NCBI GenBank assembly: GCA_027490195.1
Contig: JAIXYN010000053.1
Coordinates: 124,001-188,000 of the forward strand
DNA: 64,000 nt
Direction: 5' to 3'
From: Verrucomicrobiaceae bacterium
Lineage (GTDB): Bacteria > Verrucomicrobiota > Verrucomicrobiia > Verrucomicrobiales > Verrucomicrobiaceae
Under the pieces are notes generated by a model. The model was given only the letters and a program-made list of their open reading frames with translations, had not been told where the DNA came from and did not search any database. Below are positions 1 through 64,000 of the stretch, piece by piece. The position numbers and the translations under genes are program-made. How positions within the stretch are numbered: position 1 is the stretch's first letter; every line of letters begins with the position of its first letter.

Positions 1-1
1 C

Positions 2-1075
2 ACCATCGACACCTCCAATGGCGGCACGGGCACGTATGGCGTGATGGCCAATCACGGCCTCTCAGTGGGAGACACGGTCTTCCTCAACTTTACCAACTCG
101 CGTGACACCACCTCGTTCAACGAAACCTCGACGGAGAACGACCTCGTTTACACTATTGTCAGTGTGCCTGATGCCACCACCTTTACCGTAACCGCGCGCA
201 GTGCGGCCAATGCCGCCATCAACAGTGATAATCAGGTCGTCATCTTCCCGCTCAAATCACAGCCCCTAGTGCGCAGTGGCACCATCAATACCGTGGCCTC
301 CACCTTCACGATGGACAACACGGATGTGGACCTGGCGCAGACCCCGCTGTACTCGCCCACGGTGTTCAACTTCTTCCTGCCAGACTACAAGTTCTCCGGC
401 ACGCTCGCCTCCCAGGGCATCACGACACCGGAGTTCCAGCTCACGGCTGAAACAAGCGCGGTTTACCAGTCCAACTTCCTCTACAATGGCCTCTTCAACC
501 CTTCCAATACGACGGGCATCAGCAGCTTCAAATCCGGGACCAATGCACTGGTGCTGGACTTCAGCACCTGGATGAGCAATGCCACTGACAAAGGACTGGG
601 TGCAGGCCCGGTGCCCACCGAGGTATGGACGAGCAATGCCAACGTCAGCACCTTGATTGATCGCTTCAACACACTCCTGCTTGCAGGCCAGCTACCGGCC
701 GCCGCCAAGACAGCAATCCTGAATCTGCTAGGTGGCCAGATTTCCAGCATCAGCACGGGCAATCCCTGCACGATCACGATGGGCAGCGCCCATGGTCTGC
801 AAACGGGTGATTCAGTCACGATCACGGGAGTGAGTGGCGGTACTTTCAGCACCTCCATCAACGCCACCTTCACCATCACTGTGCCAGCAGGGAGCACCAC
901 CACCTTCACGGTGCCGGTCAACTGCACCAGCATCAGCGGTCTGCTGCTGACGAATTCCAATGCAGGGATCATCTCCTACACCAACGCAACGCCTTCGGCG
1001 ACGAACATCCGTGACCGACTGCGCAACATTTTGCATCTGATCCTGACCAGCCCGGACTATACCATTCAGAGATAA
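2..1075 (+). CDS. DUF1800 family exported protein, C-terminal part (5' truncated)
   Basis: The reading frame is already open at base 2, so the start lies outside the window. The end of the protein (LRNILHLILTSPDYTIQR) and the stretch YSPTVFNFFLPDY are typical of the C-terminal half of DUF1800 proteins, which in Planctomycetes and Verrucomicrobia are exported and usually encoded next to a DUF1501 gene, as here. Two copies of a short beta-type module marked by HGL-x2-GD-x-V are visible, one at the extreme left (near base 50) and one at about 790-940. They look like insertions into the DUF1800 fold. The family has no established biochemical role. The gene is followed 5 bp later by the DUF1501 gene, consistent with one transcript. 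Confidence 0.8.
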   Translation, partial: TIDTSNGGTGTYGVMANHGLSVGDTVFLNFTNSRDTTSFNETSTENDLVYTIVSVPDATTFTVTARSAANAAINSDNQVVIFPLKSQPLVRSGTINTVASTFTMDNTDVDLAQTPLYSPTVFNFFLPDYKFSGTLASQGITTPEFQLTAETSAVYQSNFLYNGLFNPSNTTGISSFKSGTNALVLDFSTWMSNATDKGLGAGPVPTEVWTSNANVSTLIDRFNTLLLAGQLPAAAKTAILNLLGGQISSISTGNPCTITMGSAHGLQTGDSVTITGVSGGTFSTSINATFTITVPAGSTTTFTVPVNCTSISGLLLTNSNAGIISYTNATPSATNIRDRLRNILHLILTSPDYTIQR

Positions 1076-1080
1076 CCGCC

Positions 1081-2646
1081 ATGAAGCCCTTCCAAGCTCC
1101 CAACATCCTGACCCGGCGCGGCTTTTTGCACCGGGGTGCCGTGCTCACCGGCAGTGCCGCCGTGGCCAGCCATACCATCCGCGATCTTCGTCTCATCAAC
1201 ACCGCCATGGCCGCGCAGGGGCCGGTTTCTGGCTACAAGGCGCTGGTCTGCATTTTCCTCAATGGCGGCAATGATTCGAACAATTGGATCGTGCCCACGG
1301 ACACTAGCAGCTTTGCGGATTACACGGCCATCCGCGGCAATCTCGCACTGCCGCAGTCCTCACTCCTGACTTTGCGTCAGGGGCCCAATACCGGCGACGC
1401 AGCGTATCAGGACGCCGATGGACACACCTATGGCTTCCATCCCGGCTGCCCCGAACTGCGCACGCTCTTTGGCGAAAAAAAACTCGCTGTCCTCTTTAAC
1501 GTTGGCACCCTGGTGCGGCCCACCACGCGTTCCGACTATGCCTCGGGGTTGGCAGCCTTCCGGCCGCCGCAGCTTTTTTCCCACAGCGATCAGGTCACCC
1601 AATGGCAGACTTCGATTCCCGATCAACCGCCCACAACCGGCTGGGGCGGGCGTGTCGCGGACCTGCTCAATTCGGTGGCCAATCCCTCGGGTTCAATATC
1701 CATGTCCGTGTCCCTGAGCGGTGCCAACACCTTTGAGGTGGGCAATCTCATCACCCAATATCAGGTGGCCACCAGCGGCGCGATTGTGTTGAGCGGCGGT
1801 CTCATGTCTGGCACGAGCGCACGTGTGCGCGCTCTGAAAAACATTCTGGGCGTCTCCCACACGAATCTGCAGCGCAAGGCCTACGCAGGTGTCAGCAACA
1901 ATGCCATCGCCGTGGGCGACGCCTTGAACACCAACATCGCGGCCTCGCTGGACCCGACGGATTCACCCGCCAGCTACACTTCTCAAAGTGCTGCCGCGCC
2001 ATGGCGCTGGAACACAGGTCTCACGGGCATTTATTCCGCCGCCGCACAGCCGAACGGGCTGGGGGGATTTCCCAATACCACGCTCGGCACCCAGTTGAAG
2101 ATGATCGCCCGCCTCATCCAGGCTCGCGGGGCTGGAGCCTTCAACATGAACCGCCAGATCTTTTTCTGCTCTGTCGGCGGCTACGACACCCACACCTCCC
2201 AGGTACTCGTCAATGGCACGGACCAGCCCACCAACGCCAACGGCGCTCATTACAGGCTGCTGTCTGAAGTGAGCCGGTGCATGAGCGCCTTCCAGCGCGC
2301 CATGGAGCAGCTCGGAATCAGCAACGATGTCACCTCCTTCACCACGAGTGATTTCTCCCGCACCCTGCCCACCAACAGCCAGGGCAGCGACCACGGCTGG
2401 GGCAGCCACCATCTCATTATGGGCGGTGCAGTCAAAGGTGGCCTGTCCTACGGCCAGCTACCCGCCTTTGCCATCAACGGTCCAAACGATACTGGACTCG
2501 GGCGCTGGATCCCCACCATCTCCGTGGACCAGCATTCCGCGACGCTGGCCAAATGGTTCGGCGTGGATCCCTCGGAGATCCCCACCATTTTCCCCAACAT
2601 CGGCCGCTTTTCGTCCTCTGATCTCGGCTACATGAACTTGGCTTGA
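1081..2646 (+). CDS. DUF1501 family protein with Tat signal
   Basis: The 521-residue protein starts at an ATG 5 bp after the DUF1800 stop. The N-terminus has a twin-arginine signal (TRRGFLHRGAVLTGSAAVA), so export is probably in folded form by the Tat route. The rest shows family landmarks: VCIFLNGGNDSNNWIVP near residue 60, VGGYDTHTSQ near residue 365, TTSDFSRTLPTN near residue 422 and GSDHGWGSHHLIMGG near residue 435. These are the Asp/His-rich motifs of the sulfatase/alkaline-phosphatase-like DUF1501 fold. The family is almost always paired with DUF1800 or DUF1549/DUF1553 genes. Substrates are unknown. The stop overlaps the next start by one base, indicating translational coupling. Confidence 0.85.
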   Translation: MKPFQAPNILTRRGFLHRGAVLTGSAAVASHTIRDLRLINTAMAAQGPVSGYKALVCIFLNGGNDSNNWIVPTDTSSFADYTAIRGNLALPQSSLLTLRQGPNTGDAAYQDADGHTYGFHPGCPELRTLFGEKKLAVLFNVGTLVRPTTRSDYASGLAAFRPPQLFSHSDQVTQWQTSIPDQPPTTGWGGRVADLLNSVANPSGSISMSVSLSGANTFEVGNLITQYQVATSGAIVLSGGLMSGTSARVRALKNILGVSHTNLQRKAYAGVSNNAIAVGDALNTNIAASLDPTDSPASYTSQSAAAPWRWNTGLTGIYSAAAQPNGLGGFPNTTLGTQLKMIARLIQARGAGAFNMNRQIFFCSVGGYDTHTSQVLVNGTDQPTNANGAHYRLLSEVSRCMSAFQRAMEQLGISNDVTSFTTSDFSRTLPTNSQGSDHGWGSHHLIMGGAVKGGLSYGQLPAFAINGPNDTGLGRWIPTISVDQHSATLAKWFGVDPSEIPTIFPNIGRFSSSDLGYMNLA

Positions 2647-3272
2647 TGGCTGCTATGCGCCCGCGTCTTCCGCTCATTCTGGGCCTGCTCGTGGCAGGTG
2701 CCTTGGCCGCTGGATGGTGGATGTCTTCCTCCAAGCCGCTGGCCCCCTTCGAAATAGGTCCGGCCTCTCATACCGGCAAACCAGTTGTCACCAAGAAACC
2801 CGTGGTCCAGAGCAAACCCGTGGTCCCAAGCCCACCGGCACGGCCCGCGCCATTGAGTGTACCTGCTCCCGTGGCTCCGCCCCCCTCTCCTGCGATGGTG
2901 GAAGCTGCCCCAGCAACCGAACCCGCCCAGAAGGTGTTTCCACCACCCACCGCACCCACGGCACTGGATGCCCGCAAAAGACACACTGAGGAACTGGAGC
3001 AAGTGGGGCTGATGCTGCGGGACTACCGCACCCTCATGCACGAGAACCCTGTCGGCACCAATGCCGAGATCATGGCCGCGCTGATGGGTGGCAATCCCAA
3101 GCGCGCCCGTCTGGGACCTCCGGCCGGACAGGCACTGAATGAGCAAGGCGAGCTGCTGGACCAATGGGGCACGCCGTACTTTTTCCATCAAATGTCTGCC
3201 AAGGTGATGGAGATCCGTTCCGCAGGCCCGGACAAGCGCATGTGGACCTCGGACGACATCGTCGTGCGCTAG
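2646..3272 (+). CDS. Membrane-anchored protein with pseudopilin-like C-terminus
   Basis: The start chosen is the ATG that overlaps the DUF1501 stop by one base (TGATG); a TTG one codon upstream is less likely. Residues 1-25 form one hydrophobic segment ending in GWWMSS. Residues 30-110 are rich in Pro, Ala, Lys and Val and look like a periplasmic linker. The last 80 residues include QWGTPYFFH and SAGPDKRMWTSDDIVVR. These resemble the C-terminal motif of type II secretion major pseudopilins (GspG), in which a WG-x-PY stretch precedes a GPD...DDI calcium-loop-like end. There is no prepilin peptidase motif at the N-terminus, so this is probably not a true pseudopilin. Function is unknown; tight coupling to DUF1501 suggests a shared role. 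Confidence 0.65.
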   Translation: MAAMRPRLPLILGLLVAGALAAGWWMSSSKPLAPFEIGPASHTGKPVVTKKPVVQSKPVVPSPPARPAPLSVPAPVAPPPSPAMVEAAPATEPAQKVFPPPTAPTALDARKRHTEELEQVGLMLRDYRTLMHENPVGTNAEIMAALMGGNPKRARLGPPAGQALNEQGELLDQWGTPYFFHQMSAKVMEIRSAGPDKRMWTSDDIVVR

Positions 3273-3284
3273 ACTTGCCGCCCG

Positions 3285-4568
3285 CTACGGAGCGACGTTC
3301 ACATTGAACGGCGCAAAGATCATCCGGCCGTCCAAGCTGACTTGGCAGTACAGGCGGATGAACCCTGCGCGAGGTGGGAAAAACATGAAACTCAATCCGG
3401 GCCCGCCACGCGCGTCGGCCAAGGTCACGTCACCGCCGGTGGGGTGCAGATGCACCACGGTGTGGTAGTCATCGTAAAAGCCAACCAAATGCGCAAAGGC
3501 GTTCATCACCGGCTCCAGCTGCGTGACGGGTTTGCCTGCCGCATCCGTCACCATGATGTCCATTCTTCTGGCTTGGTTGGCCTTGAGAGGCTCGCCATTG
3601 CCTCCGCCGAGCGTGAGCACGAAGCTCAGCCCCTGCACCTTCGCAGTGAACTTGTCTGCCCGGTCGGTCACGGGGCCGGCGGTACCTTTCGAGGGCAGAT
3701 CTGTAAAAGGCAGTTCCTGAACACCCGTCGCGACCGGGACTAAATCCGCCCAGATGCGATACGGCGCGCTGCGCTGCGGAGTGAATGAAAATGAGTACTC
3801 CCCGGGCACTTCTGTTTCCACCGGATGCTCGTGATGATAGTCCCCCAGGCCGGGTTCTTCGATCAGCAGATGTATCGGCTGGGTGTGCATCACCATCAGG
3901 TCATCATAGGTCGCGGGTGAACGGTCCGCTTTGCTGAGCTGGATCTTCACCTCCAGTTTTTTTCCCGCCTCCACCGGTCCGCTCGCCTGGGCAGTGAGCC
4001 GCAGCGTGGGCTCCCCCGGCTTCATGTAGATGAAGCTGTAAGGTATGCGACGTGTCAGCAGGTGCATGCCACATTTGTCACAGGGTGTGGCCGCAGCCCC
4101 TGCGATGAAGTCAGGGTGCATCGGGCAGAAAAAGATGTCCGACTTCACCACCTTGGGATCAAATTGTTTCGCCATTCCATCCAGCACCTGACGCAGATTG
4201 TCGTAAACCGCTTCCGCTCCTCCGGGGTTGTTGTCCTTGGCCGCCTTCGCCAGGGAGTTGACGAGCATCAGCGCACGTTCGGAGAGCGGCGCCATCTTCT
4301 TCAAATCCTCCGCACTGCCCGCCATTTGCGGCAGCACCCGCAGAGCGGGGCTGCAATAACTGATCTGCACCGCGATCTCCGCCAGCCGCCCTTCATGCAG
4401 CAAGCGCTCCACATTCGTCGAGGCAAGCCGGATCACATTCCACGCTTCCGCCGCCGTCTTAGGGTCCAGCACATTTCCCGGAATGATCGGATCCGCACGC
4501 AGCTGGATCAACAGGCAGAGGAAAACAGCCGCACTGCGGCAGGCGAGTGAAACAAAATAGCGATTCAT
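3285..4568 (-). CDS. Secreted heavy-metal-binding-domain protein with YtkA-like domains
   Basis: The start is placed at the ATG at 4568, which gives MNRYFVSLACRSAAVFLCLLIQ, a good signal peptide; an upstream TTG would add 12 poor residues. The middle carries FFCPMHPDFI followed by CDKCGMHL. This is the four-cysteine, two-histidine heavy-metal-binding motif found in copper and silver efflux proteins of the CusB/P-type ATPase group. After it come two beta-rich stretches resembling YtkA-like domains, with several His residues (MHTQPIHLLIEEPGLGDYHHEHP, split as MHTQPIH and DYHHEHP; later YDDYHTVVHLHPTGG). A periplasmic metal-binding role, most likely for copper, is inferred. No metal exporter gene is adjacent. 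The gene runs towards the 2646-3272 gene, with a 12-bp gap. Confidence 0.7.
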   Translation of the reverse strand: MNRYFVSLACRSAAVFLCLLIQLRADPIIPGNVLDPKTAAEAWNVIRLASTNVERLLHEGRLAEIAVQISYCSPALRVLPQMAGSAEDLKKMAPLSERALMLVNSLAKAAKDNNPGGAEAVYDNLRQVLDGMAKQFDPKVVKSDIFFCPMHPDFIAGAAATPCDKCGMHLLTRRIPYSFIYMKPGEPTLRLTAQASGPVEAGKKLEVKIQLSKADRSPATYDDLMVMHTQPIHLLIEEPGLGDYHHEHPVETEVPGEYSFSFTPQRSAPYRIWADLVPVATGVQELPFTDLPSKGTAGPVTDRADKFTAKVQGLSFVLTLGGGNGEPLKANQARRMDIMVTDAAGKPVTQLEPVMNAFAHLVGFYDDYHTVVHLHPTGGDVTLADARGGPGLSFMFFPPRAGFIRLYCQVSLDGRMIFAPFNVNVAP

Positions 4569-4623
4569 CCGCAAAACATAATCCCCACGGCCATTCAAAA
4601 GCAATGCGTAGATTGGCGCCTAC

Positions 4624-4911
4624 TCATTTCACGCCGCGCACTTCAAACCCCTCCGCCTCCAGCACCGCGCGCACCTTCGCCGCCTGGTCGCCTTGAATTT
4701 CGATCCGCTTATCCCGCACGGTGCCGCCACAACCGCAGGCGGCGCGGACGCGCTTGGCGATGGTTTCGATGACGGAGAGAGGCAGATGCGTCGCGAAGTC
4801 TTTGATGACAATGACCGTCTTCCCGCCGCGATGCGCCGTTTCACGCTGAAGCACGACGCGGCCCATTTTCCAGAGACGCTGTGGGGAGGTGGGGTCTGTT
4901 TTTGGATCCAT
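4624..4911 (-). CDS. SUI1/YciH family translation factor-like protein
   Basis: The 95-residue protein matches the compact SUI1 (eIF1-like) fold. A basic N-terminal part is followed by GGKTVIVIKDF and by ACGCGGTVRDKRIEIQGDQ, the family's hallmark region, and it ends with a beta-alpha segment. The length is usual for bacterial YciH proteins, which can act on start-site selection or on 70S complexes. It lies 12 bp downstream of the nucleoid-associated protein gene on the same strand and is probably co-transcribed with it. Confidence 0.85.
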   Translation of the reverse strand: MDPKTDPTSPQRLWKMGRVVLQRETAHRGGKTVIVIKDFATHLPLSVIETIAKRVRAACGCGGTVRDKRIEIQGDQAAKVRAVLEAEGFEVRGVK

Positions 4912-4923
4912 AAACGAAGCGGT

Positions 4924-5991
4924 TCACCCCGCGCTGACATCCTTATTGTAGAAGACCTTCACGTATTTCATGCCTTTGTCGTCGTCGAAGCCGCGTTCGA
5001 GTTGGGGGTCGTTTTCGCTGTTGCCGGGCTTGATGTGGATTTCGACGCCGGTGTCGAGTTTGAGGACGGCGGCGATGCGTTTTTTGGCTTTGGTGAGGTC
5101 TTTCTTGGAGATCTCGAAATTGGTTTCGAGGGGCTGGCCCTGCTCTTCTTCGATGCGGGCGCGGTGTTCGTCGAACTTGGCGATGACGTCGGGGTTTTTG
5201 AGGACGGTCTGGCCGAACTCTTCGAGGTCGAATTTTTCGCGGCCTTCGAAGTAATCGAGGGCGTCTTTGGCGGCGTTGGCGGTTTCCCAGGGCGGGGTGT
5301 CGTCGTCGGCGGGCTGCTGTTCTTCGAGGAAGGACACGGCCATCTTGGTGTAGGCGTTGGTGAGGAAGGCGGCGTCTGGCACAGCCTCCACGCCGAGGAA
5401 TTCGCGGACCCAGAAGCGGGTGTCGCCACCGCTGCGGTCGAAGGTGAGGACGTAGTAGCCTTTTTCGGCCCAGAAATTGAGGATGAGGCAGCCTTTGTCG
5501 ATCTTGTCGGGATTGATGCCGTGCTCGGTGTGGAGCTGGAGGTCGCCGTTGCGCGGGGTGATGGTGAGGAAGGGCACGACGCTGTCGCTCTTCAGGATGC
5601 AGAGGCCGTTGACGAGCTCGCCTTCGATGTGGATTTCCTTGAGCAGGGAGATGCAGAGATCGCCGGCCTTGATGTTGGGGTGGTTCGATTTGGCGTAGAG
5701 GCGCTGGGCGATCTCGATGCCTTTGGGGAGCAGTTTATCCTCATCTTCAAAGATGGCCTTGGCGCAGTTGTTCACCTCGTGCTGCTTGAGCGAGGCGTGG
5801 TGGGTGAACCGGTGGGCGAGGCAGGCCTTGAAAGGCTTCAGGAAGAGCGCGGTTAGAGCTTCCTGATCGCCCTCGGCGATCTGAAACACCTCGCGGGAGG
5901 TTTGCAGCGGCTCCTCGCGCAGAGGATTGCCGATCTTGGCGAGGACGACTTTGGTGGCGGTGGCGGTGTTGAGGCGGAGTTTGACGGACAT
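4924..5991 (-). CDS. Nucleoid-associated protein, NdpA/YejK (NA37) family
   Basis: The ATG at 5991 (MSVKLRLN) is preferred over a TTG 13 codons upstream. The roughly 355-residue protein shows the NA37 pattern: an N-terminal part with LFLKPF and AHRFTHHASL, a central CILKSDSVVPFLTITPRNG, the segment GYYVLTFDRSGGDTRFWVREFLGV, and a charged helical C-terminal half. Family members bind nucleoid DNA and are of similar length. The gene starts 142 bp from the divergent rRNA methyltransferase gene and is followed closely by the SUI1 gene. The match is by motif and order, not by alignment. Confidence 0.75.
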   Translation of the reverse strand: MSVKLRLNTATATKVVLAKIGNPLREEPLQTSREVFQIAEGDQEALTALFLKPFKACLAHRFTHHASLKQHEVNNCAKAIFEDEDKLLPKGIEIAQRLYAKSNHPNIKAGDLCISLLKEIHIEGELVNGLCILKSDSVVPFLTITPRNGDLQLHTEHGINPDKIDKGCLILNFWAEKGYYVLTFDRSGGDTRFWVREFLGVEAVPDAAFLTNAYTKMAVSFLEEQQPADDDTPPWETANAAKDALDYFEGREKFDLEEFGQTVLKNPDVIAKFDEHRARIEEEQGQPLETNFEISKKDLTKAKKRIAAVLKLDTGVEIHIKPGNSENDPQLERGFDDDKGMKYVKVFYNKDVSAG

Positions 5992-6132
5992 GCGGGGCGC
6001 GGAGAGTAGAAAGGGAATGCGTTTGGCCAAGGATTAATGGGAACTGTGTGCAGCAGCGTGGGGCACCCAGCCGACGCCCCCCCACACACCTCTGCTTGCA
6101 GACGCGACAATGCAGGGCGAGTGCAGGGGCAC

Positions 6133-7215
6133 ATGACCGCAAGTGCGCCGAACAAAACGCCCCCCACCGAACACCCCTGGCTGGTGCGCATCCCCGAGAT
6201 TTTTGAGGGGATCGCCGACACTGTGCTGAAGCAACTGGGCGCGGTTTCGAGCACCCGGCTGGGGCAGGATTACTACCTGATCAAGACCGCGACCCCGGCA
6301 GCCATCCGCCAGTCCCCAGCGGCCAAGTTTGTGCGCTGGAATCTGCCCATGGACCACACCTGGCCGTGCAATGCGCAGAAGATGGACGGCTTCATCGAGA
6401 AGGCGGCGCAGACACTGCTGAAGAAGTTTGGCGAGCGCAAACCTCAGGGCATCTTCATCGGCACCCTGCAGCCCACGTCTCCCGACAAGTATTACAAAGG
6501 GCTCGCCTCCAATCTTCGCGGCCGGGTACTGCAGATTTTTCCCAAGCTGGCCGCGGCCACAGTGGAGGAGCAGGACCCCAATGCAGAGACCTTGTTCTGT
6601 CTCGTGGGCAAAGAGGGCCTGTTTTGCGGCATGCAGACTCCGCGTGTCGCGAACGGTCTCTATGCCGGTGGCAGCAAATACATCGATCAGGATGCACCGG
6701 ACACGATCAGCCGCGCGGGCGCCAAGATCGCGGAGGCGCTGCATTATTTGCTGCTGTACCGGCCGCCGATGAAGGAGGGGGCGCACTGGATCGAACTGGG
6801 TGCCTGCCCCGGCGGCATGACGTCGGAACTGCTCGCCCGCAATCAGCGCGTGACGGCGATTGACCGTGCGCCGCTGGACAAGCGGCTCGATGGCCGCCCA
6901 GGGCTGAAGTTTTTCCTGGAGGACGTGGCCGCTTTCCAGCCTAGGGCAGGTACCACCTATGACGCCCTGCTGTGCGACATGAACGGCCCGCCCGAGGAAT
7001 CCATCGAGCAGGTGATCCGGCTGGCACGGTTTCTCAAGCCGGGAGGGCTCGTCGTTTTCACGCTCAAAGTGCCACGGGTTGATTCGCTGGATGAGCCCAA
7101 CGAGCTGTTCCGCCTCATCGTTGCGATGTCCAAGGCTGCGGGGCTGCGCCTGTTTGCGCAGACGCACCTGACGTACAACCGGCACGAGTTTACTCTGTTT
7201 CTGGAGCGGGACTGA
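6133..7215 (+). CDS. rlmM: RlmM-like 23S rRNA 2'-O-ribose methyltransferase
   Basis: The start is set at the ATG at 6133 (MTASAPNK), giving 360 residues, close to the usual RlmM length; an upstream start would add 32 residues of unlikely sequence. The C-terminal half is an FtsJ-type Rossmann methyltransferase. WIELGACPGGMTSELL is the SAM-binding loop, and a K-D-K-E catalytic set can be placed, with the later members in LLCDMNG, VVFTLKVPR and RHEFTLFL. The N-terminal half should provide RNA binding, as in RlmM, which modifies C2498 of 23S rRNA. The family call is solid; the exact target nucleotide is inferred. The 3' end overlaps the convergent small gene by 26 bp. Confidence 0.75.
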   Translation: MTASAPNKTPPTEHPWLVRIPEIFEGIADTVLKQLGAVSSTRLGQDYYLIKTATPAAIRQSPAAKFVRWNLPMDHTWPCNAQKMDGFIEKAAQTLLKKFGERKPQGIFIGTLQPTSPDKYYKGLASNLRGRVLQIFPKLAAATVEEQDPNAETLFCLVGKEGLFCGMQTPRVANGLYAGGSKYIDQDAPDTISRAGAKIAEALHYLLLYRPPMKEGAHWIELGACPGGMTSELLARNQRVTAIDRAPLDKRLDGRPGLKFFLEDVAAFQPRAGTTYDALLCDMNGPPEESIEQVIRLARFLKPGGLVVFTLKVPRVDSLDEPNELFRLIVAMSKAAGLRLFAQTHLTYNRHEFTLFLERD

Positions 7216-7447
7216 CTTCCGGATCAGCGGAAGGCAGATCTTCCGGCTTCAGCAGCACGGCCCCTGAGAGCAGGCGACAAAACTCCTTCTTGGTGACTTT
7301 GTGCAGCGTTCCCTGTTTGGAGATGGGGTCTTTCATCAGCTTGTACTCGATGGACAGACGCGCCCATTCCACAATGCGGAGGTAATTCTCACCCTGCTTC
7401 CAAATCTGGCCTTGTTCCAACTTCATCGGCTCCATTAGCCGCGACAT
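7190..7447 (-). CDS. Small uncharacterised protein
   Basis: The product is up to 85 residues, with possible ATG starts at 7447, 7435 and 7426. The last gives MKLEQGQIWKQGENYLRIVEW, which looks like a natural beginning. The body is a short beta-rich domain (YLRIVEWARLSIEYKLM) followed by a Lys-rich helix (TLHKVTKKEFCRLL) and an acidic tail. It resembles small conserved proteins of this phylum, but I cannot name a family. It overlaps the end of the rlmM-like gene on the other strand. Confidence 0.55.
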   Translation of the reverse strand: MSRLMEPMKLEQGQIWKQGENYLRIVEWARLSIEYKLMKDPISKQGTLHKVTKKEFCRLLSGAVLLKPEDLPSADPEVSPAPETE

Positions 7448-7771
7448 GGGCCAGCGCCACGAGATTCTGCAATGATGGTCACCAAGCTGGCACCAGCGGC
7501 CGGATTCAGCGGGCCTGTTGATGCCCCCAAATGAGCTTGGCGGCACCCTCCCCAGGCAAGCATGACAAACGCGAAATCTGAACAGTCAATGTTTCTAAAT
7601 TAATCTGAATTCAGACTTGTTTGCTGGTTTCTTTGTTATTATAATTATAATATGTGTGATACATCTGATAAAAGATCCTCATTTAACAGCTCAATCCATG
7701 CAGCCCTGCGCCTCTGCAATCGGACCCGAAGCCTGATCTCTCCCTGAAAACCGTCCAAAAGCACCCCCCTG
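7448..7771. other. Noncoding AT-rich region upstream of the PEP-CTERM gene
   Basis: This 324-bp gap has no convincing reading frame. Bases 7590-7680 are strikingly AT-rich in an otherwise GC-rich window and lie immediately upstream of the PEP-CTERM/giant protein pair, as expected of a promoter region. Confidence 0.7.
7618..7645 (+). promoter_or_regulatory. Possible sigma-70-type promoter
   Basis: TTGTTT at 7618-7623 and a perfect TATAAT at 7640-7645 are separated by 16 bp. A second TATAAT follows at 7646-7651. The element sits in the AT-rich stretch about 125 bp before the PEP-CTERM start. AT-rich DNA produces such matches by chance, so confidence is limited. Confidence 0.4.
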
Positions 7772-8485
7772 ATGAAAAAACCCACCTACGTAACCCGATT
7801 CCTCTGCGTCGCCTTGGCGCTGGCGTGGAGCCAAGGTGCCCAGGCCAGCACGGTCTTTTGGGGCAGCAACTTCAACGACCATCTCTTCGACAGCACCGGC
7901 AATGCTCTCGACTCCACCTACTCATTTGAGATTGGGGCTTTTACCGGTGGTTTCACCCCCACCTATCAGAACGTCGATCAGTGGCAGGCCAACTGGCATG
8001 TGATTGATCGGGCCTATGACCCGGATGCCAATGGCTGGAATTCCATCGACCAGTTTTTCGTCGGAACCGTGGAGTTCAACACGAGCGGAGGCTCGGATTC
8101 GCCCGATGCCAATCCAGGTGATGTCTTCACTCAAGGAGACACGGTCTATCTCTGGGCCTACAATTCCAAAAGCATCGTACCAAGCAGCCAGTGGGCGCTG
8201 GTGACGGACGGTTCACCCTTGGGGGATCTGGCCGATAACTGGATCATTCCAGACCCATTGGACACCGTCAGTTCCTTCAACTGGCAGCTGACCGACGCCA
8301 ACACCCCCATCATTGGCGGAGTCAATGGAGTGCAGGGACCGGGGACCTATTCCACGACGCCAGGGGTATTCAGCCTGCAAACAGCCGTGGTGCCTGAACC
8401 TGGCTCCGCACTCCTGTTGCTCGCGGCCGCAGCCGCACACCTCACGCGCCGCTCGCGACGCCTGAATCGCATGTCCCTGCTTTAA
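7772..8485 (+). CDS. PEP-CTERM sorting-domain protein
   Basis: The 237-residue protein begins with a signal peptide (MKKPTYVTRFLCVALALAWS, cleavage probably after GAQA). It ends with the exosortase sorting signal: VPEPGSALLLLAAAAAH, a hydrophobic helix, and then a basic tail (TRRSRRLNR). This signal directs processing by an exosortase/EpsH system, which is not in this window. The mature part is rich in Asp, Asn, Ser and Trp and resembles no named domain. The giant repeat-protein gene starts 9 bp downstream, so the two are probably in one operon. Confidence 0.85.
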   Translation: MKKPTYVTRFLCVALALAWSQGAQASTVFWGSNFNDHLFDSTGNALDSTYSFEIGAFTGGFTPTYQNVDQWQANWHVIDRAYDPDANGWNSIDQFFVGTVEFNTSGGSDSPDANPGDVFTQGDTVYLWAYNSKSIVPSSQWALVTDGSPLGDLADNWIIPDPLDTVSSFNWQLTDANTPIIGGVNGVQGPGTYSTTPGVFSLQTAVVPEPGSALLLLAAAAAHLTRRSRRLNRMSLL

Positions 8486-8494
8486 AGACACCCC

Positions 8495-11400
8495 ATGAGG
8501 GAAAACGAATCACGAATATTCGATCGGACGTGTCGCTTAAGGGCGGCACGTTTCATCGTTTCGTTGTTCGCCATGCTGCTGTCCCTGCTGGCTGTAGGAA
8601 CGGTGCAGGGGCAGACTCTCGACTTCAGTGACTTTTCCAGCTTTGGCAGTGCCAGCAGCACCAGGGTGACAACCATCAGAATTGGTGCCACAACCGACAC
8701 TGAAACGGCCATCACTGCCAACACAGCCGCCACAGGCGATGACACAACTGGAACCGATGACGAAGATGGCGTCACCATTCCTGCCAGCGTGGCTCTTGGG
8801 GCCGCTAGTTCCATGACAGTCAACGTCACCAACACCAGCGGTGCCTCGGTGTTCCTTAACGTGTGGATCGACTTCAATCGCAACGGCGTGCTCACAGATA
8901 CTGGCGAGCGAGTGGCGACTAACACGGCGATTGCCACTGGCACCTCAAACTCCAACAGAACCGTGAACTTCACGGTACCTGCCACGGCCTCCGTCGGCAC
9001 AGCGGGTGTGCGTGTGCGTCTGACCTCCACCAACACTGGGGTCTCCACGGGCCAGAGCGGCAACGGTGAAGTCGAAGACTACGTCATGACGCTGGCCTGC
9101 CCCACTGTCACATTGAGCCCGGCCACACTGAACGTACCGACGGTAGGCACAGCCTTCTCACAGAGCCTCACGGCATCTGGCTCCACCACCACATTCACTT
9201 ATGCGGTGACTTCTGGAACACTGCCAGCCGGACTTGCTCTTAGCACCGCTGGAGTCCTTTCCGGCACGCCCACCAGCAGCGCCACGGCCAACTTTACTGT
9301 CACCGCGACTGGAGCCAACACCTGTGCACGTTCGCAGGCATACACCGTCACGCCGGTTTGTCCGACGGTCAGCCTGAGTCCAGCCGCCACCGCTATTCCA
9401 GATGCCTACGTGGGCACGGCCTTCAGCCAGACGATCTCCGCATCAGGTGGCACCGCGCCTTACACCTATGCGGTGACTTCAGGCACACTGCCAGCCGGCC
9501 TCACACTCAGTACTTCCGGTGTTCTCAGTGGTACGCCGACCACCAGCAATGCCGCAGGCACCAGCGTCACGATTCGCGCGACCGATACCAATGGCTGCCA
9601 GGGCTCCCTCACCTACACCGTTCAAGTTTGCCCGGTGATCTCGATCAGCCCCACCACACTGCCGACTCCCGGCTTGGGCTCTGCTGTTTACAACCAAACC
9701 CTCTCGGCTTCTGGCGGTGCCTCGGCTTACACGTATGCCATCACCACTGGCAGCCTTCCCACGGGTTTGACATTGAACTCCAGCAGTGGTGTCATCTCAG
9801 GAACACCCACGAGCACGGCCGCAGCGACGTTCACGGTCAGCGCCACGGACGCCAACGGCTGTCTGGCCACGCGCAGCTACACGCTCACTCCCGCAACGAC
9901 GGACTTTGGCGACTATGCCAGCTTTGGCAGCGTCAGCAGCACCTTCAACTCCAACCTCAAACTTGGCGCGCTCACGGACACCGAGACCGCCGCGACCAGC
10001 GACGCCACGGCCACTGGAGACGACCTCACCGGAAGTGATGACGAGGATGGAGTGACACTGCCAGCCAACATCAATCAGAGCACTGCTGGCAGCATCACCG
10101 TCAATGTCACCAACAACACTGGCGCCACCGCTTTTCTGAACGCCTGGATTGACTACAACAACAACGGCGTGCTCACCGATTCCGGTGAACAGATTGCCAC
10201 CAACACCACGATTGCCACCGGCACCTCAAACTCTAGCAGGACCTTGAGCTTTACGGTGCCAGCATCCGCTGCCGTGGGTAACGTAGGCATCCGCGTACGC
10301 CTGACCTCCACCAGCAGCCCAGGTGCCACCGGTGCCAGCGGCAACGGGGAGGTGGAAGATTATGTGATCAGCATCCTGCCGCCGACGGATTTCGGCGACG
10401 ATTCCTCCTTCGGTATTGCCGGCAGCTCCTCATCAACCACTATCAGGATGGGTGCCTTGGTGGACAATGAGAACTCCACCCTCGCCAACTCTGCAGCGAC
10501 GGGTGACGACACCAACGGCAGTGATGATGAAGACGGTGTGACTTTGCCAGCCTCTGTCATCCAGGGGCAGCCCGGTGTGAGCGTGACAGTCAATGTCACC
10601 AACTCAAGCGGGGCAGACGCCTTCCTCAATGGCTGGATCGACTTCAACAACAACGGCGTCCTCACCGACGCAGGCGAGCAGATCGTCGTCAATGATGTGG
10701 TCGCCACCGGCACCAGCGGCGCCAACCGTTCCTACACCTTCACCGTGCCAAGTTCGGCGGCGGTCGCCGTAATTGGGGCGCGCTTCAGATTGACTTCCAC
10801 CGCCACCCCAGGTGACAGCGGAATTTCGGGTACAGGTGAGGTGGAGGACTACACCATCACCGTTCAGCCAGCGTCTGATTACGGCGACTTCTCGCGCTTT
10901 GCGAATGCCAGCAGCTACAACTCCAGCGCCCTTGCTTTAGGCGATCTGGAAGATACGGAATTCACCCCGGTCACCAATCTTGCGGCCACGGGTGACGACA
11001 TCACCAACATCAATGACGAAGACGGAGTGACCCTGCAGGCCATTCTCGTGCAGGGGCAGGCGGGCGTTGCAGTGACCGTCAAACTCAACAACACCACCGG
11101 TGCGCCGGCCTACCTGAACGGCTGGGTGGACTTCAACAACAACGGCGTGGTCACCGACGCAGGCGAGCAGGTGATCTCCGACGTCGTGGTAGATGATGGC
11201 ACTTCTGGTGACTTCCAAACCTTTTATTTTGATGTGCCGAGCACCGCCACCGTAGGCACGGCAGGAGCGCGTTTCCGCCTGACCTCGGTCGCGACACCCG
11301 GCCCCACTGGTGCCAGTGGGTATGGCGAAGTGGAAGACTACACCACCTCCATCGTGGCCCCTTCGTCCAACTTCCGGGATTATTTCTACGCCATCCGCAA

Positions 11401-14400
11401 TGCCAGCGGTCGCTTCTATCTGGATGAGATCTCCGTTTACAATCCCAACTCCTCCACCCCGACGGTGTCCGTCAGTCCGGGCATTCTGGATCTCAATACA
11501 GCCTCCCCGGGATTCAACACCGGTGCCGCAGATGCCTACATGAACGGCTTGGCTCTCGACTGGCTCAACCGCCGGTTCTACTGGGCCACCACCTCCGCCG
11601 GCTCCGGTGGCTATAACTTCAATTTGTACACGGCCGCCTACGACAACGTGAGCAAGACGTGGAGCTACCAGCAGGTCACCGGTTCGGCGCTGGCCAACAT
11701 CCCCTTCAACACTGGAACGCCTGCCTCATCATCCTCCAGTTCGGGAGCATTCCCCCGCGCTGCATTTTATGCTGGGGATTACTATGCAGGCGGCCAGGTC
11801 AACAACAACGTGGCGGTCTGGCACCTCAACTCGACCGGCCTGGGCCTGAACACTCCCCCCTTCAACGACTACACCAACTTCTTCCACCTGTCCCAGACCT
11901 TCAATGGTGGTGACTTCGTCATCCGTCCGCAGGACGGCCTGCTGGTGACCTCCACGGTGATCAGCAACGCCAACACCTTGTTCAACCAGTTCATCGATGA
12001 TGGCATGAATCCCTCGGGGCCGGCAGCCACCACGGCGAGCGTGGACGCCCAGATTCCCTTCTCCAGCAATAGCTCTGTGCAGATCGCTGGCGTGGGTGGT
12101 GTTTCCCGGCTTTATGCCCTCGGTGCCTCGGGCACCAACATCTACCGCATTGACCAATATGACACCGCCACTCCCAATGCGGTGAGGGTGGGGCCGCTGC
12201 CCACCGCCACCTACACCGACTTGTCTGAAGGCATTTCCTCCTCTGTGACATCTCTGGGGGTGAAAGGCATCGTGTACAATGATGCCAACGGTCTTGCAGA
12301 CGGCATCATCAGCGGTACGGGGACCAATGCCAGCGGCCAGCTTTATGCCATGCTGGTGGATACCGCGGGCAACCTCGTGGATTCCTTCCCGGTGAAGAGC
12401 GACGGCACTTTCATCCTGGGTGGTGCCACGGCGAATACCTCCTACCGCGTGGTTCTGAGCACCTCCTACGGAAGCCTGGGCTCCACCGCCCCGGCGGCTG
12501 ACCTGCCCACCGGCTGGCTCAACGCAGGTGAGTTCCTCGGCTCTGGAGCTGGCAGTGATGGTACAGTTGATGGCAGCCTGGCGGTTTCCATCGGCAACGT
12601 TGGCATCGTCAATGCCACCTTGGGCATTTCCAAGACTCTCAGCATCGGCGACTTCGTCTGGAACGACGTGAACAACAACGGCCTGCAAGACACTGGCGAA
12701 AGCGGCATCGGCGCGGTCACCGTGCAGCTTTGGCGACCCGGTTCTGATAATGCGATCGGGGGCTCAGGCACTGCAGCAGACACGCTGGCCGCGACCACTA
12801 CGACAGATGGCACGGGTGCCTATAGTTTCGTCGGTCTGACCGCCGGAAGGTACTTCGTCACTGTGACCCCGACGGCACTCTATTCGGTGGTCAGCAGCAC
12901 GGTAGCCGGCGACAACGGAACCGCTGGCGATAACAATGGCTCGCAGCCAGGTGGCAGGGCCACGTTCGTTTACAGCCCGATCATAACACTGACGCAGGGT
13001 GCCGAGCCGGGCAATCTTTCCACCGGAGGTGACAACACGGAAGACACCATCGACTTCGGATTGCTAACAGCCGTGGATTACGGTGACAACGCCTCCTTCG
13101 GCTCCGCTGGCGGCAATCTGGTGACCAACTTGATGATCGGCTCACTGACAGACTCGGAATACTCCGCCAACACCAATGCCAGCGCCACGGGCGACGACAT
13201 CACCGGGCTGGATGACGAAGATGGCGTCCTGGTACCTGCGGCCATTTATCAGGGAACCTCCACCACACTGACGGTCACCGTCACCAACACCAGCGGCTCC
13301 ACCGCCTTCTTGCATGCCTGGGTGGACTTCAATGACAACGGTGTCCTCACCGACTCTGGCGAGCAGGTCGCCAGCAACCTCGTCATCGCCAATGGCACCT
13401 CCGCCTCCAACCGCAACATCACCTTCACCACTCCCGCGACAGCCCTCATCGGCAATGTCGGAATCCGTGTCCGTCTGACATCGGTCAGCACCCCTGGCCC
13501 CATTGGTAACGCAGGCAATGGAGAAGTGGAGGATTATGTCGTCAACGTCTGCCCGGCCGTGACGCTTTCGCCAACAACGCTGCCGATACCGACTGTGGGC
13601 ACAGCCTACGCGCAAACGTTCACGGCCAGTGGGGGCGTGTCTCCATACACTTACTCTGTATCCAGCGGAACGCTTCCTGCCTGGGCTGTGCTGAGCCCCG
13701 CTGGTGTGCTCAGCGGCATACCGAACAGCAATGCTACCGCCACCTTCACAGTGAGGGCGACGGATGCCACCGGCTGCGCGGGAACACTCAGCTACACCTT
13801 CACTCCGGTGTGCCCGACGGTCAGCATCACTCAGTCCGCCTTGGCTCAGGGCACCGTGGGCACCAGCTATTCGCAGACGCTCAGCGCCAGCGGTGGTGTC
13901 TCCCCCTATGGCACTTGGACCATCACCAGCGGCACGCTTCCAGCTGGATTGACGCTCAACGCCGGCACCGGTGTCATCAGCGGAACGCCGACGGCCTCCG
14001 CCTCTCCAGCGACGACGCTCACGCTGCGCGTGAATGATGCCAATGGCTGCCAGGGCTCGAAGAACATTACCTTGCAGATCTGCCCGGTGGTCACCGTGAG
14101 CCCAGCCACCCTGCCAGCAGCGATCCAGGGTGCCCCCTACAGTCAGACACTCGCCTCAGCTGGCGGAGCCTCCGCCTATGCCTACACTATCGCCAGCGGT
14201 TCATTGCCTGCCGGGCTCACACTTTCAAGTGTAGGAGTTATCAGCGGAACACCCACCGCCACCGGCACGGCGAGCTTCACGGTTCGCTCCACCGATGCGA
14301 ACGGCTGTGCAGGAACGAGTGTTTTGTCGATCGCCACGAACCTGCCCGTGACGGATTTTGGCGACTACCCCGCCTTTGCCGCCGCCGCCCAAACCGCGAG

Positions 14401-17400
14401 CGCTGAAATTCGGATCGGAACGGCCGCGACTGATGTGGAGCCCGTCAATCCGACCACCGGGACAGCGAATGCGGACGATACTGCAGGGACCGATGACGAA
14501 GATCTGGTGATTCCATCCGTGGTTTCCGGGGGTGACCTGAACGTGAACATTCCTGTGACTCTCAGCGGCAGTGTCACGCTAGGCCGCATCGGAGTCTGGG
14601 CGGACTGGAATGACGACGGCGATACACTGGACGCGAATGAAACCGCCACCCTCACCAGTTCGGGTCTCATCGGCGGCAGCAACACCGTCACCGCCACCTT
14701 CAGCCCTCCTGCGGGCACCACGGTTGGCACCAAGTATCTCCGCATCATCGTGATCGAAGGCACCGCCGCACCCGTCTTCAGCGGGATCTCTGCTCTGAAA
14801 GGTGAAGTCGAAGATTACGCTATCAATGTCACCACCCCGACGCTGGATTATGGCGATCTGCCCGACACCATCATCGGCACTTCCGCAGGCAATTATCAGA
14901 CATTATCCAACGACAATGGTCCGGCGCATACCGCCAACAGCAATCTCCGCCTCGGCGTCGGAGTGAATGCCGAAGGCAACGGCCAGCCCAATAGTACCGC
15001 CACGGGGGATACCTTGGATGACGGCGTGGCCACACTGCCCACTCTCACGCAGAATGTCCCCGCCACGCTGACCATCAACGCCACGAACACCTTTGGCTCC
15101 GCCGGTTTCCTGAAGGCATGGATCGACTGGAACAACGACGGCAATCTCACCGCCGGTGAAGAACTGGGCACGGAGATCAGCGTACCCAATGGAACCAGCA
15201 ACGGGGCTTTCAGTTTTAACTTCACCGTGCCGAGCAATGCCGTGATCGGCTCCAGTCTCGGACTGCGCGTCCGACTCGCCAGCACGACGATCCCGGCCTC
15301 CAACGGTGTCGTCGGCACCGGGGAAGTGGAAGACTACCTTGTCACTGTCAACGCCTCCACAGTGGACTTTGGAGACTACCCGAACTTTGCCTCCGCATCC
15401 CGCGTGGCCAGCACGCTGATCAGAGTTGGCACCAATGCCACCGACATAGAAACCAGCAATCCTGCAAGCGGCAACGCCACGGTGGACGACGCCACAGGGA
15501 CCGATGACGAAGACCTCGCGATGCCGACCCTGCTGACAGGAACCAGCGGCACGCTGTCGATTCCAGTCACACTGACAAGTCCGATCACGGCAGGCAGGAT
15601 CGCGGTCTTTGCCGACTGGAACGGCGACAACGATGTGCTCGACACGAATGAAAGTGTGACGCTCAGCACGTCCAATCTCGTCACAGGTGCCAACACCATC
15701 ACCGCCACGCTCAGCCCGCCTGCGGGCACCACCGGCGGCGTCAAATTTCTGCGCATCATCGCGACAGAAGGTGCCACAACTCCCACCTTCAGCGGCAGTT
15801 CCTCCCTGCGCGGTGAAGTCGAAGATTACGCCATTACTGTGAATGCCTTCTCGCTCGACTTCGGTGATCTACCTGACACTGGCACAGGTACCGGCACGGG
15901 GAACTATCAGACACTCAATATTCACAGCGGCCCCTCCCATACCGCCACCTCCACCACACTGCGCCTCGGTGCCACGGTCGATGTGGAAGGTGACGGCCAG
16001 CCTAATGCCACGGCCACCGGTGACGGTGCGGATGAAGATGGCATCTCCAGCATGCCGGTGTTCAATCGCGGGCAGGCTTACACCATTCCCGTCTCTGTCT
16101 TCAACAACACTGGAAGCACCGCCCGCATCTTCGGCTTCGTGGACTGGAACAACGATGGTGATTTTGCCGACGCCGGTGAAACGCTCACCGCCGTGGCGGT
16201 CAGTTCGTCCGCCAGCCAGCAGACCATCAATGTCACCGGCACCACGCCAGGCAGTACCGTTATCGGCACCTTTGGCGCGCGCTTCCGTCTCGCCACCGCC
16301 ACCACGCTGACCTCCACCGGCACCACGGGAGATGGTGAAGTGGAAGACTACATCGCCACGGGTGCATGCCCCACAATCACCATCACGCCATCCACACTGC
16401 CGGCTACGACGCAGTATGCCAGCTACAATCAAACTCTGGCGGCCACCAGCGGCACCACCCCATACACCTGGATTATCACCAGTGGCGCTCTTCCAAATGG
16501 TCTGACCCTGAGCAGCGCAGGTGTCATCAGCGGTACAGTGGCCAGCGCCAGCGGTGCTTATGTCTTCACCGCCCGTGCCACAGATGCGAATGGTTGCACG
16601 GCCTCACAGAGCTATACCATCAGTGTCGGATCGGGTGGCATGAGCGTGGGCAATCTTGTCTTCCTCGATGAGAACAACAACGGGCTCAGAGACTCCACCG
16701 AACGCGGCATTCCCAACGTGCCCGTGGAAATCTGGAGCGCCGGTGCGGACGGACGCGTGAACTCGGTCGATGACCAAGCCGTGACCAACGGCAACGCCTC
16801 TGTGCTCAGTTCCGGCGGCATGCTGACCGCTGGCACTTTCGGCACCATTGCCTCCGGTTTTTCCACCCTGACCGCAGTCACGGACTGGACCGGTGCTTAT
16901 CAGTTCACCTCGCTGCCCACAGGGGTCTACTACCTCAAGATCACACCTCCGAACAAAGCGGTGTTCTCCAGCAAGTTTGGCAGCGGCACGACCACCTACA
17001 GCCTCAATCTCGACTTCCCGCTGGCCAGTTCGACTTCGGTGCTTCTCGACAACGGCATCGACAACGACAACAACGGCGTGCAAACCGCCGGTTCGTTCGT
17101 CAGCAGCGCAGATGCAGTCGTTGCAGGTGTGGGGGCCGCCGTGTTCAGCATGCCGTTCACCCTTGCCACGGCCACCGAGCCCGGCACCACCAATCTCGGC
17201 AGTGATGAATACACCCTCGACTTTGGTCTGCGCCCCTGCCCTGCCATCGGCATCAGCCCCATCACCGTTCCTGCGGTCAGCTCGGGCGTGGCTTACAGCA
17301 GCACTTTGACGGCCAGCGGCGGTGTCGCGCCATATGCATTTGCGATCACTCAGGGCACGCTGCCAGCAGGACTGAGCATCAGCAGCGCCGGTGTCATCTC

Positions 17401-20400
17401 TGGCACCACCTCCACCACGGGCACCAGCGCCATCACCGTGCGCGCCACAGACGCCCGTGGCTGCCAGGGCTTCACCACGATTCAGCTCAGCGTGACCACG
17501 ACCATGAGCATCACGACCGCCTCGTTGCCGAACGGTACGGAAGGCACGGCCTACACTTCCACCACGCTGGCTGCCAGCGGCGGCAGCAGTCCCTATCAAA
17601 ACTGGCGTGTCAGCACTGGAGTGCTGCCAGCAGGTCTGGCGATCAACAGCAGCACGGGCGTTGTCTCCGGCACACCGACCTCCCCCGGCACCTATGTCTT
17701 CAACGTCGCCGTGGATGACGCCCTCGTCACCCCCGCGAGTGTCACCGTGACCAACGGCTCCGTGGAAACGGATGCCTGGAGCGCCCTCACCTTCACGCCA
17801 CGCACCAGCGTCACCGGCTGGACGCTCGGCAACAGCGCCCTCACCGGCACCACCACGGCGGTGCAGCTCTACGGCGTCAACAACAGCAACACCAACTCGA
17901 CGCAGCTGGGAGACACTCCAGGTGGATCGCAGTATCTCGCCTCCCCGTTTGTGGCCAGCTGGGCTTCGCAGGCCGTCAGCGGCTTCACAGTGGGCCGCCC
18001 CTACACGCTGCGCGTGCGCTATGCGATGCGCGGCGCTTTTGCCAATCCAAGCACCACGGAAGCACAGCCGCCGTTTTATGGGAATGCGCTTTGGCTCACC
18101 GGCTACAACGCCTCCGCCGCCAGCTTGTTCGGTCCGGCGAGCGTGAACTTCCCCGCACCGAACGCCGCGAACTATGACAACTGGGCCACGTTCGACATGC
18201 CCTTCGTGCCGCAGACCTCCAGCATGGTGTTTTCGTTTGGACTGGATGGCACGGCCATCGACGACCTCCAGTTCATTCCCACCGTGGCCGCCACAGCTAC
18301 CGCCACCAAGCAGTTCACCGTCGTCATCGCCGGCAATCGCGACTGGGGTGATCTTCCCGACACCGGCATCGGCACCGGGACGGCCAATTACCAAACGACC
18401 AACAGCGACAGCGGGCCTTCACACTATCGCAATTCCAACCTGCGCTTGGGAGCCACGCTCGACATTGAATCAGACGGCCAGCCCAATGCCACCGCAACGG
18501 GTGACGACCTCAACGTCACAGATGATGATGACGCCATCGGAACGCTACCCACCTTCGCGCGCGGCCAAAGCTTCACCCTCCCCGTCTCGGTGTTCAACAA
18601 CACGGGAAGCAGCGCCAATGTCTATGCCTTCATCGACTGGAACAACGACGGCGACTTCCTGGATCCGTCCGAAACTCTCAGCTCTGTTTCGGTCAATTCC
18701 AGTGCTTCGCAGCAGAGTGTCAATGTCACCGGCACCGTGCCAGGCAATGCGGTGCTCGCGCAGATCGGCCTGCGTGTGCGTTTGAGCTCGGCGGGAACTC
18801 TTGGTGCCTTTGGAATCGCCACCAATGGAGAAGTCGAAGATTATCTTGTCACCCCTACCTGTCCAACCGTTGCTCTGAGTCCGTCCACACTGACGAACGG
18901 CACCCTCAGCCTTGCGTATTCACAAACCGTCACGGCTTCGGGCGGTACAGCGCCGTACACGTATGCGCTCAATTCAGGCACGCTGCCTTCGGGTGTCACG
19001 CTGAATGCCACCAGTGGCATTCTCAGCGGCACGCCGAACTTCGCTGGCACTTTCAACTTCAACCTCAGAGCCACAGATGCCAATGGCTGCTCAGGAACAC
19101 AGGCTTATTCGGTGGTGATGACCTGCCCGACGATCTCCATAACGCCGACCACTCTCACCACTGGCACGGTCGGCACGGCCTTCACCCAGACACTCAGCGC
19201 CAGCGGTGGTGCATCGCCTTATGGTTCATGGACGGTCACCAGTGGCACGCTACCGGCAGGGCTCACGCTCAGCACCGCAGGGGTGATCAGCGGCACTCCG
19301 ACTGTCAGCACCGGTTCCGGCGCCTCCTTCACCGTGCGCGCCACGGATGCCAATGGTTGCCAGGGCTCACAGGCGGTCACTTTGAAAATCTGTCCGGTAA
19401 TCGCGCTGAGTCCTGCGACCCTGACGGCGCCCACCGTGGGAAGCGCCTACACTCAAACCATCACGGCATCTGGAGGAGCTTCGGCATACACCTTCACTTT
19501 GAACAGCGGTACTTTACCAGCAGGATTGAGCCTGAGCAGCGCCGGCGTCATCAGCGGCACGCCCACAGGCACCGCTTCATCGACCTTCATCGTCCGAGTG
19601 GTCGATGCAAACGGCTGCGCGGCGACACGAACTTACACTCTGTCACCAGCCTGTGCCGCCATTGTCATCTCGCCAGTTTCACTCAATGCCGGAGTCCAAG
19701 GGGTTGCTTACAATGCCGCGTTGAGTGCAGCGCCATCGGCCAGCTACACATGGGCGGTGGCCAGCGGCGCATTGCCGACGGGATTGACCCTGAATGCCAG
19801 CACCGGAGCGCTGGCCGGAACTCCTTCGGCAGCAGGTTCCTACTCGTTCACGGTCAAGGCAGGTACGGGGCCCGCCACGGTTCCCCAGCTCACGTTCTCC
19901 ACCTACAATCTTGATCTTAACCCCGGCGACACTTTCAACATTCGCGATTACGTGCTGCCGAAAGATGGCTCCAGCACTCCCATCGACTGGAGCCAGGTCA
20001 GCTTTACCTACACAGCAGCCGGGGCGAATGATCCCACCGTCCCAGCAGACTGGAATCTCACCAGCTTCAATGCGGGACTGCCAGTCACCGCCACCAATGC
20101 CGATGCCGCAGCGGCAGGCAATTCAGGGACGGGCCGGTTCCGCATTTACATCGTTCGCAACGGACAGACTGGGTATGACGACCACATGGAAATGCGGGTG
20201 GATGCCAGCCGCACCAGTGCCGTGAACTCGGCCAAGGTCTCGCCCGCAATCCAACTCGCATGCAGCGGCACCCGTGCCTACACCATGCGCATTTGCCCGG
20301 TGATCGCCCTCACGCCAGCCACGCTGACGAATGGCACGATCAACACCGCCTATTCACAAACCATCACTGCATCCGGCGGCACCTCCCCCTACACCTACGC

Positions 20401-23400
20401 CGTGAGCAGCGGCACACTGCCCACAGGTCTCACACTCAGCTCCACAGGGGTTTTGTCTGGAACACCCACGAGCACCACCGCCGCCACCTTCACCGTCACC
20501 GCCACAGATGCGAACGGTTGCAGCGGCGCACTTGCCTACACCGTCACTCCTGCGCCGGACTCTGATTTCAGTGACTACAGCCTGTTCAGCAATGCCAGCA
20601 GCCGCATGAACTCCACGCTGCGCCTTGGCGCCCTCACCGATGTGGAAGCCACCGCTGCTACGAACAGTACCGCCACCGGTGATGACACCAATGGCAGCGA
20701 TGACGAAGACGGCGTGACGCTGCCTGCCAGCATCACGCAAGGCGGAGCCGGTTCGATCACGGTCAACGTCACCAACACCAGCGGTGCCACCGCCTACCTC
20801 AATGCGTGGATCGACTTCAATCAAAACGGATCCCTTGCCGATGCGGGTGAGCAGATCGCCAACAACACCCTCATCGTCACCGGAGTTTCAAACTCCAACC
20901 GCACCGTTTCCTTCACCGCACCGGCCAGTGCCGTGCTGGGCAGCGCTGGGGTGCGTGTGCGCCTCACTTCCACTGCCGCACCCGGCCCGATTGGAGCCAG
21001 CGGCAACGGCGAGGTGGAAGACAACGTCGCAACCATCGTTGCGCCCACGACGGACTTCGGCGACTTCTCGCTCTTCGCGGACGCGTCCAGCACGGGCAAT
21101 GCGAGCCTCAAACTGGGAGCATTGCAAGACCTAGAAGGCAGCGCCACCAAAGATGCCAGTGCGCAGGGTGATGACACCACCGGCAGCGATGACGAAGACA
21201 GCGTGACCTTCCCTTCCATGACTGCGGGTCAGCCCATCACGCTGCCGGTCACCGTCACAAACCTGACGGGTTCCACGGCGTTTTTGAACGCCTGGATCGA
21301 CTATAACAACAACGGCGTTGTCACGGATGCGGGCGAGCAGATTGCCACCAATGTCAACATCGTCACCGGCACCAGCGGCGGCACGATCAATCTCAATTTC
21401 ACCGTTCCGGCCAATGCCGTCACCGCCGCCTCCCTCATCGGCACACGCTTCCGTCTCACGAATGTGCAGACCCCGGGTTCCACCGGTGGTGTTGGCATTG
21501 GTGAGGTCGAAGACCACGCCGTCGTCATCCTCGCCCCGCTCACGGACTTCGGCGATTTCAGCGGTGCCCCAAGCGTCTCTAACACCGCCAGCACCAATCT
21601 GCGCCTCGGCGCGCTTGTTGACACCGAATACGCCGCCACCACCAATGCTACCGCCACGGGTGACGACCTGAATGGTGTGGATGATGAAGACGGTGTCACA
21701 CTGCCTGCTTTGACCGCAGGTGCTCCGGCCACGATCCCCGTCGTTGCCAGCAACAACACCGGGGCGGCAGCTTATCTGAACGCCTGGATCGACTACAACA
21801 ACAACGGCGTTTTCACCGACCCGGGTGAACAGATTGCCACGAACACAGCGGTGGCGACCGGTCTGACCAACAGCACCTTGAACATCAGCGTCACAGTACC
21901 CGCCGGTGCGCTCACTGGCACCAACCTCGGTATGCGCGCACGTATTTCCAATGACATCTCTCCGGGCTCCACCGGTGCAGGCGGCGTCGGCGAAGTGGAA
22001 GACTACGTCGTCAACATCGCCCAGCCGACGACTGACTTCGGCGACTATTCGCTGTTCAGTCTTGTCAGCGGCACCAGAAACAGCAACCTGCGCCTAGGCG
22101 CGCTGACGGATACAGAATTCGTCGCCACCACCAACGTCACTGCCACCGGTGACGACATCACCGGCAGTGATGATGAAGACGGCGTCACACTTCCCTCCAT
22201 GATCGCCGGGGCTCCGGCCACCATCCCCGTAGTCGTTACCAACAACACGGGCGCATCGGCTTTCCTTAACGCGTGGATCGATTACAACGGCAACGGCTCG
22301 CTCGCAGACGCGGGTGAACAGATCGCCACCAATGTGGCTATCACCACGGGCACCAGCAACAGCACGCAGAATCTCAGCATCACCGTCGCGCCCACCACTC
22401 TCACCGGCGTGCCTATCGGCGCACGCGTGTTGCTCACTTCGGCTGCATCACCTGCCACCTCCGGCAGCATTGGCACCGGTGAAATCGAGGATTACGTGGT
22501 CACCATCACTGCGCCGACGACGGACTTTGGTGATTTCAGCAGCTTTGCCGATGCCTCGCAAGGTGTGAGCCCCAGCCTGCGCATGGGATCACTCATCGAT
22601 GCCGAGTTTGTTTCCACCAGGAACGCCACGGCCACCGGTGATGACAGCACCAACCTGGATGACGAAGACGGCGTGACGCTGCCGTCCATGACCGCCGGCC
22701 AGACACTGACGATTCCGGTCGTGGTGACCAACAGCACCGGCGCGCTCGGCTACCTCAATGCGTGGATCGACTTCAACAACAACGGCGTTTTGACGGATTC
22801 CGGCGAGCAGATTGCCACCAACATCAACATCCCGACCGGCAGCGCAAATTCCACGTTCAACATCAACGTGACCGTCCCCATTGCCGCCGTGACCGGCACG
22901 AATGTGGGCGCACGCTTCCGCCTTTCCGCCCCGACCTCCCCCGGACCGACCGGTGCGAACGCCGCCGTCGGTGAAATCGAAGACTACGTCATCAACATCG
23001 CCGCACCGACGCTCGACTTTGGTGACTTCAGCGGCATCGGCAGCGCGGCCAGCACGGCGAACAGCGCCATGCGCATCGGTACGCTGGTGGATGCTGAATT
23101 CTCCGCCACCACGAACACCGCCGCCACAGGAGACGACACCACCGGCAGTGATGACGAAGACGGCGTGACCATCCCCAGCCTGACCTCCGGGTCTGCGGCC
23201 ACCATCCCCGTAGTCGTCACCAACAACACGGGTGCATCGGCTTTCCTCAATGCGTGGATCGACTACAACAACAACGGCGTCCTGACGGATCCGGGAGAAC
23301 AGATTGCGACGAACACCGCCATCGTCACCGGCACCTCCAATTCCGCCAGAAACATCACCTTCACCGTACCATTCGACGCCGTGGCAGGCACGCCGATCGG

Positions 23401-26400
23401 GGTGCGTGTACGACTGACCTCGGTGGCCACCCCTGGTGCCACAGGCACATCCACCGGCACTGGCGAAGTAGAAGATTACGTCGTCAACATCGTTGGCCCC
23501 ACCACGGATTTCGGTGACTGGAGCGGCGCTGCCGATGCGTCCAATACGGTCGTCGCCTCACTGCGTCTCGGTGCACTGGTCGATGGGGAATTCAGTGCCA
23601 CGAAAAACGCCACCGCCACCGGGGATGACATCACTTATCTGGCCGATGAAGACGGTGCGGTGCTGCCTGCCATGACCGCCGGTGGTACGTACACGATTCC
23701 TGTCACCGTCACCAACACCAGCGGCTCAGCGACTTTCCTGAACGCCTGGGCTGACTTCAACAACAACGGCTCCTTCGCCGATGCAGGCGAACAATTCGCC
23801 AACAATGTCAGCGTCGGGACCGGACTGACAAATTCGACTCTCAATCAAAGCATCACTGTTCCAGCGACAGCTGTCACCGGCAGCAATCTCGGCGTGCGTT
23901 TCCGCCTGACCTCCGCCAGCAGCCCAGGCTCCACGGGCACGGGTGGCGGCAATGGCGAAGTGGAAGACTATGTGGCCAACATCGCCGCACCGACAACGGA
24001 CTTTGGCGACTTCATCACTTTCACAAGTGCATCAAGCACGATGAACTCCAATCTGCGACTGGGTGCTCTGACGGACACCGAATTCGCCCCGACGAATAAC
24101 CTCACCGCCACGGGTGACGACATCACCGGCGTGGATGATGAAGACGGCGTGACAATGCCGTCCCTGACCGCGGGCGCTCCGGCCACCATTCCCGTGGTCG
24201 TGACGAACAACACCGGCTCCGCGACCTTCCTCAACGCCTGGATCGATTACAACAACAACGGAGTCCTCACTGACGCCGGTGAGCAGATCGCCACGAATGT
24301 CAGCATTGCCACCGGCACCACGAACAGCACGCAGAATCTCAGCATCACCGTCGCGGCCAATGCGGTGACCGGCACCAATCTGGGCGTGCGCTTCCGTCTG
24401 ACCTCCGTTTCCACACCCGGCTCCAGCGGTAGTGCTGGCATCGGTGAAGTGGAAGACTACGTCGTTTCCATCATCAGCCCACCGCTTGATTATGGCGACT
24501 GGAGTGGCATCGGCGATGCAGCGTCCACCGCCAACAACACACTGCGCCTCGGTGCGCTGGTGGACACGGAATTTGTCTCCACGCGCAATGTCTCCGCTAC
24601 GGGTGACGACATCACGGGCAGCGATGACGAGGACGGCGTGACCCTGCCCACCCTGACCGCAGGAGCTCCGGCCACCATCCCGGTGATCGTGACGAACACG
24701 ACTGGCTCAGCAGCCTTCCTCAACGTCTGGATCGACTACAACAACAACGGCTCCTTCGCCGATGCAGGCGAACAGATCGCCACCAATGTCAGCATCGTCA
24801 CCGGTGCAAGCAACAGCACGCAAAACCTCAGCATCACCGTCCCAGCGAGTGCGGTGACGGGTTCAAACGTGGGAGTGCGCGTGCGCTTGACGGATGTCTC
24901 TTCGCCTGGCGTCACCGGCACCGCAGGCAACGGCGAGGTCGAAGATTATGTGACCACCATCGCCGTGCCGACGACGGACTTCGGCGACTGGAGTGGTGTG
25001 GCGGATGCTTCGAGCCTCGCCAGTTCCAATCTGCGCATGGGTGCGCTTGCTGACACGGAATTTGTCTCGACCCTCAATGCCACTGCCACAGGGGATGACA
25101 GCACCGGCAGTGATGATGAAGACGGTGTGACCGTGCCCAGCCAGCTTCCTGGCACTGCAGGCAGCGCCACGGTGGTGGTGACGAACAACAGCGGCGCAGC
25201 CAGCTACCTCAATGCGTGGATCGACTTCAACAACAACGGTTCCTTCACCGATGCAGGCGAGCAGATCGCCACAAACACGCTCATCGCCACTGGCACCAAC
25301 GGTGTGACGCAGACGGTGAACTTCATCGTGCCCGTCGGTGCTGTTCCTGGCCAGCGCGGCGCGCGCTTCCGTCTCACCAGCACGCAGAACCCGACCTCCG
25401 TCGGCGCCAGCGGCATGGGTGAAGTGGAAGACAATCTCGTGACCATCACCTGCCTGCCGATCGCGCTTTCACCCACGACACTCACCACGCCAACGGTGGG
25501 CACAGCTTTCTCGCAGACGGTCACAGCCTCGGGTGGTCTTGCCCCTTACACTTACAGCATCGGCAGCGGAACACTGCCCGCAGGTCTCACCCTGAGCAGC
25601 GCGGGTGTCATCTCCGGCACTCCGACCAGCAGCAGCGCCGCCACCTTCAGCATCGTCGCCACAGATTCCTATGCATGCACCGGTTCCCGCAGCTACACCG
25701 TCACACCTGTGTGCCCGACGATCACGGTCAATCCGAGCACGCTGCCCAGCGGCACCGTCGGCACGTCGTATTCCCAGACGCTGAGCGCCAGCGGTGGCAC
25801 GGCAGGTTACACTTTTGCGGTGAGCAGCGGCACACTGCCTGCAGGACTTACCCTCAATGCCAGCACCGGCCTTATTTCAGGCACGCCAACGACCAGCAAT
25901 GCCAGCGGCGTCAGCCTCACCTTCCGCGCCACGGATGCGAATGGCTGCACTGGCACGCGCACCCTCAATCTGATCATCTGCCCGGTCATCACACTCACAC
26001 CGGCCACGCTGCCCACACCGACCGTCGGCACCGCCTACTCGCAGACTCTCGCCGGTTCTGGTGGTGCAGCGGCTTACACCTTCTCTCTCGCCAGTGGAAC
26101 GCTGCCAGCCTGGGCCACGCTGAGTCCTTCAGGTGTCCTGAGCGGCACGCCCACAAGCATCACCGCAGCCACTTTCACTGTGCGTGCCACAGACGCCAAC
26201 GGCTGCAGCGGCACTCTGAGCTACACAGTCACGCCAGTTTGCCCGACGGTCACCATCACGCCTGCAGCCCTTGCGCAGGGAACCGTGGGTACGGCCTACT
26301 CACAGACGCTTTCAGCAACTGGAGGCACTGCGCCTTACAGCGCCTGGACGGTCACCGCAGGCACACTGCCTGCTGGACTCACGCTCAATGCCAGCACCGG

Positions 26401-29400
26401 CGTCGTCAGTGGCACACCGACCGCCACAGCCAGCCCCGCCACCACGATCACCGTGCGTGTGAATGATGCCAATGGCTGCCAGGGCACGCGCGCCATCACA
26501 CTGCAGGTCTGCCCGGTCATCACGCTTTCGCCTGCGACACTGACTAATCCGGTCATTGGCGTCGCATACTCGCAGTCTATCAGCGCCTCCGGCGGCACCT
26601 CCTCATATACCTACACGATTGCCAGCGGAGCGCTGCCAGCCTGGGCCTCCATGAGCACGGCAGGTGTGATCACCGGCACGCCAACCAACGGCACATCCGC
26701 CACCTTCAGCGTGCGCGCCACGGATGCGAACGGCTGCACCGGCACGGCGAGCTACACGCTCGCACCGAACTGCCCGACGATCAGCATTGCGCCTACCACC
26801 ACCGCGCAGGCCACGGTAGGCAGCGTCTTCTCACAGACCCTCACTGCCTCCGGCGGCACCGCACCTTACAGCACATGGACTGTCACTAGCGGCACACTGC
26901 CTGCGGGACTCACGCTCAATGCCAGCACCGGTGTCATCAGCGGTACGCCCACCACCTCCAATGCAGCAGGCGTGAGTGTTTCCATCCGCGCCACGGATGC
27001 CAATGGCTGCCAGGGCACGCAGGCGATCACGGTGCAAGTCTGCCCAGTCATCACGCTGGCTCCCACCACGCCAGCGACGCCGACCGTGAGCACCGCCTAC
27101 TCGCAGACTTTCACCGCCACGGGCGGCGCCGGGTCTTACACCTTCACGCTTGCCAGTGGCACACTGCCGACGTGGGCCACGCTGAACTCCGCTGGAATCC
27201 TGAGCGGCATGCCGGACAGTCCGAACCTAGCCACCTTCACAATCAGAGCCACTGACGCAAATGGCTGCCGTGGTACGCAGAGTTACACGATCACGCCTGT
27301 CTGCCCCGCGATGGCGATCTCTCCGACGACGGCTGGCACCGGCACGGTGGGCTCCCTCTATTCTCAGACACTCACCGGCAGCGGCGGCACGGCACCGTAT
27401 GCTTCATGGACTGTCACCAGCGGCACGCTGCCAGCAGGTCTTACGCTCAATGCCAGCACCGGCATCATCAGTGGCACGCCAACAGCCTCCACCGGCCCAG
27501 CTACCAGCGTGACCGTGCGCAGCACTGATGCACGCGGCTGTCAGGTCAGCGCAGTCATCTCGCTGAAAATCTGCCCGGTCATCACCGTCAGTCCTACCAC
27601 CCTCGCTGCCAGCACCGCCGGCACCAGCTACTCACAGACTATCACGGGTGCCGGTGGCGTGGCGCCCTATGTGTACACGGTTTCCAGCGGCACGCTGCCA
27701 GTGGGTCTGACGCTCAGCTCCGCAGGCGCGCTGGCGGGCACTCCCACCAGCACTGCTGCAACCAACTTCACCATCACCGCCACCGATGCGAATGGCTGCG
27801 CTGGCACGCGCACCTACGCGCTGACTCCCACCTGCCCGACCATCACGCTCAGCCCTGCCACGCTGCCGAATGGCATGGTCAACAGCGCTTACTCTCGGAC
27901 CATCACTTCCAGTGGGGGCGTGGGCACCGTGACCTATTCGGTCAGCAGCGGCACGCTGCCTGCGGGCCTCAGTCTGAACTCCACTTCGGGCGTCATCTCC
28001 GGCACACCTACCAGCACCACCGCAGCCACCTTCACCGTGCGCGCCACGGATTCCAATAACTGCACCGGCAGCCTCAGCTACACCGTCACTCCAGCGTGCC
28101 CGGTCATTACAGTCACTCCCGCCACGCTTACCACCGGCGGTGTCGGTGTCGCCTACACGCAGGCGCTTAGCGGAGCAGGCGGCATCGCTCCTTATGCATC
28201 GTGGACGGTCACCAGCGGCACACTGCCTGCGGGACTTTCTCTCAATGCTGGCACTGGAATCATCAGCGGCACACCTACCACCTCCAATGGCACCGGCGTC
28301 AATGTCACCATCCGCACCACCGATGCCAATGGCTGCCAGGGCAGTTCCGTGCTCTCCATCAAGATCTGCCCTGTGATCACCCAGTCGCCCGCCACACTTG
28401 CCACCCCCGTGATCGGCGTTGCTTACTCGCAGACGATCACCCCTTCAGGAGGTGTGTCCCCCTACACATTCACCCTCGCCAGTGGCGCGCTGCCTTCCGG
28501 CATGACACTGAGCAGCAGCGGCACGATCAGCGGCACCACCACTAGCACCACCTCCGCCACCTTCACCATTCGAGCCTCCGCCTCGGACGGCTGCTCCGGC
28601 ACCGCCTCTTACACGCTCGCCCCAGTCTGCCCGACGCTCAGCCTCTCTCCCACCACGCTGCCGATCGCCTATCTGGGTGCCTCCTATTCGCAGACGCTCA
28701 CCGCTTCCGGCGGCACCGGGCCTTACACTTATGCCTTGCAGAGTGGTGACCTCCCTGGAGGTGTCCTGATCGCATCCTCGGGCATTCTCAGCGGCACTCC
28801 CACAGCCAAGGGCTCTTTCCCCGTCACCGTGCGTGTCACAGATGCCAATGCCTGTGCGCAGTCGTTCAACATCACCCTCGTGGTACGCACGCTCTCCATC
28901 GGCAATCTCGTCTTTGAAGACTCCAACAACAACGGCCTCAAAGACAGCAGCGAACCCGGCGTGGCCAATGCCACGGTGCAGCTATTTGCCACCGGCGATG
29001 ACAATGCCCTGGGCGGCAGCGGCACCGCAGCAGACGTGCAGGTCGGCAGTGATTTCACCACCACCTCCACCGGTGCCTATCTCTTCAGTTCCCTGCCCGC
29101 TGGCAATTTCTACATCAAGGTCACACCTCCGGTGGATTATCTCTTCACTGGCGGCACCGCATCCACTGCGGACAACAACATCGACAACAACAATGACGGT
29201 GCGCAGCCCGGAGGCTCCGGCACGGCGCTCTTCAGCCCCGTCATCAATCTCTCCGGTGGCGCCGAATCCATCACCGATGGTGACACTGATCCTGACACCA
29301 ACTTCACCGTGGACTTCGGCCTCTGGTCCAGCGTGGCCGTCGGCAATTTCATCTTCCTCGACATCAATGGCGACGGCTTCCGCAACGAAGGTGAAAGCCT

Positions 29401-31162
29401 CGGCAACATCTATGTGGAACTCTATGCCCAGGGCGCGACTCCTGGCGTGGATGATCCGGTGAGCGTTGGAAGCTCGGGCTGCAGTTGCAAAGGCCGCTAC
29501 TACCTCGAAGGCCTGAATCCTGGCAGCTACTTCCTGCACATTCCTGCATCGCAGTTCACCACCGGTTCACCGCTGGAAGGGCTCCTGCCGATGTCCTCCG
29601 TGGTGGCGGGTGATGACGACGTCGGTCAGGATCTCATCTTTAACAACAACCCCGCTGTCAACGGCGCCAGCTCAGGCCTCTTCACCCTGCGCCCCGGCTT
29701 CTGCCCTGCGGGCGCTACCGAATCCGGCGCAGAAGGATCCACCGATGACGACATCGACGCCAGTGTCGATCTCACACGCGATCTCGGCATCGTCGCTCCT
29801 GCTGGCACCGGCTTTGCCTCCAGCCAGGCCATCCGCCGCTACATCGTCACCGGCGGCTTCACCGCCAGCGTGCTCCCAGGCGCCAGCACCTTCGCCACTT
29901 GGAGCCAGGGCAGTGACATCGGCAGCGCCACGGCAGACCCTGATGAAGACGGAATTGCCAACCTGCTCGAATACGCACTCGGCACCGATCCCGCCAGTCC
30001 GTTGCAACCCAGCCGCTTTGCCCTCACGCATGACGCCAGCACCGGCACGCTCATCGCCCTGCTGACGCAGCCCACCGCCACGCATGATGACCTCATCATC
30101 AGCCTCGAAACCCTGACCGATCTCAGCAAGGCCGGAACTGCCAGCGCCTGGAAGAAGCTGACGATGGCGGCCACCACCACCATCAATGCTGACGGCACGC
30201 TCACGCGCTCGTATTCGAACCTTGAAAAACTCCTCGTCTTCAAGAGCCTGGACGCGGGTTACATCCGCCTCAAGGTCGATCTCGATGCCAACCGCGACGG
30301 CGTTCCCGAAGCCACCGTCACCTCCGGCATCCAGGGCTGGAGCCGTCAGTCCTTCGCCACCGGATCACGCACCTTCAGCATGCCGCTGCTCAATGCCGCC
30401 TTCTTCACTGGTCGCGCCGTCTCCGTCAGCGCCAATGAAATCATGCTGCCGGCCATCATCACCCTGCCTGCCGGTTCGTTCTACCTCGAAGCCCTCGACG
30501 GCCCGCTGGCCGGACAGCGCTTTGACATCGACTCCACCAGCAGCTCCGGCAACACCGTCGTGCTGCAAAATACCAGCCAGTCTTATGCGGGTCTCGCCAA
30601 TGCGCGCATCTGCATCCGCCAGCACCACACCCTGGGTGAACTGCTTCCATCCACCGCCTTCAGCAGCAAAGACCGCGTGCTCTTCTTCGACCCTGCCGCC
30701 AGCAACTACACCACCCTCACCAACAGCAACGGCTACTGGCTTAGCGACGTTCTCAACATGAACGCACGGCCCTTCACCGCCCACGAGGCCGCTATGGTGC
30801 AGGTGCGTGGTGCTGGCAATGCCCTCATGTTCACCGGTGAAGTACGCCTGACGAACTACGTCACACCGCTCGTCGCAGGCACCCAACTCGTCGCCCCCGG
30901 TTGGCCCGTGGCCACCCCTGCCCCGATCAACGGCCTGACCTCAGGACTCACTCCTGAAACCTCCGACCGCTTCCGCCTCTGGGATGGCGACACCGCGCCA
31001 GACGCCAGCAGCTACACCGGCTACTACCTCGATGGCACCACCACCCCGCCGACGTGGTTGCCACAGACCACCCCGGCCCCCGCCGCGATTGCGCAGCCCT
31101 TCCGCGGCTTCTTCCTCATCCGCAGCGCGCCGCTGCAGCTGAACCAGACTGCGCCGTGGTGA
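8495..31162 (+). CDS. Giant secreted GEVED / putative-Ig / SdrD-B repeat protein (7555 aa)
   Basis: This is one uninterrupted frame of 7555 codons. Residues 1-41 form a signal peptide (hydrophobic core FIVSLFAMLLSLLAVGTV, likely cleavage near VQGQ). Approximate order by residue: GEVED unit 1 (42-202); Ig units 1-3 (203-470); GEVED 2-4 (470-952); a propeller-like region (952-1385); SdrD-B-like 1 (1385-1530); GEVED 5; Ig 4-6 (1685-1955); GEVED 6-9 (1955-2625); Ig 7; SdrD-B-like 2 (2710-2912); Ig 8-9; a DUF642-like region (3083-3265); GEVED 10; Ig 10-14 (3455-4022); GEVED 11-20 (4022-5650); Ig 15-27 (5650-6797); SdrD-B-like 3-4 (6797-7110); and a C-terminal region with DPDEDGIANLLEY, resembling the Verrucomicrobium TIGR02597 family. 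GEVED units carry Ca-loop-like W-x-D-[FY]-N-x-NG motifs. There is no PEP-CTERM, sortase motif or membrane anchor. An adhesin or matrix role is inferred. Confidence 0.9.
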   Translation: MRENESRIFDRTCRLRAARFIVSLFAMLLSLLAVGTVQGQTLDFSDFSSFGSASSTRVTTIRIGATTDTETAITANTAATGDDTTGTDDEDGVTIPASVALGAASSMTVNVTNTSGASVFLNVWIDFNRNGVLTDTGERVATNTAIATGTSNSNRTVNFTVPATASVGTAGVRVRLTSTNTGVSTGQSGNGEVEDYVMTLACPTVTLSPATLNVPTVGTAFSQSLTASGSTTTFTYAVTSGTLPAGLALSTAGVLSGTPTSSATANFTVTATGANTCARSQAYTVTPVCPTVSLSPAATAIPDAYVGTAFSQTISASGGTAPYTYAVTSGTLPAGLTLSTSGVLSGTPTTSNAAGTSVTIRATDTNGCQGSLTYTVQVCPVISISPTTLPTPGLGSAVYNQTLSASGGASAYTYAITTGSLPTGLTLNSSSGVISGTPTSTAAATFTVSATDANGCLATRSYTLTPATTDFGDYASFGSVSSTFNSNLKLGALTDTETAATSDATATGDDLTGSDDEDGVTLPANINQSTAGSITVNVTNNTGATAFLNAWIDYNNNGVLTDSGEQIATNTTIATGTSNSSRTLSFTVPASAAVGNVGIRVRLTSTSSPGATGASGNGEVEDYVISILPPTDFGDDSSFGIAGSSSSTTIRMGALVDNENSTLANSAATGDDTNGSDDEDGVTLPASVIQGQPGVSVTVNVTNSSGADAFLNGWIDFNNNGVLTDAGEQIVVNDVVATGTSGANRSYTFTVPSSAAVAVIGARFRLTSTATPGDSGISGTGEVEDYTITVQPASDYGDFSRFANASSYNSSALALGDLEDTEFTPVTNLAATGDDITNINDEDGVTLQAILVQGQAGVAVTVKLNNTTGAPAYLNGWVDFNNNGVVTDAGEQVISDVVVDDGTSGDFQTFYFDVPSTATVGTAGARFRLTSVATPGPTGASGYGEVEDYTTSIVAPSSNFRDYFYAIRNASGRFYLDEISVYNPNSSTPTVSVSPGILDLNTASPGFNTGAADAYMNGLALDWLNRRFYWATTSAGSGGYNFNLYTAAYDNVSKTWSYQQVTGSALANIPFNTGTPASSSSSSGAFPRAAFYAGDYYAGGQVNNNVAVWHLNSTGLGLNTPPFNDYTNFFHLSQTFNGGDFVIRPQDGLLVTSTVISNANTLFNQFIDDGMNPSGPAATTASVDAQIPFSSNSSVQIAGVGGVSRLYALGASGTNIYRIDQYDTATPNAVRVGPLPTATYTDLSEGISSSVTSLGVKGIVYNDANGLADGIISGTGTNASGQLYAMLVDTAGNLVDSFPVKSDGTFILGGATANTSYRVVLSTSYGSLGSTAPAADLPTGWLNAGEFLGSGAGSDGTVDGSLAVSIGNVGIVNATLGISKTLSIGDFVWNDVNNNGLQDTGESGIGAVTVQLWRPGSDNAIGGSGTAADTLAATTTTDGTGAYSFVGLTAGRYFVTVTPTALYSVVSSTVAGDNGTAGDNNGSQPGGRATFVYSPIITLTQGAEPGNLSTGGDNTEDTIDFGLLTAVDYGDNASFGSAGGNLVTNLMIGSLTDSEYSANTNASATGDDITGLDDEDGVLVPAAIYQGTSTTLTVTVTNTSGSTAFLHAWVDFNDNGVLTDSGEQVASNLVIANGTSASNRNITFTTPATALIGNVGIRVRLTSVSTPGPIGNAGNGEVEDYVVNVCPAVTLSPTTLPIPTVGTAYAQTFTASGGVSPYTYSVSSGTLPAWAVLSPAGVLSGIPNSNATATFTVRATDATGCAGTLSYTFTPVCPTVSITQSALAQGTVGTSYSQTLSASGGVSPYGTWTITSGTLPAGLTLNAGTGVISGTPTASASPATTLTLRVNDANGCQGSKNITLQICPVVTVSPATLPAAIQGAPYSQTLASAGGASAYAYTIASGSLPAGLTLSSVGVISGTPTATGTASFTVRSTDANGCAGTSVLSIATNLPVTDFGDYPAFAAAAQTASAEIRIGTAATDVEPVNPTTGTANADDTAGTDDEDLVIPSVVSGGDLNVNIPVTLSGSVTLGRIGVWADWNDDGDTLDANETATLTSSGLIGGSNTVTATFSPPAGTTVGTKYLRIIVIEGTAAPVFSGISALKGEVEDYAINVTTPTLDYGDLPDTIIGTSAGNYQTLSNDNGPAHTANSNLRLGVGVNAEGNGQPNSTATGDTLDDGVATLPTLTQNVPATLTINATNTFGSAGFLKAWIDWNNDGNLTAGEELGTEISVPNGTSNGAFSFNFTVPSNAVIGSSLGLRVRLASTTIPASNGVVGTGEVEDYLVTVNASTVDFGDYPNFASASRVASTLIRVGTNATDIETSNPASGNATVDDATGTDDEDLAMPTLLTGTSGTLSIPVTLTSPITAGRIAVFADWNGDNDVLDTNESVTLSTSNLVTGANTITATLSPPAGTTGGVKFLRIIATEGATTPTFSGSSSLRGEVEDYAITVNAFSLDFGDLPDTGTGTGTGNYQTLNIHSGPSHTATSTTLRLGATVDVEGDGQPNATATGDGADEDGISSMPVFNRGQAYTIPVSVFNNTGSTARIFGFVDWNNDGDFADAGETLTAVAVSSSASQQTINVTGTTPGSTVIGTFGARFRLATATTLTSTGTTGDGEVEDYIATGACPTITITPSTLPATTQYASYNQTLAATSGTTPYTWIITSGALPNGLTLSSAGVISGTVASASGAYVFTARATDANGCTASQSYTISVGSGGMSVGNLVFLDENNNGLRDSTERGIPNVPVEIWSAGADGRVNSVDDQAVTNGNASVLSSGGMLTAGTFGTIASGFSTLTAVTDWTGAYQFTSLPTGVYYLKITPPNKAVFSSKFGSGTTTYSLNLDFPLASSTSVLLDNGIDNDNNGVQTAGSFVSSADAVVAGVGAAVFSMPFTLATATEPGTTNLGSDEYTLDFGLRPCPAIGISPITVPAVSSGVAYSSTLTASGGVAPYAFAITQGTLPAGLSISSAGVISGTTSTTGTSAITVRATDARGCQGFTTIQLSVTTTMSITTASLPNGTEGTAYTSTTLAASGGSSPYQNWRVSTGVLPAGLAINSSTGVVSGTPTSPGTYVFNVAVDDALVTPASVTVTNGSVETDAWSALTFTPRTSVTGWTLGNSALTGTTTAVQLYGVNNSNTNSTQLGDTPGGSQYLASPFVASWASQAVSGFTVGRPYTLRVRYAMRGAFANPSTTEAQPPFYGNALWLTGYNASAASLFGPASVNFPAPNAANYDNWATFDMPFVPQTSSMVFSFGLDGTAIDDLQFIPTVAATATATKQFTVVIAGNRDWGDLPDTGIGTGTANYQTTNSDSGPSHYRNSNLRLGATLDIESDGQPNATATGDDLNVTDDDDAIGTLPTFARGQSFTLPVSVFNNTGSSANVYAFIDWNNDGDFLDPSETLSSVSVNSSASQQSVNVTGTVPGNAVLAQIGLRVRLSSAGTLGAFGIATNGEVEDYLVTPTCPTVALSPSTLTNGTLSLAYSQTVTASGGTAPYTYALNSGTLPSGVTLNATSGILSGTPNFAGTFNFNLRATDANGCSGTQAYSVVMTCPTISITPTTLTTGTVGTAFTQTLSASGGASPYGSWTVTSGTLPAGLTLSTAGVISGTPTVSTGSGASFTVRATDANGCQGSQAVTLKICPVIALSPATLTAPTVGSAYTQTITASGGASAYTFTLNSGTLPAGLSLSSAGVISGTPTGTASSTFIVRVVDANGCAATRTYTLSPACAAIVISPVSLNAGVQGVAYNAALSAAPSASYTWAVASGALPTGLTLNASTGALAGTPSAAGSYSFTVKAGTGPATVPQLTFSTYNLDLNPGDTFNIRDYVLPKDGSSTPIDWSQVSFTYTAAGANDPTVPADWNLTSFNAGLPVTATNADAAAAGNSGTGRFRIYIVRNGQTGYDDHMEMRVDASRTSAVNSAKVSPAIQLACSGTRAYTMRICPVIALTPATLTNGTINTAYSQTITASGGTSPYTYAVSSGTLPTGLTLSSTGVLSGTPTSTTAATFTVTATDANGCSGALAYTVTPAPDSDFSDYSLFSNASSRMNSTLRLGALTDVEATAATNSTATGDDTNGSDDEDGVTLPASITQGGAGSITVNVTNTSGATAYLNAWIDFNQNGSLADAGEQIANNTLIVTGVSNSNRTVSFTAPASAVLGSAGVRVRLTSTAAPGPIGASGNGEVEDNVATIVAPTTDFGDFSLFADASSTGNASLKLGALQDLEGSATKDASAQGDDTTGSDDEDSVTFPSMTAGQPITLPVTVTNLTGSTAFLNAWIDYNNNGVVTDAGEQIATNVNIVTGTSGGTINLNFTVPANAVTAASLIGTRFRLTNVQTPGSTGGVGIGEVEDHAVVILAPLTDFGDFSGAPSVSNTASTNLRLGALVDTEYAATTNATATGDDLNGVDDEDGVTLPALTAGAPATIPVVASNNTGAAAYLNAWIDYNNNGVFTDPGEQIATNTAVATGLTNSTLNISVTVPAGALTGTNLGMRARISNDISPGSTGAGGVGEVEDYVVNIAQPTTDFGDYSLFSLVSGTRNSNLRLGALTDTEFVATTNVTATGDDITGSDDEDGVTLPSMIAGAPATIPVVVTNNTGASAFLNAWIDYNGNGSLADAGEQIATNVAITTGTSNSTQNLSITVAPTTLTGVPIGARVLLTSAASPATSGSIGTGEIEDYVVTITAPTTDFGDFSSFADASQGVSPSLRMGSLIDAEFVSTRNATATGDDSTNLDDEDGVTLPSMTAGQTLTIPVVVTNSTGALGYLNAWIDFNNNGVLTDSGEQIATNINIPTGSANSTFNINVTVPIAAVTGTNVGARFRLSAPTSPGPTGANAAVGEIEDYVINIAAPTLDFGDFSGIGSAASTANSAMRIGTLVDAEFSATTNTAATGDDTTGSDDEDGVTIPSLTSGSAATIPVVVTNNTGASAFLNAWIDYNNNGVLTDPGEQIATNTAIVTGTSNSARNITFTVPFDAVAGTPIGVRVRLTSVATPGATGTSTGTGEVEDYVVNIVGPTTDFGDWSGAADASNTVVASLRLGALVDGEFSATKNATATGDDITYLADEDGAVLPAMTAGGTYTIPVTVTNTSGSATFLNAWADFNNNGSFADAGEQFANNVSVGTGLTNSTLNQSITVPATAVTGSNLGVRFRLTSASSPGSTGTGGGNGEVEDYVANIAAPTTDFGDFITFTSASSTMNSNLRLGALTDTEFAPTNNLTATGDDITGVDDEDGVTMPSLTAGAPATIPVVVTNNTGSATFLNAWIDYNNNGVLTDAGEQIATNVSIATGTTNSTQNLSITVAANAVTGTNLGVRFRLTSVSTPGSSGSAGIGEVEDYVVSIISPPLDYGDWSGIGDAASTANNTLRLGALVDTEFVSTRNVSATGDDITGSDDEDGVTLPTLTAGAPATIPVIVTNTTGSAAFLNVWIDYNNNGSFADAGEQIATNVSIVTGASNSTQNLSITVPASAVTGSNVGVRVRLTDVSSPGVTGTAGNGEVEDYVTTIAVPTTDFGDWSGVADASSLASSNLRMGALADTEFVSTLNATATGDDSTGSDDEDGVTVPSQLPGTAGSATVVVTNNSGAASYLNAWIDFNNNGSFTDAGEQIATNTLIATGTNGVTQTVNFIVPVGAVPGQRGARFRLTSTQNPTSVGASGMGEVEDNLVTITCLPIALSPTTLTTPTVGTAFSQTVTASGGLAPYTYSIGSGTLPAGLTLSSAGVISGTPTSSSAATFSIVATDSYACTGSRSYTVTPVCPTITVNPSTLPSGTVGTSYSQTLSASGGTAGYTFAVSSGTLPAGLTLNASTGLISGTPTTSNASGVSLTFRATDANGCTGTRTLNLIICPVITLTPATLPTPTVGTAYSQTLAGSGGAAAYTFSLASGTLPAWATLSPSGVLSGTPTSITAATFTVRATDANGCSGTLSYTVTPVCPTVTITPAALAQGTVGTAYSQTLSATGGTAPYSAWTVTAGTLPAGLTLNASTGVVSGTPTATASPATTITVRVNDANGCQGTRAITLQVCPVITLSPATLTNPVIGVAYSQSISASGGTSSYTYTIASGALPAWASMSTAGVITGTPTNGTSATFSVRATDANGCTGTASYTLAPNCPTISIAPTTTAQATVGSVFSQTLTASGGTAPYSTWTVTSGTLPAGLTLNASTGVISGTPTTSNAAGVSVSIRATDANGCQGTQAITVQVCPVITLAPTTPATPTVSTAYSQTFTATGGAGSYTFTLASGTLPTWATLNSAGILSGMPDSPNLATFTIRATDANGCRGTQSYTITPVCPAMAISPTTAGTGTVGSLYSQTLTGSGGTAPYASWTVTSGTLPAGLTLNASTGIISGTPTASTGPATSVTVRSTDARGCQVSAVISLKICPVITVSPTTLAASTAGTSYSQTITGAGGVAPYVYTVSSGTLPVGLTLSSAGALAGTPTSTAATNFTITATDANGCAGTRTYALTPTCPTITLSPATLPNGMVNSAYSRTITSSGGVGTVTYSVSSGTLPAGLSLNSTSGVISGTPTSTTAATFTVRATDSNNCTGSLSYTVTPACPVITVTPATLTTGGVGVAYTQALSGAGGIAPYASWTVTSGTLPAGLSLNAGTGIISGTPTTSNGTGVNVTIRTTDANGCQGSSVLSIKICPVITQSPATLATPVIGVAYSQTITPSGGVSPYTFTLASGALPSGMTLSSSGTISGTTTSTTSATFTIRASASDGCSGTASYTLAPVCPTLSLSPTTLPIAYLGASYSQTLTASGGTGPYTYALQSGDLPGGVLIASSGILSGTPTAKGSFPVTVRVTDANACAQSFNITLVVRTLSIGNLVFEDSNNNGLKDSSEPGVANATVQLFATGDDNALGGSGTAADVQVGSDFTTTSTGAYLFSSLPAGNFYIKVTPPVDYLFTGGTASTADNNIDNNNDGAQPGGSGTALFSPVINLSGGAESITDGDTDPDTNFTVDFGLWSSVAVGNFIFLDINGDGFRNEGESLGNIYVELYAQGATPGVDDPVSVGSSGCSCKGRYYLEGLNPGSYFLHIPASQFTTGSPLEGLLPMSSVVAGDDDVGQDLIFNNNPAVNGASSGLFTLRPGFCPAGATESGAEGSTDDDIDASVDLTRDLGIVAPAGTGFASSQAIRRYIVTGGFTASVLPGASTFATWSQGSDIGSATADPDEDGIANLLEYALGTDPASPLQPSRFALTHDASTGTLIALLTQPTATHDDLIISLETLTDLSKAGTASAWKKLTMAATTTINADGTLTRSYSNLEKLLVFKSLDAGYIRLKVDLDANRDGVPEATVTSGIQGWSRQSFATGSRTFSMPLLNAAFFTGRAVSVSANEIMLPAIITLPAGSFYLEALDGPLAGQRFDIDSTSSSGNTVVLQNTSQSYAGLANARICIRQHHTLGELLPSTAFSSKDRVLFFDPAASNYTTLTNSNGYWLSDVLNMNARPFTAHEAAMVQVRGAGNALMFTGEVRLTNYVTPLVAGTQLVAPGWPVATPAPINGLTSGLTPETSDRFRLWDGDTAPDASSYTGYYLDGTTTPPTWLPQTTPAPAAIAQPFRGFFLIRSAPLQLNQTAPW
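20560..25445 (+). repeat. Tandem array of ten GEVED units within the giant gene
   Basis: Ten consecutive units end in GE[VI]ED at about 21008, 21502, 21988, 22479, 22971, 23463, 23955, 24447, 24936 and 25419, a spacing of 483-494 bp (about 164 codons). Each unit has TDFGD near its start, then a RLGAL-x-D-x-E stretch, TGDD-x-TGSDDEDGV, a W-x-DYNNNG loop, and an R-x-RLT segment before GEVED. Conservation extends to the DNA, so the array arose by tandem duplication and could recombine or be collapsed in an assembly. Confidence 0.9.
25446..28885 (+). repeat. Tandem array of thirteen putative Ig (He_PIG-like) units within the giant gene
   Basis: Thirteen units of about 85-90 residues each begin with a CP (or CLP) stretch, contain SGTLPAGL-x-L and SGTPT, and most end near D-A-N-G-C. 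Two subtypes alternate for most of the array. One has APY-x-WTVTSGTLPAGL and ends in a short IT-x-Q(V/I) strand; the other ends in SYT-x-TP. This points to duplication of a two-unit block of about 525 bp. Two Cys per unit suggest disulfide bridging outside the cell. Confidence 0.85.
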
Positions 31163-31238
31163 TGGGAAATGCAGGATGGGTGTGTTGATAAACCGCAGGT
31201 CTGTTAACGGATCCAAACGCCCGCATCCTGACTGCCAA

Positions 31239-31394
31239 GCCGGTTGCCACGCCTTTTTTTCGGTTGCCCATGGCAACCGAGCCAAGTGCTCCACGGTACC
31301 ATTTCAGTCATCTGGGTACGCTTTCATGCAACACCCTTTTGAGAGCGGTTTCCAGTTTCCCACCCTAGGTTCTTGGGGTTGGAAACCGGCAACC
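31239..31394 (+). repeat. 156-bp noncoding element, copy A (inverted partner at 33181-33336)
   Basis: The element lies in the 416-bp gap after the giant gene (31163-31578), which has no convincing coding sequence. It holds two hairpins: GGTTGCCACG paired with CCATGGCAACC around a T7 run, and GGTTTCCAGTTTCCC facing GGTTGGAAACC. The reverse complement of 33181-33336 aligns to it over the full 156 bp with no net gap, roughly three quarters identical by eye. The T7-containing hairpin could also serve as the terminator of the giant gene. Confidence 0.85.
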
Positions 31395-31578
31395 AGCTCC
31401 CAACCTTTCTGTCTTTTACCGCCCGAGGACGGCGCACCTTTTTGAATGCCTGCGCCGCCATAGACCCGGAAACGATCCTGCCATTGCCAGCCAAGGGGAG
31501 GCATTCACCACATGGCATTGGCAGACTCCGCTGCGTAGCTTGAGGACGACCACACCCCAAACCAACCCCCTCAAAATC

Positions 31579-31893
31579 ATGAACAACCCACCTCCCTGTG
31601 ACCAACTGCCCCAAGCCGCCAAAGATCTGGCCGACCACGCCACGCAGGCCGCCAAGGATGCTGCTCAGGCTGCCAAAGACCTCTGCAAGAACGCCGCAGT
31701 CAGCGCCGAAGACCTTTACCACACCGCCGCCGTCCGTGCCGAGGACACCTTGGTGCAGTCCAAGCAGTACGTGCGCGAAAATCCCCTCCCCACCGTCATC
31801 GGTGCCTTCGCCCTCGGCCTCACGCTCGGCTGCCTGCTGGGCATGGCGCAGCATCACCCTGAGCCCACCCTGCGCGATCGCTTCCGCTGGTAA
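31579..31893 (+). CDS. DUF883/ElaB-like membrane-anchored small protein
   Basis: The ATG at 31579 gives a 104-residue protein; a TTG 13 codons upstream is less likely. An N-terminal amphipathic part made of AAKDLADHATQAAKDAAQAAKDL repeats (shown here as AAKDLADH and AAKDAAQ) resembles a long helix. It is followed by VRENPLPTVIGAFALGLTLG, a C-terminal membrane helix preceded by the V-R-E-N-P signature of the DUF883/ElaB/YqjD group, and a basic tail (TLRDRFRW). E. coli relatives bind ribosomes at the inner membrane in stationary phase; transfer of that role is inference. The gene lies between the two inverted 156-bp elements. Confidence 0.75.
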   Translation: MNNPPPCDQLPQAAKDLADHATQAAKDAAQAAKDLCKNAAVSAEDLYHTAAVRAEDTLVQSKQYVRENPLPTVIGAFALGLTLGCLLGMAQHHPEPTLRDRFRW

Positions 31894-31927
31894 GCCGCGA
31901 GGCTCCTTTGAGTGAGCATTGCCAGCA

Positions 31928-31978
31928 CGCTTCGTTTCCACAGAACTGCCTCCAGGCGTGGAAACGGGAAACGAAGCG
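31928..31978. terminator. Hairpin between convergent genes, possible bidirectional terminator
   Basis: A perfect 12-bp stem is formed by CGCTTCGTTTCC (31928-31939) and GGAAACGAAGCG (31967-31978). An alternative 8-bp pairing of CGTTTCCA (31933-31940) with TGGAAACG (31959-31966) is mutually exclusive with it. It lies between the DUF883-like gene and the end of the interrupted minus-strand gene. No T-run follows, so it may instead be a palindromic repeat. Confidence 0.5.
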
Positions 31979-32008
31979 GAGGGCGGCATGCCGGCACTAT
32001 ACCCCGCT

Positions 32009-33112
32009 TCACTTCTTGATCGGCTGGTCTGAAATGTGGAAATCATCCACATAGAGCGTCGCCGTATTCCCTTGTTCGTTGTAGGCGCTGATGCCGATCT
32101 CGATGCTGTTGTAGATGGCATTCGCGAGCACCAGCGTCTTCCCGTGCGTGTCGATGATCTTCTGCCCGTCCTGCCAGAGTTCGATCACGCCGTCGTTCTG
32201 CTCGGTGAGAAGCAGATGCGCCCGCAGCTGCACCCACTGGCCTGTGGGGAAGATCACTTCCTTGCCCTTCGTCTGGCGATAGTACGGCTGGTCAAACCCC
32301 TTGAGCTGAAAGCAGGCGTACTTGCCCCCCTCAATGACGATCCGCATCCCCGGATGCTGGTGCAGCCATGTTGTCTCGAGATCCAGCACGGTGAACGGCA
32401 TACCACTGCCTGCTGGCACCTGGCACCAGAGCGACATCCAAACATCATCCCCCTTCACGAAATGCATCAGCTCCGTGGAAAGCGATGCTTTTGCTGTGAC
32501 CATCCCGGCGCTAGGCGGCACCGCTACGCACTTCAGCGCCGTCTTTCCACCATGCACCACCTCCCCGCTGGGCTCGATGCGATTGTCCACGAAATCCCCC
32601 TCTCCTTTGAGTATGCGGTTCCGCAGCTTCACGTAATCGTTCACGCCCGGCGTCTTCGGCGATTGCAGCTCGCAGGTGGTCCAGCCGCGCTTAAGGCCGA
32701 TCAAATCCGCAAGCCGCTGCGTGCCTTCGAAGTCGTCTGCGAATGACCGCTTCACCGGCAGCAGTTCACCATCGCCGCCTTTGCGGAAGATAGCGCCATT
32801 CTTCTCGACGTAGTTCTTCGCGTAGAAGCCGGGATCATAAACTTCTTGCACAAACTCCCACCTACCAGACTCCGGCTGCACGCGATAGAGTCGTCCCTTG
32901 TGCAACTTGTAGGTCGTCCCCTTCTACGTCACCGTCTGCTCCACTTCGGACTCCGGCAGCGGCTCGATGCTGCCGGCACGCCGCCCGATGAGTGCGCAGC
33001 AAGCCACGACGAACAGCACGACCGTAGCGAGGATGAAAGTGCGTTTGGATTTCAAGCGAATAGGGCAGGCTACCGATGACCCGACAAATGCCACGCAAGC
33101 CGTTGCCTGCAT
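32009..33112 (-). pseudogene. Membrane-anchored LamG/polysaccharide-lyase-like protein interrupted by an in-frame TAG
   Basis: Reading from the ATG at 33112, the frame encodes MQATACVAFVGSSVACPIRL, a membrane helix (TFILATVVLFVVACCALIG) and SEVEQTVT. It meets TAG at 32924-32926 and then continues in the same frame without another stop to 32009 (KGTTYKLHKGRLYRVQPESG onwards, about 300 residues). The downstream part has [18 protein letters not shown], an even pattern of beta strands and a final [10 protein letters not shown]. This resembles the concanavalin-like sandwich of family-14 or heparin-lyase-type polysaccharide lyases, but I cannot confirm a catalytic site. A TTG at 32905 could restart translation without the anchor. 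One base change explains the break. Alternatives are readthrough or a sequencing error. Confidence 0.7.
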
Positions 33113-33180
33113 CCGTTTTATTCCCCGACATCGGGTGGCGCACGGTCATTGATGAAAGCGCGACAAAAAAACATGGCGCT

Positions 33181-33336
33181 GGTTTCCAGTTTCCAACCTG
33201 CTGTGCTTAGGGTGGGAAACTGGAAACCGAGGAAAAAAGGGCGCTGCATGAAAGCGCACCAAGACGAATGAGATGGCAGGGAGGCACATCTCAGGCGGTT
33301 GCCATGGACAGGCGAAAAAAAGGCATGGCAACCGGC
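33181..33336 (-). repeat. 156-bp noncoding element, copy B (inverted)
   Basis: This is the inverted partner of 31239-31394, in the 338-bp gap upstream of the interrupted gene. It contains a near-perfect hairpin of GGTTTCCAGTTTCCAACC (33181-33198) with GGTGGGAAACTGGAAACC (33211-33228). A second hairpin pairs GGTTGCCATG (33298-33307) with CATGGCAACC (33324-33333). The two copies enclose about 1.8 kb holding the DUF883-like and interrupted genes. Short frames across this gap are translations of the repeat, not genes. Confidence 0.85.
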
Positions 33337-33377
33337 CCATGCGCTCTATTTGCCAAGTTTCTCATGGACGATGCAGC

Positions 33378-33409
33378 ACCACAAAGTGGTCCTGTTCCTG
33401 CGGAACAGG
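33378..33409 (-). terminator. Twin hairpins downstream of the SPFH gene
   Basis: Two adjacent perfect hairpins are present: ACCAC-aaa-GTGGT (33378-33390) and CCTGTTCC-tgc-GGAACAGG (33391-33409). A palindromic GTGCAG-ca-CTGCAC follows within 33416-33429. The position 40-70 bp beyond the SPFH stop suggests transcript end formation. The side-by-side layout also matches the palindromic element inside the RND gene at 51034-51087. Confidence 0.5.
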
Positions 33410-33450
33410 CACTCTGTGCAGCACTGCACTAAGTAAGCTTCCCTGACCCA

Positions 33451-34533
33451 TCACTGCGCCAGAAACTCATCCAGCGCAGCCTTGGTAATCCGGTACTGCG
33501 TGCCGATCTTCTTGGCCTTGATCTGGCCGCCTTCGATGCTGGAGAGAACATCAGCCTCGGTAACGCCAAGCGTCTGCGCCACCTGGGCGGGCGTGAGAAT
33601 CTCGACAGAAGGTGCGGCGGCGGGAGCGGCAGCAGCACCCGGCAGCGGCGGAGGTGTGGCGGCTCCGGCGGCGGGGTTCATGTTGAAGGCACCCTGCGCC
33701 ATCATGTTCTGCGCCATGCCAAAGCCCATCGCCAGCTCAGCGGCGGTTCCGCCAGGGTTCGTGCCGCCTTTGCCAATGCCTTCAGCCATCTGAAACTTCA
33801 CGTAGTCGTTCAGGTTTCCGATCGCGCCCATGCTGCTGCGCTTATCGATGGCGGCCTCGACTTCTGGCGGCACGCTGGCGTTTTCCAGGATGAAGCTGGT
33901 GATTTCGATGCCGTACTTGCCCTGCGTCGTAGGATTGATGATGGGCAGCAGCGCCTCGCCCATTTCCGAGTAGCGGGTGGCGAGATCCAGCACGGGCACC
34001 TTGGCCGTGGCGAGCGCGTCCGTGAACACGCTGACGATGCGGCTGCGCATGGTGTCGGCAAATTCATCCAGGCGGAAGTGGTTGTCCGTGCCGGCCACCT
34101 CCTTGAGGAAGAGCTTGGGCTCAGTGATCCTGAAATCGAAGGTGCCAAAGGCGCGCACGCGCACGATGCCGAAGTCCGCATCCCGCATCATGATGGGGTT
34201 GCTGGTACCCCACTTGTTGCCCGTGAAGAGGCGCGTGGTGACGTAGTAAACGTCCGCCTTGAACGGGGACTCAAAGCCGTACTTCCAGCCCTTGAGCGTG
34301 GAGAGGATCGGGATGTTGTCCGTGCTCAGCGTGTGCTTGCCGGGGCCGAAGGTGTCGCCGTATTCACCGAGGTAAACAAATTGCGCCACCTGGGATTCGC
34401 GCACGATGAGCTGCGCGCCGCGTTTGATTTCCTTGTCCTCGTCTGGAAAGCGCCAGGAGAGCGTGTCGCGTGAGTCGTCCGTCCATTGGATGATTTCCAA
34501 GAACTGTCCTTTGAGATAATCCATCAGGCCCAT
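33451..34533 (-). CDS. SPFH-domain protein with C-terminal excisionase-type helix-turn-helix
   Basis: The 360-residue protein belongs to the SPFH group sometimes named virion-core-protein-like (YdjI relatives). Landmarks are WRFPDEDKEIKRGAQLIVRE, FVYLGEYGDTFGPGKHTL, the SPFH core around VRAFGTFDFRI, and YGIEITSFILENASVPPEVEAAIDKR (split across residues 200-230). Residues 260-305 are Gly/Ala/Pro-rich with MAQGAFNMNPAAG. The last 50 residues, ILTPAQVAQTLGVTEADVL and GTQYRITKAALDEFL, form a small helix-turn-helix like those of excisionases (HTH_17). Relatives usually end in a zinc ribbon or SHOCT domain. SPFH proteins form membrane-associated oligomers; the role of the DNA-binding-type tail is unknown. 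Confidence 0.8.
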   Translation of the reverse strand: MGLMDYLKGQFLEIIQWTDDSRDTLSWRFPDEDKEIKRGAQLIVRESQVAQFVYLGEYGDTFGPGKHTLSTDNIPILSTLKGWKYGFESPFKADVYYVTTRLFTGNKWGTSNPIMMRDADFGIVRVRAFGTFDFRITEPKLFLKEVAGTDNHFRLDEFADTMRSRIVSVFTDALATAKVPVLDLATRYSEMGEALLPIINPTTQGKYGIEITSFILENASVPPEVEAAIDKRSSMGAIGNLNDYVKFQMAEGIGKGGTNPGGTAAELAMGFGMAQNMMAQGAFNMNPAAGAATPPPLPGAAAAPAAAPSVEILTPAQVAQTLGVTEADVLSSIEGGQIKAKKIGTQYRITKAALDEFLAQ

Positions 34534-34711
34534 GATCGTATAAGAGGTGAGTGTTTGCGGTGTGTCTGGCAGGGAACGAGGTCGATCTTAAAGAGGTGCC
34601 CTCCTTTTGGCGAGTGCAATTCTGCGCCCCCGTTTGTAAAGCAGCCCTCATTCCTCGCTGAGCGCTTTGCCGTTTGATTCCTTAAAGGGCTGGTTCAAAT
34701 TGACCCTTCAT

Positions 34712-36679
34712 ATGTCCCTTGCCGATCAACTCCAAGCCGCCTCCGCCTCCGCGCAACTTCTTCCCGCCAGCTACGACAACATTCGCGCCCTGCTCGCGGC
34801 CAGTGACAACCCGCTCTACCGCGCCAGCATCACCGAACTCGCCACCGCAGGCGAGTGGGCCGAGCTGAACGACCGCTTCTTCCAGGCGCTCAAATTTGGC
34901 ACCGGTGGCCTGCGTGGCCGCACGCTGGGCAAGATCGTCACCAAGGCGGAGCGCGGCAGCGCCCCCGAAGACCAGCGCCCGGAGCACCCCTGCGTCGGGA
35001 CCAACGCGATGAACTTCTACAACGTCAGCCGCGCCACCCGTGGCTTGGTGACCTACCTCAAAAACTACCGCGCCAATGCCAAGCTCAGCGGCAAGCCAAG
35101 CATCGTCTTTGCCCATGACACCCGCCACTTCTCGCCGGAGTTCGCCAAGTTCTGCGCCAAGATCGCCATGGACCACGGGGCGAATGTTTACCTCTTCGAC
35201 TACTGCCGCGCCACGCCGGAAATGTCCTTCGCGGTGCGTCAGCTCCGTGCGGATGCAGGCGTGATGATCACCGCCTCTCACAACCCGGCGCATGACAACG
35301 GCTACAAGGTGAATTTCAACGACGGTGCCGGCATCGTGGAGCCCCACGCCACCGGCATCATCAAGGAAGTGAACGCCATCAAAGGCGAGGAATACACCGC
35401 GCTGCCAGAGGCCGAACGCGGCAAGCTCACCACCCTGGCCAATGAGATGGACCAGAAGTATCTCGCCCGTGTGGAGACCATGATGCTGCAGCCTGAACTG
35501 CTGCAGAAGGAAGAAGCGAAGAAGCTCAAAATCGTCTTCACCGCCCTGCATGGCGCCGGTGGCGTGCTGGTGCCCGTGCTGCTGAAAAAGCTTGGCTTCA
35601 ATTTCCTCACTGTGCCCGAGCAGGACGTGCGCGATGGCCGATTCCCCACCGTGAAGTCCCCGAATCCGGAAAACGCCTCCGCTTTGCAGATGGCGGTGGA
35701 TCTCGCCAATAAGGAAGGCGCGGACATCATCATCGGCACCGATCCCGACTGCGACCGCATGGGCGTGGGTGTGCGCAATGCCGCTGGCGAAATGGTGCTG
35801 CTCACCGGCAATCAGGTCGGCTCCCTCATGGCCTGGTACCGCACCAAGACGATGTTTGACCTCGGCATCCTCACCGCTGAGAACAAGAGCCACGCCGTGC
35901 TCCTGAAGACCTTCGTCACCAGCCCGCTGCAGGACGCCATCGCCGCAAAATTTGGCATCAACTGCGTCAACACTCTCACCGGTTTCAAATGGATCAGCTC
36001 CAAGCTCTCCAAATACGAAGCCGCCCTGCCATCTGACATTCAGAGCCGCTACCGCGACCTCAATAACGTGGAGAGCCGCAACGCACGCCTCAAGCACAGC
36101 AAGTTCCTCGTCTTCGGTGGTGAGGAAAGCTATGGCTACATGGGAGACGACTTCAGCCGCGACAAAGACGGCAACGGTGCCGTGGTCATGTTTGCCGAAC
36201 TCGCCGCCTACGCCGCCAGCCTGGGCCTCACCGTGGTGGGGCTGCTGGATCAGGTGTACTGCGAAGTGGGTTACTTCCTGGAGCGCAACGAGAGCAAGGT
36301 CTTCGAAGGTGCCAGCGGCGCCGCGCAGATCGCCAAGCTGGCGGACAGCTACGGCAGCAATCCGCCGAAGGAAGTGGATGGCTCCGCCGTCACCAAGCTA
36401 CGTGACTTCCGCAAGGACGAGATCACCGACGAAGAAGGCGACGTGGTGCTCAAGGAGAAGATGCTCTTTGTGGACCTTGCCGATGGCCGCAGCTTTGCCG
36501 TGCGCCCTTCGGGCACCGAGCCGAAGATCAAATACTACATGTTTGGCCGCAGCGTCCCCGCCGCAGGTCAGAGTCTCAGCGCCGAAGAACTCACCGCTGC
36601 TAAGGCCAAGGTCACCGAAGGCCTCGCCAGCATGTGGGCCTGGCTGGACAAAGACATCGACGCCCGTCTGGCTTCATAA
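34712..36679 (+). CDS. Phosphoglucomutase/phosphomannomutase family protein
   Basis: The start is the ATG at 34712 (MSLADQLQAAS), giving 655 residues; an upstream TTG is less likely. It is a complete alpha-D-phosphohexomutase. The active-site phosphoserine loop ITASHNPAHDNGYKV has Ser189, the metal loop GTDPDCDRMGVG lies near residue 342, the sugar-specificity loop FGGEESYGY near 470, and the phosphate-binding loop RPSGTEPKIKYYMFG near 598. The length is that of the larger bacterial PGM2-like branch. It interconverts hexose 1- and 6-phosphates (or ribose phosphates in some PGM2-like enzymes). Substrate choice cannot be read from sequence. A strong hairpin follows the gene. Confidence 0.9.
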   Translation: MSLADQLQAASASAQLLPASYDNIRALLAASDNPLYRASITELATAGEWAELNDRFFQALKFGTGGLRGRTLGKIVTKAERGSAPEDQRPEHPCVGTNAMNFYNVSRATRGLVTYLKNYRANAKLSGKPSIVFAHDTRHFSPEFAKFCAKIAMDHGANVYLFDYCRATPEMSFAVRQLRADAGVMITASHNPAHDNGYKVNFNDGAGIVEPHATGIIKEVNAIKGEEYTALPEAERGKLTTLANEMDQKYLARVETMMLQPELLQKEEAKKLKIVFTALHGAGGVLVPVLLKKLGFNFLTVPEQDVRDGRFPTVKSPNPENASALQMAVDLANKEGADIIIGTDPDCDRMGVGVRNAAGEMVLLTGNQVGSLMAWYRTKTMFDLGILTAENKSHAVLLKTFVTSPLQDAIAAKFGINCVNTLTGFKWISSKLSKYEAALPSDIQSRYRDLNNVESRNARLKHSKFLVFGGEESYGYMGDDFSRDKDGNGAVVMFAELAAYAASLGLTVVGLLDQVYCEVGYFLERNESKVFEGASGAAQIAKLADSYGSNPPKEVDGSAVTKLRDFRKDEITDEEGDVVLKEKMLFVDLADGRSFAVRPSGTEPKIKYYMFGRSVPAAGQSLSAEELTAAKAKVTEGLASMWAWLDKDIDARLAS

Positions 36680-36712
36680 AGCCGGAGTTCACGACAGATT
36701 CGAAGAAATGGC

Positions 36713-36741
36713 AATGCGGCTGAACAAACTTCAGCCGCATT
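36713..36741 (+). terminator. Hairpin terminator after the phosphohexomutase gene
   Basis: A perfect 12-bp stem AATGCGGCTGAA / TTCAGCCGCATT with a 5-nt loop starts 34 bp after the stop codon. The following tract is T-rich but interrupted (cgtctatctgtttgtg). Confidence 0.7.
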
Positions 36742-36829
36742 CGTCTATCTGTTTGTGACCTCATTCCTGAGACGGAGGGCCGGAAATTGCGGCTTGAAGT
36801 TCTCAGAAATTTAAGAACTATTAACCATT

Positions 36830-37774
36830 ATGAATTCGCAAACCACTCGCAGGGGGCTGATCAGCTCAATTGGATTGGGCTGGTGTTTCACCATCCTCTC
36901 TGCTTCCACGGGGACGGCGCAGAACCAGCAACGTTATTATCCCCAGCAGTCTCAAGGCTATCCACAGCAGCAGGGTGGTTATCCGCAGCAATACAGCCCT
37001 CCTCAGGGCTATCAACAAGCACCGCAGGGCTACGGCTACCCGCAGCAGCAGGCCCAGCCGCAGTATGAAAGCCCGCTGCAGTTTCTGCCGAAGTTTGGCC
37101 AGCGCATGAGCGAGATGGCACGCCGTCTCTTCTATGGAAAGGACCCCACCGGCTATGACTACCCACCGCAGGGCTACGGTCAGAACGGCGGCGGCTACAG
37201 TCTGGACTCCACTCCGCGCCAGCAGGCAGTTCCCAATTACCCGCAGCAGTCTCCACAGGGATACCCGCTCCCAGGTTCGGGATATACGCAGCAGCAGCCG
37301 GGCTATCAGTATCCGCAGCAACAACAGCCTCAGGCACAGCCGCGCTACAACTACCCGCCGCAGACGCAACAACCCGCCCCCGCCAGCAAAAGCAAAACAC
37401 CCGTCCCGCTTCCGCAGAGCAAGACTCCTTCCTCCAGCAGCACACGCAAGTACACCCCACCCAAGGTGGAAGAGTCACCGCCAGCCCCTAGGACGACGAA
37501 CAAGCCTGCCACGGTGACGCCCAAAAAGGAACCCAAGCAAGACGCCCCTCCTCCGACGCCAACCTCACGTCGTTCCGAGACCACCCCCAAGGAATTTCCC
37601 ACCACCTCATCCAGCGGCGGATCATCCGGTTCGTTCTTGAAAGGCAAAAAGACCGCGAAGCCAGGACGCGTGATCAGCCCTTACCCGCCCTACAAAGAGC
37701 TCGACATCACCGGGCTCGAAAGCGGTTCCCTCGCGCTCGATCCGACCACCCAGAAGGTGTTCGAGGTGCCTTGA
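36830..37774 (+). CDS. Secreted Gln/Tyr/Pro-rich low-complexity protein
   Basis: The 314-residue protein starts with MNSQTTRRGLISSIGLGWCF, a signal with twin arginine, cleaved probably after GTAQ. Residues 32-85 and 115-190 are made of GYPQQ, QGYGYPQQ and similar units. Between them, PLQFLPKFGQRMSEMARRLFYGKD is a more ordered helix. Residues 190-270 are Ser/Thr/Pro/Lys-rich. The end, ISPYPPYKELDITGLESGSL (then ALDPTTQKVFEVP), looks like the conserved part. I recognise no named domain. The composition suggests an extended, possibly self-associating envelope protein. The gene is flanked on both sides by hairpin terminators, so it is transcribed alone. Confidence 0.7.
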   Translation: MNSQTTRRGLISSIGLGWCFTILSASTGTAQNQQRYYPQQSQGYPQQQGGYPQQYSPPQGYQQAPQGYGYPQQQAQPQYESPLQFLPKFGQRMSEMARRLFYGKDPTGYDYPPQGYGQNGGGYSLDSTPRQQAVPNYPQQSPQGYPLPGSGYTQQQPGYQYPQQQQPQAQPRYNYPPQTQQPAPASKSKTPVPLPQSKTPSSSSTRKYTPPKVEESPPAPRTTNKPATVTPKKEPKQDAPPPTPTSRRSETTPKEFPTTSSSGGSSGSFLKGKKTAKPGRVISPYPPYKELDITGLESGSLALDPTTQKVFEVP

Positions 37775-37802
37775 TCCCTCCAACCACCCCGCCCGTCTAT
37801 TG

Positions 37803-37828
37803 GAAATCCCGGTAACTACCGGGATTTC
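37803..37828 (+). terminator. Rho-independent terminator
   Basis: The perfect 11-bp stem GAAATCCCGGT / ACCGGGATTTC with a 4-nt loop, followed by TGCTTTTATG, lies 28 bp after the stop of the Gln/Tyr-rich protein gene. Confidence 0.8.
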
Positions 37829-37880
37829 TGCTTTTATGCCAGTCTCGGCTCTTTTGACGAAATTAAAAATAAACGGCCTC

Positions 37881-37897
37881 TTGGCCTGATGTTTGCT
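37881..37897 (+). promoter_or_regulatory. Sigma-54-type (-24/-12) promoter candidate upstream of rpoN
   Basis: The sequence TTGGCCTGATGTTTGCT keeps the invariant GG (37883-37884) and GC (37895-37896) ten bases apart. It matches the consensus TTGGCACG-N4-TTGCW at all but two informative positions. The predicted transcript would begin near 37908, about 33 bp before the rpoN ATG. It follows a terminator and is therefore in a true intergenic promoter position. Self-regulation of rpoN is implied but not shown. Confidence 0.5.
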
Positions 37898-37940
37898 TGC
37901 TTATCTGTTAGGACGGCGCTTGGCTGTCTTACAACCATTC

Positions 37941-39359
<1,419 letters not shown>

Positions 39360-39433
39360 GTTTGAGTTCGTAACGCGGAGCAAGTTCCGAAGCTTCACAG
39401 CCGCCCGTCAAAACATGCACGCTGCGCTTTCCC

Positions 39434-39492
39434 GATGGCGGAGCCATCACAGCCTGTAGCGATGGGTTGAGCGACAGCACTCGTAAGAGTGC
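39434..39492. repeat. Nested small palindromes between rpoN and the ECF sigma gene
   Basis: In the 192-bp gap after rpoN there are two perfect hairpins: GATGGC-gga-GCCATC (39434-39448) and GCACTC-gtaa-GAGTGC (39477-39492). They lie between convergent genes and may terminate transcription, but lack T-runs and look like a small palindromic repeat element. Confidence 0.5.
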
Positions 39493-39551
39493 CAACACAC
39501 ACCCGAATTTCCTCGCATCGCGTAGCCAGCATGCACATCCACCGCCTGCTT

Positions 39552-41036
39552 TTACGAGGCGCGTGTCGCGGAAACCTCTGATGCGGCAACTCCCATGTGC
39601 CCCCACTTCTCCCACCGCCAGTAAAGGTAACAGCCGATGACAGTGACGATCAACATGCCGAGGTAGAACGATTGAATGGCAATGATCGCAATCGAGTGCT
39701 GCCAGGCTTCTTGAGATCGACTCCACTGCTGCCATATGTAGGCAGTGAGCGCGGCATACTGAATGAGCAATGCGCTTATCAATGCCATCAAAATGCGCCG
39801 CCACTCTTGCGGCCAGCGGAGAAGCGCCCCAATTGCCAGCCCGCTCAGCACAAGAGGCAGGGTAATCACAACCGTTCTCATCCAATATAGGACCACCAGG
39901 ATGTGCGGAAGATTGCAGGCCGAGCCCAAAACCAAAGCAAATCCAATGACACCCGGCCAGAATCCTTTTTCGCCAGCTTCCATCCGCCAGACAGAGAGCG
40001 CAGCTTCATTGCTCATGCCATCTTCGAGCCTAATACGTTGCCGACGGCGGTAAAACCAGAACCCAAAAGCAAAAGCGACCGATTGGATCAAGACACCGCC
40101 AAGTAACGAAAGAGACACCAGCCACGGAGATTGTGCGATCATCCCAATCCCCCGCATCCCAAACGCAAACGACGCGACGAGACCAAGGGCCGTAAAACCA
40201 CCGAGCACCCACACAGCAAAGCGCCGCTCGCGCGGTGTTCGCGCACTCTGGGTCTGCGAATGAAAGATGCCCCACAAGCCAGCGGCCACTCCTATGAAAG
40301 GCGCAGCTACCGCACCGCTCAAAGCCGTGCCCTTCGCCAGTTTTCCCCCCGCACTAGCAACGGTGACGGCTGAGGCTGTGGTCGTGCTCGCGGATAGAGC
40401 TCCCATCACGGCGAGCGTGAAGGCCGCTGAGGGCACGGTTGTGTGCAAGACACTGCCCAGCGCGCGCTCCACCCGATCAGTGAGCAACGCACGTCCTCGT
40501 GAAAGCCGCTGCTTAACCGCATTCTCGGAGATGCCAAGCACCTCCGCCACCGAAGCCACGGAATGGTTCTGCCGGTAAAAAAGCACCATCGGTTCGCGAT
40601 ACAATGATGGCAACTCCAACAACTGCCGCAGCAAAATCGCACGCTCCTCACTGTCGATCACTTGCTCCGCCGGTGTGAGCATGTCGAACTGTGTCTCATC
40701 ACCACAATCATCGCCTGGTTGTGCCATTGGTGTTCGTTTATCTTTACGCAGAGAGCTGTTTGCCACGTTCCTAACAATGCCGCAGATCCATGACTTGAAC
40801 TTTCCTGGTTCCCGCAGCTCACCGAGCTGCCGCCACGCAGCAACAAATGTCTCCTGCGCCATGTCCTCGCTTCGGTGCAAATCACCGCAAATGCCTAGAG
40901 CAAATGAGCACACAAGCGACTTATGGCGCTCCACAAGCAGTCCAAAAGACGCAGCATCTCCACTTTGCGCTTGTGTAACGAGTTCGGCGTCGTGTTCCTC
41001 AACAGAGTGGGGTGTTTTTGTCATCAATGTGGTCAT
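39552..41036 (-). CDS. ECF sigma factor fused to a multi-spanning membrane domain
   Basis: The ATG at 41036 (MTTLMTKTPHS) is preferred; it has AGAAG just upstream. Residues 15-85 are sigma region 2 (AELVTQAQSGDAASFGLLVE, EDMAQETFVAAWRQLGEL). Residues 120-170 are region 4, with LPSLYREPMVLFYRQNHSV and EVLGISENAVKQRLSRGRALL. From about residue 180 to the end there are seven or eight hydrophobic helices, for example VWVLGGFTALGLVASFAFG, LVSLSLLGGVLIQSVAFAFG and ITLPLVLSGLAIGALLRW. The membrane part presumably holds the sigma factor at the membrane or acts as a built-in anti-sigma. No separate anti-sigma gene is adjacent. The gene follows the M20 peptidase gene on the same strand after 140 bp. 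Confidence 0.85.
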   Translation of the reverse strand: MTTLMTKTPHSVEEHDAELVTQAQSGDAASFGLLVERHKSLVCSFALGICGDLHRSEDMAQETFVAAWRQLGELREPGKFKSWICGIVRNVANSSLRKDKRTPMAQPGDDCGDETQFDMLTPAEQVIDSEERAILLRQLLELPSLYREPMVLFYRQNHSVASVAEVLGISENAVKQRLSRGRALLTDRVERALGSVLHTTVPSAAFTLAVMGALSASTTTASAVTVASAGGKLAKGTALSGAVAAPFIGVAAGLWGIFHSQTQSARTPRERRFAVWVLGGFTALGLVASFAFGMRGIGMIAQSPWLVSLSLLGGVLIQSVAFAFGFWFYRRRQRIRLEDGMSNEAALSVWRMEAGEKGFWPGVIGFALVLGSACNLPHILVVLYWMRTVVITLPLVLSGLAIGALLRWPQEWRRILMALISALLIQYAALTAYIWQQWSRSQEAWQHSIAIIAIQSFYLGMLIVTVIGCYLYWRWEKWGHMGVAASEVSATRAS

Positions 41037-41176
41037 AGCTTCTGATATGTGGTCAAAAGGCGCATGGAGGTGACAGCAATTCTCCATTCATTTCAACGCG
41101 AGGCAGTCCACCAAGCACGACATGACCTCAGTCAGGTGCATTCCTGACCGTCGATCTGCTTGAGGCAATGCCTCCC

Positions 41177-42313
41177 TCACACAAACCGTCGCGCGATCTC
41201 CGTATAAAACGCCAACGCCTTTTCCACCTCCGCGCACTCCACGTACTCCACCGCCGCATGCGCTTGATCGATGCTGCCGGGGCCAAACAGGATCGTGGGA
41301 ATGCCCATGCGTGAGAACTTGCTCGCGTCGCTGCCGAAAGGCACGCCGCTGACACCATTCTCGCGCTCCATCTCGCCCAGCAGGCTTTGTGCGAGCTGCA
41401 CCAGTGGCTCGCTCGCATCCGTCTGAAACGGCCAGTCCTGCAGCATCGGTGCCTCCATCTCTGCGAGCACGTCCGGATGCCGCTTCATCAGCGCATCCAG
41501 CAGCACCTGATAATGCGCCAACACGTCCGGCACCTCCTCGCCGGGCAGCAGACGTCGATCAATCTCGATCACCGCTTCATCCGGCACAAAATTCACCTGC
41601 ACGCCGCCATGGATCACGCCCACGTTGCAGGTACCCGGCCCGAGCAGCGGATGCTTCGCCTCCTGCATTCGATCATGATCTTCATTCAAGGCCAGCACGA
41701 TGCGTGACATCGCGGTGATGGCATTGATGCCCAGATGCGGCTTGGAGCTGTGCGCGGCCTTGCCCTTCGTGCGAATGCGCCAGCGCAGCACCCCTTTGCT
41801 CGCGATCACGCATTTGAACTCCGTCGGCTCAGCCACCACTGCGGCATCGGCCTTGAGGCCATCACAAAGTTTGACCACGCCGCGAAAGGAAAACTCCTCA
41901 TCCACCACCGCCGCCAGCCACAGCTCACAAGGCGGCGGTTCACCGCTGGCGTGAATGTCCGCCACGGCATGCATCATCGCCGCCAGCCCCGCCTTGTCAT
42001 CCACTGAGCCGCGCCCATGCAGCCGGCCGTCCCGCACCACCGGATCAAAAGGATCAATCGTCATGCCTTTGATCGACACCGTGTCCATGTGCGCCTCAAA
42101 CACGATGCGCCTGTTTGCATCCCGCCCCGGCACGCGCGCGATCACATTGTTGCGCCCCGGAAACACCTCCTGCTCCCACACTTCCATGCCCCGCTGCTCA
42201 AAGAAACGCCTCACGTAAGCCGCAGCCTCCGCCTCCCCCGGACCACCCTCATAGGAGCTGTTGATGCTGTTGATGCGGACGAGATCGGCCAGGGTTTGCA
42301 GGACAGGAGACAT
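41177..42313 (-). CDS. M20 family metallopeptidase (ArgE/DapE/CPG2 type)
   Basis: The 378-residue protein has the full di-zinc site of family M20: HMDTVS (His75, with Asp77 as helper), VDDKAG (Asp105), DEE (catalytic Glu139 and Glu140), AEP (Glu162) and a late His in IDQAHAAVEYV. The central lid domain (KGKAAHSSKPHLGINAI to PDEAVIEIDRRLLPGEE, given here by its ends) carries the usual S-x-P-H-x-G-x-NA motif. Likely substrates are N-acylated amino acids or short peptides; the specific reaction cannot be assigned. It is transcribed divergently from the DUF1549/DUF1553 gene, with only 67 bp between starts. Confidence 0.88.
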   Translation of the reverse strand: MSPVLQTLADLVRINSINSSYEGGPGEAEAAAYVRRFFEQRGMEVWEQEVFPGRNNVIARVPGRDANRRIVFEAHMDTVSIKGMTIDPFDPVVRDGRLHGRGSVDDKAGLAAMMHAVADIHASGEPPPCELWLAAVVDEEFSFRGVVKLCDGLKADAAVVAEPTEFKCVIASKGVLRWRIRTKGKAAHSSKPHLGINAITAMSRIVLALNEDHDRMQEAKHPLLGPGTCNVGVIHGGVQVNFVPDEAVIEIDRRLLPGEEVPDVLAHYQVLLDALMKRHPDVLAEMEAPMLQDWPFQTDASEPLVQLAQSLLGEMERENGVSGVPFGSDASKFSRMGIPTILFGPGSIDQAHAAVEYVECAEVEKALAFYTEIARRFV

Positions 42314-42380
42314 CCCCCAGCCTAGCCGAAGTCGTTACCTCGGCAAGAAGGGCCGTTTTTGGTCGTACTTTTGCTGTGCC

Positions 42381-45152
42381 ATGCAGACCTCTCGTTCCAT
42401 CGCCCTGACATTGACGCTCTGCGCAGGCAGCGTGGCCATGGCTGCGCCTGCGGATGACGCGAAGATCGCCTTCTTTGAAAAAAACGTCCGCCCCATCCTT
42501 ATCAAGCGCTGCTACGAATGCCATTCCGCAGAGTCTGGCAAGACCAAGGGCGGCCTCTCGATTGATTCACGCGAGGCCATTCTCAAAGGCGGCGACAGCG
42601 GCCCTGCCCTCGTCGCGGGCAATCCCGAGAAGAGCCACATCATCGAATCCATCCGCTATCAAAATCAGGATCTGCAAATGCCACCCAAAGGTGCCATGCC
42701 AGCCGCAGAGGTGAAGGCGCTGGAAGAGTGGGTCAAAATGGGTGCGCCAGATCCGCGTGAAGCCGTCGCCTCCACCAAACCCTCCTCACCGCGCATCATC
42801 GATCTCAAGGAAGGCGCTAAGCACTGGGCCTTCCGACCCATCACCCATCCACCCGTCCCCAAAGCAGACACCGCCAATCCCATCGACGCTTTTATCAGTG
42901 AAAAACTCGCTGAAAAAGGACTCACGCTTGCGGCCCCCGCCGACAAACGCACCCTCATCCGCCGCGCCACCTTCGATCTCACCGGCCTGCCACCCAGCCC
43001 GCAGGAAGTCGAAAACTTTCTCGCCGATCAATCCCCCGATGCCTTTGCCAAAGTGGTGGATCGTCTGCTGCGCTCGCCGCAATACGGCGAAAAATGGGGC
43101 CGCCACTGGCTCGACGTCGCCCGTTACTCAGACTCCAACGGTCTTGATGAAAACATCGCGCTCGGCACCGCATGGCGTTACCGCGACTACGTGGTGAACG
43201 CGATCAACGCTGACAAACCCTTCGATCAATTCCTCACCGAGCAGATTGCGGGCGATTTGCTGGAGGCCAAAGACCTCCCCACACGCCACGAGCACACCAC
43301 CGCGACCGCCTTTCTCAATCTAGGTGCCAAAGTCCTCGCCGAACCTGACAAGGAAAAGCTCGCCATGGATGTCATTGATGAGCAGATCGATGTCATGGGC
43401 CGCGCTTTCATGGGCCTCACGCTGGGCTGCGCGCGCTGCCATGATCACAAGTTCGATCCCATCCCACAGGATGACTACTACGCCCTCGCTGCCATCTTCA
43501 AGAGCACGCAAAGCTTTAGCGTGGATCGCATCGGCGCCCTGAGCACGGCCTATGAGGCACCGATGGGATCTCTGGACGATTTTGCCAAAGTCATCTCCTC
43601 CGAACGCATCCTCAAAGATCAAAGAGCTGCCGTCTCCAAGGCCGAAAGCGCCGCCATCACCGCCCTGCGCAAAGAAGCGCGTGACCATGCAGTCAATTAC
43701 CTCATGGCCGCAGCCAAACTGCCCGCGACCCCCACCCTGAGCCAGGTGCGCCCTGTGGCAGAGCCACTAGGACTGCGCCCACACATACTGCTCAACTGCC
43801 GTGTGTATCTCGCCGCGAATGAAACCCTTCCTCTCTTCAAACCATGGCAGGACGCGCTCAAAAGCACGGGAGATGTGCAGCAACTGCGCGGCTACTACGC
43901 CGCCATCTTCGCCGCAGCAGAAAAGATCACCCCCAACCCGAAGGTGAAAGCCGAAGAATCGCTCCTGCATCAGGCCCGCGCCGCCTTGGATGCACCCGCA
44001 GGTTTCCTCGCCCTGCCGCCAGAGCCCATGATTCTTTTCCCCAAAGACGTGGCTGAAAAAGTGCGCGCCCTGAAGGACACGATGAGGACCACGGAGAGCA
44101 ATCTCCCCGATCTGCCCACCACGCTCGCTGTTTCCGAGTCGCCAAAGATTCTCAAAGAGCTACCCATTCACATTCGCGGCAGTCACCTCGCACTCGGCAG
44201 ACCGATCCCACGCGGCTTCATTCAGGTCGCGCAGGTATCTCTCAAAACGAAACCGCAGTTCCCCGCCAATCAAAGCGGCCGTCTTGAACTCGCCCGCTGG
44301 CTGGCCAGCCCCGAACACCCGCTCACCTCACGCGTCATCGCCAACCGCATCTGGTCCTGGCATTTCCGTCAGGGCATCGTCCCCACCACGGACAACTTCG
44401 GTCTCCTCGGCCAGCAGCCCACACATCCCGCCCTGCTTGACTGGCTGGCCCATTGGTTCACCACCAACGGCTGGAGTCTCAAGGACATGCACCGCCTCAT
44501 CATGAGCTCGCGCACCTATCAGCAAAGCTCCGCCACTTCGGCAGAAGGTTACGCCGCAGATCCCGAAGACCTCCTGCTGCACCACTTCCCCGTGCGCCGA
44601 CTCGAAGCCGAAGAAGTCCGCGACGCCCTGCTGGCAGTAGCCGGCAGTCTCGACTCCACCATCGGCGGCAAGACCATCCCGCGCCGCAATCGCGAATTCG
44701 TCTTCAATCACACCTCCAAGGACTTCACCTCCTACGGCAGCACGCGGCGTGCGCTCTACATGCCCATCATCCGCAACAATCTCTACGACCTGTTCCAGCA
44801 GTTCGACTATCCCGACCCCTCCACCAGCACCGGACTGCGCTACAGCTCCGTCGTCTCTCCGCAGGCCCTGCTCCTCATGAACAGCGACCTCGCCACCGAC
44901 GCTGCACAAAGCTTCGCCACACGCCTCTTCAAGCTCTCCGCCGACAAGGAAGCACGCCTCCGCGCCGCCTATCGACTCGCCTTCGCCCGCGAAGCCACCG
45001 CCGATGACATACGCCGCGCAGAAAACTATCTCACCGCAGCCGATGCCTCGCTCAATTCCGCTCAACAGGACTCCGCCAAACGCGAACAGCAAGCCTGGGC
45101 GCTGCTCTGCCAGGCGCTGATGATGAGCAATGAGTTCATCTATTTGAGGTAG
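42381..45152 (+). CDS. Exported DUF1549/DUF1553 protein with planctomycete-type cytochrome domain
   Basis: The ATG at 42381 gives a 923-residue protein with a signal peptide (MQTSRSIALTLTLCAGSVAMA). The N-terminal PSCyt1 domain has a heme-type C-x2-CH (Cys44, Cys47, His48) and LQMPPKGAMP. The DUF1549 (PSCyt2) domain has RRATFDLTGLPPSP, YGEKWGRHWLDVARYSDSNG and a second C-x2-CH in CARCHDHKFDPI. The DUF1553 (PSD1) domain carries LARWLASPEHPLTSRVIANR, FGLLGQQPTHP and, near the end, LLMNSDLATDAAQSFA. Such proteins are abundant in Planctomycetes and Verrucomicrobia, usually next to DUF1501 genes; here no partner is adjacent. Periplasmic redox or polysaccharide-related roles are suspected but unproven. 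Confidence 0.92.
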   Translation: MQTSRSIALTLTLCAGSVAMAAPADDAKIAFFEKNVRPILIKRCYECHSAESGKTKGGLSIDSREAILKGGDSGPALVAGNPEKSHIIESIRYQNQDLQMPPKGAMPAAEVKALEEWVKMGAPDPREAVASTKPSSPRIIDLKEGAKHWAFRPITHPPVPKADTANPIDAFISEKLAEKGLTLAAPADKRTLIRRATFDLTGLPPSPQEVENFLADQSPDAFAKVVDRLLRSPQYGEKWGRHWLDVARYSDSNGLDENIALGTAWRYRDYVVNAINADKPFDQFLTEQIAGDLLEAKDLPTRHEHTTATAFLNLGAKVLAEPDKEKLAMDVIDEQIDVMGRAFMGLTLGCARCHDHKFDPIPQDDYYALAAIFKSTQSFSVDRIGALSTAYEAPMGSLDDFAKVISSERILKDQRAAVSKAESAAITALRKEARDHAVNYLMAAAKLPATPTLSQVRPVAEPLGLRPHILLNCRVYLAANETLPLFKPWQDALKSTGDVQQLRGYYAAIFAAAEKITPNPKVKAEESLLHQARAALDAPAGFLALPPEPMILFPKDVAEKVRALKDTMRTTESNLPDLPTTLAVSESPKILKELPIHIRGSHLALGRPIPRGFIQVAQVSLKTKPQFPANQSGRLELARWLASPEHPLTSRVIANRIWSWHFRQGIVPTTDNFGLLGQQPTHPALLDWLAHWFTTNGWSLKDMHRLIMSSRTYQQSSATSAEGYAADPEDLLLHHFPVRRLEAEEVRDALLAVAGSLDSTIGGKTIPRRNREFVFNHTSKDFTSYGSTRRALYMPIIRNNLYDLFQQFDYPDPSTSTGLRYSSVVSPQALLLMNSDLATDAAQSFATRLFKLSADKEARLRAAYRLAFAREATADDIRRAENYLTAADASLNSAQQDSAKREQQAWALLCQALMMSNEFIYLR

Positions 45153-45644
45153 GTGCAGAACGCCGCTCCGGAAGGACGATGGATTGGCTTCGCCTGTCTC
45201 CCCAAGCCTCGGCTCTCCTGTGCGTCGATCCCAGGACTCCGCCACAGAAAGCGGCGCGCCCATCAACGTGCCGTGTCTTAGCGGACGGTTTGAGCTGATG
45301 AAGGCCCATTTGGCTGCTTGTGAACGAGGATGCTGAAGTCAGCGCTGGCCGACGGACAGGAGTGTCCATCGTACTCCATGCTTGCCAAAAGGCATTCTGC
45401 GATTACACATCGCACCATGTTCACCGCGCAAACCAGTTTTCTTGCAGCGCTGACGGCCTCTTAACGAAGGCCGTCTGAATCTATCTGGACATGCGCGGCG
45501 CCACGAGCCGCCAGCATCTGCGATGTTGAGTTGATCTCATCATGCCCGCGCAGTCCTCCCCTGCACCGTCGTCCGCGTCTCTTTCCGCGATGCACCACGC
45601 ACGGACGGCGCACTGGTGTGGTCAATCGCGGCCTTTCTCATTTC
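45153..45644. other. Noncoding gap with one hairpin
   Basis: This 492-bp gap separates the DUF1549/DUF1553 gene and the 808-residue protein gene. The only clear structure is a hairpin GACGGCCT (45452-45459) with AGGCCGTC (45468-45475). Short frames on both strands lack a start context or family signal. The gap presumably holds the promoter of the next gene. Confidence 0.6.
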
Positions 45645-48071
45645 ATGAATCTCATGCAGTTCCCCCTGCGCCTGCAGGCGGGACGAATCGTTTTCCTGCG
45701 TCTGGAGCAACTTCCAGCCGCACAGCGCGCCCACACTCCCTGCCCAGCCGGATCGCAGGACAGCGGCTGGCGCATCCAAGCCGAATTTTCCGAAAAATTC
45801 CCCGCCCTGCTTCACATCAGTGAGGCCTGGCGGCGGCTGTCGCGTGCCACCCACTCGGCACGCACACTCGCGGACCTCAGCCTCACCCACCACGCACTTC
45901 CTGCGGATGGCACATTCCCAGTCATCCCTCTGCCACGGCATTGGCATGGCCGCGACATACGCCCCTGGCTGGGAGATCCCGCCACGCGTCTGCATTTGAT
46001 GCAACTGCTCGCGCCTCATCGTCGCGAAGCGCTCAGACTGCTCGGCAGGGATCTACCCCCTGCACAGGACGTGCACGCATCCGCCGCAGCAGCTCGCCTC
46101 TGGCTGCCTTGGATTCGCTCACGATCCCAGACATGGACCGACGTGCTCGAAACCACCACATCCACTTTGAACCGAGGCTTTGAACACGACCGCGAGGCCC
46201 TGATTGCCACGCTGTTGCATGAAGGAGAGATCGAGTGGCTGTCCCTGATCGCACAGCAAACCGCCGCTGAACAACTGCCCCTGCTGCGCACCCTGGTGGA
46301 AACCAAGCAGCACCTGCGGCCACCACCCGCAGGCATGCACAGGCTGCTCACCACACTGCACCACCTCACGCACGCCAAGGAGTACACTCACATCGCCAGG
46401 ACTTGTTTCCAGAGTCTCGCCAACAACTGCACCCCGCGCTTTCTCGCGCATGCGCTGCATTACCATCGCCAGTGGAAGCTGGAGTTTCAGACACAGGCAT
46501 GCCCAATGCATGAACCCCGCAGGCGGCAGCTTCATCTCGTCCTCCACTGCAAAGCTGCCAAATGGCTGCGCAGCCCAAAACAGATCTGGCAGCAGGCCAC
46601 GGGATTGAAGGACTGGTCCTCAGCCATCCAGCGCCTGCTGGCACGGCCTCTCTACAAAGAAGTGCTCGACAGCATACTCGAAGCCCTGCGTCATCTTGGG
46701 CGCAAGCGCGGCAAAGCTGCCGTCAAATGGACGCGCTGGCTGAACCTCTGGGATGCCATGCTGCGAGAAGTGTACGCCACGCCGTGGGCGCGGCGCCAAC
46801 TCGTCGCCGATCTGATTGAGGCCTGGCGCATCAATCCGGAACACCTCAGCATGACCACTCATTCAGTGCATCAACTGCTGCTCTGGCTGCAGCGCGTGCG
46901 CACCTTTGAAAAACACCCGGGAGAGGACATCCCCGTGATGATCGAAGCCCTGTGGGAGTGTCTTTCCATAGAAGAGCAACCGGCACTGCTGCAGGTGCCT
47001 GAGAAAGCCTGGCGGCAGATGCAGCCCGCGCTCTTGGGCTGGTCTTCCCGGACCAATGCTGTCATAGGACTCTCTCATGCCAGACGGCTGCCGGTTGGGT
47101 GCCTGCTTGGCATGCTGCTGGCCTCGCCCTTGGAGTGGGCGCGCACCATGCGCCGCATCGGCGAGTTGGAATGGCGCGAACGCAAGGAATTGTGGGAAGC
47201 CTTTCGCGAACATCCGCTGACCACGTGCGATACGGCTCACACGCCCCTGCCCCATGTCATTGTGCTGGTGGACACCATTCAAGCATCGCACCCGCGCTTC
47301 CCAGGCGTGCCGGACAAGCTGCGCGCTACGGACAAACTGCATGAGCATGTGAAGACACACTACATGGAGGAACTCACGCGCAACATCCACCGTCTGCGGC
47401 TGGCCGTGCTCGATGATCTGGCGGAGTGGGCCCTACGCCGACGTTTCCCACATCTTGATGGCGACCTCATCACCACGCACACACTGCGTGTCGCGGCGGC
47501 GGCTGGCGAAGAAAACCGCCGCTCCTTCCGCCGCCTGCTGCACGCCTGTGAACACCAGCAGGCCACGCGCGAATGGACGCTCACCCATCCCGCCAACCAG
47601 CAGTGGCTGCGCAAACTTCCGCACCGGCGCGTGGAGCAATGGAACGACGGCTTCTTCATCGAGCACGATGTGCGCGACATCGGTGCCGTGCGCATCGGGC
47701 CGGAAGATGACCTCCAGGCCATTCTCCGCATGGGCACCGACTTCGGCACCTGCCTCAGCGCCGGCAGCTTCAACAGCTTCTCCACCATCGCAAACGCGCT
47801 CGATGCCAACAAACGCGTACTTTACGCACGCGATACGCAGGGGCGCGTCTGGGCGCGGCAGCTCATCGCCCTTTCAGACAGTGGTCACCTGGTCTGCTTC
47901 CCCGTTTATGCGCGCCGCTCTCATGCCGCCCTGCGCCACCTCTTTGCCGCCTATGATCACACCTTCGCCCAAGCCCTGCGCCTGCCGCTTTGGAAATCCC
48001 GGGATGACACCGCGCCCATTGCCAAAATCGTCTGCAAAGAGTGGTACGACGATGGCATCTGGCGGCCTTGA
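45645..48071 (+). CDS. Large uncharacterised protein (808 aa)
   Basis: The start is set at the ATG at 45645 (MNLMQFPLRLQAGRIVFLRL); an ATG three codons on is equally possible. No signal peptide or membrane helix is visible, so it is probably cytoplasmic. Residues 1-650 are mostly alpha-helical, with many Trp, His and Arg and repeated helix pairs (for example LLTTLHHLTHAKEYTHIART), reminiscent of irregular HEAT-type repeats. The last 120 residues look like a separate conserved module: RIGPEDDLQAILRMGTDFG, TCLSAGSFNSFSTIANALDA, NKRVLYARDTQGRVWARQLI and LVCFPVYARRSHAALRHL. Cys, Asn, Asp-x-Asn-Lys and Arg in this module could form an active site. I do not recognise the family and assign no function. 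Confidence 0.75.
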   Translation: MNLMQFPLRLQAGRIVFLRLEQLPAAQRAHTPCPAGSQDSGWRIQAEFSEKFPALLHISEAWRRLSRATHSARTLADLSLTHHALPADGTFPVIPLPRHWHGRDIRPWLGDPATRLHLMQLLAPHRREALRLLGRDLPPAQDVHASAAAARLWLPWIRSRSQTWTDVLETTTSTLNRGFEHDREALIATLLHEGEIEWLSLIAQQTAAEQLPLLRTLVETKQHLRPPPAGMHRLLTTLHHLTHAKEYTHIARTCFQSLANNCTPRFLAHALHYHRQWKLEFQTQACPMHEPRRRQLHLVLHCKAAKWLRSPKQIWQQATGLKDWSSAIQRLLARPLYKEVLDSILEALRHLGRKRGKAAVKWTRWLNLWDAMLREVYATPWARRQLVADLIEAWRINPEHLSMTTHSVHQLLLWLQRVRTFEKHPGEDIPVMIEALWECLSIEEQPALLQVPEKAWRQMQPALLGWSSRTNAVIGLSHARRLPVGCLLGMLLASPLEWARTMRRIGELEWRERKELWEAFREHPLTTCDTAHTPLPHVIVLVDTIQASHPRFPGVPDKLRATDKLHEHVKTHYMEELTRNIHRLRLAVLDDLAEWALRRRFPHLDGDLITTHTLRVAAAAGEENRRSFRRLLHACEHQQATREWTLTHPANQQWLRKLPHRRVEQWNDGFFIEHDVRDIGAVRIGPEDDLQAILRMGTDFGTCLSAGSFNSFSTIANALDANKRVLYARDTQGRVWARQLIALSDSGHLVCFPVYARRSHAALRHLFAAYDHTFAQALRLPLWKSRDDTAPIAKIVCKEWYDDGIWRP

Positions 48072-48132
48072 CGCACGATGGCCCAATGAATTCCGGCGTT
48101 GAACAAAACCACCGTCTCAGGCATGGAAGGTC

Positions 48133-49443
48133 ATGAGCCAAGATGAAACATCTCCCGCCATGCCCACCTTCACCGAAGCCCTGCGCTACTGGTTCAAACT
48201 CGGCTGCATCAGCTTCGGCGGTCCTGCCGGGCAGATCGCCATCATGCACAAGGAGCTCGTGGAAAAACGCCGCTGGATCAGCGACTCCCATTTCCTGCAC
48301 GCGCTGAATTTCTGCATGCTCCTGCCCGGCCCCGAGGCCCAGCAGCTCGCCACCTACCTCGGCTGGCGCTTGCATGGCGCTAAGGGCGGCATCGCAGCAG
48401 GCGCGTTGTTTGTACTTCCCTCGGTCTTCATCCTGTTCGGCCTGAGCTGGCTCTACATGGCGGGCGGGCATCTGCCATGGCTCGCGGCCATCTTCCATGG
48501 CCTGCTCGCTGCCGTCATCGCCGTCGTGGCAGAGGCCGTGCTGCGCATCGGGAAGAAAGCGCTCAAAAGCCCCACGCTCTGGCTCGTGACCGCGCTGAGC
48601 TTTGTCGCCATCTACTTCTTCCAGGTTTCCTTCGTCCTCATCGTGCTCAGCGCCGCACTGCTCGGCTACATCGGCAACCGCGTGCTGCCCAAACAGTTCC
48701 CCGCAGGCAAAGGCCATGGCACAGCCAAAGACAGCGCCCCCGCCATCACCTTGCCGCCTGCGCCCAAGGCCAGCTGGTCCCGCACCTTCACCATTACTAC
48801 CTTTTGCCTCACGCTCTGGTGGCTGCCCGTCTTCGCCATCGCAGCGTGGCTCGGCTGGGGCAGCACGCAGGCACAGCAGGGCCTCTTCTTTAGCAAGGCC
48901 GCGCTTGTCACCTTCGGTGGCGCGTATGCCGTGCTGCCCTATGTCGCCCAGCAGGCCGTGGAAAACTACGGCTGGCTTTCGCATCCGCAGATGATGAGCG
49001 GACTCGCCCTCGCCGAGACCACCCCCGGCCCTCTCATCATGGTGCTGCAGTTCGTCGGCTTCGTCGGCGGCTGGCAGCATCCCGGCGCTCTGACACCTTT
49101 CGCCGGAGCCACGGTCGGTGCGCTCATCACCACCTGGGTCACCTTCATTCCCTGCTTCCTCTTCATCTTCCTTGGCGCACCCCACATCGAAAAACTCGGC
49201 GAGCAGCCCCGCCTCAGCGCAGCCCTCACCGCCATCACCGCCGCCGTCGTCGGCGTCATCCTCAATCTCGGCGTGAAGTTCACCACCTCCGCCCTCTGGC
49301 CCGCCAGCGGCAGCTTTGACACCTTCATCGCCGTGCTCGCCATCGCCGCCTTCATCGCCATGCAGCGCTTCAAAGTCGGCCTCATCCCCGTCATCGGCGC
49401 CTGCGCAACCTTGGGCCTCGTCCAGCATCTCGCCCTCGGCTGA
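48133..49443 (+). CDS. chrA: Chromate transporter, CHR family (two-domain)
   Basis: The 436-residue membrane protein has two homologous CHR halves. The first carries KLGCISFGGPAGQIAIMH, WISDSHFLHALNFCMLLPGPEAQQLATYLGW and G-x-FVLPSVFILFGLS. The second carries FFSKAALVTFGGAYAVLPYV and MSGLALAETTPGPLIMVLQF, with the matching FGG and PGP motifs. Ten or more membrane helices can be counted, and the length is typical of long-chain ChrA. The family exports chromate in exchange for protons or sulfate; many environmental homologues have not been tested with chromate. The gene stands 62 bp after the 808-residue protein and 98 bp before the RND pump, all on the same strand. Confidence 0.93.
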   Translation: MSQDETSPAMPTFTEALRYWFKLGCISFGGPAGQIAIMHKELVEKRRWISDSHFLHALNFCMLLPGPEAQQLATYLGWRLHGAKGGIAAGALFVLPSVFILFGLSWLYMAGGHLPWLAAIFHGLLAAVIAVVAEAVLRIGKKALKSPTLWLVTALSFVAIYFFQVSFVLIVLSAALLGYIGNRVLPKQFPAGKGHGTAKDSAPAITLPPAPKASWSRTFTITTFCLTLWWLPVFAIAAWLGWGSTQAQQGLFFSKAALVTFGGAYAVLPYVAQQAVENYGWLSHPQMMSGLALAETTPGPLIMVLQFVGFVGGWQHPGALTPFAGATVGALITTWVTFIPCFLFIFLGAPHIEKLGEQPRLSAALTAITAAVVGVILNLGVKFTTSALWPASGSFDTFIAVLAIAAFIAMQRFKVGLIPVIGACATLGLVQHLALG

Positions 49444-49495
49444 GCCATCTGATAGAACCTGCCCTCCCAGCCAGTTACCAGCCCCCCCTTAGTCC

Positions 49496-49533
49496 AGTCA
49501 TCCGTCATTCTGGTTTCGTCATTCGTCATTTTC
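49496..49533. repeat. Degenerate GTCATTC-type tandem repeat before the RND pump
   Basis: The stretch 49496-49533 contains several imperfect copies of a 7-8-base unit (GTCATCC, GTCATTC, GTCATTC, GTCATTT). On the other strand it would read as repeated MTNDE/MTDD-like codons, a pattern often mis-called as coding. It ends 8 bp before the pump start codon, so it replaces an ordinary ribosome-binding region. Confidence 0.6.
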
Positions 49534-49541
49534 TCCCCCTC

Positions 49542-52500
49542 ATGTCCCTTCCCCGCTTCGCCCTCCGCCATCCCTGGACCGTCATCGTCATCGTCGTGGC
49601 GATCCTCCTCGGTGCGTGGCAGGCCAAGGAAAAGATGGCCCGCGATGTCTTCCCCACGCTTGGCATTCCGACCATCTACGTCGCACAGCCCTACGGCGGC
49701 ATGGACCCGCTGCAGATGGAAGGCTACCTGACCTACTACTACGAGTACCATTTCCTCTACATCGCCGGCATCGAGCACGTGGAGTCCAAAAACATCCAGG
49801 GCGCTTCGATCATGAAGCTCCAGTTCCATCCCGGCACGGACATGTCCGCGGCGCTCTCTGAAACCATCGCCTATGTCAACCGCGCACGCTCCTTCATGCC
49901 TCCAGGAACACCGGGTGCCTTCGTCACGCGTTTTGATGCAGGCAGCGTGCCGGTGGGCAATCTCGTCTTCTCCACCGAGAACCCCACCCGCACCGTCGGC
50001 CAGATGCAGGACGCCGCGCTCAACATGGTGCGCCCCCTTTTTGCAACTCTGCCCGGTGTTTCCGCCCCGCCTCCCTTCGGCGGCAGTGCGCGCACCATTT
50101 TGATCAATGTGAAGCCGGATCGCCTCCGCGCCTACGGTCTCTCGCCCGATGACATCGTCGCTGCAATGACCGCCGCCAACACCATCAGCCCCAGCGGCAA
50201 TCTCGCGCTGCCCAACAGCTTCCCCATCGTCCCCACCAACGCCATCGTCAAAAACATCCAGGACCTCGCCGCCGTGCCGGTCAAGGTCACCGACCAGGGT
50301 GCCGTCTATGTGCGCGACATCGGCGAGGTCAGCGACGGCAGCGACATGATGTACAGCATCGCCATGGTGAACGGCAAACGCACCGTGTACATGCCTGTCA
50401 CCAAGCGCAGCGATGCCTCCACGCTCAGCGTCGTCGAGCTGGTGAAACAAAACCTGCCCAAGTTCAAAGCTGCCTGCCCCGAGGACATCAACGTCACCTT
50501 TGAGTTCGATCAGAGCCCCTGGATCATCCGCGCCATCCGCGATCTCGTCAAAGAAGGCATCCTCGGTGCCGCCCTCACCGGCCTCATGGTGCTCCTCTTC
50601 CTGCGGGATCTGCGCAGCGCCTTCATCGTCATCCTCAACATCCCCCTCGCCATTGCCGCCGCCGTACTCGCGTTGTGGATCGGTGGCTACACCATCAATC
50701 TCATGACCTTGGGCGGCCTCGCACTGGCCGTCGGCATTCTTGTGGATGAAGCCACCGTCGAAATCGAAAACATCCATCGCCACATGAAGCAAGGGAGCGC
50801 GGGCACTCTTGCCCGCATCGTGCTCGACGCCTCCGAAGAAACCATCGGCCCGCGCTCGCTTTCCATGCTCTGCGTTCTCGCTGTATTCGTGCCGAGCTTC
50901 TTCATGACGGGTGCCGCCAAGGCGCTATTCCTGCCGCTGTCGCTCGCCGTCGGCTTCAGCATGATCGCCTCGTATCTGCTCTCCAGCACGCTGGTGCCGA
51001 TCCTGAACATCTGGTGGCATCGCAGTGCTCCTCGTAGCGCAACCGTCCCGGTTGCTCTGGCAGCTGCAAGCCAGAGGCTCGCACTACTGTTCAAACCCAG
51101 CATCGCCCTCCGCCACATCCTCGTTCCCGCCTACCTCGGTGGCGTGATCTTCGCCATCAGCATCCAGCTCCCCTTCATCGGCACGGAGATCTTCCCGCAG
51201 ATCGATGCCGGGCAGCTTCAGCTTCGACTACGTGCTCCTACGGCGACGAGGCTTGAAACCACTGAGCAGATCGCCCTGCGCACGCTTGCGATCATCGGTG
51301 AAGAAACCGGCCCCGATAAAGTCTCCATCAGCATGGGCCTCGTCGGCGTGCATGCGCCGAACTATCCCGTCAATCTCATCCATCAGTGGAACAGCGGCCC
51401 CGAGGAAGCCATCCTGCAAATCCAGCTCAAAGACGCCAGCGGCGTTGCCATCTCTCCGCTGCGCGAAAAACTCCGCGCCCGACTCGCCACCGAATTCCCG
51501 CAGATGCAGTTCTCCTTTGAGCCTGCCGACATCGTTTCTCGCGTCATGGCCCTCGGCTCACCCACGCCAATCGAAGTCGCCGTCAGCGGCAAAGATTTCG
51601 CCGCCAGCCGTGCGCATGCGGAACTGCTCAAAACCAAACTCACCGAACTCAAAGACCTTCGCGATGTGCAGTTCAGCCAGACGCTCGACTATCCCAGCGT
51701 CGATGTTCAGATCGACCGCGAACGCGCCGGCCTGCTCGGTGTAAAGATGAGCGATGCCACCCGCAGCCTCGTGGCTGCCACCGCCAGCAGCCGCTTCACC
51801 GTGCCAAATTTCTGGGCCGATACCAAAACCGGCGTTAGCTACTCTCTCCAAGTCCAGGTGCCGCAGACGCTCATGAAAGGCCTCGAAGACTTGCGCAATC
51901 TGCCCGTCACCGCGCAGAACAGACCACCGGTCCCGCTGCGCAACATCGCCAAGATCAGCGAAGGCAGCGTCATCGGCCAGTACGACCGCTACAACATGGC
52001 CCGCACCGTTTCCATCACCGCGAATCTTCACGACCAACCCCTCGGCGTCATCGCCAAACAGGTCGAAAAAATCATCGCCGCCAATCCAGCCCCCGCCGGT
52101 GTCAGCGTCACCCTGCGCGGCCAGGTGCCACCGCTCAGAGAACTCCAAAGCGGCCTGCAGACCGGACTGCTCATTGCCATCGTGACGATCTTCCTTCTCC
52201 TCGTCGCCAATTTCCAAAGCCTGCGCCTCGCCCTCATGGTGCTCACCACCATTCCTGCCGCGCTGCTCGGTGTCCTGCTCGCTCTCATGCTCACCGGCAC
52301 CACCTTGAATCTGCAAAGCTTCATGGGCGCCATCATGTCCGTCGGTGTCGCTGTGGCCAATGCCATCCTCCTCGTCACCTTCGCCCATCGCGCCCAGCTT
52401 ACCGGCCTGAGCAAACGCGACGCCGCACTGGAAAGCGCCACCACACGTCTGCGCCCCATCCTCATGACCACCCTCGCCATGATCGCCGGCATGGTCCCCA

Positions 52501-52658
52501 TGGCCCTCGCGCGTTCACAAACGAGCCCCCTCGCCATCGCCACCATCGGCGGCCTCGCCCTCGCCACCGTAGCCACTCTGCTCGTCCTGCCCGCCGTCTA
52601 TGCACTGCTCGCCAGCAAGACAGCGAAGACCGCCTCCCTGGAGCCACTTGAGAGCTAA
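49542..52658 (+). CDS. RND efflux transporter inner-membrane pump (AcrB/AcrF family)
   Basis: The 1038-residue protein has the two-fold RND layout: an N-terminal helix, a first periplasmic loop (FPTLGIPTIYVAQPYGGMDP), helices 2-6, a second loop and helices 8-12. Helix 4 reads LAVGILVDEATVEIENIHRHM, so the usual Asp-Asp proton relay of AcrB is Asp402-Glu403. In helix 10 the AcrB Lys position falls in GVAVANAILLV and is not Lys. This suggests an atypical relay, as in some acidobacterial-type branches. Residues about 419-426 and 498-515 are encoded by palindromic DNA and look inserted. It is the first gene of a pump-adaptor-TolC operon. Substrates are unknown. Confidence 0.93.
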   Translation: MSLPRFALRHPWTVIVIVVAILLGAWQAKEKMARDVFPTLGIPTIYVAQPYGGMDPLQMEGYLTYYYEYHFLYIAGIEHVESKNIQGASIMKLQFHPGTDMSAALSETIAYVNRARSFMPPGTPGAFVTRFDAGSVPVGNLVFSTENPTRTVGQMQDAALNMVRPLFATLPGVSAPPPFGGSARTILINVKPDRLRAYGLSPDDIVAAMTAANTISPSGNLALPNSFPIVPTNAIVKNIQDLAAVPVKVTDQGAVYVRDIGEVSDGSDMMYSIAMVNGKRTVYMPVTKRSDASTLSVVELVKQNLPKFKAACPEDINVTFEFDQSPWIIRAIRDLVKEGILGAALTGLMVLLFLRDLRSAFIVILNIPLAIAAAVLALWIGGYTINLMTLGGLALAVGILVDEATVEIENIHRHMKQGSAGTLARIVLDASEETIGPRSLSMLCVLAVFVPSFFMTGAAKALFLPLSLAVGFSMIASYLLSSTLVPILNIWWHRSAPRSATVPVALAAASQRLALLFKPSIALRHILVPAYLGGVIFAISIQLPFIGTEIFPQIDAGQLQLRLRAPTATRLETTEQIALRTLAIIGEETGPDKVSISMGLVGVHAPNYPVNLIHQWNSGPEEAILQIQLKDASGVAISPLREKLRARLATEFPQMQFSFEPADIVSRVMALGSPTPIEVAVSGKDFAASRAHAELLKTKLTELKDLRDVQFSQTLDYPSVDVQIDRERAGLLGVKMSDATRSLVAATASSRFTVPNFWADTKTGVSYSLQVQVPQTLMKGLEDLRNLPVTAQNRPPVPLRNIAKISEGSVIGQYDRYNMARTVSITANLHDQPLGVIAKQVEKIIAANPAPAGVSVTLRGQVPPLRELQSGLQTGLLIAIVTIFLLLVANFQSLRLALMVLTTIPAALLGVLLALMLTGTTLNLQSFMGAIMSVGVAVANAILLVTFAHRAQLTGLSKRDAALESATTRLRPILMTTLAMIAGMVPMALARSQTSPLAIATIGGLALATVATLLVLPAVYALLASKTAKTASLEPLES
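50799..50816. repeat. Perfect small hairpin inside the RND pump gene
   Basis: GCGGGCA-ctct-TGCCCGC is a perfect 7-bp stem with a 4-nt loop. It encodes part of MKQGSAGTLARIVLDAS, where related pumps usually have a slightly shorter M-x2-G-K-x-R-x-A-x-x-DAS segment. This suggests a small in-frame insertion. Confidence 0.5.
51034..51087. repeat. 54-bp cloverleaf-like palindromic element inside the RND pump gene
   Basis: The ends GTAGCGC (51034-51040) and GCACTAC (51081-51087) pair with one mismatch. Inside are two adjacent perfect hairpins, GCAACCG-tcc-CGGTTGC (51039-51055) and CTCTGGC-8 nt-GCCAGAG (51055-51076). The element is exactly 18 codons long with no stop and encodes the linker SATVPVALAAASQRLALL between two halves of the pump's membrane domain, a region of variable length in the family. 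Confidence 0.7.
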
Positions 52659-52705
52659 TCGATGATGCCTCACAACAACGCCACAAGCCTCAGGCCAGTT
52701 TAAAA

Positions 52706-52734
52706 TTTTCAGTTCCCAGTTTTCAGTTTTCAAT
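52706..52734. repeat. TTTTCAGTT-type tandem repeat before the adaptor gene
   Basis: TTTTCAGTT (52706-52714) is followed by CCCAG and two more overlapping TTTTCA copies ending in TTTTCAATCC. It is AT-rich, lies within the 90-bp gap between the pump and adaptor genes, and resembles the GGTTTCCAGTTTCC unit of the 156-bp elements. Confidence 0.5.
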
Positions 52735-52748
52735 CCTCCGCCACTCCC

Positions 52749-53735
52749 ATGCGCCTGCTGCTCTTCCTCCTCCTCGCATCCCTCTCTTCCGCGCTGGACC
52801 TCCCCGCCACCAAGCCCACCACCGGCTCCATCCATCGATGGGTCGCATTGCCTGCCACGCTCGCGCCATTTCAGCAGGCGGTGCTCTATGCCAAGGTCAC
52901 CGGCTACATCGCCACCATCAGCGTGGATAAAGGCGATACCGTAAAAGCTGGCCAAGTCATCGCCAAACTCGAAGTGCCAGAACTCCAGGCCGACCTCGCC
53001 AAAAGCAAAGCCGAAGTAGCAGCGGCCAGCCTTGAATCCAAGCGCATGCACGAAGCCCGCGCCAAATCCCCCGACCTCGTCCTGCCGCAGTCAGTAGAAG
53101 ATGCGGAAGCCCGCCTCGCCATCTCCAAGGCAGGCATGGACCGCGTCACCACCATGCTCGCCTTTGCAGAAATCAAAGCCCCCTTTGATGGCATCATCAC
53201 CGCACGTCACGTCGATGTCGGAGCTTTGGTAAACGCCCACACCAGCAAAGTCGTCGAGATCGTCGATGCCAGCACCCTGCGCCTCCAGATCCCCGTCACC
53301 GAAATGGAAACCGCCCTCGTCGCCGTCGGCAAACCCGTGAAAGCCCAGATCGATGCCAGCGGCCCCGCACCCGTCGAAGCCAGCATCTCCCGCATCGCCT
53401 ACGCGCTCGATCCCGCCACCCGCACCATGCTCGCCGAAGCCGACCTCAAAAACGCCGACCTCAAACTCCGCCCCGGCATGTACGCGATGGCCAAGATCGC
53501 CGTCGAAAAACACGACAAAGCCACCCTCATCCCCGTCGCCGGACTCGTCATGGAAAAGACCAACGCATTTGTCTTCAAGCATTTGGATGGCAAGGCCATG
53601 AAGACCGCCGTGAAGCCCGGCTTCAATGATGGCACGAATGTCGAAATCCCCGAACTCAAAGCCGACGACCTCATCCTCCTGCCCGGCCCCACACTGCTCA
53701 CCGACAAGCAGCCAGTAAACATCAAGAATCCCTGA
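52749..53735 (+). CDS. RND periplasmic adaptor (HlyD/MFP family)
   Basis: The 328-residue protein has a signal peptide (MRLLLFLLLASLSSALDLP). A split biotinyl-lipoyl domain (VLYAKVTGYIATISVDKGDT, GQVIAKLEVPELQADLA and later FAEIKAPFDGIITARHVDVG) surrounds a short coiled-coil hairpin of about 60 residues. It is followed by a beta-barrel domain (LRLQIPVTEMETALVAVGKP) and a membrane-proximal domain. There is no lipobox cysteine, so it is probably anchored by its uncleaved N-terminus or soluble in the periplasm. It should bridge the pump encoded upstream to the TolC-type protein encoded 3 bp downstream. Confidence 0.92.
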   Translation: MRLLLFLLLASLSSALDLPATKPTTGSIHRWVALPATLAPFQQAVLYAKVTGYIATISVDKGDTVKAGQVIAKLEVPELQADLAKSKAEVAAASLESKRMHEARAKSPDLVLPQSVEDAEARLAISKAGMDRVTTMLAFAEIKAPFDGIITARHVDVGALVNAHTSKVVEIVDASTLRLQIPVTEMETALVAVGKPVKAQIDASGPAPVEASISRIAYALDPATRTMLAEADLKNADLKLRPGMYAMAKIAVEKHDKATLIPVAGLVMEKTNAFVFKHLDGKAMKTAVKPGFNDGTNVEIPELKADDLILLPGPTLLTDKQPVNIKNP

Positions 53736-53738
53736 ACC

Positions 53739-55319
53739 ATGCAAAGCACGAGCGTCCTGTCAGAGAACCAACACCTTTCGTATCTGAAGAAACGAAACAG
53801 GGCATCGCTATTGTTGCTCGCCACTGCCTTAGCCTGGTTCATCAGCTACCAGGCTTATACTTCAAATCATCCTGGCATCATGATTGGCCTTGGTTCCAAT
53901 AGCCCCATTCCCACCTTTTGGGAATGCGTCGTTCAAGAGCCTGTTACGTACGCATTTGCAGCCCTAGGAGCTGTCCTCGCACTGTGGGCAGGCTTCGTTC
54001 TCTTTCGCAATGCTATAACTCATTTTCTCACGGGATCCATCGCTGCAATTCTTCTCACTGCGACGCTGGCCAACGCCGCCGATCCCGCCTTCGTCGATCT
54101 CCGCACCGTCATGCGCCTCGCCGGTGCCAACAACGACGAGATCCAACTCGCGCGCGCCAAACACGATGAGGCGATTGCAGAATCCAAGCAGGCATGGCAG
54201 CGCTTCTGGCCCACCTTGAGCTTAGGCGCAGGTTATCGCGGCCATGAGGGCCGCTTGCAGGACATTGCAGGCAGTGTCTTCAATGCGAACAAGCAGCAGT
54301 ACAACGTGGGTTCCAGCGTCTTAATCGACTGGTCTCCTGGAGACATTTATTATTCGGCACTCGCAGCCAAGCAGCGCGCACTGGCCGCCGAACACCTCGC
54401 TGAAAAATCACGCATCGACATCGTGACGCAGTCCGTGGACCGCTACTACGATCTCCTCGCCGCCGAGGCCATGCTCACCATCATCGAAGACGACCTCCAG
54501 CTCACCGAAGACTATGGCAAACAGCTCGAAGGTGCCGTCACCGCTGGCACCGCCTTCCGCGCCGACCTCCTGCGCGTCAAATCGCAGATCAGCCGCGCCA
54601 AGCTTTCCATTCGCCAGGGCCAGGAAAAGCGCGATCTCGCCGTTGCGCGACTCGCTGAAATTCTCCGCCTCACTCCCGATGCCACGCTGCGTCCCGCGAA
54701 GTCAGATCTCGTTCCCGTCAGAATGATGTCCGGCAAAGGCGTCGCCACCATGATCTCGCTCGCACAGCAAAATCGTCCCGAGATTCATGCCGCGCAGGCC
54801 ATTCACCATTCGATGGATGCCGAAAAAGATCGCGCCCGTGTCGCCCCATTGATTCCCAGTGTGCAGGCCGGTTACACCGCCGGCGGACTCGGCGGTGGCC
54901 CCAACGTCGGCAACCAATGGGGCAACTTCGGCAGCCAGCAGGACTACTACCTCGGCGTGGGTTGGAAGATCGGCCCCGGTGGCCTGTTTGATCGTCAGCG
55001 TCAAAAAGTAGCAGACGCCCGTGAAGAAAGCGCCTCTCTGCAAACCAGCCAGGTCAAGGCCGCCGTCGGACGCGAAGTCGTCGAAGCCGCCACCCGCGCA
55101 CAGTCAGCCAATGACCAAATCAAGATCAACGACGAAGCCGTCGCTGCCGCCGAAGAAATGACCAAGCTCGCCAAGGAACGCCAGGCCAGCCAAGTCGGCG
55201 TCGTCCTCGAATACCTCCTCGCCCGCGAAGAACTCACCCGCGCACGCCAAAGCCGCGTCATGGCCGTCACCGACTTCAACAAAGCCCAGCACGCCCTCAA
55301 GCGCGCCGTGGGGAAATAG
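53739..55319 (+). CDS. TolC-family outer-membrane protein with extra N-terminal membrane segment
   Basis: From about residue 114 onwards this is a standard outer-membrane efflux protein: two long coiled-coil repeats with VDLRTVMRLAGANNDEIQLA at the start, LTEDYGKQLEGAVTAGTAFR at the end of the first half, and LLAREELTRARQSRVMAVTD at the end of the second. Residues 93-113 (ITHFLTGSIAAILLTATLANA, then AD) look like its original signal peptide but have no start codon. Residues 1-92 add two unrelated hydrophobic helices (ASLLLLATALAWFISYQAY and VTYAFAALGAVLALWAGFVLF) with less GC-rich codons. Fusion or recombination at the 5' end is likely. Export may still use the internal signal. It is the last gene of the RND operon. 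Confidence 0.85.
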   Translation: MQSTSVLSENQHLSYLKKRNRASLLLLATALAWFISYQAYTSNHPGIMIGLGSNSPIPTFWECVVQEPVTYAFAALGAVLALWAGFVLFRNAITHFLTGSIAAILLTATLANAADPAFVDLRTVMRLAGANNDEIQLARAKHDEAIAESKQAWQRFWPTLSLGAGYRGHEGRLQDIAGSVFNANKQQYNVGSSVLIDWSPGDIYYSALAAKQRALAAEHLAEKSRIDIVTQSVDRYYDLLAAEAMLTIIEDDLQLTEDYGKQLEGAVTAGTAFRADLLRVKSQISRAKLSIRQGQEKRDLAVARLAEILRLTPDATLRPAKSDLVPVRMMSGKGVATMISLAQQNRPEIHAAQAIHHSMDAEKDRARVAPLIPSVQAGYTAGGLGGGPNVGNQWGNFGSQQDYYLGVGWKIGPGGLFDRQRQKVADAREESASLQTSQVKAAVGREVVEAATRAQSANDQIKINDEAVAAAEEMTKLAKERQASQVGVVLEYLLAREELTRARQSRVMAVTDFNKAQHALKRAVGK

Positions 55320-55406
55320 GTGCCCATATCTGCATGGCACGAGACTAGCCGTCGCCAATTCATCTCACATTGACAAACAGCCTGCGTACCACAGACTATA
55401 TAAGAA

Positions 55407-56164
55407 ATGTTACCCCACCTCAAAACATGGAGTCTTCAGGAGAAAGAAGCCTCACGCAGAGCCTTCGACGAAGGTTCGCGTCAACGGGGGATTGCGATGC
55501 AGAATCAGCGGCGCATTTCATCCGAGGAGATGTTGGCCATTTTTTGCCAGACGAAGGTTGCCGCCAATGTTGGGCTGGCGAACGCCAACGCTTGCTCGAA
55601 TGGGCGTCAATAAACAATAAGCTGGAGCCTCCGCAGGTTCTTAACCCGCTCGAAGCTCCGACACGCGGCACAGAGCAGTTGGTGTACCCAAGTCTTTCGG
55701 GTGATCGACTGCACAAGTACTTTTACGTGGACGTAAGATTGCAGGAATCTCGCCGCATGGAGCAAGGCATGTTCGGTTGGATTTACCAGGCTGAGATCAG
55801 GACGCGACCCGCATCTCCCGCTGAAGCCATGGCGCGCATTGCTTGGTTCAATCGACTTTACCCAGAAGCAAAAATTGACATCGAGGGAATTGACCCGAAC
55901 GGGCGTATCCACACCTCACAACCATTCGTGGATGGACGCTTACCAGTCTCATTCAACGATCTCGTCGGGGCCATGAAAAATGATGGTTGGGAACCCTATT
56001 TTGTAGAGTCTGCTGACGCCAGTACATCCACGTTTTATCTCCCAGAAGTGAACGCCTATCTTACCGATGTCCATGAGGGCAATGGGAAGATCATCACGGA
56101 CCTTTCAGGCAAGAAACGCTTCCAGCCATTTGACGTGGTTCCGGTCGTTCTCCCGTCGGAATAA
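55407..56164 (+). CDS. Uncharacterised protein, probable frameshift near 55547-55552
   Basis: No single frame gives a convincing protein. From the ATG at 55407 one frame encodes MLPHLKTWSLQEKEASRRAF and on to RRISSEEMLAIF, a plausible helical N-terminus, but stops at 55613. The frame open to 56164 is convincing only after the T6 run at 55547-55552, giving LPDEGCRQCWAGERQRLLEW and a body with RLHKYFYVDVRLQESRRMEQ, AMARIAWFNRLYPEAKIDIE and FDVVPVVLPSE. One extra T, or a -1 slip on UUU, would join them into about 250 residues. A start at 55370 (TTG) or 55427 (ATG) in the second frame is the alternative. I recognise no family. Confidence 0.5.
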
Positions 56165-56347
56165 AATGCATGAGACTAGCGTCCCTGCGATGCTGCTCCA
56201 CGCCCCACCCAAAGCCTAGGGCGGCTTGTCCTCAAGCCTCCGCGCGTCTCCACGCAGCCTTTCCAAAATTCTGCTCCGCAATTCACCATTCCCGCCTTAC
56301 GCACCGTTCCAGTTGCACCTCTGCCTGGCTGCTTCAAACTCGTCCGC

Positions 56348-56800
56348 ATGACTCCCCCCTCCATTCCTCACACTGCTCTTTTTATTTACAGCGAGTGTTT
56401 CGCTGAAAGGGAGGACGGTCGCCGCTTCCATGTGTTTGCCATACTGCAAGACAGTGATCAGCGGGTGATTTTTTACACCCATGACATGCCGGAGTCGCCG
56501 ATCACCGTCTGGCATCAGCTTGAACTGCAAGAGTCTCTCGCCACACAGATTGAAGACACTTTCAACGCACTTAAAATCCCGCTGAATCCCGGCGTGCGCG
56601 CCTGTGACAATCTGCATTACCATCGTGGCCTCGAACTGCAGGTGCAGGGTGCCTCCCTTTGTCTGGGCTGGGATGCAGCCGAGAGTGAACTGGCCGATGC
56701 ACTGGCTCCTCTGACCAGAATTCTCCAGCCGCTGGTGGATGAAATGAAGGCCGGACTCGAAGTAAACGGCCCGAAGCCCTTCTTCGATGATGCCCCGTAA
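56348..56800 (+). CDS. Uncharacterised small protein (150 aa)
   Basis: An ATG at 56348 opens a 150-residue frame with a mixed alpha/beta pattern: RRFHVFAILQDSDQRVIFYT (a beta hairpin), VWHQLELQESLATQIEDTF (a helix), then LHYHRGLELQVQGASLCLGW and a C-terminal helix with LTRILQPLVDEMKAGLE. There is no signal peptide or membrane segment. The codon pattern supports coding. I recognise no domain. It is separated from both neighbours by more than 100 bp and shares a 14-bp upstream sequence with the next gene. Confidence 0.6.
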   Translation: MTPPSIPHTALFIYSECFAEREDGRRFHVFAILQDSDQRVIFYTHDMPESPITVWHQLELQESLATQIEDTFNALKIPLNPGVRACDNLHYHRGLELQVQGASLCLGWDAAESELADALAPLTRILQPLVDEMKAGLEVNGPKPFFDDAP

Positions 56801-56917
56801 TTCGTGGCACTTTCACTGCTACTCAGACTCAGATCTCTGCGGTCTTCTAATCTCTCACGGTGCAAATAATTCAGTGCATCCCTAGTTTTTGCGCATGCCG
56901 TTCCAGTTGCAGCCCGC

Positions 56918-57949
56918 ATGGACTCCTTCAAAATCACACGCATGCACCCGACCCCCGATCACATCCTGCAAACCGGTCTCGCCTTCTGGAGTTCCAAGAC
57001 ACTGCTCAGCGCCGTCGAGATGGAGATCTTCACCGAACTCGCCAAGCATCCTGGCGATCTCACCACCCTCCAAGGGCGGCTGGGCCTGCATCCACGCGGC
57101 GCACGGGACTTTCTGGATGCGCTAGTGGCACTGGGTTTTCTCCAGCGCGGTGACGATGGCATCTACTGCAACACACCCGAGACTGGGCTGTTTCTGGACA
57201 AAGCAAAACCCTCCTACATCGGCGGCATTCTGGAGATGGCGAACCATCGCCTCTATCCCTTCTGGGGCAGCCTGACGACAGCGGTCCGCACCGGTGAATC
57301 TCAAAACGAATCCAAAGGCGGACACGATCCCTTCACAGCACTCTATGCAGACCCGGCGAAATTGCGCGAGTTCCTGCGCGCCATGTCAGGCGTGAGCCGC
57401 GGTGCCAACATGGCCATCGCGCAGAAGTTTCCGTGGGCGGAATATCGGAGCTGTGCGGACATCGGCACCGCGCAGGGAGATTTGGTGACACAGATCACTC
57501 TGGCCCAGCCGCACCTCCAAGGCATCGGCTTCGACCTCCCCGAAGTCGGCCCCATCTTCGAAGATTACATCGCTGAGAACGGTCTGGAGGCACGCGTGCG
57601 CTTTGTAGGCGGCAGCTTCTTCACCGATGACCTGCCACAGGCCGATGTCCTGCTCTTCGGCCACATCCTGCATGACTGGGATCTGGCAACCAAGCGCATG
57701 CTGCTGCAAAAGGCTTACGCCGCACTGCCAACCGGTGGTGCAGTCGTGGTCTATGATTCGATTATCGACGACGCTCGCAAAGAAAACGCATTCGGCCTCC
57801 TCATGAGCCTGAACATGCTCATCGAAACCCCCGGCGGTTTTGATTACACCGGTGCAGACTGCATCGGCTGGATGCAGGAAGCTGGCTTCACCCGTTGCCG
57901 CGTGGAGCACTTGGTGGGCCCTGACTCCATGGTGGTCGGCATCAAGTAG
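56918..57949 (+). CDS. SAM-dependent O-methyltransferase (PF00891 type)
   Basis: The 343-residue protein has the two-part layout of plant-type/hydroxyneurosporene O-methyltransferases. A winged-helix dimerisation domain (residues 15-90, with [20 protein letters not shown] and [18 protein letters not shown]) is followed by the catalytic domain with [15 protein letters not shown] (SAM loop), [28 protein letters not shown] (His near residue 250 is the usual catalytic base) and a C-terminal [16 protein letters not shown]. The small-molecule substrate is unknown. No biosynthetic cluster surrounds it, so it is more likely a stand-alone tailoring enzyme. Confidence 0.88.
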
Positions 57950-57952
57950 GTA

Positions 57953-58417
57953 TCAGCGCTCAAGCAGCCCATTCTGACTCGGAATGACGGCTCGGGGCTG
58001 GAGAAAGCCCGCTGGGTTGTCCGGCCAGTAGGCACCGTCCTCGATCCATTCGTACAAGATGTCCACCTCAGACCCGGCGAGAATGGAACCGCCATGGTAC
58101 ATCCCTGGATGGTTGCCACCCTCTGCCACTGCCGTAAGCAACCTGCTGGCGCTGGGATCTCCAGGAACGACGAACGCACGTCCATGCCTCCGCGGAGCGT
58201 AGAGCCCGCTGCGCTGGACCAGTGTCAGTCCTGCGGGAGGATGGCTGCCGCGATGACAGGCCAGGCAGTGGGTTTCGAGGACCGGTTTGACGTACTGCAT
58301 GAAGTACCCATGACCCGCCACAGCTTCAAAAGGATGCTCAGGACCCGTCTTGTGAGTGCAAGCAACGAGGCATACCAGCCCCAGGCAAAGACAGAGAGCA
58401 ATAACAGCGCGTTTCAT
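57953..58417 (-). CDS. Lipoprotein with planctomycete-type cytochrome c motif
   Basis: The 154-residue protein has a lipoprotein signal (MKRAVIALCLCLGLVCLVAC, lipobox LVAC). It has a single heme-type C-x2-CH in LETHCLACHRGSHPPAGLTL. The flanking pattern (V-x-P-VLE-x-HC-x2-CH, PAGL, then VPGDPSASRL and GSILAGSEVDILYEWIEDGA) is that of a PSCyt1 domain. It probably binds heme covalently and faces the periplasm. It is convergent with the O-methyltransferase gene, whose stop is 3 bp away. No cytochrome maturation genes are nearby. Confidence 0.8.
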   Translation of the reverse strand: MKRAVIALCLCLGLVCLVACTHKTGPEHPFEAVAGHGYFMQYVKPVLETHCLACHRGSHPPAGLTLVQRSGLYAPRRHGRAFVVPGDPSASRLLTAVAEGGNHPGMYHGGSILAGSEVDILYEWIEDGAYWPDNPAGFLQPRAVIPSQNGLLER

Positions 58418-58492
58418 CGCGCAATGCTAGCCTTTCACAGGGCATCTGTGACGCCGAATGTGCCTCAGCAGGGCTGATCCTGCACACTCCGT

Positions 58493-58774
58493 TTAATAGA
58501 CCGGCCCTTTGACCGCCCAGCGCTTGAGCACAAAGCCGGGAGCGCTGGCACGCCACTTGGCCACATGTGGTGTGGTGTAGTGCAGATCAAAAGCGGCCTG
58601 GTCCACGTAGCTCTCGCTGAGGGCGAAAAGATTGGACTGCTCATTGTCGCGACTGACTTCAAAGCGGATGCACCCCGGCTCCAACCGCGAAGCAGCGGCG
58701 TTTTCGAGGATGACAGCGAGGAATTCATCGATCTTCAGCGGATCGATCTCGAGGATGACAATAACGTTGACCAT
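58493..58774 (-). CDS. Antibiotic biosynthesis monooxygenase (ABM) domain protein
   Basis: The ATG at 58774 (MVNVIVILEIDPLKIDEFLA) gives 93 residues, the standard length of a single ferredoxin-like ABM domain. Hallmarks are LEPGCIRFEVSRD, FALSESYVDQAAFDLHYTTP and the HV that follows. Relatives include YgiN-type quinol monooxygenases and LsrG. The actual substrate is unknown. It is transcribed divergently from the leucine-rich-repeat gene, with 77 bp between starts. Confidence 0.88.
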   Translation of the reverse strand: MVNVIVILEIDPLKIDEFLAVILENAAASRLEPGCIRFEVSRDNEQSNLFALSESYVDQAAFDLHYTTPHVAKWRASAPGFVLKRWAVKGPVY

Positions 58775-58851
58775 AGGCGCAAGAGAGAGGCGATTTTTGC
58801 TGAACATGCAACCTGCGTTCTACGTATGATAGCCGTAACATCTCCCCAGCC

Positions 58852-59955
58852 ATGAAACTTCGACTCGTCCTCCCCACGCTGTTCGCACTCAGTCTGCACG
58901 CGCAAGACACCAAGTCGGCAGCAACGCCTGCACCCGCCACGACGCCCCCGGTTCCGGCTGCCGCACCCAAGGCTGAAGCGAAGCCCGCCCCCGCGCCACC
59001 AGCCAAGGCGGAAACAAAACCTGCGCCTGCCACTCCTCCGGCCAAACCTGATGCCAAACCCACCCCCGCACCCGCGAAGCCCGCAACGCCGACACCTGCC
59101 CCAGCCAAGCCCACCGCGACTCCTCCTGCCAAGCCCGTCACGCCGCCTCCTGCCACCCCTGCCCCCGCTGCGGCCAAACCTGCACCGCCGAAGCCAGTGG
59201 CCATTTTCCCTGACAAGGCACTGGAAGCCGCAGTGAGAAAGCAGGTGTTCGCGAAGCGCGACAACCAGGAAGTCATCACCGCAGAAGATGTAGCGACCGT
59301 CTCGATCATCGAAGGCAAGAAAGCCGGCATCAAGGACCTGACCGGCCTCGAAAAATGCAAAGCCTTGGCATCCCTGACTCTGCCTGAGAATCAAATCACC
59401 AACCTCGCGCCGATCAAAGGTCTGGAGCGCCTGCAGTTCCTCGACGTCTCCAACAACCAGATCAGCGACATCAAACCTCTGGCTGACTGCAAAGGGCTGC
59501 AATACATCGAACTCACGGGCAACAAGGTGACGGACGTCTCCGCGCTCGGCGGCATCCAGGCGCTCACCTCTCTCTACCTGGCGAACAACCAGATCAAGGA
59601 CGCAGCGCCGCTGTTCAAACTGCCGAAGGTGTGGACTCTGTATCTCGAAGGCAATCAGGTGACCGACATCGCCGGCATCGGTGGCATGAAGTGGCTTTCC
59701 ATGCTTTCGCTCAAGGGCAATGCAGTGAAGGACATTTCGCCTCTGGAGCCGCTGACGGAGCTGCAGTTTCTCTTTCTCGAAAACAACCAGATCACCGACC
59801 TCAGCCCCCTGCACCGGATATGGAAAAAGGACAACGAGGGCCCACGCGAATGGGCACCTTACTGCCAGATCTTCATCGACGGCAATACCATCGACGATGC
59901 TTCCAAGAAGCTCGTGGACGAGATGAAGAAGGCCGGGGCACGCATCACGCCGTGA
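58852..59955 (+). CDS. Exported leucine-rich-repeat protein with Pro/Ala linker
   Basis: The 367-residue protein has a signal peptide (MKLRLVLPTLFALSLHAQ). About 95 residues of Pro/Ala/Lys/Thr follow (APAKPATPTPAPAKP-like units). Then comes an internalin-type LRR domain of about 22-residue repeats: LTGLEKCKALASLTLPENQI, LDVSNNQISDIKPLADCKGL, IELTGNKVTDVSALGGIQAL, LYLANNQIKD, LYLEGNQVTDIAGIGGMKWL and LFLENNQITDLSPL. The Pro-rich part probably spans peptidoglycan or acts as a flexible stalk; the LRR should bind a protein or glycan. It is followed 58 bp later by an exported esterase gene on the same strand. Confidence 0.88.
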   Translation: MKLRLVLPTLFALSLHAQDTKSAATPAPATTPPVPAAAPKAEAKPAPAPPAKAETKPAPATPPAKPDAKPTPAPAKPATPTPAPAKPTATPPAKPVTPPPATPAPAAAKPAPPKPVAIFPDKALEAAVRKQVFAKRDNQEVITAEDVATVSIIEGKKAGIKDLTGLEKCKALASLTLPENQITNLAPIKGLERLQFLDVSNNQISDIKPLADCKGLQYIELTGNKVTDVSALGGIQALTSLYLANNQIKDAAPLFKLPKVWTLYLEGNQVTDIAGIGGMKWLSMLSLKGNAVKDISPLEPLTELQFLFLENNQITDLSPLHRIWKKDNEGPREWAPYCQIFIDGNTIDDASKKLVDEMKKAGARITP

Positions 59956-60013
59956 CGTGCTCCAGCCACGCAAAGTGCTTGCTGTCTTGCCCACGTGCGG
60001 CTTAGCATGCCGC

Positions 60014-60964
60014 ATGAGAGCCTCTCTCCATCTTCTTGCCCTCGGCCTGCTGCTCAGCAGCGCGCCAGCCGCAGATCCACCCCGCCAATGGACTTCCAGT
60101 GACGGCAAATCGAAGTTCATGGGAAACCTCGTCGAATTCTCCGACAAGGATGTCAAAATCCGCCGTAGCACCGACTTCAACCAGTACCGTCTTCCGCTGG
60201 ACAAGCTCTCCAAGGAAGATCAGGCCTACATCCGCAGCCTGCTGCGCGAAAAGCGCCGGGATGCAGGCCTGAAGGAAGGAGCCTACGCTGAAAAGATCAC
60301 CGGGCAGTTTGTTAAAGGCGTATCCAAGCAGGGCTTGAACTACCAAATCTGGGGCAGCCCCACACTGGATGGCACCAAGCGTTATCCCCTTGTCATCTGG
60401 CTGCATGGCTCAGGCCAGAGCGGTACCGACAACCAATCCCAGCTTGGTGGCGCTCCCAAAATCTGGACCAGCGAAGAGAACCTGTCCAAACAGCCCTGCT
60501 TTCTGCTGGCCCCACAATGCCCGTCCGCAGACATCGGCTGGAAGAACCAGGTGGCGGACAACCTCCTCGCGCTCATCGCCGATCTCACCGAGCATCTCCC
60601 CATCGACTCAGACCGCCTCTACCTCACCGGCTCCTCCATGGGTGGCTTTGGCACCTTCAGCATCGCCGCCAAGTATCCCCAGGTGTTTGCGGCCTGCGTC
60701 CCTCTCTGCGGTGGCGGCGATGTCAAAAACGCGGAGATTTTGAAGCCCATTCCGTTCTGGGTCTTCCATGGCGACCAAGACGACATGGTCCCCGTCGAGC
60801 GCTCACGCGCCATTGTGGAAGCCGTCAAACAGGTCGGTGGCGAACGGATGAAATACACCGAACTCGCCGGCGCAGGCCATGGCATCACAGGCATCGTTTA
60901 TCCGCGCACCGATCTGCACGAATGGCTGTTCCAGCAGAAAAAGTCCTCTACGCCAACGAACTGA
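60014..60964 (+). CDS. Exported alpha/beta-hydrolase (esterase) with N-terminal SHD1-like domain
   Basis: The ATG at 60014 gives a signal peptide (MRASLHLLALGLLLSSAPAA). Residues 25-75 (RQWTSSDGKSKFMGNLVEFS and LPLDKLSKEDQAYI) form an SHD1-like beta module common in Planctomycetes and Verrucomicrobia. The rest is a phospholipase/carboxylesterase-type hydrolase: VIWLHGSGQSG (oxyanion region), the nucleophile elbow GSSMGGFGTFS, an acid in FHGDQDDMVP, and His in GAGHGITG. It resembles the esterases in multidomain glycan-degrading proteins. The substrate is unknown. The Fur-family gene starts 24 bp downstream. Confidence 0.88.
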   Translation: MRASLHLLALGLLLSSAPAADPPRQWTSSDGKSKFMGNLVEFSDKDVKIRRSTDFNQYRLPLDKLSKEDQAYIRSLLREKRRDAGLKEGAYAEKITGQFVKGVSKQGLNYQIWGSPTLDGTKRYPLVIWLHGSGQSGTDNQSQLGGAPKIWTSEENLSKQPCFLLAPQCPSADIGWKNQVADNLLALIADLTEHLPIDSDRLYLTGSSMGGFGTFSIAAKYPQVFAACVPLCGGGDVKNAEILKPIPFWVFHGDQDDMVPVERSRAIVEAVKQVGGERMKYTELAGAGHGITGIVYPRTDLHEWLFQQKKSSTPTN

Positions 60965-60988
60965 AAATTGCGAAATCCGACACACCCA

Positions 60989-61474
60989 ATGCTTCACCAC
61001 CACCATTCCGCCACCTGCCAGCATCATGATGCGGATTCAGCACGCGAACTGGCGGCCGCGATGATGGAACGTGCGCGTGAAGCCGGGCTGCGGCGCACCA
61101 AGGCGCTGGAAAACGTCCTGTCCATCCTCGTCCACTCTCATCAGCCTCTCTCCCTCGCGGACATCGCAGAATCACCCGATCTCACCAGCGACGCAGACAA
61201 GGCCACGGTTTACCGTGTCCTGGTCAAGCTGGAGGAACTGGGCCTGATCCGTCGCCTAGGTCTGCATGACCGCAGTGCGTATTACACCCTACTGCAGCCT
61301 GGGCATCATGACGATTACCTCATCTGCACGCAGTGCGGCCGCATTCAACGGCTCGACATTGCCTGTCCGGTAGAAGCCCTAGAGAAGCAGATCGAGAAAC
61401 AATCAGGCTTCCAGAAGCTCTACCATGAGTTAGAGTTCTACGGCCTATGCCCGCAGTGCGCGGCAAAAAGCTGA
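60989..61474 (+). CDS. Fur-family transcriptional regulator (Zur/PerR-like)
   Basis: The ATG at 60989 (MLHHHHSATCQHHDADSA) is preferred to a TTG seven codons upstream. The 161-residue protein has an unusually His-rich N-terminus, a winged helix (LRRTKALENVLSILVHSHQP and ATVYRVLVKLEELGLIRRLG) and a metal domain with two C-x2-C pairs, ICTQCGRI and GLCPQCAAK, which form a structural zinc site. HHDDYLICTQCG provides regulatory metal ligands. Metal specificity (Fe, Zn or peroxide sensing) cannot be decided. No adjacent metal transporter points to its regulon. Confidence 0.88.
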   Translation: MLHHHHSATCQHHDADSARELAAAMMERAREAGLRRTKALENVLSILVHSHQPLSLADIAESPDLTSDADKATVYRVLVKLEELGLIRRLGLHDRSAYYTLLQPGHHDDYLICTQCGRIQRLDIACPVEALEKQIEKQSGFQKLYHELEFYGLCPQCAAKS

Positions 61475-61518
61475 GACCTCTCAACGCGGCTGCTTTATGC
61501 GGGGACCGGATCATAAAA

Positions 61519-61549
61519 AATCCCGCACCGGCATTGCCAGTGCGGGATT
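61519..61549. terminator. Bidirectional terminator between the Fur gene and the Thr-rich protein gene
   Basis: The perfect 10-bp stem AATCCCGCAC / GTGCGGGATT lies between two convergent genes. A run of A (T on the minus strand) precedes it, so it is strongest for the minus-strand gene. Confidence 0.75.
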
Positions 61550-61568
61550 GAAAGGAATCAAAAATTCA

Positions 61569-63086
61569 TCACGGCGGAGAGGTGACGGTCACCGTTGTCG
61601 TCCCGGCAGGAGGCGTGCCAGGAGTAACCGTGGAAGGGGCAGGCGTGTTACCAGCACCTAAATTTCCATCGCTAGTCGTTCCTGCTGCATTGGATGTGAC
61701 GGTGGCCTGTCCCGCTGGCGCGCCGTCAGCTGCGGCTCCTTTCGTTTCCACGGTGGTAGTGGTGGTTCCATCGGACGTTTTAGTTTCCGTAATAGTCGTC
61801 GAAGTACCATCCTGATTTGTTGTGGTGGACTTCGTCGTGGTGGTTCCTGCGGCGTCCGTTGATGTGGTCACATTGGTGGATCCCTGCTGGACCGTGGTGG
61901 TCGTGGTCTTACCGTCTGCTGAAACGAAAACAGTAGTAACGACAGATGTGTCGCTCTGAATCCCACCGCTCTGTGCAAGCACTTGCATCGGATTGTCGCC
62001 TTTGACCTCACTGCTTGCTGCACCAGCACCAGGAGCATTCCCAACTTCTACAGTCACCGTGGTTTTGGAGCCATCGGCATTCGTGATGGTGACCGTGTTG
62101 GACGTGTAAACAGTGCCATTTCCCTCGGCTCCTGCCGTGGCTTGGAAGTCAGGCGGGTTGAACTCAGGCTCCCAGCGCAGCGCCAAATAGCGAGTTTTGA
62201 CGGCCTTAGCAGGCTTGGCTTTCAGAGTTCCCATTCCCTGAGTGTCTTCAGCCACAGCCACCGGAGATTTGCTACCGAAATCGTTCGGATCAAAGGCCAT
62301 GCGGCCACGCCAGTCTTCTTTTTCAGGAAGATTGTCGAAAGCGAAAACCTCAAAGCGCACTGGGCGCGGTGAATGCACCGAGGTGAACTCGTTCAGAATG
62401 CGCAACTGACCGAAGTCATAAATGATGGTGCGGTACTTTTCATCAGATTCAGGGAAGGCAAACTTGTTGTAGGTGATGGCGGTGTCGAGACCATTGGCAG
62501 GTTTCGGCGCGGCATACACTACGCGTGCGCCACCTAAGCCATTGAGCATATCCATAGGCTTGCCTCCCTTGCCGTCAGCGGTCTGTTTGACGGCATACCC
62601 CTTGTCGGTTGCAGCACCAAAAAACTGAAGGGATCGAAGGATTCCGCCCTTCGAGAGGGCCAGCTCGAGTTTGACAAACTTGGCCTGCATCCCGGCAAAT
62701 TTAAACTCCACCGTGCGATCGGCTGCGGAAAAGACTTTCTCTTCAAGAACCGCCCAGCCATTTTTGTCAGCACTTGCCGAGAGCGTTGCGCGCCCTTCGA
62801 TGCCGTCATTCACAAACGAGGAGGATGAAATCAGCACCGGCTTGCCGAGGCTGATGAGAACAAAACCTTTACCGGCAGACACCGTGGAGGTCGAACTGAT
62901 GTCACTGGAAAGGAGTGAGTCAACCTGGCCAATTCCAGATGAGCTGTCGATTGTTGCAGTGCTCGCAGGTCCGCTGATGACGCTAACTGGCTTTTCCTTG
63001 ATTATGGGAATTCGCGACCACTTGGCATGGATGGAACCGGCAGTCAGCAGACTGCCGAGAATGACGATGGTAGGGGCGAGCTTCAT
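61569..63086 (-). CDS. Secreted protein with Thr-rich C-terminal tail
   Basis: The 505-residue protein has a signal peptide (MKLAPTIVILGSLLTAGSIHA). Residues 60-160 form a beta-rich domain, with FVLISLGKPVLISSSSFVND and RTVEFKFAGMQAKFVKLELA, that resembles a discoidin/F5-8C-like module. A second beta-rich region around residues 210-310 includes TIIYDFGQLRILNEFTSVHS and KTRYLALRWEPEF. Residues 340-505 are dominated by Thr, Ser and Gly in TTTTTV, GTSTTITE and similar runs and may be an extended, glycosylated stalk. No anchor is visible at the C-terminus. Function unknown. Confidence 0.75.
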   Translation of the reverse strand: MKLAPTIVILGSLLTAGSIHAKWSRIPIIKEKPVSVISGPASTATIDSSSGIGQVDSLLSSDISSTSTVSAGKGFVLISLGKPVLISSSSFVNDGIEGRATLSASADKNGWAVLEEKVFSAADRTVEFKFAGMQAKFVKLELALSKGGILRSLQFFGAATDKGYAVKQTADGKGGKPMDMLNGLGGARVVYAAPKPANGLDTAITYNKFAFPESDEKYRTIIYDFGQLRILNEFTSVHSPRPVRFEVFAFDNLPEKEDWRGRMAFDPNDFGSKSPVAVAEDTQGMGTLKAKPAKAVKTRYLALRWEPEFNPPDFQATAGAEGNGTVYTSNTVTITNADGSKTTVTVEVGNAPGAGAASSEVKGDNPMQVLAQSGGIQSDTSVVTTVFVSADGKTTTTTVQQGSTNVTTSTDAAGTTTTKSTTTNQDGTSTTITETKTSDGTTTTTVETKGAAADGAPAGQATVTSNAAGTTSDGNLGAGNTPAPSTVTPGTPPAGTTTVTVTSPP

Positions 63087-63239
63087 GATCAGTGGATGGA
63101 AAATTGAGCGTTGATTTCGGAGTTTGAAAGCCGGAAATGATCAGCGTTCGTTTAAAAATTGTTTAATCAACTGATAGTTACACCACAAAGGCCATGAGGT
63201 GTAAACATTTTTTCTGTGTCATGAGTGATGAAATAAGAC

Positions 63240-63267
63240 TTGATTAATTGTATATTCCATATATTCT
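63240..63267 (+). promoter_or_regulatory. Candidate promoter placed for a leaderless mRNA
   Basis: TTGATT (63240-63245) and TATTCT (63262-63267) are separated by 16 bp in a very AT-rich stretch. The -10 element ends only 6 bp before the ATG at 63274, so transcription would begin at or next to the start codon. No Shine-Dalgarno sequence is present (tataaaaATG). Confidence 0.45.
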
Positions 63268-63273
63268 ATAAAA

Positions 63274-63927
63274 ATGAAATGTCCGCGGTGCCAAGCTAGC
63301 GTCCTCTCAGAGCAGCCCACCTGTTCTGCCTGTGGATTTTCAGCGACACTGCTTCATAACTTCCTTGGAAATCAATGGGTTAGGTTGGAACGAATCACAG
63401 ATGCGGCCCACTGCCTGCGACTCGAAGACACCCGACGACTGGAGATCATTCTGGACGATTTTGAACGCAGTTTCCCACAAGCGTTTTTTGCCACATACCT
63501 AGGCACTCTGCCCAAAAATTTGAATGTCGCTGAGCTGGGCTTCTGGCTGCTCAATCAGGGAGCTTTCAACACCCACTCCGTCAGCCGTCGCAATGATTTT
63601 GGCATGGTGCTGGTCGTCGATCCCACCGAACAAACGGCCTGCATCACTCTGGGATATGCCATCGAAAGTTTTTTCAGCCCAAAAATCCTCACCCGCACGA
63701 TGCAGACAGTAGGCAGCCACCTGCGCAAAGGTGCTTTTGGCATGGCCATTGAAGCCTCCTGCCTTCGCGCTGGTGAAGTGTTGAGAAAACACGCCCGTCA
63801 CATGCAATGGGAGCCCGATGCTACGGTTATGGCAGACTCCGTTTCGGATATTGGACTGCAGCCTTTGCGGGGTGGGCATCGCTCATCATCACGGCCGCTG
63901 GCAGAGTTCCCCGCCCCCCGGACATGA
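63274..63927 (+). CDS. Zinc-ribbon plus TPM-domain protein
   Basis: The 217-residue protein begins directly with a zinc ribbon (MKCPRCQASVLSEQPTCSAC: two C-x2-C pairs). Residues 50-175 form a TPM (YgcG/Psb32-like) domain, with ILDDFERSFPQAFFATYLGT, FGMVLVVDPTEQTACITLGY and the helix LRKGAFGMAIEASCLRAGEV. A Ser/Arg/Pro-rich tail follows. TPM domains are usually secreted behind a signal peptide and often have an anchor; here there is neither, so this copy appears cytoplasmic. The start codon of the next gene overlaps its stop (ATGA), showing coupling. Confidence 0.75.
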   Translation: MKCPRCQASVLSEQPTCSACGFSATLLHNFLGNQWVRLERITDAAHCLRLEDTRRLEIILDDFERSFPQAFFATYLGTLPKNLNVAELGFWLLNQGAFNTHSVSRRNDFGMVLVVDPTEQTACITLGYAIESFFSPKILTRTMQTVGSHLRKGAFGMAIEASCLRAGEVLRKHARHMQWEPDATVMADSVSDIGLQPLRGGHRSSSRPLAEFPAPRT

Positions 63928-64000
63928 TCAAACCATCCTCAGACTCCATGGTGCCGGCACTTCATCGCGCCAAATTTCTCCCCTTGGTGCTGCTGTGCTG
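63924..64000 (+). CDS. Start of an exported protein (3' truncated)
   Basis: An ATG overlapping the TPM gene stop by four bases opens a frame that runs off the window: MIKPSSDSMVPALHRAKFLP followed by LVLLC, which looks like the beginning of a signal peptide or membrane anchor. A second in-frame ATG lies eight codons in. In TPM gene pairs the partner is often another membrane or TPM protein; that is inference. Confidence 0.5.
   Translation, partial: MIKPSSDSMVPALHRAKFLPLVLLC

Follow-up and report, generated by a model that had tools for sequence, protein, structure and literature searches.

A REP dimer in the linker of an RND pump

The window, i.e. the whole 64,000-nt stretch analyzed here, belongs to genome G000 (relatives are likewise given by G numbers) and carries a gene for a 1038-aa RND efflux pump permease (49542–52658, + strand; PF00873 ACR_tran, 4.6e-180; PDB matches include ZneA and CusA). 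It is adjoined by genes for a membrane-fusion-type protein (52749–53735, +; HlyD_D23, 4.3e-27) and an outer-membrane efflux protein (53739–55319, +; OEP, 2.4e-36). Within the pump ORF, an earlier note had pointed out a palindromic element at 51034–51087, and it lies exactly there, 54 nt long and without stops in the frame used. This length agrees with the 18 codons (498–515) assigned to it before; however, the first base is codon position 2, and codons 498–516 are touched. These codons are REP-derived, the element being carried in frame, and about 18 residues (RSATVPVALAAASQRLALL) are REP-encoded in the linker between the pump halves, which we take from RND topology to be cytoplasmic.

The element consists of two 22-nt units in inverted orientation, forming a head-to-head heterodimer of GTAG-tagged REPs (a REPIN) around a 10-nt spacer that is read directly from the sequence (51056–51065, unstranded). 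Unit 1 (GTAGCGCAACCGTCCCGGTTGC; 51034–51055, +) shows the GTAG tag, a 1-nt gap, a 7-bp stem and a 3-nt loop, matches the family pattern without mismatch and scores 37.0 bits with the covariance model introduced below. Unit 2 (GTAGTGCGAGCCTCTGGCTTGC on the minus strand; 51066–51087) has one stem mismatch, is a one-mismatch family match and scores 34.6 bits; both units are rows of the model themselves. The complementary ends GTAGCGC/GCACTAC noticed before pair at 6/7 positions. The two abutting perfect hairpins of the earlier description survive in part: the left one is perfect (GCAACCG-TCC-CGGTTGC), and the right one exists (CTCTGGC/GCCAGAG, 7 bp, 8-nt loop) but overlaps the left by one base. 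The latter is probably incidental, since the family structure instead pairs GCAAGCC with GGCTCGC (6/7), an inverted unit. The cloverleaf is one possible fold of the 54-mer; two inverted REP units fit better. When the window was searched strictly for pairs of non-overlapping perfect hairpins (stem 7, loop 3–8) within 54 nt, none emerged, because the two hairpins at 51034–51087 share a base.

As DNA, the element reaches a folding z-score of -2.70, with 1 of 200 shuffles equally good. The corresponding RNA value is -1.90 with 8 of 200 shuffles, so that folding energy by itself is modest evidence, and the reality of the element is decided by its recurrence in the genome and not by folding.

A possible second REP footprint lies upstream in the same gene (50794–50816, +). 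This stretch, GGAGCGCGGGCACTCTTGCCCGC, is a two-mismatch match to the GGAG pattern and forms a perfect GGAG-tagged hairpin, which differs from the GGAG-GCGGACA pattern by two compensating stem changes. It is identical in the pump gene of G012, has one further change in G016 and brings no length change relative to close homologues except G004. In the G004 pump gene (L070), a GTAGACCGAACTTTCCAGTTCGGTCT hairpin was seen in an apparent insert at a second loop, close to the position of residue 417 in the window protein.

Elsewhere in the window, the side-by-side hairpin layout had been said to recur at 33378–33409; this is a different family from the pump element. Positions 33386–33409, between ORFs, hold GTGGTCCTGTTCCTGCGGAACAGG, a GTGG-tagged 8-bp hairpin, and the similar AAAGTAGCCTTGTTCCTGCGGAACAAGG occurs at C65 and C92 of the same genome, which suggests another REP family. 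A long direct-repeat array spans about 8650–29200, with many repeats spaced 489–531 nt apart and mostly 60–90% identical.

The repeat family and its RAYT gene

The family pattern GTAGNGCAANCNNCNNGNTTGC matches the genome 29 times with at most one mismatch and 44 times with at most two, compared with 0 and 9 matches of the reversed control. Two stem pairs left unconstrained by the pattern are complementary in 29/29 and 28/29 of the closer matches, with G-C/C-G swaps at both pairs and one T-A at the first. A wider count over 36 aligned units shows 4 of 7 stem pairs changed on both sides and 99% of cells paired, but is biased upward, because 8 of the 44 pattern matches were dropped by eye as non-hairpin before aligning. 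The covariance model built from these 36 units returned 36 matches to E 0.014 and a 37th at E 1.7, which was counted as the inverted partner of a neighbouring clear unit. Since the rows of the model match by construction, independent evidence comes from the pattern counts.

Altogether, at least 37 units are spread over 23 places of the genome, a lower bound given that the model scored 150 out of 5148 first-look candidates. The dispersed copies that the earlier note had predicted therefore exist, and its proposal of a REP-type unit fits the 7-bp stem, 3-nt loop and GTAG tag. The refuting outcome named there, a 54-mer unique in the genome together with homologous pumps having the linker without palindromic DNA, did not arise: taken as a whole, the 54-mer lacks a near-identical second copy, yet both of its units recur. 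An 81-nt region compared with its own genome gave partial matches elsewhere, the best with 80% identity over 54 positions. As in GTAG REPs (6–13 bp stem, short loop), each of the 36 aligned units bears the GTAG tag or a near variant of it. As in REPINs, 10 inverted pairs of 49–63 nt carry GTAG on the outside, and 13 of the 23 places are without an inverted pair. With regard to a possible MITE nature, the ends are inverted copies, and no target-site duplication was noticed by eye at the pump junctions or at those of ileS and the PSCyt/PSD1 gene described below.

A palindrome arising by chance in GC-rich coding DNA would account for a fold just 1.9–2.7 standard deviations better than shuffles. 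It has next to no probability in view of the 29 copies against none in the control, the complementary stem swaps and a RAYT gene bordered by matching units; the dispersed copies led us to reject it.

This RAYT gene encodes a 241-aa ORF (L003:779–1504, minus strand) that scores 84.7 bits with NCBIfam REP_Tyr_transpos (cut-off 80). Its true start is probably further downstream, because the called N-terminus includes REP-encoded residues. The sole PDB match to E 0.01 is TnpArep 4er8 (E 9e-4), and the HVH motif and a downstream Tyr are invariant in 7/7 orthologues. The genome has 16 Y1_Tnp matches, none of the others having a covariance-model unit nearby; this number also indicates that further RAYT or IS200-type genes are present.

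Seven of the 48 genus genomes have a close RAYT orthologue (at least 75% identity); among the matches listed, those that follow reach about 50% identity or less. One and the same neighbour gene adjoins the RAYT in all seven. At each locus, an AACCG-type unit in the orientation of the gene precedes it on the 5' side, and one or more AGCC-type units follow in inverted orientation on the 3' side. The RAYT gene is flanked by this REP type on both sides at 7/7 orthologous loci, and three of these (G000, G027, G011) have an additional same-strand AGCC-type unit on the 3' side. The pump dimer has these two end types, from which we infer that the REPIN resembles both extremities of the RAYT locus with the gene left out. 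Counted by pattern with at most one mismatch, the seven RAYT genomes hold 11–39 units each; in the remaining 41, the median is 1. Uncorrected for relatedness, this association reaches p 3.8e-5 (Mann-Whitney), or 1.3e-4 without G000. Copies also occur in genomes without a close RAYT, namely 20 in G004 (mostly GTGG-tagged), 15 in G058 and 13 in G020.

The element had also been likened to Rickettsia palindromic elements, of which RPE-1 is longer than the element described here. The two agree in lying in frame inside genes and differ in the tag, which is CGTC in Rickettsia (RPE-4 and RPE-6 carry it, according to the parts of PMC3733652 accessible to us) and GTAG here; CGTC repeats are described there as lacking an association with transposase genes, unlike the GTAG family of this genome. 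The closer relationship is with the GTAG REP superfamily as presented in the same parts of that paper (Di Nocera et al. 2013): shared features are the GTAG/GTGG tag, a short stem with loop, head-to-head dimers, heterodimers, occurrence in genes, linkage to RAYTs and a verrucomicrobial host. GTAG and CGTC repeats are both reported there within genes, the GTAG ones reaching their highest count in the verrucomicrobium Opitutus terrae; dimers or groups of 20–30 codons make up the majority of the intragenic inserts, and flexible linkers or loops are named as tolerant places. As in-frame intragenic GTAG dimers in O. terrae are already described, the element is of a known kind. The "undescribed family" of the earlier note is half right: the kind is known, and the family itself may be distinct from the 24 GTAG families of PMC3733652. 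The arrangement also resembles the REPINs of Pseudomonas fluorescens SBW25, inverted REP doublets with a RAYT in the genome (Bertels and Rainey 2011, PMC3116915, as far as accessible). Our count of at least 37 units is low for a REP family and far below that of the SBW25 REPINs.

Elements within genes and the pump linker in relatives

In G000, in-frame occurrence within genes, as the earlier note had claimed for the pump, is firm at 8 of the 23 places on the evidence of ORFs, Pfam and GC by codon position. An extragenic location is the usual view of REP and REPIN elements. The other places comprise 3 doubtful N-terminal cases, 2 unclear ones (C6, C82) and 10 where the element is covered by no convincing gene or lies at the RAYT. 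For comparison, and counted differently, the most abundant 16-mers of SBW25 occur 1,067 times and overlap genes in 14 of these cases, according to the accessible parts of PMC3116915.

Six of the 10 inverted pairs lie firmly inside genes, namely those for an FG-GAP/DUF7133/cytochrome protein, isoleucyl-tRNA synthetase (ileS), the RND pump, a second DUF7133/cytochrome protein, a PSCyt1/PSCyt2/PSD1 protein and a YfbK-type vWA protein. Two single units lie in genes for a DUF7133 protein and an FAD oxidoreductase, the latter unit falling within the Pfam match and not in a linker. In ileS, the element occupies codons 675–691, between the catalytic (34–643) and the anticodon-binding domain (696–848), and the best-matching solved structure, IleRS 1ffy, has seven residues fewer at this site. 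G011 carries units in four orthologous genes (proteins 79.8, 89.8, 92.8 and 94.8% identical).

For the pump, homologues were matched in 39 of 56 genomes searched, and 35 junctions were read with anchors set by eye, as for the two other genes below. The linker ranges from 24 to 67 codons over these junctions, in line with the variability ascribed to it before. The element is present in four of them, intact in G032, nearly intact in G000 and altered in G016; in G022 the same stretch is open, but the palindrome is no longer intact. It is absent from the other 31, including the pumps of G020 and G001, which are 95–96% identical in protein. A clean gap in the homologues, which the earlier note had expected, was not found: linkers with the element have 26, 27, 30 and 31 codons, compared with 24–28 in 28 of the 31 without it (33, 40 and 67 in the other three), and ZneA aligned across the linker differs by one residue. 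Such similar lengths imply that native residues were replaced or lost. By pattern, the GTAG family is the only REP family found in the pump linker. The 67-codon linker of the G012 pump (L095) contains an inverted repeat, CCCTCTCCCCGG/CCGGGGAGAGGG, unlike the REP families found here.

On a pump tree of 20 rows built by a quick method with the linker left out, the REPIN state requires at least 4 changes, and shuffled labels average 3.7–3.8. With clustering no better than shuffled, simple inheritance fails to explain the distribution. One explanation is that linker alleles are exchanged by recombination, a patch with an older REPIN having passed between species by gene conversion with no fresh RAYT insertion. 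These state changes speak for it, as does the right flank, which reads LFKPSI in all four REPIN alleles and LFLPSL in the close relatives G020 and G001. Moreover, G000 and G020 are 93–96% identical in the alignable flanks, and the divergence is confined to the linker and about 24 nt to its right, which cannot be aligned. Against this stand the unequal spacers of the dimers (10 nt in G000, 7 nt in G032), and the element's first entry into the linker still needed some route. We regard recombination as rather less likely than not.

The element might instead be kept as a DNA or RNA signal (an mRNA hairpin, an attenuator or a protein-binding site), the protein change being a by-product. Roles in supercoiling, termination and mRNA stability have been proposed for REP hairpins (PMC3733652, in its accessible parts). 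Nevertheless, the open frame with a broken palindrome in G022, the 31 of 35 junctions without the element, and the ileS and PSCyt/PSD1 linkers, which hold other families or none, make this explanation very improbable.

A further alternative is that the REP-encoded peptide was taken up for a protein function, with selection for a hydrophilic or amphipathic linker. In its favour, five of the six intragenic dimers share one phase, each starting with V-x-Q-(A/S)-S, and ASQRLALLF in the pump stands at the site of ESALRWLF or similar residues in relatives. However, the pump is in the other phase, and with two phases open, 5/6 falls short of significance (p 0.11); we claim no phase preference. We consider such uptake unlikely; the peptide may rather be neutral filler.

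Different REP families in the same linkers

In the ileS and PSCyt/PSD1 genes, one linker holds different REP families, with GTAG, GTGG or GGAG tags, depending on the species. For ileS, matched in 41 of 48 genomes with 30 junctions read, GTAG/GTGG-GCAA units were found in six linkers (one being G000) and GTGG-ACAGG in two, at up to two mismatches. By eye, the ileS linkers of G007, G065, G028, G024, G026, G006, G009, G061 and G067 show CACAGATTC-type, AATCCTGT-type and other repeat-like or palindromic sequences. For PSCyt/PSD1 (matched in 45 of 48 genomes, 30 junctions read), five linkers carry GTAG-GCAA (one being G000), six GGAG-GCGGACA and 19 none. Here the elements add length: linkers without an element have 24 (16 cases) or 31 codons (three cases), compared with 33–52 in the 11 with one. 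The 24-codon linker in 16 of 30 orthologues represents a near-clean empty site. On a tree of 30 rows made by the quick method, the three states need 8 changes compared with 10.2 when shuffled, and values as low occurred in 6 of 200 shuffles.

Both additional families are dispersed as well. Of the 48 genus genomes, 40 contain the GGAG pattern (controls 0) and 14 the GTGG-ACAGG pattern (two genomes with a single control match each, the rest with 0). Their copies border matches that, at 42–49% identity, are RAYT-like by sequence, on G007:C8, G025:C46, G060:C74 and G066:C737, those of G025 and G060 having an internal stop.

Across the three genes, i.e. 34 pump loci (a second G018 copy left out), 30 ileS and 30 PSCyt/PSD1, patterns with at most two mismatches gave 40 matches in 11,229 nt of linker compared with 4 in 221,921 nt of flank, an excess that is inflated by shared ancestry and by the choice of three genes for their element in G000. 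One of the 40 (G002) is the other strand of an already counted palindrome, and at least one of the four flank matches is the GGAG hairpin at 50794. The other two families contribute 13 linker matches, all in ileS and PSCyt/PSD1 linkers, and these are independent of the G000-based gene choice.

In our view, the 54-mer is very probably a non-autonomous REPIN, served in trans by the RAYT of its own genome, that entered the pump linker in frame with loss of native residues. E. coli TnpAREP processes GTAG-hairpin DNA, and by analogy the RAYT of G000 would do the same and may have moved the pump element. Judging from the gene contexts seen, rare in-frame arrivals in tolerant linkers would persist, and the REPIN could survive in the pump because the reading frame stayed open. 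Arrival presumably preceded the loss of native linker residues, by which the pump linker would roughly keep its length. The pump allele may have come by insertion and deletion or through recombination with a different species. Later, the palindrome may decay with the frame kept, of which G022 appears to be an example.

The broader reading, for and against which we see about equal weight, is that linkers between domains of conserved proteins are recurrent landing pads in this genus. At least three families, GTAG-GCAA, GTGG-ACAGG and GGAG-GCGGACA, all having copies next to RAYT-type genes, would colonise, replace one another and decay in frame within the same few codons, depending on the species, and would thereby be a steady source of linker sequence, even in an essential enzyme. 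A related case is recB of X. campestris and X. oryzae, which carries different REPs at about one site (PMC3733652); that different families return to one linker in many species goes beyond what the accessible parts of that paper describe. Searches of open-access papers turned up no account of REP families replacing one another repeatedly at the same linkers, weak evidence that the pattern is new, and the accessible parts of PMC6006769, PMC8049555 and PMC12306157 hold nothing decisive on this pattern.

Altogether, roughly one in three places of a single REP family is intragenic, including one in a tRNA synthetase, and different REP families recur at the same linkers genus-wide. With this, one can test whether selfish palindromes regularly supply proteins with linker sequence, and whether tolerance, target preference or recombination underlies their recurrence.
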